64,000 nt of DNA from Chitinophagaceae bacterium BSSC1. Its GTDB lineage: Bacteria; Bacteroidota; Bacteroidia; Chitinophagales; Chitinophagaceae. The translations under genes and the position numbers were made by a program. Of this stretch, positions 1-64,000 are shown piece after piece. Numbering within the stretch: the stretch's first letter is position 1; each line of letters opens with the position of its first letter. The stretch spans positions 291,996-355,995 of the forward strand of contig NKJC01000002.1 of the NCBI GenBank assembly GCA_002256435.1, in the 5' to 3' direction. The notes beneath the pieces are model-generated. The model saw only the letters and a program-made list of their open reading frames with translations. It ran no database searches and was not told the DNA's origin.

Positions 1-1
1 A

Positions 2-151
2 TTAATGGATATTATCCACATTCAATTAAGGGATAATGTAAAAGCCCGTATACTCAATCAAGATTTAAGCAACAACTATGTACCTTACGTTGTCAAGAAA
101 CCGGTTCGTTCCCAAATAGAAACTTACCAATACCTGAATAAAAAAACCTAG
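2..151 (+). CDS. ppk1: Polyphosphate kinase 1, C-terminal fragment (truncated by window start)
   Basis: Open frame 2..151 reads LMDIIHIQLRDNVKARILNQDLSNNYVPYVVKKPVRSQIETYQYLNKKT*, resembling the PPK1 C-terminus; ppx/gppA follows 4 nt later. Confidence 0.7.
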   Translation, partial: LMDIIHIQLRDNVKARILNQDLSNNYVPYVVKKPVRSQIETYQYLNKKT

Positions 152-155
152 TAAT

Positions 156-1043
156 TTGAGATTAGCAGCCATTGATATAGGAAGTAATGCGGCAAGGTTG
201 CTGATTGCAGAACCGGCTTTTGATAGTTATGGCAAAACCGTGTTCAATAAATTGAATTTAGTTAGGGTTCCTTTACGTCTAGGATTTGAAGTCTTTGAAA
301 AAGGTGAAATTTCAAAGGAAAAGAAAGGAATGATTCTTCAAACCATGAAGGCTTACAGTCATTTAATGAATGCTTATGGGGTGAATCATTCTATTGCCTG
401 TGCCACTAGTGCTATGCGTGATGCAAGCAATAGTGAAGAAGTGATTAGAAAAGTTAGAATGGAAACCGGCATCAGTATTGAAATTATAAGTGGGGATCTT
501 GAAGCTTCCTTAATTTATGAGAATCATATAGCAGAACAAATGGATACAGACCATAGTTATATGTATATGGATGTTGGAGGTGGTAGTACGGAATTAACTT
601 TTTTTGCTGAAGGACGTTTGGTGTTTAAAAAATCTTTTAACATAGGAACCATTCGTTTGTTAAAAGAGATGGTAGAAGACCGGCTATGGACGGAGATGAA
701 AGATTTTATCAAACAAAAGACCAAGGGATATAAAAAAATAGTTGCCATTGGAACTGGAGGAAATATTAATAAGGTTTTTTCTTTAAGTAAGAAAAAAGAT
801 GGCAAACCTTTGAGTCTAGACCTTTTGAAAGACTATTTAAAAGAATTTTCCAGTTTTAATTTGCAGGAAAGGATTCAAACCTACAAATTGCGTGAAGACC
901 GCGCAGACGTAATTGTACCAGCGCTTCAAATTTACATCAATGCTATGCGATGGGCAGATGCAGACGAAATTTATGTGCCAAAAATTGGATTGGCAGATGG
1001 CTTAATTCAACATTTGTATAGTGAATTACAAAAAGGTCAATAA
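156..1043 (+). CDS. ppx: Ppx/GppA family exopolyphosphatase
   Basis: MRLAAIDIGSNAARLLI start, DVGGGSTEL and IGTGGNINK motifs; TTG start directly after ppk stop. Confidence 0.88.
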   Translation: MRLAAIDIGSNAARLLIAEPAFDSYGKTVFNKLNLVRVPLRLGFEVFEKGEISKEKKGMILQTMKAYSHLMNAYGVNHSIACATSAMRDASNSEEVIRKVRMETGISIEIISGDLEASLIYENHIAEQMDTDHSYMYMDVGGGSTELTFFAEGRLVFKKSFNIGTIRLLKEMVEDRLWTEMKDFIKQKTKGYKKIVAIGTGGNINKVFSLSKKKDGKPLSLDLLKDYLKEFSSFNLQERIQTYKLREDRADVIVPALQIYINAMRWADADEIYVPKIGLADGLIQHLYSELQKGQ

Positions 1044-1076
1044 GAGCAAAATATCCCCTCAGAAATCCAAACAAAC

Positions 1077-1886
1077 ATGTCAAAAGACCTCAAAAAAATT
1101 ACTACTCATACCCTTTTAAACCTGAAAAAAAAAGGAGAAAAAATATCTATGATTACGGCATATGACTTTTCATTTGCCAAAATCTTTGACAAGGCAGGTA
1201 TTGACGTAATATTAGTTGGGGATAGCGCTAGTAATGTTATGGGCGGAAATGAAACCACCGTTACTATAACGCTTGACCAGATGATTTATCATGCACAATG
1301 TGTGAGAAAAGCGGTGGAAAGAAGTTTAATGGTAGTGGATCTACCTTTTGGATCATATCAATCCAATTCAGACATCGCGCTAGCATCTGCTATTCGAATC
1401 ATGAAAGAATCTGGAGCCCATGCTGTTAAAATGGAGGGTGGAGCAGAAATTGCTGAAAGTATTAAAAGAATAGTAGCCGCAGGAATTCCTGTTATGGGAC
1501 ATTTAGGTCTAACGCCTCAATCCATTTACAAATTTGGTACTTACGCTGTTAGAGCAAAAGATGAAGCCGAAGCGGATCAATTACAAGCGGATGCTGTTTT
1601 ACTGGAGCAAGCAGGTTGCTTTGCAGTTGTCTTAGAAAAAATCCCTGCTAAACTTGCCCAAACCGTCTCAAAAAGTCTTGAAATACCTACTATTGGCATT
1701 GGTGCCGGCCAGGATTGTGATGGTCAAGTACTTGTGATGCATGACCTTTTGGGAATTAATCAGGAATTCAAACCCCGCTTTATCAGGCAATATTTGAACC
1801 TAGAAGCCAGTATTCATCAAGCGGTTACACAATATATAGAAGACGTAAAAGGTCTGAATTTCCCCAATGAAACAGAATCCTATTAA
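1077..1886 (+). CDS. panB: 3-methyl-2-oxobutanoate hydroxymethyltransferase
   Basis: [71 protein letters not shown]. Confidence 0.95.
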
Positions 1887-1954
1887 TCTGCTTCACCGAT
1901 AAGAGTCCCTCATTCACCCATATTGTAGCCCCCACTCTGCCGTAGGGGTTAAAT

Positions 1955-3082
1955 TTGGCTAGTGTTTCGGGCAGATTTTTTACATTTATTCAAAATAATA
2001 GGATTTTGATTAGTTCAAATAAAAAGATTGTTACCATCATTGCTCATATAGCTGCTTGGGCTTGTTTTTTTGCCCTCCCCTATCTGGTATTCTTTCCTAG
2101 GATGTTGGATGCCAATTTTTCTATGAGTGATCATATGATTGCGAGCATTATTTGCAACAACCTTTTTTTGGTCTTTTTCTACTATTTGAACACTTTGGTA
2201 TTAATTCCCAAATTATTGATGAAGGAAAAATGGCTAATCTACACATTAACCATGTTCTGTTTTTTGGCAATGTACTTATATGTTCCTAAATACATAGCAA
2301 CCTGGATAGCGCCTCCTGAAATCAGAAATTTCCCAACCAATACAGCAGGTAGAGGCAGACCCAGAACAGGAAGTAGTAGAAGATCTTTTGTAGACTTTTT
2401 CAATATTGCCATCTTCTTATTAGTCTTTACGGTTGGAACCTGTATATCAGTGATTCAAAGATGGTTACAAACAGAAGAAACTAGAAAAGAAACAGAAAGT
2501 CAAAAGCTACAAACAGAATTGTCCTTTTTGAAATCGCAAATCAATCCCCATTTTTTCTTTAATACTTTAAACAACATTTATTCTTTGGCAGTAGTAAGAA
2601 GTGATAAAACAGCACCTGCTGTGATGAAGTTATCATCTATCATGCGCTATATTTTAACCGAGACTACCCAAGAACATGTGGCACTTCACAATGAAGTAGA
2701 TTTTATTAAAAATTATATTGAATTACAACAAGTAAGGCTGACTGAAAAAACAACGGTTGCTTTTTCGACAGATGGTTTGATTGACGAAAAACTGGTTGCT
2801 CCGTTGGTTTTTATTCCATTTGTAGAAAATGCTTTTAAGTATGGCATTAGTACCAAATCTGTTTCACATATTGAGATTAAAATTGCGGCAACACCCAAAA
2901 GCATCACTTTCTTTTCTAGCAATTTTATTGTTCCTTCTGAAAATAATATGTTGGAAAATACCGGTATCGGCATCAATAATGTGAAACGTAGACTAGAATT
3001 AATGTATCCTGGTAAATACACACTCACAAATGAAATTAAAGATAATTTCTATCTTGTACACCTTGAGATTATTACATCATGA
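1955..3082 (+). CDS. LytS/YehU-type sensor histidine kinase (true start possibly 2006)
   Basis: N-terminal TM helices, then LKSQINPHFFFNTLNNIYSL and FIPFVENAFKYGI. The TTG at 1955 lies inside a -7-like TAAATTTG box. Confidence 0.88.
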   Translation: MASVSGRFFTFIQNNRILISSNKKIVTIIAHIAAWACFFALPYLVFFPRMLDANFSMSDHMIASIICNNLFLVFFYYLNTLVLIPKLLMKEKWLIYTLTMFCFLAMYLYVPKYIATWIAPPEIRNFPTNTAGRGRPRTGSSRRSFVDFFNIAIFLLVFTVGTCISVIQRWLQTEETRKETESQKLQTELSFLKSQINPHFFFNTLNNIYSLAVVRSDKTAPAVMKLSSIMRYILTETTQEHVALHNEVDFIKNYIELQQVRLTEKTTVAFSTDGLIDEKLVAPLVFIPFVENAFKYGISTKSVSHIEIKIAATPKSITFFSSNFIVPSENNMLENTGIGINNVKRRLELMYPGKYTLTNEIKDNFYLVHLEIITS

Positions 3083-3777
3083 TAAACTGCATAGCCATAG
3101 ATGACGAGCCACTGGCACTTCAATTGATCAGTGAATATTGTGCTAAAATATCTTTTCTACAATTGGATAAAGTATTTTCAAATACGGATGAAGCAAAAAA
3201 GTGGTTACAAGAAAATAAAGTAGACCTGCTCTTTTTAGACATTCAAATGCCTGATATTAATGGTTTACAATTTTATAAATCGCTAGCTGAAAAACCAGCA
3301 GTTGTTTTCACCACTGCCTATAAAGACTTTGCTGTAGAAGGTTTTAATGTTGACGCAGTAGATTATTTGCTCAAACCTTTTGAATATGATCGTTTTTTAA
3401 AAGCAGCTTATAAAGCCAAAGAATATTTAGATTTCTTGGGCTCACAAGAATTGCAATTGAATTCCATCTTCGTAAAAGTGAATTACGAAATCATGAAAAT
3501 CAATCTAAAAGACCTTGAACTTGTTGAGGCCCTTGATGATTATATTAAATTATACATTAAACCTAGTCCTGTTTTAACCTTGATGACACTAAAGAGTATT
3601 CAAGAAAAACTCCCACCCAGGGATTTTATTCGGGTTCATAGGTCCTTTATTGTTCCTCTTGCCAAAATTGAAAAGTTTAGTAAAACCAAATTAGTGGTTG
3701 CAGGTAAGGAAATACCTATTGGAAGTAGTTACAGTAATGTTTATGATCTTTTATTACAGCATTCCAAAAACAAATAA
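3079..3777 (+). CDS. LytTR-family response regulator
   Basis: Receiver domain (CIAIDDEPLA, LLFLDIQMPDINGLQF, KPF) plus C-terminal LytTR (IRVHRSFIVPLAKIEKF); overlaps the kinase by 4 nt. Confidence 0.93.
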   Translation: MINCIAIDDEPLALQLISEYCAKISFLQLDKVFSNTDEAKKWLQENKVDLLFLDIQMPDINGLQFYKSLAEKPAVVFTTAYKDFAVEGFNVDAVDYLLKPFEYDRFLKAAYKAKEYLDFLGSQELQLNSIFVKVNYEIMKINLKDLELVEALDDYIKLYIKPSPVLTLMTLKSIQEKLPPRDFIRVHRSFIVPLAKIEKFSKTKLVVAGKEIPIGSSYSNVYDLLLQHSKNK

Positions 3778-3833
3778 GAAAGATACAAAGCCTGCAAATA
3801 ACCCTTTAGTCCTAACTTTGTAAAAAATCTGTT

Positions 3834-5357
3834 ATGGACTTCTTACACTTGCTTGGTATTGAAAATCAAAACAAAGGTGTTTCTACTGGAACCAATTGGA
3901 TTGAAACCAGTGGCAGTATTATTGAATCCTATTCACCTGTTGATGGTAAATTGATTGCAAGTGTTGAAACTGCAGACAACACCGCCTATGCTCAAACAAT
4001 AGAAATTTCTAAAAAAGCCTTCATAGAATGGCGTAATTGGCCCGCTCCCAAAAGAGGCGAAGTTGTAAGACAAATTGGACAAGCCTTAAGGGAAAATAAG
4101 GATGCACTAGGTAAATTGGTGAGTTTTGAAATGGGTAAAAGCTTGCAAGAAGGATATGGTGAAGTACAGGAAATGATTGATATCTGTGATTTTGCTGTTG
4201 GATTATCTAGGCAATTATATGGTTTAACCATGCATAGTGAACGACCTTCACATAGAATGTATGAACAATGGCATCCCTTGGGCGTGGTTGGTATTATATC
4301 TGCTTTTAATTTCCCTGTAGCTGTTTGGAGTTGGAATGCAGCTCTAGCTTGGATTTGTGGGAATACTACAGTTTGGAAACCAAGTGAAAAAACGCCTTTA
4401 TGTGGCATAGCTATTCAACATATTGTAGCTACTGTTTTCAAAAAGAACGATGTGCCTGAAGGTGTTAACTGTTTGGTACAAGGAGGTCGTGAAATTGGTG
4501 AATGGATGAGCAATGACCCATCTATCCCATTGGTTTCCGCAACTGGATCTACCAAAATGGGCAAGGCGGTTAGTGCCGCCATAGGTGCTAGACTTGGAAA
4601 AAGTATACTTGAATTAGGTGGTAACAATGCTATTATTATCTCAGAACACGCAGACCTAGACATGTCACTAATTGGGGCTGTATTTGGAGCGGTAGGAACA
4701 GCAGGACAACGATGCACTAGTACAAGAAGACTCATTATACACGAAAAAGTATACGATAGCTTCAAAGAAAAACTAGTAAAAGCTTATGGACAACTGAGAA
4801 TTGGCAATCCTTTAGACGCCAACAACCATGTTGGGCCCTTGATTGACCAAGCTGCAGTAAACATGTATTTAGACGCTATTGAAAAAGGCAAGAAAGAGGG
4901 CTGCCAATTTATAGTTGAAGGAGCAGTACTTGAAGGACCAGGATATGAAAGTGGTTGTTATGTAAAACCATGTATTGCAGAAGCTGAAAACCAATACCAA
5001 ATAGTACAACACGAAACATTTGCTCCCATTTTATATTTAATCAAATATCAAACCTTAGAACAGGCAATTGCCCTTCAAAATGGTGTACCACAAGGATTAT
5101 CATCAGCTATTATGACGCTCAATATGCGTGAAGCTGAAAGGTTTCTTTCACATGCTGGAAGCGATTGTGGCATAGCCAATGTTAATATTGGAACTAGTGG
5201 TGCAGAAATTGGTGGTGCTTTTGGTGGTGAAAAAGAAACAGGGGGCGGTAGAGAAAGTGGTAGTGACGCATGGAAAGCATATATGCGCAGACAAACCAAT
5301 ACTATTAATTGGAGTGATCAATTACCATTGGCTCAAGGCATTAAATTTGATTTGTAA
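3834..5357 (+). CDS. Aldehyde dehydrogenase, ALDH7/alpha-aminoadipic semialdehyde dehydrogenase type
   Basis: WNAALAWICGNTTVWKPSEKTPL, LELGGNNAIII, FGAVGTAGQRCTSTRRL; ALDH7-like length and C-terminus. Confidence 0.88.
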   Translation: MDFLHLLGIENQNKGVSTGTNWIETSGSIIESYSPVDGKLIASVETADNTAYAQTIEISKKAFIEWRNWPAPKRGEVVRQIGQALRENKDALGKLVSFEMGKSLQEGYGEVQEMIDICDFAVGLSRQLYGLTMHSERPSHRMYEQWHPLGVVGIISAFNFPVAVWSWNAALAWICGNTTVWKPSEKTPLCGIAIQHIVATVFKKNDVPEGVNCLVQGGREIGEWMSNDPSIPLVSATGSTKMGKAVSAAIGARLGKSILELGGNNAIIISEHADLDMSLIGAVFGAVGTAGQRCTSTRRLIIHEKVYDSFKEKLVKAYGQLRIGNPLDANNHVGPLIDQAAVNMYLDAIEKGKKEGCQFIVEGAVLEGPGYESGCYVKPCIAEAENQYQIVQHETFAPILYLIKYQTLEQAIALQNGVPQGLSSAIMTLNMREAERFLSHAGSDCGIANVNIGTSGAEIGGAFGGEKETGGGRESGSDAWKAYMRRQTNTINWSDQLPLAQGIKFDL

Positions 5358-8100
5358 GTGATGAATTGTTGAAATAAATACTAAAGCGGGTTCCTTTTCC
5401 TAATTCGCTTTCTACTTCTACCCTTCCGCCCATTGCGTCAATTTGATTCTTGGTAATGAATAGACCAATACCCCTTGCATCAGGGTTGTTGCTAAATGTT
5501 TTGTACATGCCAAAAAGCTTGTCTTTATTACGATCCAGATCTATACCAATTCCATTATCAGCAAATACTAAGACTAATTGATCCTGTTGTTGTTGAGCTT
5601 CAATTTCTAACATTGGTGTCCTATCAGGATGGCTATATTTGATGGCGTTTGATATGAAGTTCAGCAATATACTTTCTAGATATGCTGGATTACATTTGAC
5701 AACACAATTGGCAGACACTTTATTAATAATTTCTGCCTTTTTAATGGTTATTAATTCACTCTGAACCTTAAGGGCCTGATTCAAATATTCTAACAAATTC
5801 AATGGCTCAATAACCAAATTAATATTGTTCCTAATTGACACAACTTCATTCAAGTTATAGAGCGTATCATTTAAAGACCTTGATACTTTCTTTAGGTGCA
5901 TCATCAATTCTGAACGTTCCTTTTCTGAAGATTCTTTTTCAAGAAAATTAAGTATAGATAGAATATTACTGGTATGAGACCTAAGATTATGAGAAACAAT
6001 ATAGGAGAAATTCAACAAGCGCTTATTTTGTTCATTGACCAAACTAAATGATTTGTTCAATTCAATTTCTGCATTTTTACTCAAGGTAATATCCCTTTGA
6101 ATAGCAATATATTGATAGGGATTATTATCCTTGTCAATAAAGGGAACAATAGTACAATCTACCCAAAAATATTGACCGCTTTTATTTCTATTTCTGATTT
6201 CTCCTTTCCAAATCTCCCCCCTTTGAATAGTTTGCCAAAGATTGGCAAAAAATTCTCTGCTATGATAACCCGAATTGAGAAAATGCATGTTCTTGTGTAA
6301 AATCTCTTCATTTGAAAATTGGGTCATCCTTAAGCAATTTTCATTTGCATAACTGATCATCCCTTTTTCATCAGTCAGAAATACAATGGAAGATTCATCT
6401 AGCGCAAGTTTATAATCTGTAATTTCTTTGACAATCCTATTGAGGTGTAATTCGTTTTGCTTTCTTTCATTAATGTCTTCAACTGCCATAATAATTCCAG
6501 CAGCTTTTTCATTTTTGTCAAATACAGGATACATATTCATCCTATACCACTTATCAGAACCATCGGCCTGCACATAATTAATTTCATAACTGATGGTTTG
6601 CCCTTTCAAAACCGCATTCATGGCCTGTAAGAGTGATTGTTGGCGAGGTTCTGCAAAATATAAAATGGAGTAAGTATGTAAATGCAGGGTCTTAAACAAA
6701 TCTGCTTCTGCAAATTTTTGCATGGCCTGATTAAAAGACATAATATAAAAATCTGCATCCAGAAGTGCATAACCAGTATCTGTATTTTCAAAAACGGTTC
6801 TTAAATTATCTTCTGATTTTTGTAAGGCAATATCTAGTTTTTTCTTCTCGGTAACGTCTTGCATAACAGAGAGAATCCGTTGGTTCTGACCATCCTGATC
6901 TTTTTCTAAAATGGCAGAAACAAGCACATCCATGGTTTCACCATTCCGCTTAATAGCTTGATACGGAATATCAAAATCGTATCCTTTTTTAAAGAACTCC
7001 TCCATTCTTTCTAATTCCCTTCTCACAATGGAACTCTTTGTAAAAAAATGACTCATGTGTTTGCCAATCACCTGTTCCCTTTGGTAGCCCATTTTAGCCA
7101 ACCAATAATCACTTACACTAAGAAACTCCCCTTCTTTATTCAATGAATGTAACATCACTGGCGTTCTATTATACAAAGACCTAAATCTTTCTTCATTAAT
7201 AGCCAATAAGGTTTCTGACTCTTTCCGCTCAGAGATATCAATAAATCCAGAAAGCAACATGGTTTCTCCATGAAATGAAATGAGTTCAGTAGAGACCAAA
7301 CAATCTGCTTTGTTTCCGCCTTTTTTATTGATTTGAACTTCTAGATTCTTTACTGTTCCTTCTTTGCTTAATATTTCTAACAACTGATCCCGCTGATGTA
7401 AGTTGGAATAAAATTCAGTGGTGTATCTACCTATCAAATCAGTTTCTTCAGTTTCTGCTAATTTTTGAAGTTCTTTATTAACCATGACAATTTTCCCATC
7501 AGTAGGCCTTGCTACCAGCATGGCAACAGGAGCATTGCTAAAAATGGTCAACAAATCTGACTGTGCCAATTTCAGGTTTACTTCTGAAATCAGCGCAAGG
7601 GACAATTGTTTGGCCAAGAGCTCCAATAACTGTATATCCTTAGCAGTAAAAGTTATAGGATTAATATCCATTAACTCTAGCCTTCCTATGGATTCTCCCG
7701 CTTCATTTCTTAATGTGCAACCAGCATAAAACTGAATCTTTGATAAACCTAAATGGGCAAATAATGTCTTTAATCTTTCAGGATCCTGTATAATAAGGGC
7801 ATTTCCATTTTGATGGTCTACCTCTTGCAAATGAATGGCACTCAAATTGACCTTACTTTCATCAATTCCCTTTTTATGTGCCAAATAAGTACCTTCTTTC
7901 CGATAAATGAAAATTAGAAAAATGGGTGCAGCAAACATAGCTTCCGCCATGGTTACCAATCCTTCAACTGCAGGGTTATTTCCATGAATCTGCATCAAAT
8001 GGGAAAACTCTTTTTTCAACTGCTGCATGATTCCTTGCGATGGCATGTATTGGGGTATTGCAATTCCTGATGATCCGTTTGAACTATACAATTTACACAA
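5341..8100 (-). CDS. Multi-PAS (with N-terminal GAF-like) sensor histidine kinase
   Basis: Repeated PAS/PAC segments, SYIVSHNLRSHTSNILSILNF dimerisation helix, HATPase FADNGIGIDLDRNKDKLFGMYKTF...GIGLFITKN. No TM segment; start uncertain (ATG at 8049 possible). Confidence 0.88.
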   Translation of the reverse strand: MCKLYSSNGSSGIAIPQYMPSQGIMQQLKKEFSHLMQIHGNNPAVEGLVTMAEAMFAAPIFLIFIYRKEGTYLAHKKGIDESKVNLSAIHLQEVDHQNGNALIIQDPERLKTLFAHLGLSKIQFYAGCTLRNEAGESIGRLELMDINPITFTAKDIQLLELLAKQLSLALISEVNLKLAQSDLLTIFSNAPVAMLVARPTDGKIVMVNKELQKLAETEETDLIGRYTTEFYSNLHQRDQLLEILSKEGTVKNLEVQINKKGGNKADCLVSTELISFHGETMLLSGFIDISERKESETLLAINEERFRSLYNRTPVMLHSLNKEGEFLSVSDYWLAKMGYQREQVIGKHMSHFFTKSSIVRRELERMEEFFKKGYDFDIPYQAIKRNGETMDVLVSAILEKDQDGQNQRILSVMQDVTEKKKLDIALQKSEDNLRTVFENTDTGYALLDADFYIMSFNQAMQKFAEADLFKTLHLHTYSILYFAEPRQQSLLQAMNAVLKGQTISYEINYVQADGSDKWYRMNMYPVFDKNEKAAGIIMAVEDINERKQNELHLNRIVKEITDYKLALDESSIVFLTDEKGMISYANENCLRMTQFSNEEILHKNMHFLNSGYHSREFFANLWQTIQRGEIWKGEIRNRNKSGQYFWVDCTIVPFIDKDNNPYQYIAIQRDITLSKNAEIELNKSFSLVNEQNKRLLNFSYIVSHNLRSHTSNILSILNFLEKESSEKERSELMMHLKKVSRSLNDTLYNLNEVVSIRNNINLVIEPLNLLEYLNQALKVQSELITIKKAEIINKVSANCVVKCNPAYLESILLNFISNAIKYSHPDRTPMLEIEAQQQQDQLVLVFADNGIGIDLDRNKDKLFGMYKTFSNNPDARGIGLFITKNQIDAMGGRVEVESELGKGTRFSIYFNNSSLTNQI

Positions 8101-8139
8101 AATCCCATAGTTCGGAAAATAAAAAACTTTAAAATGTTG

Positions 8140-10386
8140 CTATTTCCCAAACCTTTTTTTCAGCAAAGCCAATGCGTCAGAAACATCCATATTTGATAAA
8201 TCTTGCTCTTTTGTTTGTATTTGTTTCATAGGTTGTTGACTCCTTTGTGGTCTAGCTGTTTTAGCGGGCGCCTCTTGGGTTTGTTTAATTGACAAGGCTA
8301 TTCTTTTGCGTACCAAATCCACTTCCAAAACCTTTACCAGCACTTTGTCATTGAGTTTGAGTGCTTCATTAGGATCGGTAATATATTGATGTGAGATTTC
8401 ACTAACATGTACTAACCCATCTTGCTTTACGCCAATATCTACAAATGCACCAAAACGCGTAATATTTGTGACCATACCAGGCACTACCATTCCCAATTTC
8501 ACGTCTTCCATCTTATAAATAGCTGCATATTCAAACTGCTCCAATTCAGAACGTGGATCCAATCCTGGTTTGCCCAATTCCTTTAGAATATCACGTATGG
8601 TTAGTTCCCCTAATTGTTCTGAAACATATTTTTTGGGATTCAATTGCTTTAGCACCGCTTCATTGGCAACTAAATCAGATAAACCCAAGCCTAGGTCACT
8701 AGCCATTGTTGTTACAACAGGATAGGCTTCTGGATGCACTGCACTTTTATCTAATGGATGATCCCCATTGGGAATTCTAAGAAAACCAGCACATTGTTCA
8801 AATGCTTTCCCTCCTAATCTGGGTACTTTCAATAATTGTTCTCTATTGGTAAATTTGCCAATTTCAGAACGGTATTTGACAATATTTTCTGCCAAACCTA
8901 GTCCAATACCACTGACATAAGCCAACAAATGTTTACTAGCCGTATTTAAATTGACCCCAACATTATTTACGCAACTAACTACCGTCTGGTCAAGTCTTTC
9001 TTTTAACCTGAACTGGTTAACATCATGCTGGTATTGCCCCACCCCAATGCTCTTGGGATCAATTTTCACCAGTTCAGCCAAAGGATCCATGAGTCTTCTT
9101 CCTATACTAACGGCTCCCCTTACAGTGATATCCTGCTCTGGAAATTCTTCTCTTGCTGTTTCTGAGGCAGAATAAACAGAAGCTCCATCTTCATTTACCA
9201 TAAATACTGGCAGGCCTAAAGACATTTTTTTAATAAACTGATCCGTTTCTCTACCTGCTGTACCATCGCCAATGGCTATCACTTCTATTTGATAAACTTT
9301 TACCAATTCCCTAATGCGATACTCAGCATCAGAAAGCCTATTGTTCTCATGAATAAAAATCAAATCCGTTTTTTTCAACTCACCTTTTTCATCCAAGCAA
9401 ACTATTTTACAACCAGTTCTATAACCTGGATCAATGGCCAAAATGCGCTTGCTTCCAAGCGGGGCACTTAATAACAATTGTCTTAAATTTTCTGCAAAAA
9501 CAGTAATTGCCTCTTCGTCTGCCTTTTGTTTTAAAGCAGATCTAAATTCAGACTCCAAACTTGGTTGAAGCAATCTCCTATAAGCATCCCTAATGGCTTT
9601 CTTAACATGGGTGGAAGATTCAGTAAAACCTTTGATATATTGTTTTTCTAATAACTCCAATGCATCCTCTTCCATTGGCAAAATGGCCATTCTTAGAAAT
9701 CCTTCTAGAAAACCTCGCAATACTGCCAAAATTCTATGGGATGGAATTTTATGGATGGGTTCTGTAAAATCAAAATAGTCCTTGTATTTAACGCCTTCTG
9801 TTTCTTTACCCTCTAACACTTTGCTTTGCAATAATGCGGCGTCTTCAAACAATTTTCTCAATCTGGCCCTATTCTCAGCGTCTTCATTCACCCATTCTGC
9901 AATGATATCTCTAGCCCCTTGTAACGCAATTTCAACTGTGGTTACTTGTTCATTTATAAATGCAGGTAATTCGGGTTCCAGTGGATTGGGGCTTTGTTCC
10001 AATAATAGTTTTGCCAAAGGCTCTAATCCATTTTCCCTAGCCGTTTGGGCCTTTGTTTTCCTTTTGGGTTTAAATGGCAAATAAATATCTTCCAAAACAG
10101 ACATGGTACTTGCTACTTGCAATTTTTGCAAAAGCGCATCAGTCATTTTACCTTGTTCCTCAATAGTCTTGATGATAAAAGCCCTTCTTTCTGTGATTTC
10201 TTTGAAAAACTTTTGTTCGTCTTGTATTTGCTGAATCTGCACTTCATCTAAACCACCTGTTTTGTCTTTTCTATACCGTGCAATAAAGGGAATAGTGGCC
10301 GATTCTTCTAACAATTCTATCACCGCTTCAACTTGGGTTTGGCGGATATTCAATTTACTGGCAATAAGGGAACCGAATTCACTCAT
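8140..10386 (-). CDS. tex: Tex-family transcription accessory / RNA-binding protein with S1 domain
   Basis: TIPFIARYRKDKTGGLDEVQ, ILAIDPGYRTGCK, HhH region, C-terminal S1 (GMVVPGMVTNITRFGAFVDIGVKQDGLVHVSEIS). Confidence 0.95.
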   Translation of the reverse strand: MSEFGSLIASKLNIRQTQVEAVIELLEESATIPFIARYRKDKTGGLDEVQIQQIQDEQKFFKEITERRAFIIKTIEEQGKMTDALLQKLQVASTMSVLEDIYLPFKPKRKTKAQTARENGLEPLAKLLLEQSPNPLEPELPAFINEQVTTVEIALQGARDIIAEWVNEDAENRARLRKLFEDAALLQSKVLEGKETEGVKYKDYFDFTEPIHKIPSHRILAVLRGFLEGFLRMAILPMEEDALELLEKQYIKGFTESSTHVKKAIRDAYRRLLQPSLESEFRSALKQKADEEAITVFAENLRQLLLSAPLGSKRILAIDPGYRTGCKIVCLDEKGELKKTDLIFIHENNRLSDAEYRIRELVKVYQIEVIAIGDGTAGRETDQFIKKMSLGLPVFMVNEDGASVYSASETAREEFPEQDITVRGAVSIGRRLMDPLAELVKIDPKSIGVGQYQHDVNQFRLKERLDQTVVSCVNNVGVNLNTASKHLLAYVSGIGLGLAENIVKYRSEIGKFTNREQLLKVPRLGGKAFEQCAGFLRIPNGDHPLDKSAVHPEAYPVVTTMASDLGLGLSDLVANEAVLKQLNPKKYVSEQLGELTIRDILKELGKPGLDPRSELEQFEYAAIYKMEDVKLGMVVPGMVTNITRFGAFVDIGVKQDGLVHVSEISHQYITDPNEALKLNDKVLVKVLEVDLVRKRIALSIKQTQEAPAKTARPQRSQQPMKQIQTKEQDLSNMDVSDALALLKKRFGK

Positions 10387-10486
10387 AATTCAAAAAATAT
10401 TTGATGGCTTAACAAAGGGATGCGAATGTAGGTGCTGGTTTGGAAAAGAAAAAATTGAAATTTCAGAAGTTAATCACAGTCAATCT

Positions 10487-11800
10487 TTAGGCTATACGAA
10501 TGACTTTATTGGGATTTCTCTCCACAAAATTTCTAATCATAGATCTGATTATTTCATTTTCCGGATAGGGAGTCAATAAGGATTTGGCCGTTTCTAATGC
10601 GGTTACGGTTTCTTTAGCTTCAATAGATCCCATACCAAAGAAACGCCCTTCCTCTACTAGAATACAACTGTTTTTGTCTCTAATCAAAAAGGTTTCATTT
10701 TGGGATTGCACCCAATGCATTGCTGCGGCCACGTTTAAATTATACGTTTCAGGATCAGGATATTGTTCCATTTGGGTCTTATCCAAAAAACAGAGTACGG
10801 GGTCTAAGGAAAAATCTCTAACCAATTTCCATAGCATTCTATGTGCATCTGCTAGCATAGGAAACACAGCAACAGGTTGGCTGTGTTTTTGTTTCTTATC
10901 AATGGCAAGTCTTAGGTATCCCCGGTTGTCTTCAAAATGATAAATTCCCCATAACTGCTCGTATCTTTTTTGACTTTTATTATATGCAGGCCAAAGTCTT
11001 TTTATTTCAACGCTCTCTAACAAACAAGCACTAAACTCAGTAGGACAAGTAGTAAAATCAATACTATGAATATTTCTCAAAAACTCTTGTCTTTTCTTGG
11101 TGGTATCCAATCCTGTAAAATGGCTAACCACCCTTTTACTTAAATATTTGGCTTTCCCAACATAGATTACTTTTCCTTTTGCGTCTTTAAAATAATATAC
11201 ACCAGGCTGAGCGGGTAAGTCCTTGATTTGTTGTTCTGGAAGGTTGGGTGGTAGAATTTGAAACCTGTTCTCTTTTTTAAGCATGTCTTTGATAACCGGC
11301 ATTCCATCTTTTGCAAGTATCAATTGTAACACTTTTGCCGTAGCCAAAGCATCGCCCCCGGCTCTATGCCTATTTTCAATATGTATCCCTAATTCTCTTG
11401 TTAGATGCCCAAGGCCATATTTCCTAAACCCGGGAAATACTTTTCTACTAGTTCTAATAGTACAGATCTTGGGAGTTTGTAATTGAAACCCTGCTTCTTG
11501 CAAATGGTATTTGACAAATGAAAAATCAAAATTGACATTATGGGCAACAAATACGCGGTCATGCAGTAATTGATAAATTTTTTCTGCCACCACATGAAAG
11601 GAAGGTGCCCTAGACACCATTGCATCACTAATCCCAGTCATATTTACAATGAAAGGTGGAATGGGTTGGTGCGGATTCACCAACGTGGCATATTGCCCTT
11701 CAATTTCAGATCCATCCATTAAAACAATAGCAATTTCTGTAATGCCATGCTGTTGGGGAAATCCTCCTGTTGTTTCTATATCTACTACTGCAAATCTCAT
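10487..11800 (-). CDS. DnaQ-like DEDDh exonuclease fused to a GIY-YIG (UvrC N-terminal-like) endonuclease domain
   Basis: FAVVDIETTGG, FVAHNVNFDFSFVK, HRAGGDALAT (exonuclease) followed by LPAQPGVYYFKDAKGKVIYVGKAKYLSKRV (GIY-YIG). Confidence 0.92.
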   Translation of the reverse strand: MRFAVVDIETTGGFPQQHGITEIAIVLMDGSEIEGQYATLVNPHQPIPPFIVNMTGISDAMVSRAPSFHVVAEKIYQLLHDRVFVAHNVNFDFSFVKYHLQEAGFQLQTPKICTIRTSRKVFPGFRKYGLGHLTRELGIHIENRHRAGGDALATAKVLQLILAKDGMPVIKDMLKKENRFQILPPNLPEQQIKDLPAQPGVYYFKDAKGKVIYVGKAKYLSKRVVSHFTGLDTTKKRQEFLRNIHSIDFTTCPTEFSACLLESVEIKRLWPAYNKSQKRYEQLWGIYHFEDNRGYLRLAIDKKQKHSQPVAVFPMLADAHRMLWKLVRDFSLDPVLCFLDKTQMEQYPDPETYNLNVAAAMHWVQSQNETFLIRDKNSCILVEEGRFFGMGSIEAKETVTALETAKSLLTPYPENEIIRSMIRNFVERNPNKVIRIA

Positions 11801-11837
11801 TAAGGTTTCAAAATTTTAGCACAATTCCTGTACCTGA

Positions 11838-14306
11838 TTATTTAGGCGCCACTAAATTGTCTAAGGGCAGATCCTCTCCGTCATCTAACAATTGTTGTTT
11901 ATCTATTTCCAGTAAGCTTTTAACTGATTTAATATGTAAATCTCGTTGTGGAAATGGAATAGTAATATTGTTTTTGCGGAAGCTATCAAACAACTCCAAC
12001 AAAATGGTACTTTTTAAACCTGTCCAAGTATCAAAATCAGCAGTCCAAAATAGCACCCTAAAGTTCACTGAATTATCTGCAAATTCATGTACCAATACAG
12101 CCGGCTTTGGAAAATGCATCACTTCTTTATGATGTTGAATAACTTCTGATATTAATTCTTGCACTTTACGCAACTCAGAATCATAAGCAACACCTACAAT
12201 TAATTCAATTCTTCTATAACTATTGGTCAGCGTCCAGTTGATGAGTTGTTTTGAAATAAATTCCCCATTAGGCACCACTATATCAGCCCCATCATAGGTG
12301 GTGATTTTACTACTCCTGATACCTATTTCTTTAACGGTTCCAGTTTGCTTATCAATTTCAATCACGTCTCCAATTTGCATGGGTTTTTCAAAAGCAAGAA
12401 TAATTCCTGAAACAAGGTTATTGACAATATTTTGTAATCCAAAACCAATACCAACTCCCAACGCTCCAATGACAATAGTGATCCTATCAAAAGGAATACC
12501 GGCAGCTGCAACTGCAACAAAGAACCCCAAAGAGAATACGCCCAATCGCATTAATAATACCCATGATCCATTCTTATTTTTCTTGTTGGCCGCAAACTGA
12601 CCACTTGTTCCAAAAAAGAAGGTTAGCAACTTTGAAATATTACTGGAAATCCAAAGTATAAAAAAGAATAAAAAGATGGTTCCAGCAGTAAAATTCAAGT
12701 TTCCTAATTTAATGGAATAAGCCAACCATTCCCCAATTTTTTCACTCAGAAAATCATATAAGTTTAATGAGAAAAAGAAAATCATGATCCAAATGATCAA
12801 TAATATAATCCTAAGTGTTGACTGGAAGTTTTTCTTGATTTCTTCAAAATTAAACATGACAGAAATCTTGGAATCTTTAAATGCTTCTAAGTGCAAATAA
12901 ATCACTTCAAAAACCAGACTTTCTAAAACATCAATGGCAAGGGCAAAACTGATACTGATAATAGCACTAGAAGAGAATAATTTGGCCAAAGTAACCCTTC
13001 CTGCAAAATTGGAAACAATTGCCAATAAATGCAGGAATACATAAAGGTTCAATAACCAGAAATAATATTTTTCGTACCTGCCAGCATTCCCTTTTAACCT
13101 ACGCTGCATCTTAACCGCAAGTGCCACTGAACCCAAATTCAAGAAAAACAAAAACCATCTTTGAACCAAGGATGGCTCAATTAATACTACGTCTAAGCTT
13201 ATACCTAGAAAAAGCAATAAAAAATACATCCAAGAAATTTTGAATTCCTTAGACCATGTAAACCAAGCTAATTTTGTAAAAATCAGCATTAACAAGAATG
13301 ATAACATCTGTACCAATGACATTGGTGGTGTATCATACACAAAGGGAGATAATAAAAAAACAAAAAAACAAACCGTATACAAAACACCTTGACTCAAATA
13401 AGGGATAGGAGTAAAAATGTCTGGCTTACCCATTTTGTGTAACCTACTCATGCACAACCATAACCAAGCAAAAACCAACACTATCCAAACTAAATGCCAA
13501 ACCATTGCATCCGATGTTACACGCAAGTAAAAAGGAATTAAATAACTAATTCTTTTAAAGCTATCCTGATATACTTGTAAAAAACTTCTTTTATACTCAA
13601 CATTATGGGCATTGATTAAATAAGATTCTTCTAACTTAAATGCGTTTTTACTATAGTTCTTAATTTGAAACTGTACTTCATCCAACAAATCATTGATTTG
13701 AAAAGAAAGTGCCACTACCCTAGACTCTAAAAAACCAATTTTATTCAGGGCAAACTTTGAACTGGTATCAGCTTGTTCCCATTTCTTACTTACATTTTGA
13801 ATTTGCAACACATAAATTGACAAGAGTCCGGAATCTTGTGACAATTTATTGAAGATAGATTCCTGCGAAATTTTTGCAATATCATTTGAGATTCCATCTA
13901 ATTGATGGCTGTATCTTAATAATTGTTCCTGCCAATCACGCATTTGCTTTTTGAGTTGTACTAATACTACCCTATTGGTATACAAACTCCTTAAATTATA
14001 ATATTTACTATTACTTAAATTCTTTTGGATATAAGTAACCAACTGCTCATTTTCTGGCAAACTCTCTGCAATAGCAGTAGTATCAAACCCCCTTTTCAGA
14101 ATATTATTAGCCTTATTCAACACCTCAGCATAAGATTCTAGGTTGGTCAAAATAGACCCAATGCTAGTATCCTGCTTGGGTTGTATTTGTTGAGAACTGG
14201 TATCAGTTTTTAAAAGAGAGTCAATAGCAGATTGTGAAATCCCTACCAAAGGCATCATCAAAAGGAACAAAATGCCACACTTAACTGAAATATGCTTCAA
14301 GTTCAT
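11838..14306 (-). CDS. MscS-family mechanosensitive ion channel with long N-terminal periplasmic/TM region
   Basis: Many TM helices; MscS core ALGVGIGFGLQNIVNNLVSGIILAFEKPMQIGDVIEI; signal peptide at N-terminus. Confidence 0.9.
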   Translation of the reverse strand: MNLKHISVKCGILFLLMMPLVGISQSAIDSLLKTDTSSQQIQPKQDTSIGSILTNLESYAEVLNKANNILKRGFDTTAIAESLPENEQLVTYIQKNLSNSKYYNLRSLYTNRVVLVQLKKQMRDWQEQLLRYSHQLDGISNDIAKISQESIFNKLSQDSGLLSIYVLQIQNVSKKWEQADTSSKFALNKIGFLESRVVALSFQINDLLDEVQFQIKNYSKNAFKLEESYLINAHNVEYKRSFLQVYQDSFKRISYLIPFYLRVTSDAMVWHLVWIVLVFAWLWLCMSRLHKMGKPDIFTPIPYLSQGVLYTVCFFVFLLSPFVYDTPPMSLVQMLSFLLMLIFTKLAWFTWSKEFKISWMYFLLLFLGISLDVVLIEPSLVQRWFLFFLNLGSVALAVKMQRRLKGNAGRYEKYYFWLLNLYVFLHLLAIVSNFAGRVTLAKLFSSSAIISISFALAIDVLESLVFEVIYLHLEAFKDSKISVMFNFEEIKKNFQSTLRIILLIIWIMIFFFSLNLYDFLSEKIGEWLAYSIKLGNLNFTAGTIFLFFFILWISSNISKLLTFFFGTSGQFAANKKNKNGSWVLLMRLGVFSLGFFVAVAAAGIPFDRITIVIGALGVGIGFGLQNIVNNLVSGIILAFEKPMQIGDVIEIDKQTGTVKEIGIRSSKITTYDGADIVVPNGEFISKQLINWTLTNSYRRIELIVGVAYDSELRKVQELISEVIQHHKEVMHFPKPAVLVHEFADNSVNFRVLFWTADFDTWTGLKSTILLELFDSFRKNNITIPFPQRDLHIKSVKSLLEIDKQQLLDDGEDLPLDNLVAPK

Positions 14307-14496
14307 ATGAAAATATTGGCTTAAAACTAAGAAAAATAGCCCCAGAAACTGTAATAATGATGGAGAATTGAATACAAATGATCAAATAAACGTCAAATTG
14401 TAACATTTAGGTGAATAATGCGTTTTGCTATTATTAACAACATTTAACCTAGCATCTGCTTTTGACGTTTTACTTTTACAACCAAATCACACTGAT

Positions 14497-14736
14497 ATGA
14501 AAGCCCTATATTCCCTAATGGTGGTAATTTTGTTAGTTGGGTGCCAAGGTACCCGTCAAAAAGCCATTCAAACCCTTTGCAAGGAAGTGGGTAAGAATAC
14601 AAGCAATTGTACCAAAACTGTGGGTTTGATCAGTGCCAGTGTGGTGGAAAATCAGTTAATCAATAGTTCCAACCAACATCAAGAAACCAATACTTCTCCA
14701 AGTTTATTAGAGGCTCACGATTCATTTAGCTGGTAA
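14497..14736 (+). CDS. Small putative lipoprotein, unknown function
   Basis: In-frame ATG 14497 within ORF 14425..14736: MKALYSLMVVILLVGCQGTRQK, i.e. lipobox LVGC; mature ~63 aa. Confidence 0.5.
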   Translation: MKALYSLMVVILLVGCQGTRQKAIQTLCKEVGKNTSNCTKTVGLISASVVENQLINSSNQHQETNTSPSLLEAHDSFSW

Positions 14737-14841
14737 GCTAGTGCTAGATTTTACCCTTTTTCAACCCAAGTTCAAAGACTTTCCTTTACCCCAAGAGGCT
14801 TTTACCTTAGTTTTGTAGCTAGTTAATAAGTATTAGAAAGC

Positions 14842-17475
14842 ATGGAACTGAGCAAGAATTATATGCCTACAGAGGTGGAAACCAATTGGTATGCCCACTG
14901 GCTGGCAAAGGGTTATTTTAGTAGCAAACCTGATCATAGGGAATCTTATACCGTGGTCATCCCCCCTCCCAATGTTACAGGAGTGTTGCACATGGGGCAT
15001 TGTTTGAACAATAGTATTCAGGATATTTTGGTAAGAAGGGCTAGGATGATGGGCAAAAATGCCTGTTGGGTTCCGGGTACCGACCATGCTTCTATTGCCA
15101 CTGAAGCAAAGGTTGTAGCAATGCTACGTGAAAGAGGGATTGCCAAGTCTTCCTTAACCAGGGATGCTTTCTTGGAATACGCTTGGGAGTGGAAGGAAAA
15201 ATATGGTGGCATTATCTTACAGCAATTGCGCAAATTGGGTTGTAGCCTAGACTGGGACAGAACATCCTTTACCATGGACCCAGATTATTACCAATCTGTG
15301 ATTGGGGTATTTATTGAACTATATAACAAGGGTTGTATCTATCGCGGCAAGCGAATGATCAACTGGGATGTTCGAGCAAAAACAGCTTTGAGTGATGAGG
15401 AAGTGATTTATAAAGAAGTTCAAAGCAAATTATACCATTTGAGGTATGAGATTGAGTCTTCAGAAGGTTCTGAAAAATCCTATATCACCATTGCCACTGT
15501 ACGTCCTGAAACCATTTTAGGCGACTCGGCAATTTGCGTTCACCCTGATGATGAACGCTACAAACACTTACACGGTAAGTTTGCATTTGTTCCTTTGATC
15601 AATAGAAAAATCCCCATTATTCCTGATGAATATGTTGCTATTGATTTTGGTACTGGAGCTTTAAAAGTAACACCTGCTCATGATATGAATGACTACCAAC
15701 TGGGTCAGAAATACCAGTTAGAAATCATTGATACCATGAATGATGATGGCACCATGAACCAAGACGCCCAATTATTTGTGGGTCTAGATAGATTAGAAGT
15801 TAGAAAACTGATTGTCCCTGAATTGGATGCTGCAGGCAACTTGGTAAAAATAGAAGAATACACCAACCAAGTTGGGTTTAGTGAGCGTACTGATGCCATG
15901 GTAGAACCTAGGTTAAGTTTACAATGGTGGGTAAGTATGAAAGATTTGGCCGCTCCAGCATTATCTGCGGTAATGGAAGATGAAATTCATTTTCATCCAG
16001 CCAAGTTCAAAAATCTATACCGCCATTGGATGGAGAACATCAAGGACTGGTGTATCAGCCGTCAATTGTGGTGGGGCCATAGAATTCCCGCTTATTATGC
16101 CCCTGATGGGCGATTTGCAGTGGCAAAAAATGCCGAAGATGCTTTAGCGCAATTGAATACTGCTGAAAATCCTTTGACCATTGACCAGATCAAACAAGAC
16201 GATGATTGTTTGGATACCTGGTTCTCAAGTTGGCTCTGGCCTTTTGAAGTATTCAAAGGATTATCACAGCCGGGAAATAAAGAACTTGACTATTATTATC
16301 CAACCAACACCTTGGTTACTGCACCAGAAATTATTTTTTTCTGGGTTGCTAGAATGATCATGGCGGGTTATGAATTCCAAGGTAAGAAACCCTTTACAGA
16401 CGTATATTTTACTGGAATTGTAAGGGATAAGCAAGGAAGAAAAATGAGTAAGAGTTTGGGAAATTCACCAGACCTACTTGGCTTGATTGACAAATACGGA
16501 GCAGACGCTGTGCGATTTGGGATCATGATCTCCTCTCCTGCTGGAAATGATTTGTTATTTGACGAGTCTGCCTTAGAACAGGGTAGAAATTTCAACAACA
16601 AACTCTGGAATGCATTGAAGTTGATTAAAATGTGGGAAGCCCGCATTGGCGCAGATTCAGACAACCATGACCAACAAGTTTTTGCCATCAATTGGTTTGA
16701 AAACAGACTCAATACTGTTAGAACAGAAGTAGAAGGATTGATGGAACAATTCCGTTTAAGTGAGGCTTTGAAAATCATTTACTCACTTATCTGGGATGAT
16801 TTTTGCAGTTGGTATTTGGAATGGATCAAACCAGGCTTTGAACAACCTATTGACCCAGCATTGTATCAAAAAACGGTTGGATATTTTGAAGAATTGATGC
16901 AATTACTGCATCCATTTATGCCATTTATTACAGAAGAAATTTACCATTTACTAGGCGAACAAACAGATGACCTTTGTGTAAAACAAAATAAGCCTTTGGT
17001 ATCTGAAAATGCTTCTATTACAGCAGCTGGTGAATTATTAAAGCAAGTAATTTCCGCTTTGCGCGATGCTAGAAACAAAAACCAATTAAAACCCAAGGAA
17101 ACCATTGACCTTCATATTCAAACGTCAAATCTTTCAAGCTATCAAGCTATAGAAGCAATTCTTGCCAAACAGGTCAATGCCAAAAGCATTCAATATACCC
17201 AAGAATCTGTGGCTAATAGTATTGTAGTGGCTGTTGAAAAGGATAAATTCTTTATTGAAACAGAAAAGCAATTAGACGCAGGCACTTTAAAGGCAGAATT
17301 ACTAAAAGACCTAGAACACCAACGCAATTTTCTAGAAGCGGTTAGCAAAAAACTGTCTAATGAACGGTTTGTACAAAACGCAAAACCTGAAGTAGTAGCG
17401 CTGGAGCAAAAGAAACAATCTGATGCTTTGGCAAGGATTAAAACTATTGAAGAAAGCTTATCCAATTTGAACTGA
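14842..17475 (+). CDS. valS: Valyl-tRNA synthetase
   Basis: PPPNVTGVLHMGHCLN (HIGH), KMSKSLGN (KMSKS), C-terminal coiled coil; 877 aa. Confidence 0.97.
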   Translation: MELSKNYMPTEVETNWYAHWLAKGYFSSKPDHRESYTVVIPPPNVTGVLHMGHCLNNSIQDILVRRARMMGKNACWVPGTDHASIATEAKVVAMLRERGIAKSSLTRDAFLEYAWEWKEKYGGIILQQLRKLGCSLDWDRTSFTMDPDYYQSVIGVFIELYNKGCIYRGKRMINWDVRAKTALSDEEVIYKEVQSKLYHLRYEIESSEGSEKSYITIATVRPETILGDSAICVHPDDERYKHLHGKFAFVPLINRKIPIIPDEYVAIDFGTGALKVTPAHDMNDYQLGQKYQLEIIDTMNDDGTMNQDAQLFVGLDRLEVRKLIVPELDAAGNLVKIEEYTNQVGFSERTDAMVEPRLSLQWWVSMKDLAAPALSAVMEDEIHFHPAKFKNLYRHWMENIKDWCISRQLWWGHRIPAYYAPDGRFAVAKNAEDALAQLNTAENPLTIDQIKQDDDCLDTWFSSWLWPFEVFKGLSQPGNKELDYYYPTNTLVTAPEIIFFWVARMIMAGYEFQGKKPFTDVYFTGIVRDKQGRKMSKSLGNSPDLLGLIDKYGADAVRFGIMISSPAGNDLLFDESALEQGRNFNNKLWNALKLIKMWEARIGADSDNHDQQVFAINWFENRLNTVRTEVEGLMEQFRLSEALKIIYSLIWDDFCSWYLEWIKPGFEQPIDPALYQKTVGYFEELMQLLHPFMPFITEEIYHLLGEQTDDLCVKQNKPLVSENASITAAGELLKQVISALRDARNKNQLKPKETIDLHIQTSNLSSYQAIEAILAKQVNAKSIQYTQESVANSIVVAVEKDKFFIETEKQLDAGTLKAELLKDLEHQRNFLEAVSKKLSNERFVQNAKPEVVALEQKKQSDALARIKTIEESLSNLN

Positions 17476-18104
17476 TGCCAATAAGAACCTTTGCCTTATT
17501 TGTTTTCATATTTTCCATGTTTCTTCCAACAGAACAAACATGCGCTCAGAATTGGGATATTAATTTATTGAAAAGCATCAACCCTTCCAAACCTGATAAC
17601 CAGTTTTGGAAGTCTGTTTCAAGTACCGCAGAGCCTTTGGCTGTTGCGGCACCTATTAGCATGTTTGCGGTTTCATTCATTAATAAAGACAAACAGTTAA
17701 GGGCCAATGCTTGTAAAATGGTAGGAAGCTTGGTTATTACCGCTGTGCTTACTGAAGGAATTAAAAGAACGGTGAATAGAGATAGACCATTTGTTACCTA
17801 TCCCTTTGACGTGTTTCCAAATAACATGGATGAGACAGGCAAATCCATGCCATCCGGACATACCGCATTTGCTTTTACAACGGCCACATCGCTGTTTACA
17901 GCTTACCCCAAATGGTATGTTGGTTTGCCATTGTATGCTTGGGCAACTTCAGTAGGTTATAGCAGACTTTACTTAGGGCAACACTACCCATCTGATGTAT
18001 TGATGGGTGCAGTTGTTGGAACAGGATCGGCCTTGGCCAGCAACTGGTTGTACAAAAAATTGACCCATAAAAAAGAACAGAAACAAGCTCCAGTAATTAA
18101 TTAG
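17475..18104 (+). CDS. PAP2-family phosphatase
   Basis: KRTVNRDRP, PSGHTAFAF, SRLYLGQHYPSDV motifs; TGATG overlap with valS. Confidence 0.9.
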   Translation: MPIRTFALFVFIFSMFLPTEQTCAQNWDINLLKSINPSKPDNQFWKSVSSTAEPLAVAAPISMFAVSFINKDKQLRANACKMVGSLVITAVLTEGIKRTVNRDRPFVTYPFDVFPNNMDETGKSMPSGHTAFAFTTATSLFTAYPKWYVGLPLYAWATSVGYSRLYLGQHYPSDVLMGAVVGTGSALASNWLYKKLTHKKEQKQAPVIN

Positions 18105-18106
18105 CA

Positions 18107-18607
18107 TTAATACACCAACACATGTGTTTGTTTGATGATCCCCATCACAAAAACGCTTTGTACATGGCCAATGTTTTCTGCTTGGCTTAGCTTGTTTACA
18201 TGAAAATTATAATACGCATCCATACTTTCTTCTACCACTTTTAGCATAAAATCAAATTCTCCAGAAATATTGTAGCACTCAATAACTTCATTCATTTCTT
18301 GGATGCTCTTGATGAATTTGGCTCCTGCATTTTTATTATGCTGTTTTAATGAAACATAACAAATGACCATTAAGCCCTTTTTTACTTTTGCATGATCTAC
18401 CAAAGTGGCGTATTGCTTTATAATACCGCTTTCTTCCATCCGCTTAATACGTTCATGAACGGGGGTAGTACTTAAATGAACTTTATCTGAAATTTCCTTT
18501 ACCGTGGCCCTAGCATTCTGTTGCAAGATTCTTAGAATGGCTAGGTCTTTTTCATCTAATGAAAACCCATTACTAGTGGATTCGGCTATATGGGGAGACT
18601 TGGGCAT
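18107..18607 (-). CDS. Lrp/AsnC-family transcriptional regulator
   Basis: LDEKDLAILRILQQNARATVKEISDKVHLSTTPVHERIKRMEESGIIKQY (HTH) plus RAM domain. Confidence 0.94.
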   Translation of the reverse strand: MPKSPHIAESTSNGFSLDEKDLAILRILQQNARATVKEISDKVHLSTTPVHERIKRMEESGIIKQYATLVDHAKVKKGLMVICYVSLKQHNKNAGAKFIKSIQEMNEVIECYNISGEFDFMLKVVEESMDAYYNFHVNKLSQAENIGHVQSVFVMGIIKQTHVLVY

Positions 18608-18698
18608 GACAAAAATGGCTTTTATTCCATATAAAGCTAATAAAACATACTGTTTATTCCAAAATAGATAAATAATATGCGCTTTTATCCTATAAAAC

Positions 18699-18706
18699 TA
18701 CATTTG
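18699..18706 (+). promoter_or_regulatory. Bacteroidota-type -7 promoter element (TACATTTG) for ahcY
   Basis: Matches TAnnTTTG, 20 nt upstream of ahcY ATG. Confidence 0.5.
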
Positions 18707-18726
18707 CACCACATAAAATATATAAC

Positions 18727-20046
18727 ATGTCTATTTCAAACATCGATTTCAGTCTGCCCTATAAAGTGGCCGACATGAGTTTAGCTGATTGGGGCCGTAA
18801 AGAAATTCGTCTTGCAGAAGCGGAAATGCCCGGTCTAATGTCTATTCGTGCCGAATACGGCCCTAGCCAACCTTTAAAAGGTGCGCGCGTTGCTGGTTGT
18901 TTACACATGACTATCCAAACAGCTGTGTTGATTGAAACACTGGTTGCCCTTGGAGCAGAAGTAAAATGGAGTTCTTGCAATATCTTCTCTACCCAAGATC
19001 AGGCTGCTGCTGCTATTGCTGCTGCTGGTATTGGTGTTTTTGCCTGGAAAGGTCAAACACAGGAAGAAGCTGATTGGTGTATTGAGCAAACTTTGTTCTT
19101 TGGTGCGGCTGACCGTCCTTTGAACATGATCTTGGATGATGGTGGAGACTTGACCAATATGGTATTTGATGTGTATCCTGAATTGGTTGCCAATATCAAA
19201 GGTCTTTCTGAAGAAACCACTACAGGTGTACACCGTTTATACGAGCGTATGGCTAAAGGCACATTGCCAATTCCTGCTATCAACGTAAATGACTCTGTAA
19301 CCAAATCTAAATTTGACAACAAATACGGTTGCCAAGAATCATTGGTAGATGCTATTCGCAGAGCTACTGACGTGATGATGGCTGGTAAGATTGCAGTTGT
19401 TGGTGGATACGGTGACGTAGGTAAAGGTTCTGCCCTTTCTTTAAAAGGTGCTGGTTGCCGCGTAATTGTTACTGAGATTGATCCTATCTGTGCTTTACAA
19501 GCTGCTATGGAAGGTTTTGAAGTAAAACCAATGGCAGAAGCTGTAAAAGAAGCTGATATTATTGTAACTGCTTCAGGTTGCAGAGACTTGATCACTGAAA
19601 AGCATTTCCGCTCTATGAAAGACAAAGCCATTGTTTGTAACATTGGCCACTTTGATATTGAGATTGACGTTGCTTGGTTAAACCAAAATTATGGTCATAC
19701 TAAAGACACCATTAAGCCTCAGGTTGATTTATACAATGTAGAAGGAAAGGATATTATTTTATTGGCTGAAGGCCGATTGGTAAACCTTGGTTGTGCAACT
19801 GGTCACCCATCTTTTGTAATGAGTAATAGCTTCTCTAACCAAACTTTGGCTCAAATTGAATTGTGGACCAATTTCAAGAACTATGAGAACAAAGTGTATG
19901 TGTTACCTAAACACTTAGATGAGAAAGTGGCACGTTTACACCTTGCTAAAGTAGGTGCTGTATTGGACGAATTAACAGATGCTCAAGCCGAATACTTAGG
20001 TATTGCTAAATCTGGTCCTTTCAAATCTGAAATGTATCGCTACTAA
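18727..20046 (+). CDS. ahcY: Adenosylhomocysteinase
   Basis: [40 protein letters not shown]-terminal [10 protein letters not shown]. Confidence 0.97.
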
Positions 20047-20069
20047 GCAATAGTCTATTACAAATAGTA

Positions 20070-20106
20070 AAGCCCCCGACAATTAGTTATCGGGGGCTTT
20101 TTTTTT
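20070..20106 (+). terminator. Rho-independent terminator after ahcY
   Basis: aagcccccga-caattagtta-tcgggggctt followed by a T-run. Confidence 0.9.
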
Positions 20107-20542
20107 ATTTAGCCTGTTTTAACTGAGCAATTTCTGATTTGAGTTGATTCACCTGCTCCTGCAATTCTTTTACTGAAGCTACTAAAATGGGAATCAATCC
20201 TGTTTCATCAACCATTTTTCGAGAATAGGATTTATACAAATTCTTACCACCTATATATTGGCCATTCTTTGCATAGACCAAGGAAGGCAACACCATTTGT
20301 ACCTGATCTGCATTAAAACCATATTGCACGGCTTTTGGATTTTCTAAATAGGGAAAATCTTGGTTATTGTATTTAAAACTTACTGGAGTTAACTTTTGCA
20401 ACAAATCACTTCCATCTTTAATTTCTGTAACCTGTTTTTTTAATGCAGATTCTGGAATTTCTTGGGCAAATGATGTTTGCGACATTAACAATAAACACAA
20501 CAAAAGCAAACGAACATTGGAAACTTGTAGCATTTTTTTCAT
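20105..20542 (-). CDS. Secreted small protein with tail-fibre S74 (intramolecular chaperone)-like domain
   Basis: Signal peptide, then LLQKLTPVSFKYNN...YGFNADQVQMVLPSLV...DETGLIPILVASVKELQEQVNQLKSEI, characteristic of the S74/tail-spike chaperone domain with C-terminal coiled coil. Confidence 0.72.
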   Translation of the reverse strand: MKKMLQVSNVRLLLLCLLLMSQTSFAQEIPESALKKQVTEIKDGSDLLQKLTPVSFKYNNQDFPYLENPKAVQYGFNADQVQMVLPSLVYAKNGQYIGGKNLYKSYSRKMVDETGLIPILVASVKELQEQVNQLKSEIAQLKQAK

Positions 20543-20698
20543 GGCTTAATATTAAAAATGAGAAAATCTTTTCTATAAAACATGGAACAAAAAGGCTTGG
20601 TTTATCCAAAAATGTTAAACAGTTGAGAAAACGGGGCTAGAAATTGGTTTATGCACACATATGAATAAATAAGCGAAAGATTTGAGGATAGCATCGGC

Positions 20699-20706
20699 TA
20701 TTTTTG
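20699..20706 (+). promoter_or_regulatory. -7 promoter element TATTTTTG
   Basis: Matches TAnnTTTG; 15 nt upstream of ATG 20722. Confidence 0.5.
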
Positions 20707-20721
20707 AGGAAATTAGAAGGA

Positions 20722-21552
20722 ATGAAGAAACAATTTTTTGTAGGCAGCATGGCTTTATTGGTTTTGTTGACCGCTTGTAACAGTGGAAAGGACCAAAAAC
20801 CTACTACTGATTCAACCAAACCCGCAGAAGCCAAACTAGGACCAGGGTCTGCCATTAAATATGATAGTTCAAAAAGGTATGTTTTCCTTACTTGGGATGA
20901 CTCTCCGCAACCTCCAGGCACAGTGAATAGTAAGGCCATATTTCGTGAACAAGGCATTAAAGCTACTTTTTTTGCGGTTGGCTTTAACCAAGTGGGACCT
21001 TGGAAAAAAAGGATTATTGATTCCTTAAGAAATGACTATCCCCAGTTTCTATTGGCCAACCATAGCTTTAGCCATGGCTTTAATGACAAGTATAGCAAGT
21101 TTTATGCCCCTGCCAATACGGATAGTGCCTTAAATGACTTTATTAAGAATGAACAGTTGCTTAAAATCCCTGTTAAAATTATCCGTCTCCCAGGTAACAA
21201 TACTTGGGCCTCTAATGGTGATATTCAAGGCCAAAAAGCAACTACTCCCGTTGTTGTAAAACTAGATTCACTTGGTTATAAAATTGTTGGATGGGACATG
21301 GAATGGTCACAACAAGCCAAAGCCAAGGCGCCTAAGGAATCAGTAGATGAAATGATCAAGAAATTGAATCAGAAATTTGATGATGGTAGTACCAATCAAC
21401 CCAATATGATTGTTATTCTCTCTCATGACCGTTTATTTGAGAAAAAACAATACGCCGATTCTTTGACTAGATTCATCAATATACTCAAACAAGACAAACG
21501 TTATGTGTTTGAAACTATTGACCACTATCCAACCGTTCAGGCAAAAAAATAA
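20722..21552 (+). CDS. Polysaccharide deacetylase-family lipoprotein
   Basis: MKKQFFVGSMALLVLLTACNSG lipobox; RYVFLTWDDSPQPPGT, GIKATFFAVG, LLANHSFSHG (NodB-like). ATG 20722 preferred over TTG 20704. Confidence 0.85.
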   Translation: MKKQFFVGSMALLVLLTACNSGKDQKPTTDSTKPAEAKLGPGSAIKYDSSKRYVFLTWDDSPQPPGTVNSKAIFREQGIKATFFAVGFNQVGPWKKRIIDSLRNDYPQFLLANHSFSHGFNDKYSKFYAPANTDSALNDFIKNEQLLKIPVKIIRLPGNNTWASNGDIQGQKATTPVVVKLDSLGYKIVGWDMEWSQQAKAKAPKESVDEMIKKLNQKFDDGSTNQPNMIVILSHDRLFEKKQYADSLTRFINILKQDKRYVFETIDHYPTVQAKK

Positions 21553-21572
21553 TTCTAAATGCTAACCACTTT

Positions 21573-21614
21573 AAGGGTAAAACGAATAACTGTTCGTTTT
21601 ACCCTTGTTTTTTG
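21573..21614 (+). terminator. Rho-independent terminator
   Basis: Perfect 14-bp stem aagggtaaaacgaa / ttcgttttaccctt with 6-nt loop, then T-rich tail. Confidence 0.88.
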
Positions 21615-21713
21615 TATACCCAGCAAGGGTTTTAATGAATCATAAACCCTTACCTTCGCCACGCATTGGCCCACACCCAATGTAAAGAACTCAAAATCAC
21701 AAGCTGAACAAAC

Positions 21714-22691
21714 ATGACCTTGAATCCTACACGAATTGAAGTGATGCATTTTCTAGCACAGAAAATTGATAGTATCATTGAAGAATTCCTAAAACCCATA
21801 GACACAAATTGGCAACCTTCTGATTTTCTTCCTGAAAGTAATAACCCAGAATTTACAAAAGAGATCAAAGAAATTCAAGAACAGTGCAAAGCCCTTCCTT
21901 ATGATTATATGGCCATCTTGGTTGGTGATTTGATCACAGAAGAAGCACTTCCAACTTATGAAAGCTGGTTGATGGAAATTGATGGCATTAGCAAAGGTGA
22001 ACCGCAAGGTTGGAGTAAATGGGTTAGGATGTGGACAGCCGAAGAAAACAGACATGGTGATTTATTAAACAAATATATCTATCTATCTGGCCGAGTAAAT
22101 ATGCGCCAAATGGAAATTAGTACCCAACACTTAATTGCAGACGGAATGGAAATTGGCACTGCCAGAGACCCCTATCGCAATTTTGTTTACACTTCTTTCC
22201 AAGAAATGGCAACCAATATTTCTCATCGCAGAACTGCAACCATGGCAAAGAAACATGGCAACGAACAATTGTCAAAAATCTGCGGTGTAATTGCTGCAGA
22301 CGAAGCAAGACATGCAAAAGCCTATCGTTCATTTGTGACAAAAATCTTTGAAGTTGATCCAAGTGAAATGATGATTGCTTTAGAAGATATGATGCGTAAA
22401 AAAATTGTGATGCCAGCCCATTTTCTCCGCCAACAGGGAGAAAAAATTGGACAAAGCTGGTCACATTTTAGTGATGCTGCTCAAAGACTAGGAGTTTATA
22501 CAAGTATGGATTATACCAATATTTTAGAATCATTGGTAGAGGAATGGAATATTGGAAATATAACTGGTTTGAATGGTGCCGCTGAAAAAGGAAGAGATTA
22601 TCTAATGGGTTTGCCAGACCGATTCCGTAAAGTGGCTGAACGCAGTGGTATCAAAGCTCCTATTGACTATCAATTCAACTGGATATTATAA
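21714..22691 (+). CDS. Acyl-ACP desaturase (ferritin-like di-iron, stearoyl-ACP desaturase type)
   Basis: WTAEENRHGDLLNKYIYL and AADEARHAKAYRSFV di-iron motifs; LVGDLITEEALPTY. Confidence 0.93.
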   Translation: MTLNPTRIEVMHFLAQKIDSIIEEFLKPIDTNWQPSDFLPESNNPEFTKEIKEIQEQCKALPYDYMAILVGDLITEEALPTYESWLMEIDGISKGEPQGWSKWVRMWTAEENRHGDLLNKYIYLSGRVNMRQMEISTQHLIADGMEIGTARDPYRNFVYTSFQEMATNISHRRTATMAKKHGNEQLSKICGVIAADEARHAKAYRSFVTKIFEVDPSEMMIALEDMMRKKIVMPAHFLRQQGEKIGQSWSHFSDAAQRLGVYTSMDYTNILESLVEEWNIGNITGLNGAAEKGRDYLMGLPDRFRKVAERSGIKAPIDYQFNWIL

Positions 22692-22798
22692 ACAAGAAGA
22701 CGGTTTTTGACCAGCAACTTTCTGACACTTGGATTGGTACAGACTATCTAACCACTGACCAAGCTGCTCAAATAAATGATTATTTCAGAAAACATCCT

Positions 22799-23314
22799 TT
22801 GTTTTTCTGGAATGACATACACAATTGTGAAGACAGAGCTGAAGCCATTTCTATTTTGTTAACCCATTGGCAGATTCCACATTTTAAAGCTTGGGTATTT
22901 AGTGGTTACTTTCTCAATAGGAATATGGGGAGTTTAAAAAACAAATGGAATTACCATGTAGCTATTATGCTGCCTACGCTAGTAGGAACAGTTCCATCTG
23001 CCATGGTCCTTGACCCTACCCATTCAGATACTTTAGAAACAATTGAACACTGGGCAAATGCTGTTACACTAGATGCCCAAAGTCACCATTTAGTAAAACA
23101 GGGACATGTCTATATTTTTCCTGTTGGGCCAATTAGAAATGAAAACTGGCACCATCGCAATCGCCAAAATTACAAATGGACCATGCAGGGTTTAGCGGGC
23201 ATTAATGGCGTGAGTACAAAGGGAAAAGCCGCTGTAACTTTTAATAAATTTAAGATTGCTAGAACCATAAAGGCTTTTCAACTTCTACAAAGGAGTAAAC
23301 CATTCTCATTTTAA
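22799..23314 (+). CDS. Protein-glutaminase-like (papain/transglutaminase-fold) protein; frame is open upstream to 22667
   Basis: NCEDRAEAISILL (Cys), WNYHVAIMLP (His), MVLDPTHSDTLE (Asp); spacing Cys-43-His-19-Asp. TTG start in ORF track; coding-like extension IINKKTVFDQQLSDTWIGTDYLTTDQAAQINDYFRKHP upstream. Confidence 0.65.
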   Translation: MFFWNDIHNCEDRAEAISILLTHWQIPHFKAWVFSGYFLNRNMGSLKNKWNYHVAIMLPTLVGTVPSAMVLDPTHSDTLETIEHWANAVTLDAQSHHLVKQGHVYIFPVGPIRNENWHHRNRQNYKWTMQGLAGINGVSTKGKAAVTFNKFKIARTIKAFQLLQRSKPFSF

Positions 23315-23316
23315 AC

Positions 23317-24081
23317 TTATTGATGAGGCTTGTTCCAAACTTGATAAGGATACATGAGCCATTGATTAATTAACTGCAAAGAAATCATACACCTAAACAA
23401 TAAGGAAGGATAGACGGAAGTCTTTTTCTGTTTTACTCCTTTTAATATTGACTGAGCTACTTTTTGGGGTGATTGGGTAGGCCATGGAATCTTGGAAAGA
23501 TCTTGACCATTAAAAAAATCAGTTTTAGTTGCAATAGGATATACCAACATCAAATGACAGGCGGGATGATGTTCAAACCTAAAACAATCTGCAAATCGGT
23601 CTAGGGCTGCTTTAGTAGCCGCATACATGGCATAATTGGGCATGCCCGTTTTGGCCATGGCCGATGCCGTAATCACATAACTAAAGGGATGACCATTGGC
23701 TACTTGAAGTAGCTGATAAAGCCCTTCTAGTGGTGCCACAAGGTTTACCATCATCTGTGACTGTCTGGCTTTAAAATCTTGGGAACTAAAACTTCCATAT
23801 AATGCAATACCTGCATTTGCAAAAAACAAGTCAATGCGGCCTAACTTTTCCAATGCCATTGGCACTAAAGCTTGTATTTGATCTGCATTGGTTAAATCCA
23901 ATGTTAGGATTTGAACTTGCGTCTTGGAAGATGCCATTTCTTGCATCAACAGCTTTAACCCCTGCTCATCCTTATCAATGGCCAATACATGACAATGGTA
24001 CTGCGCTAATTCTTTCACAAGTGCTTTACCAATCCCTGATGCTGCACCAGTAATGACAATATGTTGTTGTTGAAATAACAC
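23317..24081 (-). CDS. SDR-family oxidoreductase
   Basis: HIVITGAASGIGKALVKELAQ, NAGIALYG, YAMYAATKAALDRF. GTG start at 24081 overlapping the upstream TAG (TAGTG) is more likely than 24135. Confidence 0.88.
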   Translation of the reverse strand: MLFQQQHIVITGAASGIGKALVKELAQYHCHVLAIDKDEQGLKLLMQEMASSKTQVQILTLDLTNADQIQALVPMALEKLGRIDLFFANAGIALYGSFSSQDFKARQSQMMVNLVAPLEGLYQLLQVANGHPFSYVITASAMAKTGMPNYAMYAATKAALDRFADCFRFEHHPACHLMLVYPIATKTDFFNGQDLSKIPWPTQSPQKVAQSILKGVKQKKTSVYPSLLFRCMISLQLINQWLMYPYQVWNKPHQ

Positions 24082-24809
24082 TATAAAAAAATAGGTTTTG
24101 GAAAAGCTAATGAAAAATCTGGTATATGCAAACAAGCCAGTCTTGTTTGTGTACCAATACTTGGAAAAAGTCCCTTCCCTGTAATTAAATCCTGGGGCGC
24201 TGATAAAATAGCTCTTCCACTTCCTTTTGGATGGGTAATATATTCTTTTGCGTTAAGAGGCTGAATAAATTGAAATGGCAAAAAAGCTGTACTTAATGGA
24301 AAACCAAATGACCTGTCTTTGAATTGGCAATTAAACAGCAGTTCTCCATTGCTAATCACTTTTGCAGAATTGATTCCCATTTCTAATTGCTCAAACTCAA
24401 ATTGAGCCAATTCTTTTGGGATGCCCCAATTTTCTCTGCCATTCATGACAGAGTCTAATGAGCTCACATAGATCTTAGAAATATGCCAGTAGTATTTTCC
24501 CTTATAATGAAACATACCTGGTATAAATAATAACTCTCCATATGGCCCTATAGGCGATGATTGGTAATTGACCAACATAACCATCCCTATATTCATCCAA
24601 AGAAAAGGTTTAAGCCCCTGCGCAATGCAACCTTCTTTCATTAAGAAATCATTGCTAAAGCGATATAGCATTAAATACCCCTCCCCTTTTAATTGCCAGG
24701 GTGCAGGGCTGCTCTGATATGGAGTACTAGCATCAAATTGCATCATTTGCAATGTAATACTTTGTGTTGGTTTTGCATTTAGAGGCCTTACTGTTTTAAA
24801 ATCTAGCAA
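24081..24809 (-). CDS. Acetoacetate decarboxylase-family protein
   Basis: YGELLFIPGMFHYKGKYYWHISKIYVSSLDSVMNGRENWGIPKELAQFEFE. Confidence 0.75.
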   Translation of the reverse strand: MLDFKTVRPLNAKPTQSITLQMMQFDASTPYQSSPAPWQLKGEGYLMLYRFSNDFLMKEGCIAQGLKPFLWMNIGMVMLVNYQSSPIGPYGELLFIPGMFHYKGKYYWHISKIYVSSLDSVMNGRENWGIPKELAQFEFEQLEMGINSAKVISNGELLFNCQFKDRSFGFPLSTAFLPFQFIQPLNAKEYITHPKGSGRAILSAPQDLITGKGLFPSIGTQTRLACLHIPDFSLAFPKPIFL

Positions 24810-24827
24810 GTACTTATCTTTACCATC

Positions 24828-25349
24828 ATGAATGAGCAGCTTACCATTGCTAGTGCTACCATAGCAGATATTCCAGATTTAGTTTTACTGGTCAATAGTG
24901 CCTATAGAGGGGATAGTTCAAAAAAAGGATGGACCACTGAAGCGGATCTATTAGATGGTGTTCGAGTAATACCAGAAACCCTATTGGAACAAATGAATAC
25001 CCCTGGCCAACATTTTTTAAAAGCCATCAACCATACTGGGGCCATCATTGGTTGTGTTTCACTTTTAGAAAAATCAAACAAAATCTATTTGGGAATGCTC
25101 ACTGTTGAACCCAATATTCAAGACGGGGGTATTGGTAAATTGTTAATGCAAGCTTCAGAAAAATTTACTCAATCACTTGGTATCACAGTCATTGAAATGA
25201 CCGTGATCAGTGTCCGTGCTGAATTAATTGCCTATTATGAACGCCGGGGCTATCGCCAAACAGGCGAAAAAAGGCCTTTCCCAAATGACCCAAAATTTGG
25301 CATTCAAAAACAGGCTTTGGAATTTATTGTAATGGAAAAAACACTCTAG
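24828..25349 (+). CDS. GNAT-family N-acetyltransferase
   Basis: IYLGMLTVEPNIQDGGIGKLLMQASE, VRAELIAYYERRGYRQTGEKRPFP. Confidence 0.92.
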   Translation: MNEQLTIASATIADIPDLVLLVNSAYRGDSSKKGWTTEADLLDGVRVIPETLLEQMNTPGQHFLKAINHTGAIIGCVSLLEKSNKIYLGMLTVEPNIQDGGIGKLLMQASEKFTQSLGITVIEMTVISVRAELIAYYERRGYRQTGEKRPFPNDPKFGIQKQALEFIVMEKTL

Positions 25350-25350
25350 C

Positions 25351-26268
25351 TTAATACCCCCATTTACGCATAATCTCAAAATCTGCTTTCATGGATTGAA
25401 GTGGTGTTAATTGCTGATAAGATTCTTGTTCTACCACAAAGTGAATGGTGCCTCCTGTTTTGCGGCCTTGATCAATGATTTCTTTTACGCCAACAACACC
25501 CTTACCCAAAACGGTGCTTTCGTAACCATCTTCCATTTCGCCTTTTGTGGCAGTTTTTATTTCATCTTTTACGTGCATTAATTCAAAACGACCTGGGTAT
25601 TGCTTTACTATTTCCAATGCCCTGCCTCCAGCACCATACATATTTCCAATATCTAATTGCTGAGCCACCAAGGATGGGTCAGTATGCTTTACCATAATAT
25701 CAAAGACTTTTTGGTTATTCAATTTGGTACTGAATTCAAAATTGTGGTTGTGGTATCCAAACTTCATTCCAGATTGCTTGCACAATTCTCCAGACTTATT
25801 AAACACTTCCATATAAGCCAAGAGCCCATCATAGGTTTTTCTAAGCTCTTCATCCAACCATGGGCTGATCACATACTGTTGACCAACAATGGCTGCGTCT
25901 TCTACCGTATATTTCCAAGAAGCTGTAAAATCCTTTTTAGCTTGATCCCAATGTGCCCTTTCCATTACTGTATGACCACTAGGCATTTTTAACCCCAAAT
26001 CATCCAATACTTTTTTAAACTCTTTTGCAGAATAACCATAGAATTTTCTATCTACATAATTGGCGTGCTCTACATTACGATAACCCATTGCAGACAATTG
26101 TTTCAAAGTTCCCAATGGATCCTTTTTCATGTCATCTCTAACAGAATAGAGTTGCACACCTAAAACAGAACTAGTTGCATAGTTGGCCAATAACTGATGA
26201 GGCATTGTAGCTGCGCCAGCTAATAAGAAACCAGTCTGGGTTAGAAATTTTCTTCTTGAGGCAAGCAT
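25351..26268 (-). CDS. Sugar phosphate isomerase/epimerase (TIM barrel, Tat/Sec signal)
   Basis: MLASRRKFLTQTGFLLAGAA signal; LGVQLYSVRDDMKKDPLGTLKQLSAMGYRNVE; FGYHNHNFEF; QQLDIGNM. Confidence 0.9.
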   Translation of the reverse strand: MLASRRKFLTQTGFLLAGAATMPHQLLANYATSSVLGVQLYSVRDDMKKDPLGTLKQLSAMGYRNVEHANYVDRKFYGYSAKEFKKVLDDLGLKMPSGHTVMERAHWDQAKKDFTASWKYTVEDAAIVGQQYVISPWLDEELRKTYDGLLAYMEVFNKSGELCKQSGMKFGYHNHNFEFSTKLNNQKVFDIMVKHTDPSLVAQQLDIGNMYGAGGRALEIVKQYPGRFELMHVKDEIKTATKGEMEDGYESTVLGKGVVGVKEIIDQGRKTGGTIHFVVEQESYQQLTPLQSMKADFEIMRKWGY

Positions 26269-26406
26269 ATCAAAGTTTTTACATTGTTTCCAAAATTCAC
26301 TCCTTAAACTTGTACAATTTAAGGAATCTTTTTAAAGCTTGCTACATTGGTTCAGTTAGCATATAGGAGCTTATAGGCTTTTTATCCTAGCCAATTACTA
26401 AGGCTT

Positions 26407-26414
26407 TATCTTTG
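26407..26414 (+). promoter_or_regulatory. -7 promoter element TATCTTTG
   Basis: Matches TAnnTTTG; ends 5 nt before ATG 26420. Confidence 0.5.
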
Positions 26415-26419
26415 CCTAG

Positions 26420-28273
26420 ATGAGCTATAGGAATACCATATATTCCCTAACAATTGTAATAATGACCATTTTCCTATATCCCTTCCAGGTTTATGGTCAG
26501 GAAAAAGCTGTATCCGATACTTTTTTTCTAGCCAAGAAAAAAGGGATTCTTGGAAAAATTGGAAAGAGTATTTCCATTAGTGGAGACATTCCTATATCGG
26601 CAGATTCTGGCGTTTTAAAAAACGAAGAAAGTTATGCCATATTCAAGGGTAAAATCATCCATCGCATTTTTATTCAAAAACCCGGATTCAATGGTACCGT
26701 AAATGATACTTCTAAACTCATAAAAAATATTTTCAATGATATAGGTAATCGCTTACACCCCAATACTTCAGACAAAATCATCAAAAGAAATTTATTCTTT
26801 AAAGAAAAGGACACGCTATATCCTGCGCTGGTGGCAGACAATGAACGCTTTTTACGTGATATCAGCTACCTGCAAGATGCCAGAATATTGGTTAGGCAAA
26901 ATGATTTATTCAAGGATCAAGTAGACGTAATTGTGGTTTGCAAAGACGTTTTCCCAGTTGGCGGCAGTGCCGATTTAGGGTCTACAAAATTGCTGAATTT
27001 TGAAATCAATGATGACAATATTGCGGGTACAGGTGATAGACTTGCTATTTCCAATATGATTGACCTAGACAGGAATCCCCATTATGGATTTGGTGCTTTA
27101 TTTTTAAAGCGCAACCTAATGGGAAGCTTTATAGATTTGAGTTGGGGATTTAGCAATATGATACCCACATTTAATAGTGGTCGTAGAGAAGAAAATGTAC
27201 TTTACTTTAAAGCCGAACTTCCCTTAGTCAGTCCCTATAGAAAATGGACTGGATCCTTTGAAACGGCTTTAAGGTATACATCAAATAGATATGTAAGCGA
27301 TTCTGTTTACCAATCAGATTTCAAATATCGCATGCGTGTTTTTGACGGTTGGATTGGTTATAATATTGGGGCAAAAAAAGAATTGTCTAATGCTGAAATC
27401 AAGAAACGTTTAAAACATCTTTTATCGCTCCGAGCCATTCATAGGAATTATGAAGCAATCCCCAAATATTATCAGACAAATTACAACAGCGACTATAGCA
27501 ATCTTTCTACCATTTTGGGGGCTTTGACCGTTTTTGAGCAAGACTACTACCATACCAATTACATTTATGGATTTGGTAGAAACGAGGACGTTCCCGAAGG
27601 TTTTTCCATGTCTTTGATTGGTGGATGGACTAACCGAAATGGCATTTCCCGTCCCTATCTTGGTTATGATTATCAACGAAACTATTTTACAAGGAAAAAG
27701 AACTATATCAATTATATCCTTCGGTTTGGTGGCTATTATGGTGACAATAGGTTGGAAGACCTGAGTTTCTTAACTGCTGTTGAAACTTTTACACGTTTGC
27801 GAAAATTGGGAGCAAGTAAATGGTTAATCAGGCATTTTTTAAGTGGTAGTTTAACCCAATTAATCAATACCAGGCTGAATGACCCATTAAGGCTTTCAAG
27901 TATTTATGGCATTCCTGATTTTAACAATATTAATACCAAAACTAGTACTAGGGCTACGCTTAATTGCGAATCTGTTTTTTACAATACTTGGAAATTTTTT
28001 GGATTTAATTTTGCACCATTTGCCTTTACCAACCTATCTTTCTTAAAGGAACAAGGACAACCCCTTACCAAGGCTGACCTTTATTCTGCCATTGGCACTG
28101 GCATTAGAACTAGGAATGAAAACCTGGTATTTGGAACCATGGAATTAAGAGCCGCCTATTATCCAAGAACTATTAATAATATGCCAGTTTGGAATATCAC
28201 ATTTAATACTTCTTTACAATACAAATACACCAGCAGTCTTGTTAAAAGACCCGATTTTGCAACTGTGAATTAA
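26420..28273 (+). CDS. Outer-membrane protein, single POTRA-like domain plus beta-barrel (Omp85-like)
   Basis: Signal peptide, IIHRIFIQKPGFNGTVNDTS...NERFLRDISYLQDARILVRQ...DQVDVIVVCKDVFPV (POTRA-like), then alternating aromatic barrel strands. Confidence 0.6.
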   Translation: MSYRNTIYSLTIVIMTIFLYPFQVYGQEKAVSDTFFLAKKKGILGKIGKSISISGDIPISADSGVLKNEESYAIFKGKIIHRIFIQKPGFNGTVNDTSKLIKNIFNDIGNRLHPNTSDKIIKRNLFFKEKDTLYPALVADNERFLRDISYLQDARILVRQNDLFKDQVDVIVVCKDVFPVGGSADLGSTKLLNFEINDDNIAGTGDRLAISNMIDLDRNPHYGFGALFLKRNLMGSFIDLSWGFSNMIPTFNSGRREENVLYFKAELPLVSPYRKWTGSFETALRYTSNRYVSDSVYQSDFKYRMRVFDGWIGYNIGAKKELSNAEIKKRLKHLLSLRAIHRNYEAIPKYYQTNYNSDYSNLSTILGALTVFEQDYYHTNYIYGFGRNEDVPEGFSMSLIGGWTNRNGISRPYLGYDYQRNYFTRKKNYINYILRFGGYYGDNRLEDLSFLTAVETFTRLRKLGASKWLIRHFLSGSLTQLINTRLNDPLRLSSIYGIPDFNNINTKTSTRATLNCESVFYNTWKFFGFNFAPFAFTNLSFLKEQGQPLTKADLYSAIGTGIRTRNENLVFGTMELRAAYYPRTINNMPVWNITFNTSLQYKYTSSLVKRPDFATVN

Positions 28274-28340
28274 GAACAGGCTTGCAAAAATGGTAATGCT
28301 GATTTTTTTTCATTAGTTTTCCGTTCTAACAAAACATCAT

Positions 28341-28856
28341 ATGAAAAAACTGATTCTACTATCCTCTTTTGCCCTTTTTATAGGACAAGCAATTATGGCA
28401 CAGGATGCAAAACCTAAACCAAGTCCTGCTGCAAAAGCAACAGAGACAATTGTTTCTGGTGCAACCATTACCATTGATTATGGTCAACCATCTGTAAAAG
28501 GCAGAACCATTGGAACCAATCTAGAACCCATGCCTGGTAAGGTTTGGAGAACTGGAGCCAATGATGCCACCGTTTTTGAAACTAGTAAGGATATCATGGT
28601 ACAAGGGCAAAAATTGACTGCTGGAAAATATGGTTTGTTTTCATTAGTCAATAATGGCGAATGGACCATTATTTTCAACAAGACTTTTAAACAATGGGGT
28701 GCTTTTCAATACAAGGAAGCTGATGACGCATTGCGTGTAAAAGCCAAGGCTGACAAAGCCCCTGAATTTCATGAAAAAATGAGCTTTGAAATAGCAAAAT
28801 CTGGTGAAATCACTTTGTTTTGGGGTGATCACCGAGTAGTTTTTCAAGCTAAATAA
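28341..28856 (+). CDS. DUF2911 domain-containing secreted protein
   Basis: ATITIDYGQPSVKGRTIGTNLEPMPGKVWRTGANDATVFETSKDIMVQGQKLTAGKYGLFS. Confidence 0.9.
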   Translation: MKKLILLSSFALFIGQAIMAQDAKPKPSPAAKATETIVSGATITIDYGQPSVKGRTIGTNLEPMPGKVWRTGANDATVFETSKDIMVQGQKLTAGKYGLFSLVNNGEWTIIFNKTFKQWGAFQYKEADDALRVKAKADKAPEFHEKMSFEIAKSGEITLFWGDHRVVFQAK

Positions 28857-28870
28857 TTACCTATTTTCTT

Positions 28871-28905
28871 AGAGAGCCCCGATAATTCGGGGCTCTCTTT
28901 TTTTT
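28871..28905 (+). terminator. Rho-independent terminator
   Basis: agagagccccga-taat-tcggggctctct plus T8. Confidence 0.92.
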
Positions 28906-28967
28906 GGGAATCCAACAATTAATAGCAAGCTTTGTTATAAGATTGCCAACTAGACCGGCTCAATCCT

Positions 28968-29768
28968 ATGGTACAAGCATATAATTTTTTAGCCAGTTGG
29001 CAATTGTTTCCTGAAAAATGTGATTTTCAACATGGCCTCTCCCCCAAAAGCGGTAATTATAAAATTGAGTCTATTAGAAATGGTCATGCATTAGGGATCA
29101 GCATTAATTGGGTTAGTCTAGAGAACCAAGCTTTTTATAGTCAGTATGAAATGATTCCTGACAATGTTCAAAGACCCATTGACAATCCAGATTTGGCTGA
29201 TACTATTCAAGCATCTATCTTAAATGCATCTACCATACAATGTACCTTTTTCAAAGCGGATCAAGCCATATTGGTGGTAACCCATGAGATCTTGCAGAAT
29301 GGTTATTTAAAAGTATCCCATCAAGGAGAGAATGAACAGGGGCAATCCTTTACCAATATTGAGATCTACCACAAACAAATGAGTGTGTTACCCTATGCCT
29401 CATCCGTGGGCAGTGTTGCCATTAGACCAACCAAAGAAGGTGTGATCAAACACAAAGCACTTTCTGCCATGGAAGAGCAAACCAATATGCAATTGGATCA
29501 GATTAGACAACAAATTGAGTTATTGGCCAAACAAGCCCAAGAAATCAGAAAAAGAAAGGAATTGAGTATGATGATCTATGAAGCCAAACTCAATTTCAAA
29601 CCCCAGATAGGACAGATCTATCACCTATATGAAAAAAGAGATGGCACGCATTTGCTTTCATTGGTAGCCCCACAAGAATGGGGTGGCTCTGGTCCGTTCA
29701 AACAATTTGTTTCAACAGTAAGACTATTGGCAGACCATACTTGGGTAGAATTGAATGAACCTATTTAA
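28968..29768 (+). CDS. DUF2452 domain protein with N-terminal lipocalin-like extension
   Basis: C-terminal QIRQQIELLAKQAQEIRKRKELSMMIYEAKLNFKPQIGQIYHLYEKRDGTHLLSLVAPQEWG (DUF2452-like); N-terminal ~150 aa beta-rich. Confidence 0.6.
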   Translation: MVQAYNFLASWQLFPEKCDFQHGLSPKSGNYKIESIRNGHALGISINWVSLENQAFYSQYEMIPDNVQRPIDNPDLADTIQASILNASTIQCTFFKADQAILVVTHEILQNGYLKVSHQGENEQGQSFTNIEIYHKQMSVLPYASSVGSVAIRPTKEGVIKHKALSAMEEQTNMQLDQIRQQIELLAKQAQEIRKRKELSMMIYEAKLNFKPQIGQIYHLYEKRDGTHLLSLVAPQEWGGSGPFKQFVSTVRLLADHTWVELNEPI

Positions 29769-31599
29769 TTCCATAAAGACTTCCCCCTTTCTCAAACAAA
29801 CGGTCAATTCTTTTCTCCACTTCAGGATCAGTTTTTAATTCCGGGACGTGGTGAGGTTTAATTCTTGCATCAATAACCAAGGGGCCTTTACAACCCCAAT
29901 GCTTATTGGTATAGAATTCAGCAATGCCATGTATATCATGTGAAGGATTGCACCTAGTAAATGCCACCCAAAGAAAATTATTCAAAGTTGCTGCTGTAAA
30001 GCTGGCGTCATTGGCTAAGATCATGATGGGAAAGCTTTTTAAAGCTTCTAGATGAGGCAATAATTGTTCATTCAAGGATGCTATTTCAACTAAGGTTTGC
30101 TCATAATTAGAGAATGCCTGGGTCTGCAATACGGCAACTCCTGGAATGGCCACTTGTGGATTTTCAAATCCTTTCAAGTTCTGTAAAACAACAGGAATTT
30201 CGTTTCCTAAAGTTCTAATGGGATCCCCATAAGCTGCAATTACCACTTTACTTCCGGAATTCAATCCAGTACCAGAATAATCTAAGGTATCAATAGTGGT
30301 TTGAGTATGAAAGTGCAAGTCTCTTTCTAAATGAATTCTTTCCAAAACATATTGCAGATATTCAGGAATATTCCTGATTTTCAGTTGATTGGTATCATCA
30401 GCTGTGATAAACAGGAATTTGGCCAAACTTAATTGCCCTGTACCCAATACATGGTTGGCAATGGTTAGTATTTCGGCTGGCTGTTTTGTTGGCGTATAGG
30501 GCGTATACCTTTCTGACCCAATGGCCAATAATAAGGGGTGTACACCTGCAGCATCTACTGCGTGAACTTCTTTTAACCCAGGAACTTCCATGGGAATGGC
30601 TGCACCCGTTAATTCATGTATTAGGTCTCCAAAACTAGTGTCTTCTTGTGGAGGTCTACCCACTACTGTAAAGGCCCAAATAGCGTCTTTACGAGCATAC
30701 ACTTTGTGCACACGCATCAATGGGAAAGGATGGGTTAAACTATAATAACCCAAATGGTCACCAAAAGGGCCTTCTGGTTTATTTTCTCCTGGATATACTT
30801 CTCCGGTAATCACAAAATCAGCATCTGTACTAATAGCAAAACCATCCTGATAAGTATATCTAAATCTTCTGCCACCCAAAACTCCTGCAAAAGTCATTTC
30901 ACTAATCCCTTCTGGCAAAGGCATCACAGCCGATACAGCGTGAGAGGGTGGTCCGCCAACAAAACAACTTACTTTCAAGGGTTGGCCTAATTTATTGGCC
31001 TTGGTTTGGTGAACTCCAATACCTCTATGCAATTGATAATGCAATCCAATTTCTTGATTAGTCACATAATCATTCCCTGTTAATTGCACCCGATACATAC
31101 CCAAATTGGCATGCATAATACCTGGTTGATCAACATCTTCTGTGTATACTTGGGGTAAGGTTACAAATGCGCCACCATCCATGGGCCAATGTTGAATGAG
31201 TGGTAACTGATCTATGCTAATTTCTTGATAGAGTACTGGTTTATTACTAGGATTCTTGAGTGGCAAGGCTTTCAAGGCGGCCATGCCTACTTTAAAATTA
31301 TCCAAAGGATGTTTAATGGCTTTAATGGGGTCTCCTTTTAACTCAATTAAGTCTTGCACCAATTGAAAAGTCTTTCTAAAGATAAACTTGCTCCGTTCCA
31401 TGGTTCCATAGATATTGGATGCAGCACGGAATTTAGAGCCTTTCACGTTTTCAAATAGCAGGGCTGGACCCTGAGCCGCGTATACCCGCAAATGAATGGC
31501 CGCCATTTCTAGATAAGGATCTACTTCTTCTTTAATCCTAACCAAATGGCCATTTTTTTCTAAATCTATTAAACATTCTTCCAAGGAGGCATAACTCAT
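29761..31599 (-). CDS. UbiD-family decarboxylase
   Basis: [55 protein letters not shown]; 612 aa. Confidence 0.92.
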
Positions 31600-31688
31600 A
31601 TAGAGATAACATTAAGTGCCAGAAAAAGTTACAATTCAACCGCAAATTACTGATAAATCAACCAATGAATAGGGATGCCGAATCCACT

Positions 31689-31696
31689 TATCTTTG
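31689..31696 (+). promoter_or_regulatory. -7 promoter element TATCTTTG
   Basis: Matches TAnnTTTG; ends 4 nt before pdxJ ATG 31701. Confidence 0.5.
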
Positions 31697-31700
31697 TGCC

Positions 31701-32420
31701 ATGACCAAATTGAGTGTAAACATCAACAAGTTTGCTACCATCCGCAATAGCAGGGGTGGCAACAATCCCAATGTGGTGCAAGCAGCATTGGATGCTGAGC
31801 GTTTTGGTGCAGATGGGGTAACAGTTCACCCAAGACCTGACGAACGCCATATCCGCTATGCGGATGTGAGGGATTTGAGCAAGGTCTTGACCAAGGAATT
31901 CAATATTGAGGGCAATCCAAAAGAAGCTTCTTTTATAGACTTGGTTTTAGAAACCAAGCCAGCGCAAGTAACCTTAGTACCAGATGCACTTGGTCAAATT
32001 ACCAGTAATCATGGTTGGGATACCATTGTTCATCAGGAATTTCTAATAAAGACAATTCAACTATTTCAACATGCTGGTATTAGGGTCTCCATCTTTGTAG
32101 ACCCCATCATTGAAATGATAGCTGCGGCTGCAACAACAGGTACGGATAGAATTGAATTATATACAGAAGCTTATGCTACTGAATATGCAAATGGACATGC
32201 AACTATTGCCATTGCACCCTATATAGCCGCGGCTGCAAAAGCTAAAGAATTAGGAATGGGCATTAACGCAGGGCATGATTTAGACTTACACAACCTGCAA
32301 TTTTTCAAATCCCAAATCCCCTATTTAGACGAAGTGAGTATTGGACATGCCCTTGTCTGTGATGCCTTGTATTTGGGTTATGAAAACACTGTTCAGTTAT
32401 ACCAACGCCAATTAAAATAG
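31701..32420 (+). CDS. pdxJ: Pyridoxine 5'-phosphate synthase
   Basis: [78 protein letters not shown]. Confidence 0.96.
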
Positions 32421-32440
32421 CCCCAAAACATTCTTCTGCT

Positions 32441-33256
32441 GTGAAAAGATTTTTAAAGTCATTGGGCAGGGTTACTGGTCTGACCCATTGGGCCAAACCC
32501 ATGGCTTTTAAATGGCAAAAATGGCAGCACAAAAAAGTCAATCGGGCTTTTAGAAAAAAATTTCCCAACCAAGTTTTACCACCAGATAAATGGTTATTTG
32601 AAACATTTCAAACCAACTATGTCAAATACACAGTTGAAGGCAATCTTTGTGCCAAGGAAATCATAGATTGGTCTAAGCCATATCTTCCTGAAGATGCTTT
32701 ATGGAAAATTTTAGATTGGGGTTGCGGCACGGCTAGGGTAACCCAACATATTCATCAACACGCTCCTTATAGTTTGGTCTATGGAGCAGATATTAATTCA
32801 GAGATGATTCAATGGAATACACTGCACATTAAAAATGCATTTTTTCATTCATTATCTGAGCACACTAGATTACCTTATCCAGATGATTTTTTCCACTTGA
32901 TATATGGTATTTCTGTGTTCACCCACTTACCCATTAAGCAACAAATAACTTGGCTACATACACTTCAAAAAGCGCTTCAAACAGGAGGCATTTTAATACT
33001 TAGTACCCATGGATCTTTTTTTGAAAATAAACTTTCAAAAAAACAACACGCCCTTTTGCAGAACCAAGGATTTCTGGAATTAGTGGAAGGGAATCAAGAA
33101 CTTTCTGCTGGAGACAGAAACTATAGTGTTTATCAAAATGCAAGTATTTTAAAACAGCAATTTGAAAAAGACTTTCAAATAATACAATGCTATGAAGGCA
33201 AGGAATTTCCAAAAATCATGGGCGGACAAGACTTATGGATCTTGCAAAAAAAATAG
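32441..33256 (+). CDS. Class I SAM-dependent methyltransferase
   Basis: WKILDWGCGTARVTQHI, YGADINSEMI, FFHLIYGISVFTHL, LQTGGILILSTHG. Confidence 0.88.
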   Translation: MKRFLKSLGRVTGLTHWAKPMAFKWQKWQHKKVNRAFRKKFPNQVLPPDKWLFETFQTNYVKYTVEGNLCAKEIIDWSKPYLPEDALWKILDWGCGTARVTQHIHQHAPYSLVYGADINSEMIQWNTLHIKNAFFHSLSEHTRLPYPDDFFHLIYGISVFTHLPIKQQITWLHTLQKALQTGGILILSTHGSFFENKLSKKQHALLQNQGFLELVEGNQELSAGDRNYSVYQNASILKQQFEKDFQIIQCYEGKEFPKIMGGQDLWILQKK

Positions 33257-33278
33257 CTCCAATTGGAGCTATTTTTTT
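33247..33278. terminator. Bidirectional intrinsic terminator (perfect 32-nt palindrome)
   Basis: AAAAAAATAGCTCCAA|TTGGAGCTATTTTTTT between convergent genes; includes the methyltransferase TAG stop. Confidence 0.8.
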
Positions 33279-33295
33279 ATCATAGAAAAGTTGAT

Positions 33296-35824
33296 TTATT
33301 TTTTCTGATCAATCTCAGCTTGACGTTTAGCCCTAAAATCGGCGTCTTTGTACAATTTTTGAAGATCATCTAATCTGCCAATGTACAAGCTTCTTCCATG
33401 GGTACCCAACACAATTTCGTTTTCACGTGCCTGGGTTACAATATCATGAATAGGAACACTTACAGGTAAGCCTTTGTTCCATTGCATAAAACTATCCCCT
33501 CTATCAATACTCACAAACAAACCACCATCAGTACCAACATACAAAATACCTTCATTAGCATGGTCTTCTTTGATCACATTCACTGGTTCATTGGGCAAGT
33601 CTTTTCCTATTTGTTTCCAAGTGGTACCGTAGTCTTCACTTACATATACATAAGGTAGAAAATGGTCATTTCTATATCCATTTAAAGTAGCATAAACCCT
33701 ACTTTCAGAATAGGCACTGGCTACTACCCTGCTTACGTATAATCCCTTTGGAAGTTTCTTGGTAATTAAACTCCAGGTATAACCACCGTCTTTGCTCACT
33801 TGAATATTACCATCATCAGTACCAACATAGATCAGTCCAAATTTCAACGGGCTTTCACTAATGGTGCTTAGTGTTCCATAAGGCACATCGCCTTGGGCAG
33901 GATTGGTAGTTAAATCAGCACTCATGGTCACCATACTGTCTCCCCTGTTCATAGATCTATGGAACTTGTTGGAACCATAATAAAATACGTCTTGGTTATG
34001 CTTACTCAACAAGATGGGTGCCTGCCAGTTAAACCTAAAATTTGTTTCGCCCAAATCATTACTAGGCTTAACACTTTTTCTATCACCACCACCGGTATTA
34101 CTACGCATATAGTTACCATACTGTGATCCGGTATATACTGTTTTATTATCCCTAGTGTCTACCTGTACTTGCATACCATCGCCACCATTGAGACGTTTGT
34201 AAGGGTTCTCTCCGGAATCGTACCAATCATAGTCTTCTCTTGTGGTGCTTGGTGCAAACCATGTTCCATTATCTTGCAATCCACCATATACATTATAGGG
34301 TTTTGCATTGTCTACCGCAATATTGTAAAATTGACCAACAGCAGGTGTATTGGCTTTGAACCAATGCGCGCCATCGTCATAACTAATATTGGCACCACCA
34401 TCGTTACCATTAATGATATGATTATCTCTGGCAGGATCAATCCAAACAACGTGGTGATCAGAATGCACGTGTTCCTTGGCAATATTGGTAAATGATTTAC
34501 CTCCGTCTTTGCTCATCATCACATTCAAACCAGTAATGAATACTTTGTCTGGATTAGAAGGGCTAACAAAGATTTTACCAAAATAATAGCCATAAGTGCT
34601 ATAGAAAAAAGAACCAACACTTTTATCATTGGTCTTCTTCCAAGTCTCTCCGTTATTATCACTCCTATAAACTTCGCATCCAAGAATGGGTGTTTCAAAC
34701 AAGGCAGCATTGGCGTCATACAAAAAGTCCCAAATGCAAGTTGGTTTTAGTTTATCTGCTTTTACCAAATCTTTCAAAATAGCTGGGGTATATTTTGCTG
34801 GAATCCCATTTCTCCTACTTGAGGTAAATACGGCTAATTTTTTATTATCTAAAGCAAGAAATTGCTCTTTGGTTAAGTCTTTAAAATCGCGCAGCACATA
34901 ACGGCTAGTATCCACAACACGTTTAACAGTATCAGATACATGAGACTGATTGTCCAAAACGGCATAAACAATATTGGGTTGCTTGGGCGATACGGCAAGA
35001 CCAATTCTTCCTACACCATCGCCATTAGGAAAACCACTTCCTACTTTAGAAACCAATACCCAATTGCTTCCTCCATCGGTACTCTTATAAATCCCACTGG
35101 TTTTACCACTTTCTTCAAAATTAGAAGCGGTTCTGGTTCTGTACCACATGGCTGCATATAATTCATTAGGATTGGCGGGATTCATTTCTACATCTACGGC
35201 TCCTGTCTTGTCATCAACAGCCAATACTTGCTGCCAAGTTTTTCCAGCATCTGTAGTTTTGTAAACACCTCTTTCCTTGTTAAAAGAATAAAGATGCCCC
35301 AGTGCTGCTACCCAAACAATATTGGGATCGGTTGGATGCAATTGGATTTTTCCAATATGATGACTTTCAGGCAAACCCATCCAATCCCAATGTTTACCAT
35401 TGTCATTAGACTTATAAATACCCATACCCGCATAAGAAGAACGGCTACTATTCACTTCTCCAGTTCCTACCCAAATGGTCCTGGTTTTCCAGTTAACTGC
35501 AACATCACCAATTGTTAAGATATCGGCGCTATCAAAAATGGGTTGGAAACTTTGACCATTATTGGTTGTATGCCACAAACCACCCGATGCATAAGCAATA
35601 TAGAATTCTGTAGGGTCAGTAGGATTAGCATCAATATCTACTACCCTTCCACTCATGACACTAGGGCCAATATTGCGGAAACCGGTCTGGTTAACCAGTG
35701 ATTTCTTTTGAAGTGCCTGGCGTTGTTCCACCACTTTTAACCTGTCTGTTGCCGAAGTGGGTTTCACTTGGGCTTGTCCGCAAATAGCAAACAATAAGCC
35801 AACTATAACAGTTGTTTTTCTCAT
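33296..35824 (-). CDS. VPS10/BNR-repeat beta-propeller (sortilin-like) secreted protein
   Basis: Signal peptide; repeated Y.S.D.G.(T/S)W motifs (VYKTTDAGKTW, IYKSTDGGSNW, VYRSDNNGETW, VSKDGGYTW). Confidence 0.85.
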   Translation of the reverse strand: MRKTTVIVGLLFAICGQAQVKPTSATDRLKVVEQRQALQKKSLVNQTGFRNIGPSVMSGRVVDIDANPTDPTEFYIAYASGGLWHTTNNGQSFQPIFDSADILTIGDVAVNWKTRTIWVGTGEVNSSRSSYAGMGIYKSNDNGKHWDWMGLPESHHIGKIQLHPTDPNIVWVAALGHLYSFNKERGVYKTTDAGKTWQQVLAVDDKTGAVDVEMNPANPNELYAAMWYRTRTASNFEESGKTSGIYKSTDGGSNWVLVSKVGSGFPNGDGVGRIGLAVSPKQPNIVYAVLDNQSHVSDTVKRVVDTSRYVLRDFKDLTKEQFLALDNKKLAVFTSSRRNGIPAKYTPAILKDLVKADKLKPTCIWDFLYDANAALFETPILGCEVYRSDNNGETWKKTNDKSVGSFFYSTYGYYFGKIFVSPSNPDKVFITGLNVMMSKDGGKSFTNIAKEHVHSDHHVVWIDPARDNHIINGNDGGANISYDDGAHWFKANTPAVGQFYNIAVDNAKPYNVYGGLQDNGTWFAPSTTREDYDWYDSGENPYKRLNGGDGMQVQVDTRDNKTVYTGSQYGNYMRSNTGGGDRKSVKPSNDLGETNFRFNWQAPILLSKHNQDVFYYGSNKFHRSMNRGDSMVTMSADLTTNPAQGDVPYGTLSTISESPLKFGLIYVGTDDGNIQVSKDGGYTWSLITKKLPKGLYVSRVVASAYSESRVYATLNGYRNDHFLPYVYVSEDYGTTWKQIGKDLPNEPVNVIKEDHANEGILYVGTDGGLFVSIDRGDSFMQWNKGLPVSVPIHDIVTQARENEIVLGTHGRSLYIGRLDDLQKLYKDADFRAKRQAEIDQKK

Positions 35825-35867
35825 GAGATGCAGAATTTTGGTAAATTGAAGGGCTAATTTAACAATA

Positions 35868-36557
35868 ATGCGCTACTGTCTAGTACCATTTCTCCTTTTA
35901 ATTTATAATATTGGCTTTGGCCAGTGTAAAACATTTAAAATTGCCGCCAATGGCGATACTTTAAATTGTACAGATTTCAATGGATTCAAACAAGGCAAAT
36001 GGACGGTACATGTAGAACCATTAAGAGGGAATCCAGGTTTTGAGGAAGAAGGCGTTTTTAAAAATGATAAAAAGGAAGGGGTTTGGAGAAATTTTAATTT
36101 AATGGGCGATATCATGGCTGTAGAAACCTACCGTTGGGGTTTGAAAAACGGAAAATGCCAATATTTTACTATTAACGGGATTGAAAGAGAAGAAAATTGG
36201 CGTGCCAGTAATCCCAACAAAGCCTATGATACTATTGACGTTGCCGACCCTCTGATTCCCAATAAATATGAACGTGTGATTGTAAAAGTAGATGGAACCT
36301 CCCTAAAACACGGGGTTTGGAAATACTATAACCCCATGTATGGAACTGTAACCCATACGGAAAAATGGGTATTAGATAACTTACAGGGTGATCAACCCGA
36401 GTCATTGGCTAAATCTGTGGACCCTACAGTACCGGATTCTCTTGGTGGGGACCCAAAAAAGACCCTCTCTAAACCAAAACCAAAGGAGGTAGAGGATTTT
36501 GAAAAGAAAAATAAGGGGAAAAAGAGTAAAGTCAGGGATGGTAAAACCGGAACCTAA
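35868..36557 (+). CDS. YwqK/MORN-like repeat secreted protein
   Basis: GFKQGKWTVHVEP, FKNDKKEGVWRNFNLMGDI, RWGLKNGKCQYFTINGIE, SLKHGVWKYYNP. Confidence 0.6.
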   Translation: MRYCLVPFLLLIYNIGFGQCKTFKIAANGDTLNCTDFNGFKQGKWTVHVEPLRGNPGFEEEGVFKNDKKEGVWRNFNLMGDIMAVETYRWGLKNGKCQYFTINGIEREENWRASNPNKAYDTIDVADPLIPNKYERVIVKVDGTSLKHGVWKYYNPMYGTVTHTEKWVLDNLQGDQPESLAKSVDPTVPDSLGGDPKKTLSKPKPKEVEDFEKKNKGKKSKVRDGKTGT

Positions 36558-36621
36558 CTTTTTTAGGTAAAAGCAACCTTTTGTATTTGTTCCGCGTATT
36601 AAAGGCTAAGAAGTATATTTA

Positions 36622-37242
36622 TTGGAACGAAATCTGAACCATACTATTTACTTTAGAAATTTGCCCCAGGAACCTATTAACATCATCAGCCTGATAAAGG
36701 GTTGTAGCCAAAACAACCGAATCAGCCAACGGGACTTATACCATTGGCTGCATGGCTATGCTATGAAAATCAGTTACCGATACATACAGCAACAAGAGGA
36801 AGCCGAGGAATTGGTGAGTGAAGCTTTTGTGAAACTGTTCAAAAACATAGCCCAATTTGATAGTAGCAGGCAAAATGACCAAGAAGCTTTACTTAAAGCT
36901 TGGTTTAAACGAATATTGGTCAATACTTGTATAGACCATTTGCGTAAAACACAACTGAAAATGGTGAGTTATGACGTAACGCCGGAAACAGAACCGATGA
37001 TTGAAAAGCAAGAAAGCGGTTTGGACAAAATTGCTTACCAAGAAATCATTTTGGCTATTAGAAGGCTTTCTCCTGTTTATAGAACCGTTTTCAACTTGTT
37101 TGTCATAGAAGGATTTAGTCATGAAGAAATTGCGGATACTTTAAAAATAAGTGTAGGCGCCTCAAAATCAAACCTGTCAAAAGCCAGGAATAATTTGAGA
37201 AAAATCATTTTAGAGAAAAAAGCGTATAAGCAGTATGCATAG
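36622..37242 (+). CDS. ECF-type RNA polymerase sigma factor
   Basis: EEAEELVSEAFVKLFKNI (sigma2), LSPVYRTVFNLFVIEGFSHEEIADTLKISVGASKSNLSKARNNLRKII (sigma4). TTG start, uncertain. Confidence 0.92.
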   Translation: MERNLNHTIYFRNLPQEPINIISLIKGCSQNNRISQRDLYHWLHGYAMKISYRYIQQQEEAEELVSEAFVKLFKNIAQFDSSRQNDQEALLKAWFKRILVNTCIDHLRKTQLKMVSYDVTPETEPMIEKQESGLDKIAYQEIILAIRRLSPVYRTVFNLFVIEGFSHEEIADTLKISVGASKSNLSKARNNLRKIILEKKAYKQYA

Positions 37243-38491
37243 TTTTGAGGAAGATAATGAATTGGATCATGTAGCCAAAAGGGCTGCCGAGGCATTTGAT
37301 GCCCCCGGCATGGCAAATTGGGACAAGATGCAATTATTACTGGATAAGGAAATGCCCCTAGAGAAACCTAAAAAAAGGTTTTTATGGGTGTTAATACCTG
37401 CTTTGCTCTTATTGGGCATTGGGGGGGCATGGTGGTATAACCATGTTGATCAACAACTTGAGGTTAAAGAAACTACTACAAAGCCAGAACCAAGTCAAAC
37501 AACATTACCCATTGATCAACAAGCTACTTTTGAACAAAAAAAATCAACCCCAGCTGAAGCACTAACTAGTGCTAATAGTAGCCAAAATCAAACAAAGGAT
37601 TTAGTAGCAACAAAATCTGTTCAAACAAGTCCTAGTTTATTGAGTCAAATGGGGATACCAATTGGGCCCGTTGACCAAGTATTGGCTAAAGAAAATAGTC
37701 AAACAAACATTTCTCCAAATAATAACGAACTGCTTCAAGCCGCAAGTAGTACAAATACGGTTCAAGAAAATAATACTTCATCTGATTTAAATACAAAAGT
37801 ATCTAGCACCCTACATCAAACAACAACTACCAATACAAATTTGACAGAAGAAAAGTCTAGTAGCATTGTCATTAAAAACAAAAACAATACTGAAAAAGGA
37901 TTCTTTATTGGATTAACAGCAGGGATTGACGCTAGTACGGTACATTTTAATTACAAGGAAGACCTGGGTTACAATATTGGAGGCTTGATTGGATATAGAT
38001 TCAACCAACATTTCTCTATTAAAACAGGTGGAATATATACCCAGAAAAATTACAAAATGAATGGTGTAGATTTTCATGCGCCTAAGGGAACATGGGTCAG
38101 CTATTTCAAAATGGAAACGGTAACAGGATCATGTGATATGTGGGATGTTCCTCTAATAGGCACCTACCATTTTAAGTATAATGGAAAAGGTAATTATTTT
38201 GCTTCACTAGGTACTTCTTCATATTTTATGAAGAAGGAGAACTACACCTATTTATATTATGTAAATAATCAAACTTATAATAGATCTGCCAATTATCCTT
38301 CAAATGACCAGCATCTATTTGCCTTGCTTCATATTTCAGGTGGCATTGAAAAACCAATGGGAAAACACCTCACAGGCATTATTGAACCCTATGCTAAAAT
38401 TCCAATGGGAGGAGTAGGTTTTGGAAGTATAGAACTGAGTAGTTTTGGTGTAAATTTTTCTTTGACTTATAAGCAACCAAAAAGAAAATAG
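37235..38491 (+). CDS. Candidate dual-membrane-spanning anti-sigma factor (cytosolic domain + TM + linker + OM beta-barrel)
   Basis: No N-terminal signal peptide; TM FLWVLIPALLLLGIGGAWWY at residues ~49-68; S/T/N/Q-rich linker ~71-220; PorT-like barrel ~221-418. 8-nt overlap with ECF sigma. Confidence 0.72.
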   Translation: MHSFEEDNELDHVAKRAAEAFDAPGMANWDKMQLLLDKEMPLEKPKKRFLWVLIPALLLLGIGGAWWYNHVDQQLEVKETTTKPEPSQTTLPIDQQATFEQKKSTPAEALTSANSSQNQTKDLVATKSVQTSPSLLSQMGIPIGPVDQVLAKENSQTNISPNNNELLQAASSTNTVQENNTSSDLNTKVSSTLHQTTTTNTNLTEEKSSSIVIKNKNNTEKGFFIGLTAGIDASTVHFNYKEDLGYNIGGLIGYRFNQHFSIKTGGIYTQKNYKMNGVDFHAPKGTWVSYFKMETVTGSCDMWDVPLIGTYHFKYNGKGNYFASLGTSSYFMKKENYTYLYYVNNQTYNRSANYPSNDQHLFALLHISGGIEKPMGKHLTGIIEPYAKIPMGGVGFGSIELSSFGVNFSLTYKQPKRK

Positions 38492-38523
38492 GTTCGTAAC
38501 ATACGATTACAAAACAAGATCGT

Positions 38524-38913
38524 ATGACTTATCAGAAAAAACATTCCTTACAATTTCTAGCTGTAAGTTTAGCTATGATGGCATTAATAGCTTGCAGTAA
38601 AAGTAGTGACACTGGTTCTGGAACGCCAAGTTCTTCCGACTGTGCTGCATTGGTTACCGGACAAGCAGGTCCTTTGTATACAGCAGTAAAATCAATGATG
38701 GCCTCAAATTGTTCTTCCTGTCATACGGGCAATAATGGTACTGGTGGTAAAGACTTAACCACTGATTGCAATATCATCAGTAATAAAGATAGAATCAAAG
38801 CCAGAGGCGTTGATGGCTCTCCTAGCTTTATGCCTCAGGGTAGTCAATTGAGTGCAGCCGACAAGAAAAAAATATCTGACTGGGTTAATGCAGGCGGCAG
38901 GTTCAGCGATTAG
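38524..38913 (+). CDS. Mono-haem c-type cytochrome lipoprotein
   Basis: Lipobox LIACSK; single CxxCH (NCSSCHTG); SFMPQGSQLSAADKKKISDWVNAGG. Confidence 0.82.
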   Translation: MTYQKKHSLQFLAVSLAMMALIACSKSSDTGSGTPSSSDCAALVTGQAGPLYTAVKSMMASNCSSCHTGNNGTGGKDLTTDCNIISNKDRIKARGVDGSPSFMPQGSQLSAADKKKISDWVNAGGRFSD

Positions 38914-38945
38914 GGGCAATTGCTTGAATCGGCCTGTATTCTCAT

Positions 38946-38971
38946 AAAGCGACCCTCTGGGTTGCTTTTTT
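38946..38971. terminator. Intrinsic terminator between convergent genes
   Basis: aaagcgaccc-tct-gggttgctttttt; one G-T wobble. Confidence 0.7.
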
Positions 38972-39800
38972 ATTTTACTCCCTTTGCAAAGAATTGGTGA
39001 AAGAATACAAAATGATAATCAATGGATTTGTTCCAATAAATAAAGTTGTGTTCTCCTGGTCTTTCAATATAATCGTGTGGAATTTTTAGTTTGTTCAGCT
39101 TGTCATGTACGGCCCTATTCATAGCCAATACCCTATCTTCTGTTCCACAATCAATTAGAATAGCTAATGAATCTTTGGGATAATGTTCAATGGTATTTAA
39201 GACACTCCAGTCATTCCAATATTGTTTATTAATAGTAGGATCACCCAACCTTTTTTCTACGCCATATCCTTGTGTAATCACAGAAACATGAAGTGCCCCA
39301 CTAGTACTTCCACAAGCCCCAAAAATATTGGCGTGTCTAAATGATAAAAACATAGCACCATGTCCACCCATACTCAATCCCGAAATAGCCCTGGCTGTTC
39401 TATTGGCAATAGTAGGATAATGTGCATCTATATATTGGGTTAACTCTTCAGCTACAAATGTCTCGTACTGATAAGAACTATCAATTGGACTATCAAAATA
39501 CCAGCTTGTATATCCTCCGTCTGGACAAACAATCATCATACCATATTGGTCAGCCAAATCCTTGATATGTGGCACTTTTAATAACCAATTATTATATGCC
39601 CCAAATGCTCCATGTAACAAATACAAAACAGGAAATTGTTTTGTACTCACTTTATTAGAACTGGGTTTTATAACAATGGTTTTAATAGACCTTTTCATCT
39701 TAGGACTATAAACTTCAATGCTATCCACACTTGCAGCATAGCCATAAGAAGAAACCAAAATAAATAGACAAAACAAAAAACTAGTTGAGCGGCATTTCAT
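38970..39800 (-). CDS. Esterase D-like alpha/beta hydrolase (secreted)
   Basis: Signal peptide; FPVLYLLHGAFGAYNNWL, RAISGLSMGGHGAMFLS (GxSxGG), ERPGEHNFIYW. Confidence 0.9.
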   Translation of the reverse strand: MKCRSTSFLFCLFILVSSYGYAASVDSIEVYSPKMKRSIKTIVIKPSSNKVSTKQFPVLYLLHGAFGAYNNWLLKVPHIKDLADQYGMMIVCPDGGYTSWYFDSPIDSSYQYETFVAEELTQYIDAHYPTIANRTARAISGLSMGGHGAMFLSFRHANIFGACGSTSGALHVSVITQGYGVEKRLGDPTINKQYWNDWSVLNTIEHYPKDSLAILIDCGTEDRVLAMNRAVHDKLNKLKIPHDYIERPGEHNFIYWNKSIDYHFVFFHQFFAKGVK

Positions 39801-39841
39801 ATAAGTGGGATTGGAAGTTAGATTGTATAAGCTAGATTGAA

Positions 39842-40657
39842 CTAAAGGGCATTGGCATCAAAATATTTTTTGAACAACAACAATTGAAAGTCAATGCTAT
39901 TACTCCAATAAGCTGTATTATGGGCTCCTGGCCTTTCAATATAGTCATGGTCTATTTTTAGTTTCAACAGTTTCTCATGCAAGGCTTTGTTTACTGGATA
40001 AAAGAAATCGTCTACGCCACAATCAAATATCAATTTTAAAGAATTGTTCTTTAATCCGTCTACCAATTCCATTACCGTATTGGCATCCCAAACAGACTTA
40101 TTGTTTGCATATTCGCCTAAGGCTTTTTTAATTTCCCAGTTGTTGGGAAAGGGTCTAAAATCAACCCCACCACAAATACTTCCCGCTGCGCCAAATATGT
40201 TTTGGTTGCGAATAGCCAAGTAAAGCCCTCCGTGACCTCCCATACTTAAGCCTGTAATTGCCCTATGTTTTCTATCTGGAATAGTCAAATAATGTTCATC
40301 TACATATGGGATCAGGTCTTTAATTACAAAAGATTCATAACGAATGCTGGAATCAATTGGACTATCAAAATACCAGCTATTGGCGCCATCAGGGCAGACT
40401 AGAATCATATTCAAGTCTTCTGCCTTCTGTTGTAATTGAGGCGCGGCTTGGGGCCACTGGCGTTGATTACCACCATATCCATGTAGCAAGTACACCGCCG
40501 GAATTAATACTTTGCTTTTGTTCCTTGGTTGAATGACTACAAACTTGACTTGTTTGTGCAAACTATTGCTGTAAAACTGAACCGTGTCAACAGATGCATT
40601 GGCAGCAAGGCTTACCATGCAAAAAAGGAACAGAGCTATTTTAATTAGACGCATCAT
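39842..40657 (-). CDS. Esterase D-like alpha/beta hydrolase (secreted), tandem paralogue
   Basis: Signal peptide; IPAVYLLHGYGGNQRQWP, RAITGLSMGGHGGLYLA, ERPGAHNTAYW. Confidence 0.9.
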   Translation of the reverse strand: MMRLIKIALFLFCMVSLAANASVDTVQFYSNSLHKQVKFVVIQPRNKSKVLIPAVYLLHGYGGNQRQWPQAAPQLQQKAEDLNMILVCPDGANSWYFDSPIDSSIRYESFVIKDLIPYVDEHYLTIPDRKHRAITGLSMGGHGGLYLAIRNQNIFGAAGSICGGVDFRPFPNNWEIKKALGEYANNKSVWDANTVMELVDGLKNNSLKLIFDCGVDDFFYPVNKALHEKLLKLKIDHDYIERPGAHNTAYWSNSIDFQLLLFKKYFDANAL

Positions 40658-40663
40658 ATAAAA

Positions 40664-40699
40664 ATTAAAGTCACCTGAAATTAATCAAGTGACTTTAAT
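40664..40699 (-). terminator. Intrinsic terminator for M1 peptidase gene
   Basis: Perfect 11-bp stem attaaagtcac / gtgactttaat, 14-nt loop; T tract on minus strand. Confidence 0.65.
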
Positions 40700-40725
40700 C
40701 AAAAAAATAGATTTATCAAAAACAA

Positions 40726-43143
40726 CTAGTTCTTTTTCTCCATGGCTTTTTGCATAGGATTAACACCTGTGCTTTGACCACGTCCACCACCCTGTCTTGC
40801 CTTAAAGATGGCAAACTTACTTGGTGTAACAGTTTCCATACCCCAAGTATTGTTATTCTCATTAATATCGGCTGTTTCACGCATTGGATCCAATTTGATT
40901 CCTACCGCTTTTTTGTTTGTCAGGAACAATTTGGTCACTTTATTTTCATTTAAACGCCAAACCTGTGAAGGAATTCTTTCTGTTTGTTTGGTTCCATCTT
41001 CAAAACTGAACTCCACAATGATTGGCATCACTAAACCGCCCTTATTGCTAAAGGTAATTTCATACAAATTCACATTGGCGTATTTAGCTTTAGCAGCATT
41101 GTCCATTGATTCTGGTGTAACATTTGGAGGAGTTACTTTGTATTTAGTAGTATCGTATGGTTCAATACCCCTTGCATAACGCCAGTAAAAATCCCTTAAA
41201 CTAGTATCCGCATCGGTCAAGAAGATAATGTTCTTGTCATTACGATTTCTAATTTTAGAAATATCATCAAATGTATTCAACATAGGCTTGGCCAAAGACA
41301 TCATGCCATTTGGACTAGCATTCATAGGTGCCCCTCCGCCTCTTCCACCTTGGAATCCTGCTTGTGCAGCCATATTAGGATCATAGACACCATGCTTAAC
41401 GGTATCAATGGCAATATCGCAAGGATCTATTCCGTAGAACCATCCCCTCCAGAACCAATCCAAATCTTCTGCACTAGCGTCTTCCATAGTACGGAATAAG
41501 TCTGCGGGTTGAGGATGTTTGAAAGCCCAACGGCGAGCATATTCTTTGAAACTATAGTCAAACAGTTCCCTTCCCATAATGGTTTCTCTTAAAATATTCA
41601 AACCAGTAGCAGGCTTGGTATAAGCGTTTGGTCCAAAGAGGACAATATTTTCACTATTGGTCATAATAGGTTCCAACTGATCCTTGGGTAAACGCATATA
41701 GTCTGCAATGGTATATGCAGCACCTTTACCACGAGATGGATATTTGTTGTCATACAATTCCTCAGTTAGGTATTCTACAAAAGAATTCAACCCTTCATCC
41801 ATCCAGCTCCACTGACGCTCATCACTGTTGACAATCATGGGGAAGAAATTGTGACCTACTTCGTGAATAATCACACCCAACATTCCTTGTTTGGTAGTTT
41901 CACTATAGCTACCATCTTTTTCTGTTCTACCATTGTTAAAACAGATCATAGGATATTCCATACCATTAGAAGCTTCAATACTTTGGGCAACTGGGTAAGG
42001 ATAAGGAATAGAGAATTTAGAATAAGATTTAATAGTATGAGCTACTACTTTGGTAGAAAACTTACGATACAAGCCGTAAGCTTCTTTTGGATAACCGCTC
42101 ATGCACATTATTTTCTTTCCTTCTACATAGGCTGGCATGGCGTCCCAGATGATTTTTCTAGAAGAAGTCCATGCAAAATCACGAACGTTATCGGCTTTGT
42201 ATACCCAAGTTTTCTTAGCAGTACTTTTTTGTTTTTCTGCTTTCTTGGCTTCGTCCAGAGTTACAATTTCTACTGGCTCTTTGGCATTCTGAGCCTTAGA
42301 CCAACGAGTCATTTGTGCTGGAGATAATACTTGTGAATAGTTCTGGCACTCTCCTGTAGAAAGAATGGTATGGTCTGCAGGAACAGTCATGCTCACATTG
42401 AAATTGCCAAAAGTTAAGGCAAATTCCCCCCTTCCAGTAAATTGGTGGTGTTGCCATCCTTGAAAATCACTGTAAACAGTTAGTCTAGGATACCATTGTG
42501 CCATGGTAAAGAAATGGTTTCCATCTTCTGGGAAGAATTCATAGCCACCTCTACCTCCAACGGTTAAACGATCAGAAATCTTGTAATGCCAACTAAGGTT
42601 GAACACAAATTTCTGACCAGGTTTTAATGCTGTTGGTAATTCAACGCGCATCATGGTTTTGTTGATGGTATATTTTAAGTTCTTACCTGTAACATCGGTT
42701 AACTTGGTAATCACATCGCCCAAGCCATTATCTTTTCCAGCTTCCATCATAGCATCTGCTTGAGTGGTAGACAATTGCCTACCCATTTGCGATGAATTTT
42801 GATAACCCGCATTGTTGATGCTGCTATGCTCGTTCTCGTCCAATTGCAACCAGAGATAAGTTAGCACATCAGGAGAGTTATTATAATAAGTAACGGTTTC
42901 ACTTCCTTTTAAGGTTAAATTGGGTTCATCCAATTCACATTTGATATTGTAGTCTACCCTTTGCTGCCAATATTTTGGGCCGGGGGCACCGCTAGCTGTG
43001 CGATACTCATTGGGTGTTGGAAGAATGGTACCCAATTGTTCAAACTTGTTCCCATGATTGGAACCTGGATTGTTCATGATGTTTTGCGCCTGCGTTAAAG
43101 AAGCAAAAGCCACCATTAAAACAATGAAACCTAATTTTCTCAT
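40726..43143 (-). CDS. M1-family metallopeptidase
   Basis: GMEYPMICF, HEVGHNFFPMIVNSDERQWSWMDEGLNSFVEYLTEE (HExxH-18-E), signal peptide. Confidence 0.92.
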   Translation of the reverse strand: MRKLGFIVLMVAFASLTQAQNIMNNPGSNHGNKFEQLGTILPTPNEYRTASGAPGPKYWQQRVDYNIKCELDEPNLTLKGSETVTYYNNSPDVLTYLWLQLDENEHSSINNAGYQNSSQMGRQLSTTQADAMMEAGKDNGLGDVITKLTDVTGKNLKYTINKTMMRVELPTALKPGQKFVFNLSWHYKISDRLTVGGRGGYEFFPEDGNHFFTMAQWYPRLTVYSDFQGWQHHQFTGRGEFALTFGNFNVSMTVPADHTILSTGECQNYSQVLSPAQMTRWSKAQNAKEPVEIVTLDEAKKAEKQKSTAKKTWVYKADNVRDFAWTSSRKIIWDAMPAYVEGKKIMCMSGYPKEAYGLYRKFSTKVVAHTIKSYSKFSIPYPYPVAQSIEASNGMEYPMICFNNGRTEKDGSYSETTKQGMLGVIIHEVGHNFFPMIVNSDERQWSWMDEGLNSFVEYLTEELYDNKYPSRGKGAAYTIADYMRLPKDQLEPIMTNSENIVLFGPNAYTKPATGLNILRETIMGRELFDYSFKEYARRWAFKHPQPADLFRTMEDASAEDLDWFWRGWFYGIDPCDIAIDTVKHGVYDPNMAAQAGFQGGRGGGAPMNASPNGMMSLAKPMLNTFDDISKIRNRNDKNIIFLTDADTSLRDFYWRYARGIEPYDTTKYKVTPPNVTPESMDNAAKAKYANVNLYEITFSNKGGLVMPIIVEFSFEDGTKQTERIPSQVWRLNENKVTKLFLTNKKAVGIKLDPMRETADINENNNTWGMETVTPSKFAIFKARQGGGRGQSTGVNPMQKAMEKKN

Positions 43144-43154
43144 AATTGTATGGT

Positions 43155-43787
43155 TTATTGTGGTAATACGTTGTGTAATCTATCCAAAGCCATGTTTAAT
43201 GCAAGTGCAAACACGGCAGCACTTACAAATAAAAGCCATTCCCTCCTATTTACCTTGATTAAACCCACAAAAACAAAGGAAATAATCAGGATAATCAAAA
43301 CAATCAAAATTTGTCCAAGCTCCAAACCCAGATTAAAAGCCAGCAATTGGCTAAAAATCCCTTGATCCTTACCCAATAAACTTTTCAAATAGCTACTAAA
43401 ACCTAAGCCATGAATCAGGCCAAAGAACAGTGCCATAAAATAAATGGGTGGGAACTTTGTCTTAAACACAAATTTCTTCACAAACAAATTACTAATAGCC
43501 GTTATTAGGATAGTGATGGGGATTAAAAACTCAATCCAATTGACCGAATAAGTAACAATATTTAGGACACTCAAAGCCAATGTAATGCTATGCCCAATGG
43601 TGAACGCCGTAACCAGTACCAAGACCTTTTTCCAATCTGCAAATTGATACCTGATGGTCAAAGCTATAATAAAGAGTATATGATCACTGGTGGTTAAACC
43701 CGCCAATTGAGACCAGAAAGATAATTGCCCGTTCCAATTGGCAATATGTTGAAAACCAGTCTCTAAATACAGTTTAAAATCATTCAT
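43155..43787 (-). CDS. HupE/UreJ-like membrane protein
   Basis: Multi-TM; GLTTSDHILFIIALTI, VTAFTIGHSITLALSVL, FGLIHGLGFSS. Confidence 0.88.
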   Translation of the reverse strand: MNDFKLYLETGFQHIANWNGQLSFWSQLAGLTTSDHILFIIALTIRYQFADWKKVLVLVTAFTIGHSITLALSVLNIVTYSVNWIEFLIPITILITAISNLFVKKFVFKTKFPPIYFMALFFGLIHGLGFSSYLKSLLGKDQGIFSQLLAFNLGLELGQILIVLIILIISFVFVGLIKVNRREWLLFVSAAVFALALNMALDRLHNVLPQ

Positions 43788-43841
43788 AAGCGAGGTTTCA
43801 AATTAATCATGACATTTGTAGTGTAAAAAAAAGAATGTTGA

Positions 43842-44330
43842 ATGGTAAATAGTATGTTTCAATGGATTTCTTTGGCATTCGTAGCCCTATTGCACCCCTT
43901 TTATGTATCCGTTATAGAAATAAATCATAATACAAAAGAAGCCACAGCCGAAATCAGCGTTCGCATATTTACGCAGGACCTAGAAACCACTCTACAAAAG
44001 TATAGTAATACAAAAGTAGATATTGCCCATCCCGCAGACAATGCTTTGCTTGACAAACAAATCAACAATTATATTCAGCAGAAACTGCAACTCAAAATCA
44101 ATGGACAAGCTGCCAATATCCATTATTTGGGCCACGAAATTCAAATGGAAAGTGTTTGGGTTTATGCAGAAGTGCCCAAGGTTAGCCAATTAAAAAGGCT
44201 GGACGTGCAATGCCAATTGCTATTTGATTTTCAAACCTTGCAAAGCAATATTTTTCATGTAAAGGCAAAGGGGCAAGAAAAAAGCTATAAACTAGATTAT
44301 CCGAAAACTAGCACCAGTTTCGAGTTTTAA
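43842..44330 (+). CDS. DUF6702-family protein
   Basis: LLHPFYVSVIEINHNTKEATAEISVRIFTQDLETTL. Confidence 0.75.
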   Translation: MVNSMFQWISLAFVALLHPFYVSVIEINHNTKEATAEISVRIFTQDLETTLQKYSNTKVDIAHPADNALLDKQINNYIQQKLQLKINGQAANIHYLGHEIQMESVWVYAEVPKVSQLKRLDVQCQLLFDFQTLQSNIFHVKAKGQEKSYKLDYPKTSTSFEF

Positions 44331-45625
44331 TCTACTCCTGGATCAAGTCTGGTATTTACCAATACTTTGTCAATTCGGTGGTGATCCATGTCTATTACTT
44401 CAAATTCAAAGACTTTCCAGCTCAATGTTTCTCCCGTAGTAGGAATTCTTTGCAATTCATGAATAATAAATCCCGCAAGGGTATCAAAATCTTGATCCCC
44501 TTCCATCATCCATTCCGTTTTGTCAAAATGACTCAAGAAATCATAAAATGGAATTTGCGCGTCTACCAAGAAAGAACCATCGGCCCTTTCCAAAATGTCA
44601 AATGACTCGTCTTCTTGTTGGGGAATATCACCTACAATGGCTTCCAAAATATCATTAAGCGTAATCATGCCCAATATGGAACCATATTCATCAACTATAA
44701 AACAATGGTGAATCTTGGTTTTCTTGAATTGCTCCAAAACTTGATAAGCCGTATTATTCTCTGGAACATACATGGCGGGTTTCATAATCTTTTGAACACC
44801 CGTATTTTCAGCAACAACAATAAAGTCTTTAATTGCCACCACCCCAATGATTCTATCAATTTCACCATCACAAACTGGATAAACAGAATGCACCACTTCT
44901 TGCATCATTGACTTGATTTCAGCCACTGACTTGTTCTGGTCAATCCAAACAATATCACTTCTATGAGTCATCAATGAAGTAATATTTCTATCACCCAAAT
45001 GAAAAACGCGTTCAATAATTTCTTGTTCTGCTTCTTCTATAGCACCGTGCTCGGTTCCCTCACTAATGATGGCTTTAATTTCTTCTTCTGTAACCTGATT
45101 TTCACTGGTTTTTACATTCATTAATCTCACCAACAAATTAGATGCGCCCATGAGCAACCAAACAAATGGATAAGTAATCCAAGAGATAATGCTCATTGGC
45201 CCTGCCGCTTTTTTGGCTATCCCCTCAGGGTTACTCAAGCCAAGGCGCTTGGGCACCAATTCTCCCAAAACCAAGGAAAGAAAAGTGATCACAATCAATA
45301 TAATGACTGTAGCAATGGTACCACTATAGGGTTTAATGAAATCTATTTGAGATAAAGTGGCTTGTAATGGTGTTTTAAAACTGTCTCCAGAATAAATACC
45401 TGTTAGGATGCCAATAAGGGTAATGCCAATTTGCACCGTGGATAAAAAACTATCAGGATGATTGGCCAGCTCTAAAGCCTTGGCGGCGTCTTTGTCCCCT
45501 TTTTGGGCCTGTGCTTCTAGCCTTGCTTTTCTAGCAGAAACAAGGGCAATTTCGGCCATAGAAAACAGACCATTGACCAAAATCAGCGCTAAAATGATAA
45601 ATACTTCTGTCATGAGATGGATCAA
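44327..45625 (-). CDS. Hemolysin C/CNNM-type membrane protein with CBS domains
   Basis: DUF21 region, LVLGELVPKRLGLSNPE, CBS pair, CorC-HlyC C-terminal domain. Confidence 0.93.
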   Translation of the reverse strand: MIHLMTEVFIILALILVNGLFSMAEIALVSARKARLEAQAQKGDKDAAKALELANHPDSFLSTVQIGITLIGILTGIYSGDSFKTPLQATLSQIDFIKPYSGTIATVIILIVITFLSLVLGELVPKRLGLSNPEGIAKKAAGPMSIISWITYPFVWLLMGASNLLVRLMNVKTSENQVTEEEIKAIISEGTEHGAIEEAEQEIIERVFHLGDRNITSLMTHRSDIVWIDQNKSVAEIKSMMQEVVHSVYPVCDGEIDRIIGVVAIKDFIVVAENTGVQKIMKPAMYVPENNTAYQVLEQFKKTKIHHCFIVDEYGSILGMITLNDILEAIVGDIPQQEDESFDILERADGSFLVDAQIPFYDFLSHFDKTEWMMEGDQDFDTLAGFIIHELQRIPTTGETLSWKVFEFEVIDMDHHRIDKVLVNTRLDPGVD

Positions 45626-45646
45626 ATCTAATCAATTGCCAGCAAA

Positions 45647-47323
45647 TCAGGGTTTCCCATCTAAATCAAGGATTACATAATGCGGAACTTCTTGCTCCCT
45701 AGTAGCTGGATTTAAAAATTGGGCGCTTAGAATACTCACTGAAAAATTGGGGCCCTTGTGCAATAATTTAGCCCCTGGATAAACTTGCTGAAACAAGGAT
45801 AGACTATCACTTGAGGTTACAAGTATATCTGAAGAAAGAATCTCTCTGCGTTGGAATTTGTGTTGAAATATATGTTTTCCATAAAAATGCATGGCCCTGC
45901 TATCGCCAGTGCCATAGAGCACTATTTTATTTTTATCCAAGCCCGATTGGTTAATATAATCCGCGGCCGTATTCCCCATTTGAAATTGTAATAACCTGGG
46001 ATAAAATTGGGTATTCAAAAATAGGTTTACTGCAATAACGGTATAGACTGCCCCTATTAGAATAGAAGGCATTCCCATAAAAGGTTGATTTCTTAAAACC
46101 AACCACATAAATAGCAAAAGCCCCATGATGGCAAGAATGGGAACAAATATGGGGACTTCTGGAAAAGGAAAACGCATGAGTACCACAACCGCCATCCACA
46201 AAACAAAAAACACAAAAGCATGTACCCATTGGAAACCCTTTTTAAGGAGGGGCCATTGTTTGGTAAAAAATAAATGATTCAAAAATACTGCTGTAACAAT
46301 GGCGGCCAATGGGAATACCACAAAAATATAGTGTGGCAGTTGTGCTTGACTTCTGGCTAAAATGCAATAGGTAAAAACAAATCCACCCGTAGTTATCCAC
46401 TCCTGCTTTTTGTTTAACCAAAAACGAGAAGGTATTATTTGCCAAATAGAGAAAACCAGACCAGCTAAAAAGAATAGGATCCAGGGTAAAAAACTCCAAA
46501 GCATGTTTTCCAATAAAAAGCTGAAATAGCTCATCTCATGATACATGTTTTCTCCAGTATACCTACCAAAACTCTGTGTCCAATAATAGAACCTTAATCC
46601 AGACTGAATAGGTCTTCCATTAATTAATTTTCCTGGATGCAAGTCAAATTGTTGGTAGAGTCCAATGCTCATGGGAATCAATAAAACGGCTATGATTACT
46701 AGCCCAACCAAATATTCCCATCGGAACAATTGTTTCCATTCTCTTTTGAGTATGAAATGAGGTAAAAAAGCCAGCACAGGTACAATTAAAGCAATTGGCC
46801 CCTTGGTCATCATACCACCCGCAATTGCCATAAAAGCCAATATAAAATTCAGCCATTTATCTTCTTGGTACCAAGCACTTAATTGCCAGATACTAAATAT
46901 AACCCAACCCATGAGCATGGTGTCTGTTCTCACGTCATGGTTGATTAAAAAGAACGCTTGAGAAGTTGCTAAAACCATTGCGCTTAATCGTGCGATATTT
47001 TTTCCATCCCATTGATTTGCCAAAGCATGCGTAGAATAAACAGCTAGTATGGCAAACAAAAAAGACGGTAAGCGATAAGCCCAGTCATAAATACCAAAGA
47101 CCTTCATACTAAGTGCACTCAACCAAAATAACATGGGGGGTTTGTCTAAATAATCCGCTCCCATATCATAAAACCAAATCCATGATTTCCCCTCCAATAA
47201 TTCTCTACTAATAGAAGCATATTGAGAGGCATCAATGTCCATTAGGGGTATGGAAAACATCCCCACTAAACAAGTGAGAAATGACAATCCCAATACGGAA
47301 AAATAAAACCGTTGATTAATCAT
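45647..47323 (-). CDS. GT39/ArnT-like membrane glycosyltransferase
   Basis: DIDASQYASISRELLEGKSWIWFYDMGADYLDKPPMLFWLSALSMKVFG; many TM helices. Confidence 0.9.
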   Translation of the reverse strand: MINQRFYFSVLGLSFLTCLVGMFSIPLMDIDASQYASISRELLEGKSWIWFYDMGADYLDKPPMLFWLSALSMKVFGIYDWAYRLPSFLFAILAVYSTHALANQWDGKNIARLSAMVLATSQAFFLINHDVRTDTMLMGWVIFSIWQLSAWYQEDKWLNFILAFMAIAGGMMTKGPIALIVPVLAFLPHFILKREWKQLFRWEYLVGLVIIAVLLIPMSIGLYQQFDLHPGKLINGRPIQSGLRFYYWTQSFGRYTGENMYHEMSYFSFLLENMLWSFLPWILFFLAGLVFSIWQIIPSRFWLNKKQEWITTGGFVFTYCILARSQAQLPHYIFVVFPLAAIVTAVFLNHLFFTKQWPLLKKGFQWVHAFVFFVLWMAVVVLMRFPFPEVPIFVPILAIMGLLLFMWLVLRNQPFMGMPSILIGAVYTVIAVNLFLNTQFYPRLLQFQMGNTAADYINQSGLDKNKIVLYGTGDSRAMHFYGKHIFQHKFQRREILSSDILVTSSDSLSLFQQVYPGAKLLHKGPNFSVSILSAQFLNPATREQEVPHYVILDLDGKP

Positions 47324-47957
47324 TTGGGGAGGTTTTTGTACTTTCTATATTCCAAGTTGGAAACCTTTGTTGGTAAACAGAGGCTGTAGCATAACCAATT
47401 AATGAACCCAGTATGCCTCCACCTATGACATCAATAGGATAATGCACACCAACATAAACTTGGGCATAAGCCACAGAAGCTGCCCAAACAATAAAAGCCC
47501 ATTTCCATTTACCAAAGACTTGTCCAAGCGTCATAAAAATAAATACTGCAAATGCAAAATGATTGGTTGCATGAGAGGAGGTAAAACTATATCCAGAACC
47601 ACAATTGGGCAATAACAACCTAACCATCCCTACTAATTCAGGGTCATTACAAGGTCTTAATCTAGCAAAAAATGGTTTCATCAAGCTACTGCTCAGTTGG
47701 TCAGAAATGGCAAATGTGATAATGGCAGTAAGTATCCAAGAAAATGCTTTGGAGTGAAAATTAAGCACAACAAACAATATGAGGAAAAGGTATAATGGTA
47801 GCCAGGTATTGGCTTCTCTCCAAATGGGCAATAAACTATCTAACCAAGGGTGATTCCATTTACTATTGATTAATAAAAATAGCTGTTGATCCCAGGATGC
47901 CAACCATTCCCATGATTTTTGGAAAAAGCCCATTAAGAAGATATTGTCCATTGTCAT
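47316..47957 (-). CDS. PAP2-family phosphatase
   Basis: KPFFARLRPCNDP, SFTSSHATNHFAFAVF, AQVYVGVHYPIDVIGGG. ATG 47957 (or 47951) preferred over TTG 48029; overlaps GT39 by 8 nt. Confidence 0.9.
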   Translation of the reverse strand: MTMDNIFLMGFFQKSWEWLASWDQQLFLLINSKWNHPWLDSLLPIWREANTWLPLYLFLILFVVLNFHSKAFSWILTAIITFAISDQLSSSLMKPFFARLRPCNDPELVGMVRLLLPNCGSGYSFTSSHATNHFAFAVFIFMTLGQVFGKWKWAFIVWAASVAYAQVYVGVHYPIDVIGGGILGSLIGYATASVYQQRFPTWNIESTKTSPND

Positions 47958-48058
47958 TTTGTAAAGATAATGGAAGCTGCCGTTCCCCATTCCAGAATGG
48001 GATTGAGAATTAACAAACTGGACTTGCAAAAATTTAATTTAATTAATATATTTAATTC

Positions 48059-48439
48059 ATGAAACAGATTAGCCTTTTTTTATGCCTATTGGTTAGCCAA
48101 TCAATTTTGGCTCAGAAAAGTAGTTTGGTCATTGTTCCATCTGCTAAAGACAGCATTATAATGCCGAATGCATTAAAAGGGCAAAATTTTGGTCTAAAGT
48201 ATCAGTCCAATAATGGCCAGGGCTTTGACATATATGAATCTGGAATTGACAGAATGCCTGTTTTAATGCCTGACAAAAACAATTCGGCTTCTTTGGGATT
48301 GAACAAAACAGAAAATCAACCTAGCTTTCAACCTTTTAAAAAATATCAGCCAGCTCAAGTATTGCCAAATAACAATCAGGGACTTCAATTTCAAAATGAT
48401 AGTTTGATCATCACTCCCAAAAAATTCAAAAAACAATAG
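48059..48439 (+). CDS. Secreted hypothetical protein
   Basis: Signal peptide MKQISLFLCLLVSQSILAQ; no family recognised. Confidence 0.55.
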   Translation: MKQISLFLCLLVSQSILAQKSSLVIVPSAKDSIIMPNALKGQNFGLKYQSNNGQGFDIYESGIDRMPVLMPDKNNSASLGLNKTENQPSFQPFKKYQPAQVLPNNNQGLQFQNDSLIITPKKFKKQ

Positions 48440-48440
48440 T

Positions 48441-49190
48441 TTAAAGGATGGCCATTTTCCTGGCAACTAAGATTAATCTTGGAGAATCCTGCAATTGGTA
48501 TTTGCCTAGTTGATAATCTCCAAACACTTCTAATACTTGCAATCCTTGATAGGATAGCATTTCTGTAAAATCGCCCAGCGTAAATTTGGCTACTTTCTCT
48601 GTGTACAAATGTTTGGGAGATTGATTGCTGGCATCCGTAATTTGAATCTGTTTGTAAAAATGGGATTCGTCATTCCATTTACTAATATGAAATTTCACGT
48701 CCTCCACATCTACACTATGGGTGCTTTGCTGATTTTTTTCAGCGTATCTAACATTTAGGTAGTCAATCACAAAAATGCCACCCGGTTTAAGACTTTGGGC
48801 AATGGTTCTGATAGCATTATCATGCTCGCGTTTGGTTCTAAAATATCCAAAGCTGGTAAAAAAGTTGAATGCATAATCAAAATAGTTAATCCAAAAAGGC
48901 AAACGCATATCGTGTTGGTAAAAATGCAATTGCTCAGTTTCATCCAATTTAGCTTCTTGAATTGACTCTTCAGATAGATCAATACCTGTTGCTTCATAAC
49001 CCATATCGGCTAGCGCCTTGCTATGTCTTCCCTTGCCACAGGCCACGTCTAACATTCTTGCATGTTCAGCAGGTTTCAGGTGGGCAATCAGTAATTGTAT
49101 GAAATTCAATGCTTCCTGATCATCTCGATGTTGGTACAACAAATGATAATAATGGGAATTGAACCAATCTTTGAACCAGGTCTTGGGCAT
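48441..49190 (-). CDS. Class I SAM-dependent methyltransferase
   Basis: ARMLDVACGKGRHSKALADMGYEATGIDLSEESI; LKPGGIFVIDYLN. ATG 49190 preferred over TTG 49232. Confidence 0.9.
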   Translation of the reverse strand: MPKTWFKDWFNSHYYHLLYQHRDDQEALNFIQLLIAHLKPAEHARMLDVACGKGRHSKALADMGYEATGIDLSEESIQEAKLDETEQLHFYQHDMRLPFWINYFDYAFNFFTSFGYFRTKREHDNAIRTIAQSLKPGGIFVIDYLNVRYAEKNQQSTHSVDVEDVKFHISKWNDESHFYKQIQITDASNQSPKHLYTEKVAKFTLGDFTEMLSYQGLQVLEVFGDYQLGKYQLQDSPRLILVARKMAIL

Positions 49191-49243
49191 ATACGGGTTT
49201 ATGACGCAAAAATAGGCAGGAGAATCAAACAAAAAATTTGAAT

Positions 49244-49251
49244 TATGTTTG
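49244..49251 (+). promoter_or_regulatory. -7 promoter element TATGTTTG
   Basis: Matches TAnnTTTG; 22 nt upstream of glmM ATG. Confidence 0.45.
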
Positions 49252-49273
49252 CAGCTCTAAAAACAGGTAATGA

Positions 49274-50668
49274 ATGGCATTGATTAAGAGTATTTCAGGA
49301 ATTAGGGGCACAATTGGTGGCGTACCCGGAGACAATTTGAGTCCTTTAGACGTGGTTAGATTTACAGCTGCCTATGGTAGTTGGTTAAAAGAATCCCTGA
49401 ATGATGGTACCAGTGTTCGTAAAAAAGTGGTCATTGGTAGAGACGGAAGGATTAGCGGAGAGTTGGTACAAAGAATTGTAATCAGTACTTTGAATGCACT
49501 TGGAATTGACGTTGTAGACCTTGGTTTAAGTACTACGCCCACTGTAGAAATGGCTGTAGTTTTTGAAAAAGCGGATGGCGGAATTATTCTTACTGCTAGT
49601 CATAACCCCAAAGAATGGAATGCATTAAAACTCTTAAATAATAAAGGAGAATTTATCAGTGGAGATGAAGGTGCCAAAATTCTTGAAATAGCAGCAGCTG
49701 ATTTGTTTCATTTTGCAGATGTAGACAATCTTGGTAGCTATACCACCAACAAAACCGCTTTAGAAAAGCATATTCAAATGGTGGTTGACTATCCATTGGT
49801 AGATATTGCTGCAATTAAAAAAGCTGGATTTAAAATTGTTTTAGACGCCATTAATAGTACTGGCGCTACCGCCGTTCCCCAATTATTAAAAGCCTTAGGC
49901 GTTGATGATATTGTTGTTTTGAATGGAGAAGTTAATGGACAGTTTGCACACAACCCTGAGCCATTACCTGAACACTTGAACCAATTATGCAATGAAGTAA
50001 ATAAGCAAAAAGCCCATATGGGTATTGCGGTAGATCCTGATGTAGATAGGCTTTGTTTTGTATGTGAAGACGGCACTTTATTTGGTGAAGAATATACCTT
50101 GGTAGCTGTTGCAGATTATGTATTAAAACATAGAAAAGGAAATACCGTAAGTAATTTATCAAGTACAAGGGCACTAAGAGATGTAACTGAGAAACATGGT
50201 GGACAATATTTTCCAAGTGCAGTGGGTGAAGTGAATGTGGTTAATATGATGAAGGAATCTAAAGCGGTGATTGGAGGAGAAGGTAACGGAGGTATTATTG
50301 TTCCCGATTTACATTATGGTAGGGACGCTTTAATTGGTATTGCCTTATTTCTAACACACTTGGCGCACGAGAAGAAAACAGTGAAGCAATTGCGAAGTAG
50401 CTATCCTGATTACTTTATCAGCAAGAATAAAATTGAATTGAATCAAGGAACAGATTTGAAAAAAATCTTTTCTGTGATACAAAAGAAATATAAAAAGCAA
50501 CCAATTAATACCATTGATGGATTAAAGATTGAATTTGATACTGATTGGGTACACTTGCGTCCTAGCAATACAGAACCCATTATTCGTATTTATGCTGAAA
50601 GCAATTTCCAAACAACCGCTGCAAATATTGCCAAGCGTTTGATGCAGGATATTAATGAAGCACAGTAA
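49274..50668 (+). CDS. glmM: Phosphoglucosamine mutase / phosphohexomutase
   Basis: SGIRGTIGG, GIILTASHNPKEWNALK, DPDVDRLCFV, GEGNGGIIVPDLHYGRDAL, RPSNTEPIIRIYAE. Confidence 0.88.
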   Translation: MALIKSISGIRGTIGGVPGDNLSPLDVVRFTAAYGSWLKESLNDGTSVRKKVVIGRDGRISGELVQRIVISTLNALGIDVVDLGLSTTPTVEMAVVFEKADGGIILTASHNPKEWNALKLLNNKGEFISGDEGAKILEIAAADLFHFADVDNLGSYTTNKTALEKHIQMVVDYPLVDIAAIKKAGFKIVLDAINSTGATAVPQLLKALGVDDIVVLNGEVNGQFAHNPEPLPEHLNQLCNEVNKQKAHMGIAVDPDVDRLCFVCEDGTLFGEEYTLVAVADYVLKHRKGNTVSNLSSTRALRDVTEKHGGQYFPSAVGEVNVVNMMKESKAVIGGEGNGGIIVPDLHYGRDALIGIALFLTHLAHEKKTVKQLRSSYPDYFISKNKIELNQGTDLKKIFSVIQKKYKKQPINTIDGLKIEFDTDWVHLRPSNTEPIIRIYAESNFQTTAANIAKRLMQDINEAQ

Positions 50669-50677
50669 AGCTAGAAC

Positions 50678-51805
50678 ATGGAAAGAATTTACCTGGATAA
50701 TGCCGCAACTACTGCACTTGACCCAGCAGTGCTAGAGGCAATGATGCCTTATTTAACTACCAATTTTGGTAACCCCTCTTCTATTTATAGTTATGGTAGA
50801 GAATGCCGAATGGGTATTGAAAACGCGCGCAAGACAGTAGCCAAAATTTTGAATGCGCATCCAGCTGAAATCTTTTTTACCAGTGGTGGTACTGAAAGCA
50901 GCAATACTGCCATTACTGCTTCTGTTAGAGATTTGGGTTGTAAGCATATTATCTCTTCTGTTATAGAACACCATGCCACTACCCATACCATTGAGTATTT
51001 GCACAAGAATGGAGAAGCCGCATTGAGTTATGTGAAATTGTTGGAAAATGGCCATGTAGATTTAGAAGACCTAGAATTATTACTGAAAGAAAGTGAAGAG
51101 AAATGCTTGGTTACTTTAATGCACGCCAATAATGAAATTGGGAATATCTTGGACATTCATGCGGTAGGCAATCTTTGCAAAGAATATGGTGCTATTTTCC
51201 ACAGCGATACGGTTCAAACAGTTGGTCACTTTCCTTTTGATCTTAGAAACACACCTGTACATTTTATAACTGGTGCTGGTCATAAATTCCACGGCCCCAA
51301 AGGTGTTGGCATGTTGTACATTAATGAGAATGTGAAAATTCATCCATTGATTAATGGGGGTGCCCAAGAAAGAAATATGCGCGCTGGTACTGAAAATGTA
51401 TACGGTATTATTGGTTTTGCAAAAGCATTGGAACTAGCAACGGAACATTTTGAAAATGACAGCCAATATATTCAAGGTTTAAAAGATTATATGGCAGAGG
51501 CTTTGCAAAAAGCCATTCCTGAATGTAGTTTTAATGGAGATAGAACTGGCAAATCATTATATGCAGTTCTCAGTGTTAGTTTTCCTAAAACTGAAAAAAG
51601 TGAAATGATATTGTTTAATATGGACATTAACCATATTTGTGCTAGTGGTGGCAGTGCCTGTACTTCAGGTGCCGACCAAGGTTCTCATGTAATTAGGGCC
51701 ATCAATTCTAATCCCAACCAAGTAACCGTTAGATTTTCTTTTTGCAAACACAATACCAGAGCTGAAATTGATCTTGTTGTTAGCAAGCTCCAAGAAATGA
51801 TATAA
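50678..51805 (+). CDS. Cysteine desulfurase (NifS/IscS family)
   Basis: MERIYLDNAATTALDPAVLEAM, FTSGGTESSN, SGAGHKFHGPKGVGMLY-like region, ASGGSACTSG. Confidence 0.94.
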   Translation: MERIYLDNAATTALDPAVLEAMMPYLTTNFGNPSSIYSYGRECRMGIENARKTVAKILNAHPAEIFFTSGGTESSNTAITASVRDLGCKHIISSVIEHHATTHTIEYLHKNGEAALSYVKLLENGHVDLEDLELLLKESEEKCLVTLMHANNEIGNILDIHAVGNLCKEYGAIFHSDTVQTVGHFPFDLRNTPVHFITGAGHKFHGPKGVGMLYINENVKIHPLINGGAQERNMRAGTENVYGIIGFAKALELATEHFENDSQYIQGLKDYMAEALQKAIPECSFNGDRTGKSLYAVLSVSFPKTEKSEMILFNMDINHICASGGSACTSGADQGSHVIRAINSNPNQVTVRFSFCKHNTRAEIDLVVSKLQEMI

Positions 51806-51825
51806 TATCTGAATAAAAAACTACC

Positions 51826-52524
51826 ATGAAAAAAATCAAATTGATTCTTGCCTTTTGTAGCATCATTGCCCTGTTTGAGGGATGCAAATCTTCCTCCATG
51901 TCAGTGATTGGCTTTTGGGTTAACAAAAACCAAGAAGTTTTGGGTAAGAAACGCAGTTTGTTTATTATGGTCTTGGCCCAAGACTTAAACGCTCGCAATG
52001 TGCTTGAAACTGATTTAAAAGCAGCTGCAGAAAAAAGGGGACTGAAAGCGGTAACTAGTATTGAAGCCTTAGGCCCAATGAATGTGGGAAAGAATTTTCC
52101 TGCAGACGCCATTTTGGCCAAGATTAAGGAATTAAAATTGGAAACCATTTTTACGGTTGCCGTAAAAGATATTCGCACTGAAAGTCACTATGTTCAAGCG
52201 TCACAGTCTTTCTACAATCCAGTAAGCAGCTATGGCTATTATGGCAATTTTGGTTCTTATTATGGCAATTACTGGGGTTCAGGATTGGGTATGATGGGAC
52301 CAGGCGTTGTGATGAGTACGGGTATGTCTAGTTATAATCCTGGCTATACGGTTGAAAAGAAAACTATCTACCTAGAAAGCAACTTGTATGACACTCAAAG
52401 TCAGGAATTACTGATGTCTATTCAAACCAAGGCCGTTGACCCAGAATCCATTGCCAAAGCCAGTAAAAAATTCACCACTGAAATGGTGAAGGAGCTAGAT
52501 ACTGAGATTAAACTTAGAAAATAA
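51826..52524 (+). CDS. Hypothetical lipoprotein with Tyr/Gly-rich insert
   Basis: MKKIKLILAFCSIIALFEGCKSSS lipobox; SSYGYYGNFGSYYGNYWGSGLG. Confidence 0.7.
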   Translation: MKKIKLILAFCSIIALFEGCKSSSMSVIGFWVNKNQEVLGKKRSLFIMVLAQDLNARNVLETDLKAAAEKRGLKAVTSIEALGPMNVGKNFPADAILAKIKELKLETIFTVAVKDIRTESHYVQASQSFYNPVSSYGYYGNFGSYYGNYWGSGLGMMGPGVVMSTGMSSYNPGYTVEKKTIYLESNLYDTQSQELLMSIQTKAVDPESIAKASKKFTTEMVKELDTEIKLRK

Positions 52525-52547
52525 AAAAATATCCTTTTTGACTTTCC

Positions 52548-52584
52548 AAAAAAAAGCAGCTAATCAATTAGCTGCTTTTTTTTT
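52548..52584. terminator. Bidirectional intrinsic terminator
   Basis: aaaaaaagcagctaa-tcaa-ttagctgctttttttt between convergent genes. Confidence 0.88.
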
Positions 52585-52601
52585 ACTATCATACCTATTA
52601 A

Positions 52602-54140
52602 TTATCCTTGGTATTCATCATCTTCTTCCTCGTTTAGGTCAAATTGTCCAAGATTCATCATGCTACCCATCAAATCTTTGAACTCAATCTTTCCGTCAAT
52701 ATTTCTTTTGCTGATCATAGAATAAGCAGCTAATCCATGTAATACAAATTCCATTAATAGTGCATTCTCTGTTTCACTAGCATGAGGATAGTGTTTTTTA
52801 ACTATCCCATACAAGCCATCTACTTGGTATAAAGCAGCAATTTTAGCATCGTCCTTCATATCTAATAAAAGGTCTACATGCTTACCTCCATCAAACCAAC
52901 GGATAATGGATTTATAAGGATTCTCCGGCTCTTTTTCTTCTGCAGATTTTTTACCCGTTCCGCGTTTCTTTTTAATCTGATCTGGGTTGGGAAAATATTG
53001 CACAAACTGAGACCTAATGGATTTATCTAAAAGTTGCACAGCAACTTGATAAGGCCCTTCCTGTTCGCCTTCATAGACCAACTCTATTTTACCTGTAATG
53101 GCTGGAATAATCCCCTGCAAATCTGAGATCCAAACTTGTGTGTGTTTTTCACCGTGTATGATGGCCCTTCTTTCTGCTGCGCTGATGGCGTTTTCATAAG
53201 CTGCAATGGTTAGCCTTGCACTAACCCCACTTTTCTTGTCAACGTATTCATTGTTTCTAGCTTCAAAGGCAATTTGCTCTACCAGTCTTTTTAATAAATC
53301 ACTAATGGAAACCTTTTCCATCTGCACGGGCAATAAGTTAGCCTCTTGTTCTGTAATAGCCAAAGATGTTTCCATGGTCTTTGGATAATGTGTAAGAATC
53401 TGACTTTCAATCCTATCTTTTAGAGGTGTAACAATGCTACCGCGATTGGTATAGTCTTCCGGATTGGCTGTGAATACAAACAATATATCAAGTGGCATCC
53501 TTAATTTGAAACCACGAATTTGAATATCACCCTCCTGCAAAATATTGAATAGCGCTACTTGAATCCTGGCTTGCAAATCAGGCAATTCATTGATCACAAA
53601 AATGCCTCGATTGCTTCTAGGAATAATACCATAATGAATAACTTCTTCATCCGAAAAACTCAGTTTTAAGTTGGCCGCTTTAATGGGATCTATGTCTCCA
53701 ATTAAATCAGCCACACTTACATCGGGCGTAGCCAATTTTTCGCCATAGCGTTCATTTCTATTGACCCAATGAATGGGTGTATCATCTCCTAACTTGGCAA
53801 TCAGGTCACGAGAATACTTGCTCAGAGGATTAAATGGGTCATCATTGACCTCTGACCCAGCAATGGTAGGTACCCACTCATCTAATAATTCCACCATTTG
53901 CCTGGCCATTCTGGTCTTGGCTTGTCCCCTAAGACCTAAATACAAAATATTATGCCTACTGAGCAAGGCCCTTTCCGTATCTGGGATCACCGTGTCTTCA
54001 TAACCCATAATGCCTTCAAAAGGATTTTCTTTTGATTGCATTTTCAAAATCAAGTTTTCCCTGATTTCTTCTTTTACGGTTTTAGAACGGTAACCACTCT
54101 TAATCAATTCTCCTAAAGTCTGTATCTGTTGCTTGCTCAT
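52602..54140 (-). CDS. Magnesium chelatase ChlI-like AAA+ ATPase
   Basis: NPFEGIMGYEDTVIPDTERALLSRHNILYLGLRGQAKTRMAR; RGIFVINELPDLQARIQVALFNILQEGDIQIRG; LFVFTANPEDYTNRGSIVTPLKDRI. Confidence 0.88.
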   Translation of the reverse strand: MSKQQIQTLGELIKSGYRSKTVKEEIRENLILKMQSKENPFEGIMGYEDTVIPDTERALLSRHNILYLGLRGQAKTRMARQMVELLDEWVPTIAGSEVNDDPFNPLSKYSRDLIAKLGDDTPIHWVNRNERYGEKLATPDVSVADLIGDIDPIKAANLKLSFSDEEVIHYGIIPRSNRGIFVINELPDLQARIQVALFNILQEGDIQIRGFKLRMPLDILFVFTANPEDYTNRGSIVTPLKDRIESQILTHYPKTMETSLAITEQEANLLPVQMEKVSISDLLKRLVEQIAFEARNNEYVDKKSGVSARLTIAAYENAISAAERRAIIHGEKHTQVWISDLQGIIPAITGKIELVYEGEQEGPYQVAVQLLDKSIRSQFVQYFPNPDQIKKKRGTGKKSAEEKEPENPYKSIIRWFDGGKHVDLLLDMKDDAKIAALYQVDGLYGIVKKHYPHASETENALLMEFVLHGLAAYSMISKRNIDGKIEFKDLMGSMMNLGQFDLNEEEDDEYQG

Positions 54141-54149
54141 GTGTTGCTG

Positions 54150-55247
54150 TTAATAAACGGTTTTGTTTTTGCCACTTTCAAAATCTTTGAACAGAAATGC
54201 ACCTAATTTATCCAAGGATGCAAAAAATGCTTTGCCATGATTGGTCTCTGTAAACTCCTGAACAAAGCTCTGAAGATAAGGGTCAGAAGCAATCATGAAT
54301 GTGGTGATGGGAATTTTTAATTTTTTACACTGGGCCGCCAGATTAATACACCTGTTGACCACTTTGCGATCCAAACCAAAACTATTCTTATAATATTTTT
54401 TACCAATTTTCAAACAGGTGGGTTTACCATCTGTGATCATGAAAATCTGTTTGTTGGGATTCTTTTGTTTTCGCAACAAGTCCATGGCCAATTCCAAACC
54501 GGCAACGGTATTGGTATGATAGGGCCCAACTTGTAAATAAGGCAGGTCTTTGATTTCTATACTCCATGCATCATTTCCAAAAACCACAATATCCAACGTG
54601 TCTTTGGGATAGCGGGTAGTAATGAGTTCACTGAGTGCCATGGCCACTTTTTTGGCAGGCGTAATCCTGTCTTCTCCATATAAAATCATGGAATGAGAGA
54701 TATCAATCATCAACACGGTAGAAGTCTGGCTTTTAAAATCAGACTCTCTAATTTGTAAATCATCTTCCCTCATGGAAAAACTTTCTACACCATGATTGAT
54801 CTGAGCATTTCTAATGCTTTCTGTAAAATCAATTTGTTCTAGAGAGTCACCAAATTGAAATGGTCTTGTATCTGGATTTAATTCATCACCCCTTCCCTGT
54901 TTATTAGTTTGGTGACTTCCCTGTTTTGCTTTCTTGAGCTTCCCAAAAATCTCTTCTAGGCTTTTTTTGCGAATGGTTTGTTCTGACTTTCCCGTAATCT
55001 TAAAACTCCCGTCTTGGGGATTTTCCTTGAGATAACCATTCTCTTTGAGGTCCTCAATAAAATCGCCCATGCCATAATCCTTGTCTGTTAAATGGTACTG
55101 TCTGTCTAGTTCATTTAACCAAGACAGGGCCTCTGTTGCATCTCCATTGGTATGTGTAAGCAATTGCGTAAAAATGTCTAGCAATTGTTCAAACTTGGAG
55201 CTTGCACCCTGATTAGGCTGAAATTGAATAAAACGGTGTCCGATCAT
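54150..55247 (-). CDS. VWA-domain protein
   Basis: TVLMIDISHSMILYGEDRITPAKKVAMALSEL (MIDAS DxSxS), FMITDGKPT. Confidence 0.9.
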   Translation of the reverse strand: MIGHRFIQFQPNQGASSKFEQLLDIFTQLLTHTNGDATEALSWLNELDRQYHLTDKDYGMGDFIEDLKENGYLKENPQDGSFKITGKSEQTIRKKSLEEIFGKLKKAKQGSHQTNKQGRGDELNPDTRPFQFGDSLEQIDFTESIRNAQINHGVESFSMREDDLQIRESDFKSQTSTVLMIDISHSMILYGEDRITPAKKVAMALSELITTRYPKDTLDIVVFGNDAWSIEIKDLPYLQVGPYHTNTVAGLELAMDLLRKQKNPNKQIFMITDGKPTCLKIGKKYYKNSFGLDRKVVNRCINLAAQCKKLKIPITTFMIASDPYLQSFVQEFTETNHGKAFFASLDKLGAFLFKDFESGKNKTVY

Positions 55248-55312
55248 AATGGGAATCTACAAAAGAATTGGAAACTACTAAAGACTATAACAAGGAATTG
55301 ATGAATAAGTTC

Positions 55313-55345
55313 TAAAAAAGATGCCCGGACTTTTGTCCAGGCATC
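55313..55345 (-). terminator. Intrinsic terminator for DUF2723 gene
   Basis: gatgcccggac-tttt-gtccaggcatc (one mismatch) with T-run on minus strand. Confidence 0.7.
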
Positions 55346-55367
55346 ACTACATATATTTATTGACTGA

Positions 55368-58300
55368 TTACTTATTCACAGAATCAGCAGACATCATCTT
55401 TCCAGGTATTTGAATCCTTGGATTGTAAATGGTCTGAATCTGCTCTAAGCCTTGTAAATAGCTTTCTGCCATTCTTTTTTCATCGGCCATCTGATCAACT
55501 TTATCTCCAGTAAGACCATTGTAAAACTTAACCTGTTGTTGTAGGTCTTTTTTCACTGAGGCGGCTACCTTATTGGCTAAGGTAGTATCACCAGCCATTA
55601 AACATGCTTCTAAGAATAATAAAGAGTTCTTATTATGCATATTTCCACGGCTAACCATACCATATGAGAAGTTTTCATCCAACATCATTTTATCTACTAA
55701 TTGCAAGGCTTTTTTAGCTTCTTCTTTTCTGTTTTTAGCAGAAAGGTCAATGGCTAGTTCAGCATATGCATTTCTAATGGTATTTAAGTGTCTGCGGTTT
55801 TCTTCATCAAAATACACTCCTTTTACATTGGCATTACCAAAGGCAAAATTGTTCATTGCTTTAGACAGCATCCAATCTGTATTTACCCTGCTATTTTGAA
55901 CAGGTACCAATCTAAAACTCAAACCATCTCTTCTTAAGAATTGGTCAAATCCAAGATCCACACCTGGGTTGGTGAAATAGATGGGGCGTTTCCATTTGTT
56001 AGCAGCAATAATATTCAATACAGCTAGGTCATTTTTCATCAAAGAACCCTTAGGAATATCAAACCTCATTTCTCCAACAATGCTATCTGTAGCATTGGCC
56101 ACTTTGTTTTTCAAAACAAAATCCTTATCAACTGGAACAGCAAATTTTCTAACTGGGAAACTGTTCAAAGGCTCAGATCCGCGGCTATTGTCTAATTTGT
56201 CTGCGTCATCACTACCCACATAATTCTTCATCACATCATATAGGTCATAATAACGGTCTTCTGGAATATTGGGTCTTGGTGAGTAAACAATATAATCACG
56301 CTTGCCTGCTTCAATTTGCTCAGCAGACCAAATTACGTCTATGCTATCACTCTGGTTTACTTTGTAACGCAATTGGTTAATGTACCAATCAATACCTAAT
56401 AAGCTATAGTTAATCACACGAATATCTGGCCTAATGCCCTCTACTTCTTGTGCATACCAAAGCGGATATGTATCATTATCGCCAAAGGAGAACAAGATGG
56501 CATTTGGTGCACAGCTTTCTAAATAGTCTTTAGCCAAGTCTCTAGAAAGTACTTTTTGACTACGGTCATGGTCATCCCACTCTTGTTGAGCCATTAAAGT
56601 TGGTACGGCAAAGAAACAAAGCACGGTAGCCGCAATAGCTGCCACTTGCTGAGAGAGCTTAGAAGAGAACCAGTCACGCACTTTTAATACCCCAAGTCCA
56701 ATCCAAACAGCAAATGCATAGAAAGACCCTACATAAGCATAGTCACGTTCACGTGGTTGGTATCCTGCTTGGTTCAAATAAATGACAATAGCAAATCCTG
56801 TAAAGAAGAACATTAGAAAGTTCACTACGCCATCATCACTGCGCTGCTTGAACTGATAAAACAGTCCAATTAAACCAAGGATAAAGGGCAACAAGAATAA
56901 TTTGTTATTGGCTTTATTGTTCTTCATACTATCTGGCATCAAAGACTGATCGCCATACAACATATTATCAATAAAAGAAATTCCGGTAATCCAGTTACCA
57001 TCACGGATATTGCCCAAGAACATTCCCTGAACGTCATTTTGCTTACCAGAGAAATTCCACATAAAGTAGCGGAAATACATCCAATAGAACTGATAACCCA
57101 CCAAGAATTTTACGTTATCTGCCTGTGTAGGAGAACGATCATATCCTCCATCTTTTAAGCGATTAATATTTAAGAAATAGGCATAGTAATCAGCATGATT
57201 CTGGTCATTACTTGCATCCCAAACCCTTGGGAAAACCATTTTGTCTTCTGCTTGATACAAGTATTTTCTATCTGGTCCAATTTCAATGTATTTGTCACGG
57301 GCTTTCTCATATTTCATAGCCCCATTTTTTACATCTACTGGTTGCGCATTAAACTTTTGACCATAGACCAAGGGGAAATCACCATATTGTTCCCTACCCA
57401 AATAACCCACCAAACTCATTGGATTGTCTACATTGTACATGTCTACAGAAGGATTGGCATTACTTCTAATCATGGTAGTTACATAAGTACTATAACCAAT
57501 GAGCATAAATGCCAAAGACCAAAGACTGATGCGTAAATAGGCCCAGTTCTTTTTGGCAGCATAGTTTAATCCATAACCTATTAATACAGCCAATAAAACA
57601 AAGAAAGTGATAAACCCACTAAAGAATGGAAGACCCATTAAGTTGACAAACCAACGGTCAAAACTTCCTGCTAGTTTAACAGTGTATTGAATTACACCCA
57701 CCTGAATAATTCCAGTAATGGCACAACCAATCACAAAGAAGATATAGATACCACCATAATGTGCTTTCTGGTCTTTATTCCATTTTTCAACCAAGAACAA
57801 AAGACCAATAGCCGCTAAGGTTCCAAAAATCATTAATCCACCCATAGTGGCATCCATGGTCAATCCACGATCTTCATTTACTTCACCGTTGGCAAGCACC
57901 AAAGCACTTACAAAAGCCAATGCCCCACCAATGGCAATAATGCGTAAAAACCATTTGCGCAGATTAGCGTAATTGAAACTGTCTTTCTTTTTAAAATAAT
58001 ACACCATTACTATGGCAGGTATTGTCAAGAGGTTCAATAAGTGAACCCCAATAGACAAGCCCATCATAAAGAAGATAAACACAATCCATTTGTCTGCACC
58101 TTCTTCTTCAGCATGGTTCTCCCATTTAAGGATGGCCCAAAATACAATTGCAGTAAAGAAACTAGACAAAGCATATACTTCACCCTCTACTGCACTATAC
58201 CAAAATGAATCAGAGAAAGTATATGCCAAAGCACCTACTACACCTGCTCCCATAATGGACCAAATCTGATAACTACTTAAAGTATCGGTAGTCTTAACCA

Positions 58301-58613
58301 TCACAATCTTGCGTGCAAAATGGGTAATGGTCCAGAACAAAAATAAAATGGTAAATCCACTAGCCAGTGCACTCATCACGTTCACTGCTTTTGCAGCAGT
58401 GAGTGGATTGTCACCAAACAAAACAATGAATACCCTACCTAGGATCACAAACAATGGCGCTCCCGGAGGATGCGGAATCTGTAGTTTAAAACAGCTACTC
58501 ACAAACTCACCACAATCCCAGAAGCTTCCACCCGCTTCAGCGGTCATGATGTACACGGTACAGGCTACAAAAGCCACTACCCAACCAACAATGTTATTGA
58601 TCCGATTAAATTG
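55368..58613 (-). CDS. DUF2723-family membrane protein (TMEM260-like protein O-mannosyltransferase family)
   Basis: VAFVACTVYIMTAEAGGSFWDCGEFVSSCFKLQIPHPPGAPLFVILGR; YQPRERDYAYVGSFYAFAVW; NDTYPLWYAQEVEGIRPD. ATG 58613 preferred. Confidence 0.9.
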   Translation of the reverse strand, partial: QFNRINNIVGWVVAFVACTVYIMTAEAGGSFWDCGEFVSSCFKLQIPHPPGAPLFVILGRVFIVLFGDNPLTAAKAVNVMSALASGFTILFLFWTITHFARKIVMVKTTDTLSSYQIWSIMGAGVVGALAYTFSDSFWYSAVEGEVYALSSFFTAIVFWAILKWENHAEEEGADKWIVFIFFMMGLSIGVHLLNLLTIPAIVMVYYFKKKDSFNYANLRKWFLRIIAIGGALAFVSALVLANGEVNEDRGLTMDATMGGLMIFGTLAAIGLLFLVEKWNKDQKAHYGGIYIFFVIGCAITGIIQVGVIQYTVKLAGSFDRWFVNLMGLPFFSGFITFFVLLAVLIGYGLNYAAKKNWAYLRISLWSLAFMLIGYSTYVTTMIRSNANPSVDMYNVDNPMSLVGYLGREQYGDFPLVYGQKFNAQPVDVKNGAMKYEKARDKYIEIGPDRKYLYQAEDKMVFPRVWDASNDQNHADYYAYFLNINRLKDGGYDRSPTQADNVKFLVGYQFYWMYFRYFMWNFSGKQNDVQGMFLGNIRDGNWITGISFIDNMLYGDQSLMPDSMKNNKANNKLFLLPFILGLIGLFYQFKQRSDDGVVNFLMFFFTGFAIVIYLNQAGYQPRERDYAYVGSFYAFAVWIGLGVLKVRDWFSSKLSQQVAAIAATVLCFFAVPTLMAQQEWDDHDRSQKVLSRDLAKDYLESCAPNAILFSFGDNDTYPLWYAQEVEGIRPDIRVINYSLLGIDWYINQLRYKVNQSDSIDVIWSAEQIEAGKRDYIVYSPRPNIPEDRYYDLYDVMKNYVGSDDADKLDNSRGSEPLNSFPVRKFAVPVDKDFVLKNKVANATDSIVGEMRFDIPKGSLMKNDLAVLNIIAANKWKRPIYFTNPGVDLGFDQFLRRDGLSFRLVPVQNSRVNTDWMLSKAMNNFAFGNANVKGVYFDEENRRHLNTIRNAYAELAIDLSAKNRKEEAKKALQLVDKMMLDENFSYGMVSRGNMHNKNSLLFLEACLMAGDTTLANKVAASVKKDLQQQVKFYNGLTGDKVDQMADEKRMAESYLQGLEQIQTIYNPRIQIPGKMMSADSVNK

Positions 58614-58734
58614 CATACGGTTTTGGTTTTTTAAGACTGGCAAACATACCTTAATAATCCTAAAATGGAAAAACTGACACCCTCTTTTATGATATTTAAG
58701 AAAATCTTAGACCTTGATTTGAAACAAGATGCCA

Positions 58735-59187
58735 TCATTGGCAACTACAGGCCCATTCCTTACCCAAATCAATACAGGTAACAACCGTTACTTCATCAGC
58801 ACAAGGTGCAAAAATGACCCTGACCCTTTGCCCGTCATCCGTTATCCCTTCTACCGCATATTTTTTCTGGCAATCAGCCACTTGAAGGGAGCTTTTCTTG
58901 TAGTTGATGGTTCCATTGAGCAAGATTGCTTCAATTTCTTTTTCGGAAATTTGTCTACAATCCATTCTACACCTAGCGTGTTTAGAATAATTCATTTTGG
59001 CTGGATGTCTATTTAACCCTCTTGGTTCAGATGCCACAGTTGGCTTGGGGTTACTGGTCTTTTTGGTAGTAGGTTTAACAGTAGGATCCTTGGTTGGCTG
59101 GCGCGATTCTTGACATTTTTTCAGTCCAAAAGAAAGCAAGGCAAGGAAAATCAATCCAAGATAAGGGGCTGCTTTTTTAAAATTCAT
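58735..59187 (-). CDS. Membrane-anchored DUF4258-domain protein
   Basis: MNFKKAAPYLGLIFLALLSFG anchor; YSKHARCRMDCRQISEKEIEAIL...RVRVIFAPCADEVTVVTCIDL. Start ATG 59187 avoids overlap with mtaB. Confidence 0.78.
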   Translation of the reverse strand: MNFKKAAPYLGLIFLALLSFGLKKCQESRQPTKDPTVKPTTKKTSNPKPTVASEPRGLNRHPAKMNYSKHARCRMDCRQISEKEIEAILLNGTINYKKSSLQVADCQKKYAVEGITDDGQRVRVIFAPCADEVTVVTCIDLGKEWACSCQ

Positions 59188-59238
59188 GTTTAAACTGCTT
59201 TGAAAGGGCCAATTTACAGCATTTTGACTTTGGCTTGT

Positions 59239-59246
59239 TATCTTTG
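59239..59246 (+). promoter_or_regulatory. -7 promoter element TATCTTTG
   Basis: Matches TAnnTTTG; 7 nt before mtaB ATG 59254. Confidence 0.45.
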
Positions 59247-59253
59247 CGCCTCT

Positions 59254-60534
59254 ATGGAAAAGAAGCGTTCGGTGGCCTTTCACACCCTTGGGTGCAAATT
59301 AAATTTCTCCGAGACCTCTACACTTTCTAGATTAATGGAAAATGGAGGTTTTGAGAAAAAGGACTTTTTTGAAGACCTGGCCGATGTGTATGTGATCAAT
59401 ACCTGCTCTGTTACAGACAATGCAGACAAAGAATGCCGCCAATTGGTGCGCAGGATTCAGCGCAAATCTCCGGAAAGCTTTGTTGTGATTACGGGTTGTT
59501 ATGCTCAGTTAAAGCCAAATGAAATTGCCAGTATTCCCGGTGTTGATTTGGTTCTTGGAGCTGGAGAAAAGTTTAATATTATTGAACATATTAGTCAATT
59601 GACCAAGGGAGATTCTGGCAAAGTCTGTTCCTGTGATATTGAAGAAGTGACTGGATTTAATGCTTCTTTTTCCATGAATGACCGCACCCGCTCCTTTTTG
59701 AAAGTACAGGATGGATGCGATTATAATTGTTCATTTTGCACCATACCCATGGCAAGAGGCAAGAGCCGAAGCGACAATGTAGCCAATGTAGTTAGCAATG
59801 CCCAGCAACTAGCAGCGGATGGGGTAAAAGAAATTGTACTCACAGGGGTAAACCTAGGAGATTTTGGGAAGGGGCCTAACGGCGATTTGAAATACGAAGA
59901 AAACTTTGAAACCCTGATTCGTGCCTTGGATAAAGTGGAAGGAATTGAGCGATATAGAATCTCATCTATTGAACCCAACCTACTCACCAACAGTATCATT
60001 GATTGGGTAGCTGAAAGTAAAAAATTCATGCCCCATTTTCATATTCCATTGCAAAGTGGCAGCAATGAAATTTTGAAACTAATGCGCAGAAGGTATAAAA
60101 GAGAATTGTACCAAGAACGTGTAGCAAGAATCAAGGAGCTCATGCCCCATTGTGCCATAGGTGTTGACGTAATTGTAGGATTCCCTGGAGAAACCAATGC
60201 CCATTTTCAGGAAACTTTTGAATTCTTACACGAGTTAGACGTTTCATATTTACATGTATTCACCTATTCAGAAAGGGATCAAACCAAGGCCTTGGAAATT
60301 GAACCAGTGATTCCCATACATGTGAGAAACGAACGCAACAAGGTCTTACGTAATTTATCTTATCAAAAGCTCCAATATTTTACTGAGCAGCATTATAAAA
60401 GTAATAGAAAGGTCTTGTTTGAGAAGTTTGAGAAAAACGGAATGATGGAAGGCTATACAGATAATTACTTAAGAATTATAACTCCTTACAGAGCAGAATG
60501 GGCCAACCAAGTAGTAGACTGGACCATTCAATAA
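59254..60534 (+). CDS. mtaB: tRNA t6A37 methylthiotransferase (radical SAM)
   Basis: FHTLGCKLNFSETSTL, NTCSVTDNADKECRQLVRR, DGCDYNCSFCTIPMARGKSRS, HIPLQSGSNEILKLMRRRY. Confidence 0.94.
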   Translation: MEKKRSVAFHTLGCKLNFSETSTLSRLMENGGFEKKDFFEDLADVYVINTCSVTDNADKECRQLVRRIQRKSPESFVVITGCYAQLKPNEIASIPGVDLVLGAGEKFNIIEHISQLTKGDSGKVCSCDIEEVTGFNASFSMNDRTRSFLKVQDGCDYNCSFCTIPMARGKSRSDNVANVVSNAQQLAADGVKEIVLTGVNLGDFGKGPNGDLKYEENFETLIRALDKVEGIERYRISSIEPNLLTNSIIDWVAESKKFMPHFHIPLQSGSNEILKLMRRRYKRELYQERVARIKELMPHCAIGVDVIVGFPGETNAHFQETFEFLHELDVSYLHVFTYSERDQTKALEIEPVIPIHVRNERNKVLRNLSYQKLQYFTEQHYKSNRKVLFEKFEKNGMMEGYTDNYLRIITPYRAEWANQVVDWTIQ

Positions 60535-61041
60535 TTAATACATAGGTTCCAAATATTCTGCAGGAAATTCTACCACCATTACCTGGCCCAAGCTTTCTAG
60601 TTTGACAAAGATTTTCTTTTTGGCATTCTTTAAAACTGTGCCTTCTTTGCCCATGAACACACCGTGTTTTACACAAACCTTGGTGGATTCTTCAAATCCT
60701 TCTTTTGCAATCAGTGAAATAATGGCTTCTTTTTCAGAAAGATAATGCTTGATCATATTGATCTCTTCATCACGGATTACCGCAGGCTTTCCTACATAAT
60801 GGACAAAATTGAGAATACCATCTACACTCAAAACCTTCACTTTGTCAATCAAATTAATGCGAACAAAGATGTAAGATTTAAATAAAGGTTCTTCTACTAC
60901 TTTCTTTCTATCGCTCCACTGTCTTTCAATCCTATTCAAAGGACACCAAGACTCAATGCCCCTTTTTATGAGTACTGAATCTATTTTCTTTTCCCATCTG
61001 GGTTTGGTGTACAAGGCATACCAATGCTTATCATTCTCCAT
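60535..61041 (-). CDS. UpxY-family NusG-like transcription antiterminator
   Basis: KHWYALYTKPRWEKKIDSVLIKRGIESWCPLNRIERQWSDRKKVVEEPLFKSYIFVRI; C-terminal KOW-like. Confidence 0.88.
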   Translation of the reverse strand: MENDKHWYALYTKPRWEKKIDSVLIKRGIESWCPLNRIERQWSDRKKVVEEPLFKSYIFVRINLIDKVKVLSVDGILNFVHYVGKPAVIRDEEINMIKHYLSEKEAIISLIAKEGFEESTKVCVKHGVFMGKEGTVLKNAKKKIFVKLESLGQVMVVEFPAEYLEPMY

Positions 61042-61069
61042 CTGCCAACAATCGTTTGTACTAGTTCAA

Positions 61070-63223
61070 TTATTTTAAAACCGTAGCAGTTTGTGGATGA
61101 ATCAGACTGCTGATCATCTTCACTGTCTCGTCAACATACATATCCGTTTTAATGGATTTTAACCAAGCTTGATATCTTTCACCTTTTACTTTATCTGGAT
61201 TCTTGTAAAACTTATCATAGTCTACTTTAATCACGTCAACAGCCATCTCTTCTTTAATCTTCAACAAGGAATTATTTTGATTAACCGTTGCTTTAATCTG
61301 CTTTTGCATGTCTTTGTATTTTTGCATATTCAGGTTAACCGGCATTTCCGAATTCTTGCTCAACCAAGAAAGGTTATCACGCAATAGATTCAAAGACTTG
61401 TTCTGAGCAATCTTCTCATTTTCGGTTTTAACTACAGAACTTAAATCGGCATTGTTCCAAGTATTGTATGGCACTTTGGTAATTTCATCCCAAGGCAAAG
61501 AAGCGGTATTGTCTTTTTCACGAATCTTGTAAAACTCGTATGCATCAGGTAACACCACATCTGGTGTAACCCCTTTTAATTGTACTGATCCACCATTGAT
61601 CCGATAGTATTTCTGGAAAGTCAATTTTACAGCACCATATTCTGTTCTGCCACTGCTAAAATCAATGGGTTTACCAAAGGGAACTGTTTTTTGAACTGTA
61701 CCCTTTCCATATGTAGAGCTACTACCAATAATAATTCCGCGTTTGTAATCTTGAATGGCTGCAGCAAAAATTTCACTAGCAGATGCGCTTAGTTCATTGA
61801 CCATTACAGCTAAAGGACCATCGTAAATGGCACCAGCATTTTTGTCATTCAAAGCACTTGACTTTCCTTCTTTGTCTCTTACTTGTACCACAGGACCTTG
61901 GTTGATAAATAGACCCACCATTTGTACCACTTCATACAAGGAACCACCACCATTATTTCGAATGTCTAAGACAATTCCTTTTACATTCTCCGCCTTCAAT
62001 TTTTCCACTTCTTTGGCAACGTCTTCTGAACAACGGTTACCATCTTCTCTTTCAAAATCGGCATAAAATTCAGGTAAATAAATGTATCCAATTTTGTCAG
62101 CGCCATTTTGAATTACAGCTCCCCTAACCAAGGCCTCGTCTAATGATACTTCTTCACGAATAATGGAAACTATTTTAATACTACCATCTAATTTTTTCAA
62201 AGTCAATCGCACTTCAGTGCCCTTATTTCCCCTGATTAATTTTACAGCGTCTTCTGTAGCAAAACCTGTTACGTCTACGGGTTCTTCTTTACCCTGGGCT
62301 ACTTTTACTATGACATCATTGGCAGCCACTTCACCAGTTTTCCAAGCAGCACCACCTGTTTGCACACTGGCAATTTTAATACCGGCATCGTCTTCACGCA
62401 ATTGTGCACCAATACCGTAGAACCTCCTGCTCATTTCTTCATCAAACGCCCTTTTTTCAATGGGAGGAAAATAATCTGTGTGTGGATCCATCAAATTAGT
62501 GATGGTATTTAAGAAGGCATTAAAACGTTGGTCTTCATTAAATGTACCCTTGATGCGATCATATTTTTTGTCCATGATTTTCATCACTTTCATCCTAGCT
62601 TCTCTTTCAAGCGCCGTATCGGCTTTAGCCACAAAATCCTTAGTGTCTTTGTTCTTTTCACGAACTTCTTGTAAGTCTACATAACGCTCCAAGGTTAAAA
62701 ACTTCAGCAATTTGCGGAATCGGTCTTTGCGTTCTTTCTCGTCTTTGGCAAAATCCATTTTATCTCCGTCTAAAACAGCAGTCTCTTCTGTTGTAAAATC
62801 AAAAGGCTGAGACAAAATCTCTTTGTACATGCCAATTAACTCTGGAATACGTTTGTCAAATACGGTGCTCACGGTTGGTGCAAAAAGAATAGCCGAACCA
62901 TGGATCTCGTCGTCAATGGTTGTTTCAAACTTTTTAAACTCTTTGATATCTGACTGTAAGAAAAGAATTTTTTCTCCGTCTAGATCGTTGAGGTATTTCT
63001 TATATACTTCCTTAGAAAAAGCATCATTAATTGGTTTAGGACTATAATGTTCTTGCTCTAATAATGACCCAATGGCCGCTACTAGTCTTTGTCTTAGGGT
63101 AATATTAATGTCAGACTTACCATATTCAATGCCTTTGAAGGCAAAGAACAGGGCAGCAAATAATACTATTGCGGATAACACAATGCCTTTACTACTCTTC
63201 ATAAATTGCTTAAATTTTTGCAT
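61070..63223 (-). CDS. C-terminal processing peptidase (Prc/Tsp, S41A)
   Basis: PDZ region, GIVLDIRNNGGGSLYEVVQMVGLFI, MVNELSASASEIFAAAIQDYKRGIIIGSSSTYGKGTVQ. ATG 63223 preferred over TTG 63235. Confidence 0.94.
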   Translation of the reverse strand: MQKFKQFMKSSKGIVLSAIVLFAALFFAFKGIEYGKSDINITLRQRLVAAIGSLLEQEHYSPKPINDAFSKEVYKKYLNDLDGEKILFLQSDIKEFKKFETTIDDEIHGSAILFAPTVSTVFDKRIPELIGMYKEILSQPFDFTTEETAVLDGDKMDFAKDEKERKDRFRKLLKFLTLERYVDLQEVREKNKDTKDFVAKADTALEREARMKVMKIMDKKYDRIKGTFNEDQRFNAFLNTITNLMDPHTDYFPPIEKRAFDEEMSRRFYGIGAQLREDDAGIKIASVQTGGAAWKTGEVAANDVIVKVAQGKEEPVDVTGFATEDAVKLIRGNKGTEVRLTLKKLDGSIKIVSIIREEVSLDEALVRGAVIQNGADKIGYIYLPEFYADFEREDGNRCSEDVAKEVEKLKAENVKGIVLDIRNNGGGSLYEVVQMVGLFINQGPVVQVRDKEGKSSALNDKNAGAIYDGPLAVMVNELSASASEIFAAAIQDYKRGIIIGSSSTYGKGTVQKTVPFGKPIDFSSGRTEYGAVKLTFQKYYRINGGSVQLKGVTPDVVLPDAYEFYKIREKDNTASLPWDEITKVPYNTWNNADLSSVVKTENEKIAQNKSLNLLRDNLSWLSKNSEMPVNLNMQKYKDMQKQIKATVNQNNSLLKIKEEMAVDVIKVDYDKFYKNPDKVKGERYQAWLKSIKTDMYVDETVKMISSLIHPQTATVLK

Positions 63224-63347
63224 GACTAGTTTCAAAAATAACTGAAAAACCCTTTTAGCCTTTACCTTTTATAGTAATTAACAAAGGTTTTTCCGGAAAG
63301 GTTTTAAAAAAAATCAAAAATGGCTTTCAACAAATGCCTAATTACCC

Positions 63348-63355
63348 TATTTTTG
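63348..63355 (+). promoter_or_regulatory. -7 promoter element TATTTTTG upstream of tRNA-His
   Basis: Matches TAnnTTTG. Confidence 0.4.
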
Positions 63356-63390
63356 CAATCCTTTGGAAACGGAAGTTCCCAAAAAACCCG

Positions 63391-63464
63391 GAGGGCGTAG
63401 CTCAGTAGGTTAGAGCGACAGTTTGTGGCACTGTAGGTCGTGGGTTCGAGACCCATCGTTCTCC
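63391..63464 (+). tRNA. tRNA-His (GTG anticodon)
   Basis: Cloverleaf: acceptor gagggcg/cgttctc, anticodon stem-loop acagt-ttGTGgc-actgt, T arm gtgggttcgagacccat; G-1 at 63390 facing C73; CCA not encoded. Confidence 0.95.
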
Positions 63465-63465
63465 C

Positions 63466-63499
63466 AAAACCCTATAAGGTTGTACTTATAGGGTTTTAT
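63466..63499 (+). terminator. Hairpin/terminator after tRNA-His
   Basis: Perfect 13-bp stem aaaaccctataag / cttatagggtttt with 6-nt loop. Confidence 0.7.
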
Positions 63500-63509
63500 A
63501 TTATAAGAC

Positions 63510-64000
63510 ATGTCTATAGCAATTTTATCTATCCCTATCATTTCGGCTTTTATTGGTTGGTTCACCAACTGGATTGCCATTAAGATGTTATTTCATCCCA
63601 AGGAGCCCAAATATATTCTGGGTATCAAGTTTCATGGAATCTTCCCTAAACGTCAAAAGCAATTTGCCGAAAAATTGGGCAAACTGGTTGCTGAAGAGTT
63701 ACTCAGCTTTGAGGATATTGAGAAAAAGCTCTCCAATCCAAAGAATATTGAACTGATGATGCCCTTTGTAGAAGGTCATATTGATCAATTCTTAAGGGTA
63801 CGACTTGCCCAAGAAATGCCCATGATCAGCATGTTTATTGGTGATAAGACCATTAATCAGTTGAAAGCTGTGTTTTTAAAAGAATTAGAAACCCTATTTC
63901 CTGAATTGATGGCTAATTACATGGGGAAATTACAAGCTGAATTAGACCTTGAGAAAATTGTAGTTGACAAGGTTAGTGGATTTTCTTCTGATAAATTAGA
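63510..64000 (+). CDS. DUF445-family membrane protein (truncated by window end)
   Basis: ATG 63510 opens MSIAILSIPIISAFIGWFTNWIAIKMLFHPKEPKYILGIKFHGIFPKRQKQFAEKLGKLV; missing from the ORF track because it runs off the end. Confidence 0.9.
   Translation, partial: MSIAILSIPIISAFIGWFTNWIAIKMLFHPKEPKYILGIKFHGIFPKRQKQFAEKLGKLVAEELLSFEDIEKKLSNPKNIELMMPFVEGHIDQFLRVRLAQEMPMISMFIGDKTINQLKAVFLKELETLFPELMANYMGKLQAELDLEKIVVDKVSGFSSDKL

Follow-up and report, generated by a model that had tools for sequence, protein, structure and literature searches.

The sigma-dma locus

The window analysed here is the whole 64,000-nucleotide stretch from Chitinophagaceae bacterium BSSC1, and the parts of the sigma-dma locus, from the promoter P1 to the terminator, lie on its forward strand. 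One of these parts is a gene whose product is an ECF sigma factor belonging to the Das/Dma clade (36661..37242), which was recognised from Pfam (Sigma70_r2, 3e-13; Sigma70_r4_2, 2e-14), from the lengths and alignment of its homologues and from a tree. The start codon is probably TTG 36661, giving a protein of 193 aa, because the nearest homologue (L040) aligns there; an alternative TTG at 36622 would give 206 aa. The sigma ORF (36622-37242) shares 8 nt with that of a 418-aa protein (37235-38491), exactly the overlap reported in the initial annotation of this DNA. Upstream lies a 229-aa protein without a Pfam match (35868-36557), which is conserved ahead of the locus in many members of the genus.

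The 418-aa protein, here called Dma, was modelled with AlphaFold2 on an alignment with 44 homologues. Residues 1-48 (37235..37378) form a cytosolic N-domain with helices at 7-20 and 29-39 and the conserved residues A17 and W29, and are presumed to be the anti-sigma domain. A transmembrane (TM) helix at residues 49-71 (37379..37447) follows the motif KPKKR and leads into a periplasmic tether, residues 72-215 (37448..37879), that is variable in the alignment and predicted to be disordered, with pLDDT mostly 42-58. The C-terminal part, residues 222-413 (37898..38473), is an OmpA-like beta-barrel of nine predicted strands with a block pLDDT of 89-98. Its closest folds in Foldseek were the 8-stranded barrels of OmpA, NspA and OmpX, from which the closure of the barrel was judged, and Pfam OMP_b-brl_2 (PF13568) matched the protein narrowly above the cut-off; a search of the PDB by sequence with the Dma profile found nothing.

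The observation of a sigma factor followed by a protein of the two-membrane type was confirmed. The model reproduced the cytosolic segment of about 48 aa, the single TM helix and the PorT/OmpA-like barrel of the initial annotation, and only two limits had to be moved: the helix, placed at about 49-68, has the proposed start and runs on to about 71, and the disordered low-complexity stretch, placed at about 71-220, is present but ends near 215. The claim that this ORF has no signal peptide also held, as none was seen ahead of the TM helix when the sequence was read by eye. Such a protein would be inserted in both membranes and would act on its neighbour as an anti-sigma factor.

Conservation and relation to the Bacteroides systems

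Dma was matched in 82 of 150 genomes of the window's bacterial family, and 53 of 297 Bacteroidota genomes match its profile (E 1e-6). Among the family loci read in detail, 33 of 34 keep the same sigma gene directly upstream of dma, nearly always overlapping it, so the adjacency is not a matter of chance; the initial annotation had staked its proposal on a conserved neighbourhood, and the neighbourhood is conserved. The pair recurs across Bacteroidota, and 76 non-redundant sigma-Dma pairs were gathered from the family loci and more distant genomes.

Several variants were met along the way. The BSSC1 genome carries three more sigma-Dma pairs (L061:5671-7633, L062:6908-8993 and L063:5614-7597), and no RGCAACC promoter of the kind described below was found upstream of their sigma genes. 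It also holds a split version (L064:2056-4531), in which the sigma gene is followed by genes for two separate proteins, one of 354 aa with a single TM helix and an N-terminus that may be an anti-sigma domain, the other of 296 aa and outer-membrane-like. A sigma gene at L080:5406-8379 is followed by a gene for a chimera, a plug-like and von Willebrand A-like protein that carries an N-domain and a TM helix resembling those of Dma; the module of these two parts has thus been reused. This chimera was considered as a natural fusion of sigma factor and N-domain on which their interface could be modelled, and rejected, being of a different kind, as were two fusions of Bacteroides faecis (L172 and L173) in which the sigma factor is joined straight to a TM helix.

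The Dma of Bacteroides thetaiotaomicron is reportedly linked to vesiculation. Its sister species B. faecis, reached with a fragment of the SusD of B. thetaiotaomicron (PDB 5CJZ), served as the comparison genome. The best four of 43 matches to the sigma profile in that genome were two sigma-Dma pairs (L170 and L171) and the two sigma-barrel fusions L172 and L173, which are of the Dma3 type. One pair adjoins a NigD-like gene, as in Das1/Dma1, and the other has a three-gene order like that of the das2-dma2 operon; from these layouts we infer that the B. faecis genes are Das1/Dma1 and das2-dma2. In a tree, the window sigma factor, all sampled Dma-linked sigma factors and the four from B. faecis formed one clade (support 0.985), with the other 26 B. 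faecis ECFs outside it. The Dma HMM matched the B. faecis members with E-values of 1e-7 to 2e-5 in a small sequence set, and hhalign placed the window barrel against the Dma2-like protein with a probability of 92.8, E 4e-7 and 16% identity over the aligned part. The barrel alone aligned in this profile comparison, and the N-domains of the window Dma and of Bacteroides Dma gave no alignment. The resemblance to Bacteroides Dma, put forward in the initial annotation, is borne out by the sigma clade, the barrel match and the locus layouts, and the 418-aa protein with its sigma factor is supported as a Dma-type pair.

In the published systems, Dma consists of an N-terminal sigma-binding domain, a TM helix, a disordered tether and a barrel, and adjoins an ECF21 sigma factor (PMC13088901). 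The window pair shares with Dma1/Das1 and Dma2/Das2 (PMC13088901) this order of parts in one protein and an adjacent sigma factor from the same clade. It differs in the distant sequence of its barrel (the 16% identity to B. faecis), in its predicted target, a gene for a cytochrome c lipoprotein preceded by a predicted promoter of its own, P2, in the structured RNA at the 3' end of the locus, and in its predicted RGCAACC promoter, for which the B. faecis Das genes showed no upstream match. With the Dma3 proteins L172 and L173 it has in common a sigma factor of the same wider clade, a TM helix and a barrel, but there the sigma factor is fused to the membrane protein, whereas in the window sigma and Dma are encoded by two overlapping genes.

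Predicted promoters and the cytochrome gene

Two copies of AGCAACC-N16-CGTA accompany the pair. P1 (36572..36598) is predicted to serve the sigma-dma operon as its ECF promoter, with transcription starting at about 36605. P2 (38472..38498), a second predicted promoter for the sigma factor, has its -35 within the last dma codons, at the dma stop, and lies 26 nt before the cytochrome ATG. They are the two matches to GCAACC-N15/17-CGTA in the window, where 0.08 would be expected. RGCAACC-N15/16-CGTA precedes the sigma-Dma genes in 39 of the 76 non-redundant loci, against 0.03 expected from shuffles, and the strict motif is missing from the other 37. A strict P2 match stands at the same place in 22 of 35 genus contexts, versus 3.3% of background windows, and several contexts without one have a GGCAACC box with a CGTT variant.

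Genome-wide, the five motif matches, two of them in the sigma-dma locus, do not exceed the six of a reversed control, so the case for P1 and P2 rests on position and conservation. Of the other three matches, one falls within a gene encoded on the other strand (L183), one has no called gene downstream in the fetched stretch (L181) and one precedes a gene for a 280-aa putative lipoprotein (L182). Strict matches also occur inside the dma coding sequence of the relatives L052, L057, L072 and L043, where they may be promoters within the gene that serve the operon behind it. The predicted RGCAACC-type promoter of sigma-dma loci is new in this analysis.

The gene behind P2 (38524..38913) encodes a cytochrome c lipoprotein, with PF13442 above the cut-off, the lipobox LIAC and a single CXXCH, the haem motif CSSCH. 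P2 stands ahead of it, and it is therefore a predicted direct target of the sigma factor. The initial annotation had already pointed to a downstream cytochrome c gene, and cytochrome c-type genes do follow dma in 18 of 34 family loci, accompanied in about ten by tRNA_anti-like, YceI and DUF5777 genes. Elsewhere in the BSSC1 genome, YceI-DUF5777 sets with tRNA_anti-like or cytochrome genes are present at L176, L177 and L178, where the promoter pattern had no match.

A conserved RNA hairpin and terminator

The last feature of the locus is a structured RNA element (38888..38969) composed of an outer stem, an inner stem with a GGGGC loop and, at its end, an intrinsic terminator (38946-38968). The two-stem hairpin overlaps the cytochrome stop codon wherever that ORF is present, the window included, and has folding z-scores of -3.2 to -6.5. 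A covariance model, R1, built from nine loci with the window left out, had its sole match in the BSSC1 genome at 38888-38969 (E 6e-5); it matched in 24 of 147 genus genomes, and 23 of these matches adjoin dma. Rfam gave no match in the window and, in relatives, only microRNA matches far below the cut-off. At ten genus loci, seven of them found first, the cytochrome ORF is gone and P2, the hairpin and the terminator are kept.

In a 23-sequence alignment, 95.8% of cells were paired, against 91.5% after shuffling, and 11 pairs had changed on both sides, against 4.5; none of 500 shuffles reached any of five measures of covariation, in an alignment (A5) that was fitted to the model structure and so favours this result. 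In an alignment of nine sequences made without fitting to the structure, 95.8% of cells were likewise paired and covariation was weaker. Judged by sequence, the features asked of a small RNA, namely a promoter of its own, a conserved structure and a terminator, are all present. This conserved 3' RNA at the dma locus is also new in this analysis; the initial annotation mentioned neither the promoters nor the RNA. The element is probably functional in its own right, and the simplest role for it is that of a small regulatory RNA.

Alternative interpretations

The best-placed competing explanation, which we nonetheless consider rather unlikely, accepts the Dma pair and both promoters and sees in the RNA only a stabiliser and terminator of the 3' end of the P2 message with no role in trans, the cytochrome-less loci being decaying remnants. 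It agrees with the position of the element, which overlaps the last cytochrome codons and finishes in a terminator, and with a search for RNA targets complementary to the conserved loop, which gave about one extra match per genome and found no target. Remnants, however, would be expected to drift. In the seven cytochrome-less loci first found, whose Dma proteins are 42-54% identical except for one close pair (72%), the noncoding block is 83-95% identical among five and 60-76% identical to the two most diverged, yet the leader is mostly 28-57% identical and has acquired indels. P2 is strict in all ten such loci, and in a tree the cytochrome-bearing L191 and L193 are nested among them (supports about 0.8), which suggests that the ORF was lost repeatedly and the RNA retained.

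A clearly weaker case can be made for a one-membrane anti-sigma factor, or for a protein cut between the TM helix and the barrel, with the barrel acting alone. The disorder of the tether in the AlphaFold2 model would allow this, and the split arrangement of sigma, one-TM and outer-membrane-like proteins at L064 in the same genome offers a parallel, but tether and barrel are retained in one polypeptide across the 44 homologues and in the Bacteroides members. It is very improbable that the P2 transcript of cytochrome-less loci codes for a small peptide: short ATG frames of 8-26 codons occur in seven of the ten, but they vary in start, length and sequence, three loci have none, the leader has diverged with indels, and the variation tracks base pairing. 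Ordinary FecI/FecR-type regulation with a TonB transducer is the most far-fetched of these readings, for although ECF sigma factors next to membrane anti-sigma factors are common in Bacteroidota, no FecR or secretin/TonB domain was found in the 418-aa protein, which contradicts a FecR-type anti-sigma factor for this pair at sequence level, and the window sigma factor belongs to a clade that leaves out the other 26 B. faecis ECFs.

Proposed mechanism and implications

We therefore return to the Dma-type pair with a regulatory RNA. In the mechanism proposed, the N-domain of Dma would hold the sigma factor at the inner membrane, the tether would span the periplasm and the barrel would serve as the sensor in the outer membrane. 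If the protein works like Bacteroides Dma, the sigma factor would be released by a cue that acts on the tether or at the outer membrane, and would then recognise RGCAACC-N16-CGTA promoters. Transcription from P1 would provide feedback on sigma-dma, and that from P2 would cover the cytochrome c lipoprotein gene and close with the conserved hairpin and terminator. The 3' RNA would be part of the cytochrome mRNA here and a stand-alone transcript of about 100-130 nt in relatives without the ORF. Given the two predicted promoters and the conserved RNA, the sigma factor probably switches on three things: its own operon, the cytochrome gene and an RNA with a possible role as a small RNA. That the locus is a Dma pair whose sigma factor drives P1 and P2, the latter giving a cytochrome message with a functional 3' RNA, is in our judgement a likely account as a whole.

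A parallel in logic is MicL of E. coli, a sigma-E-dependent small RNA from the cutC 3' region (PMC9438474): like the window RNA it is a 3' RNA, and its ECF-dependent promoter likewise lies inside a coding gene or at its end. The window RNA differs in being a prediction, and there is no homology, the sigma factor and the sensor both being others; the comparison is one of logic. We give about even odds that the Bacteroidota have here an independent counterpart to the sigma-E/MicL branch. Within this phylum, a precedent for an RNA behind a CGT-box promoter of the ECF type is Rfp11, a putative RNA of Flavobacterium psychrophilum, and the passages of that source drawn on here describe no link to a Dma locus (PMC9723704).

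Dma proteins provide a means of signalling across two membranes in a single chain. The present locus adds a conserved RNA output to a predicted promoter code and a direct target that is likewise predicted, and the regulon thereby becomes accessible to experiment whatever the signal is. Redox chemistry or periplasmic electron transfer is suggested as part of the response by the cytochrome c output. Should the RNA prove to be a regulator, Bacteroidota would have evolved envelope-stress small RNAs under a sensor quite different from that of sigma-E.
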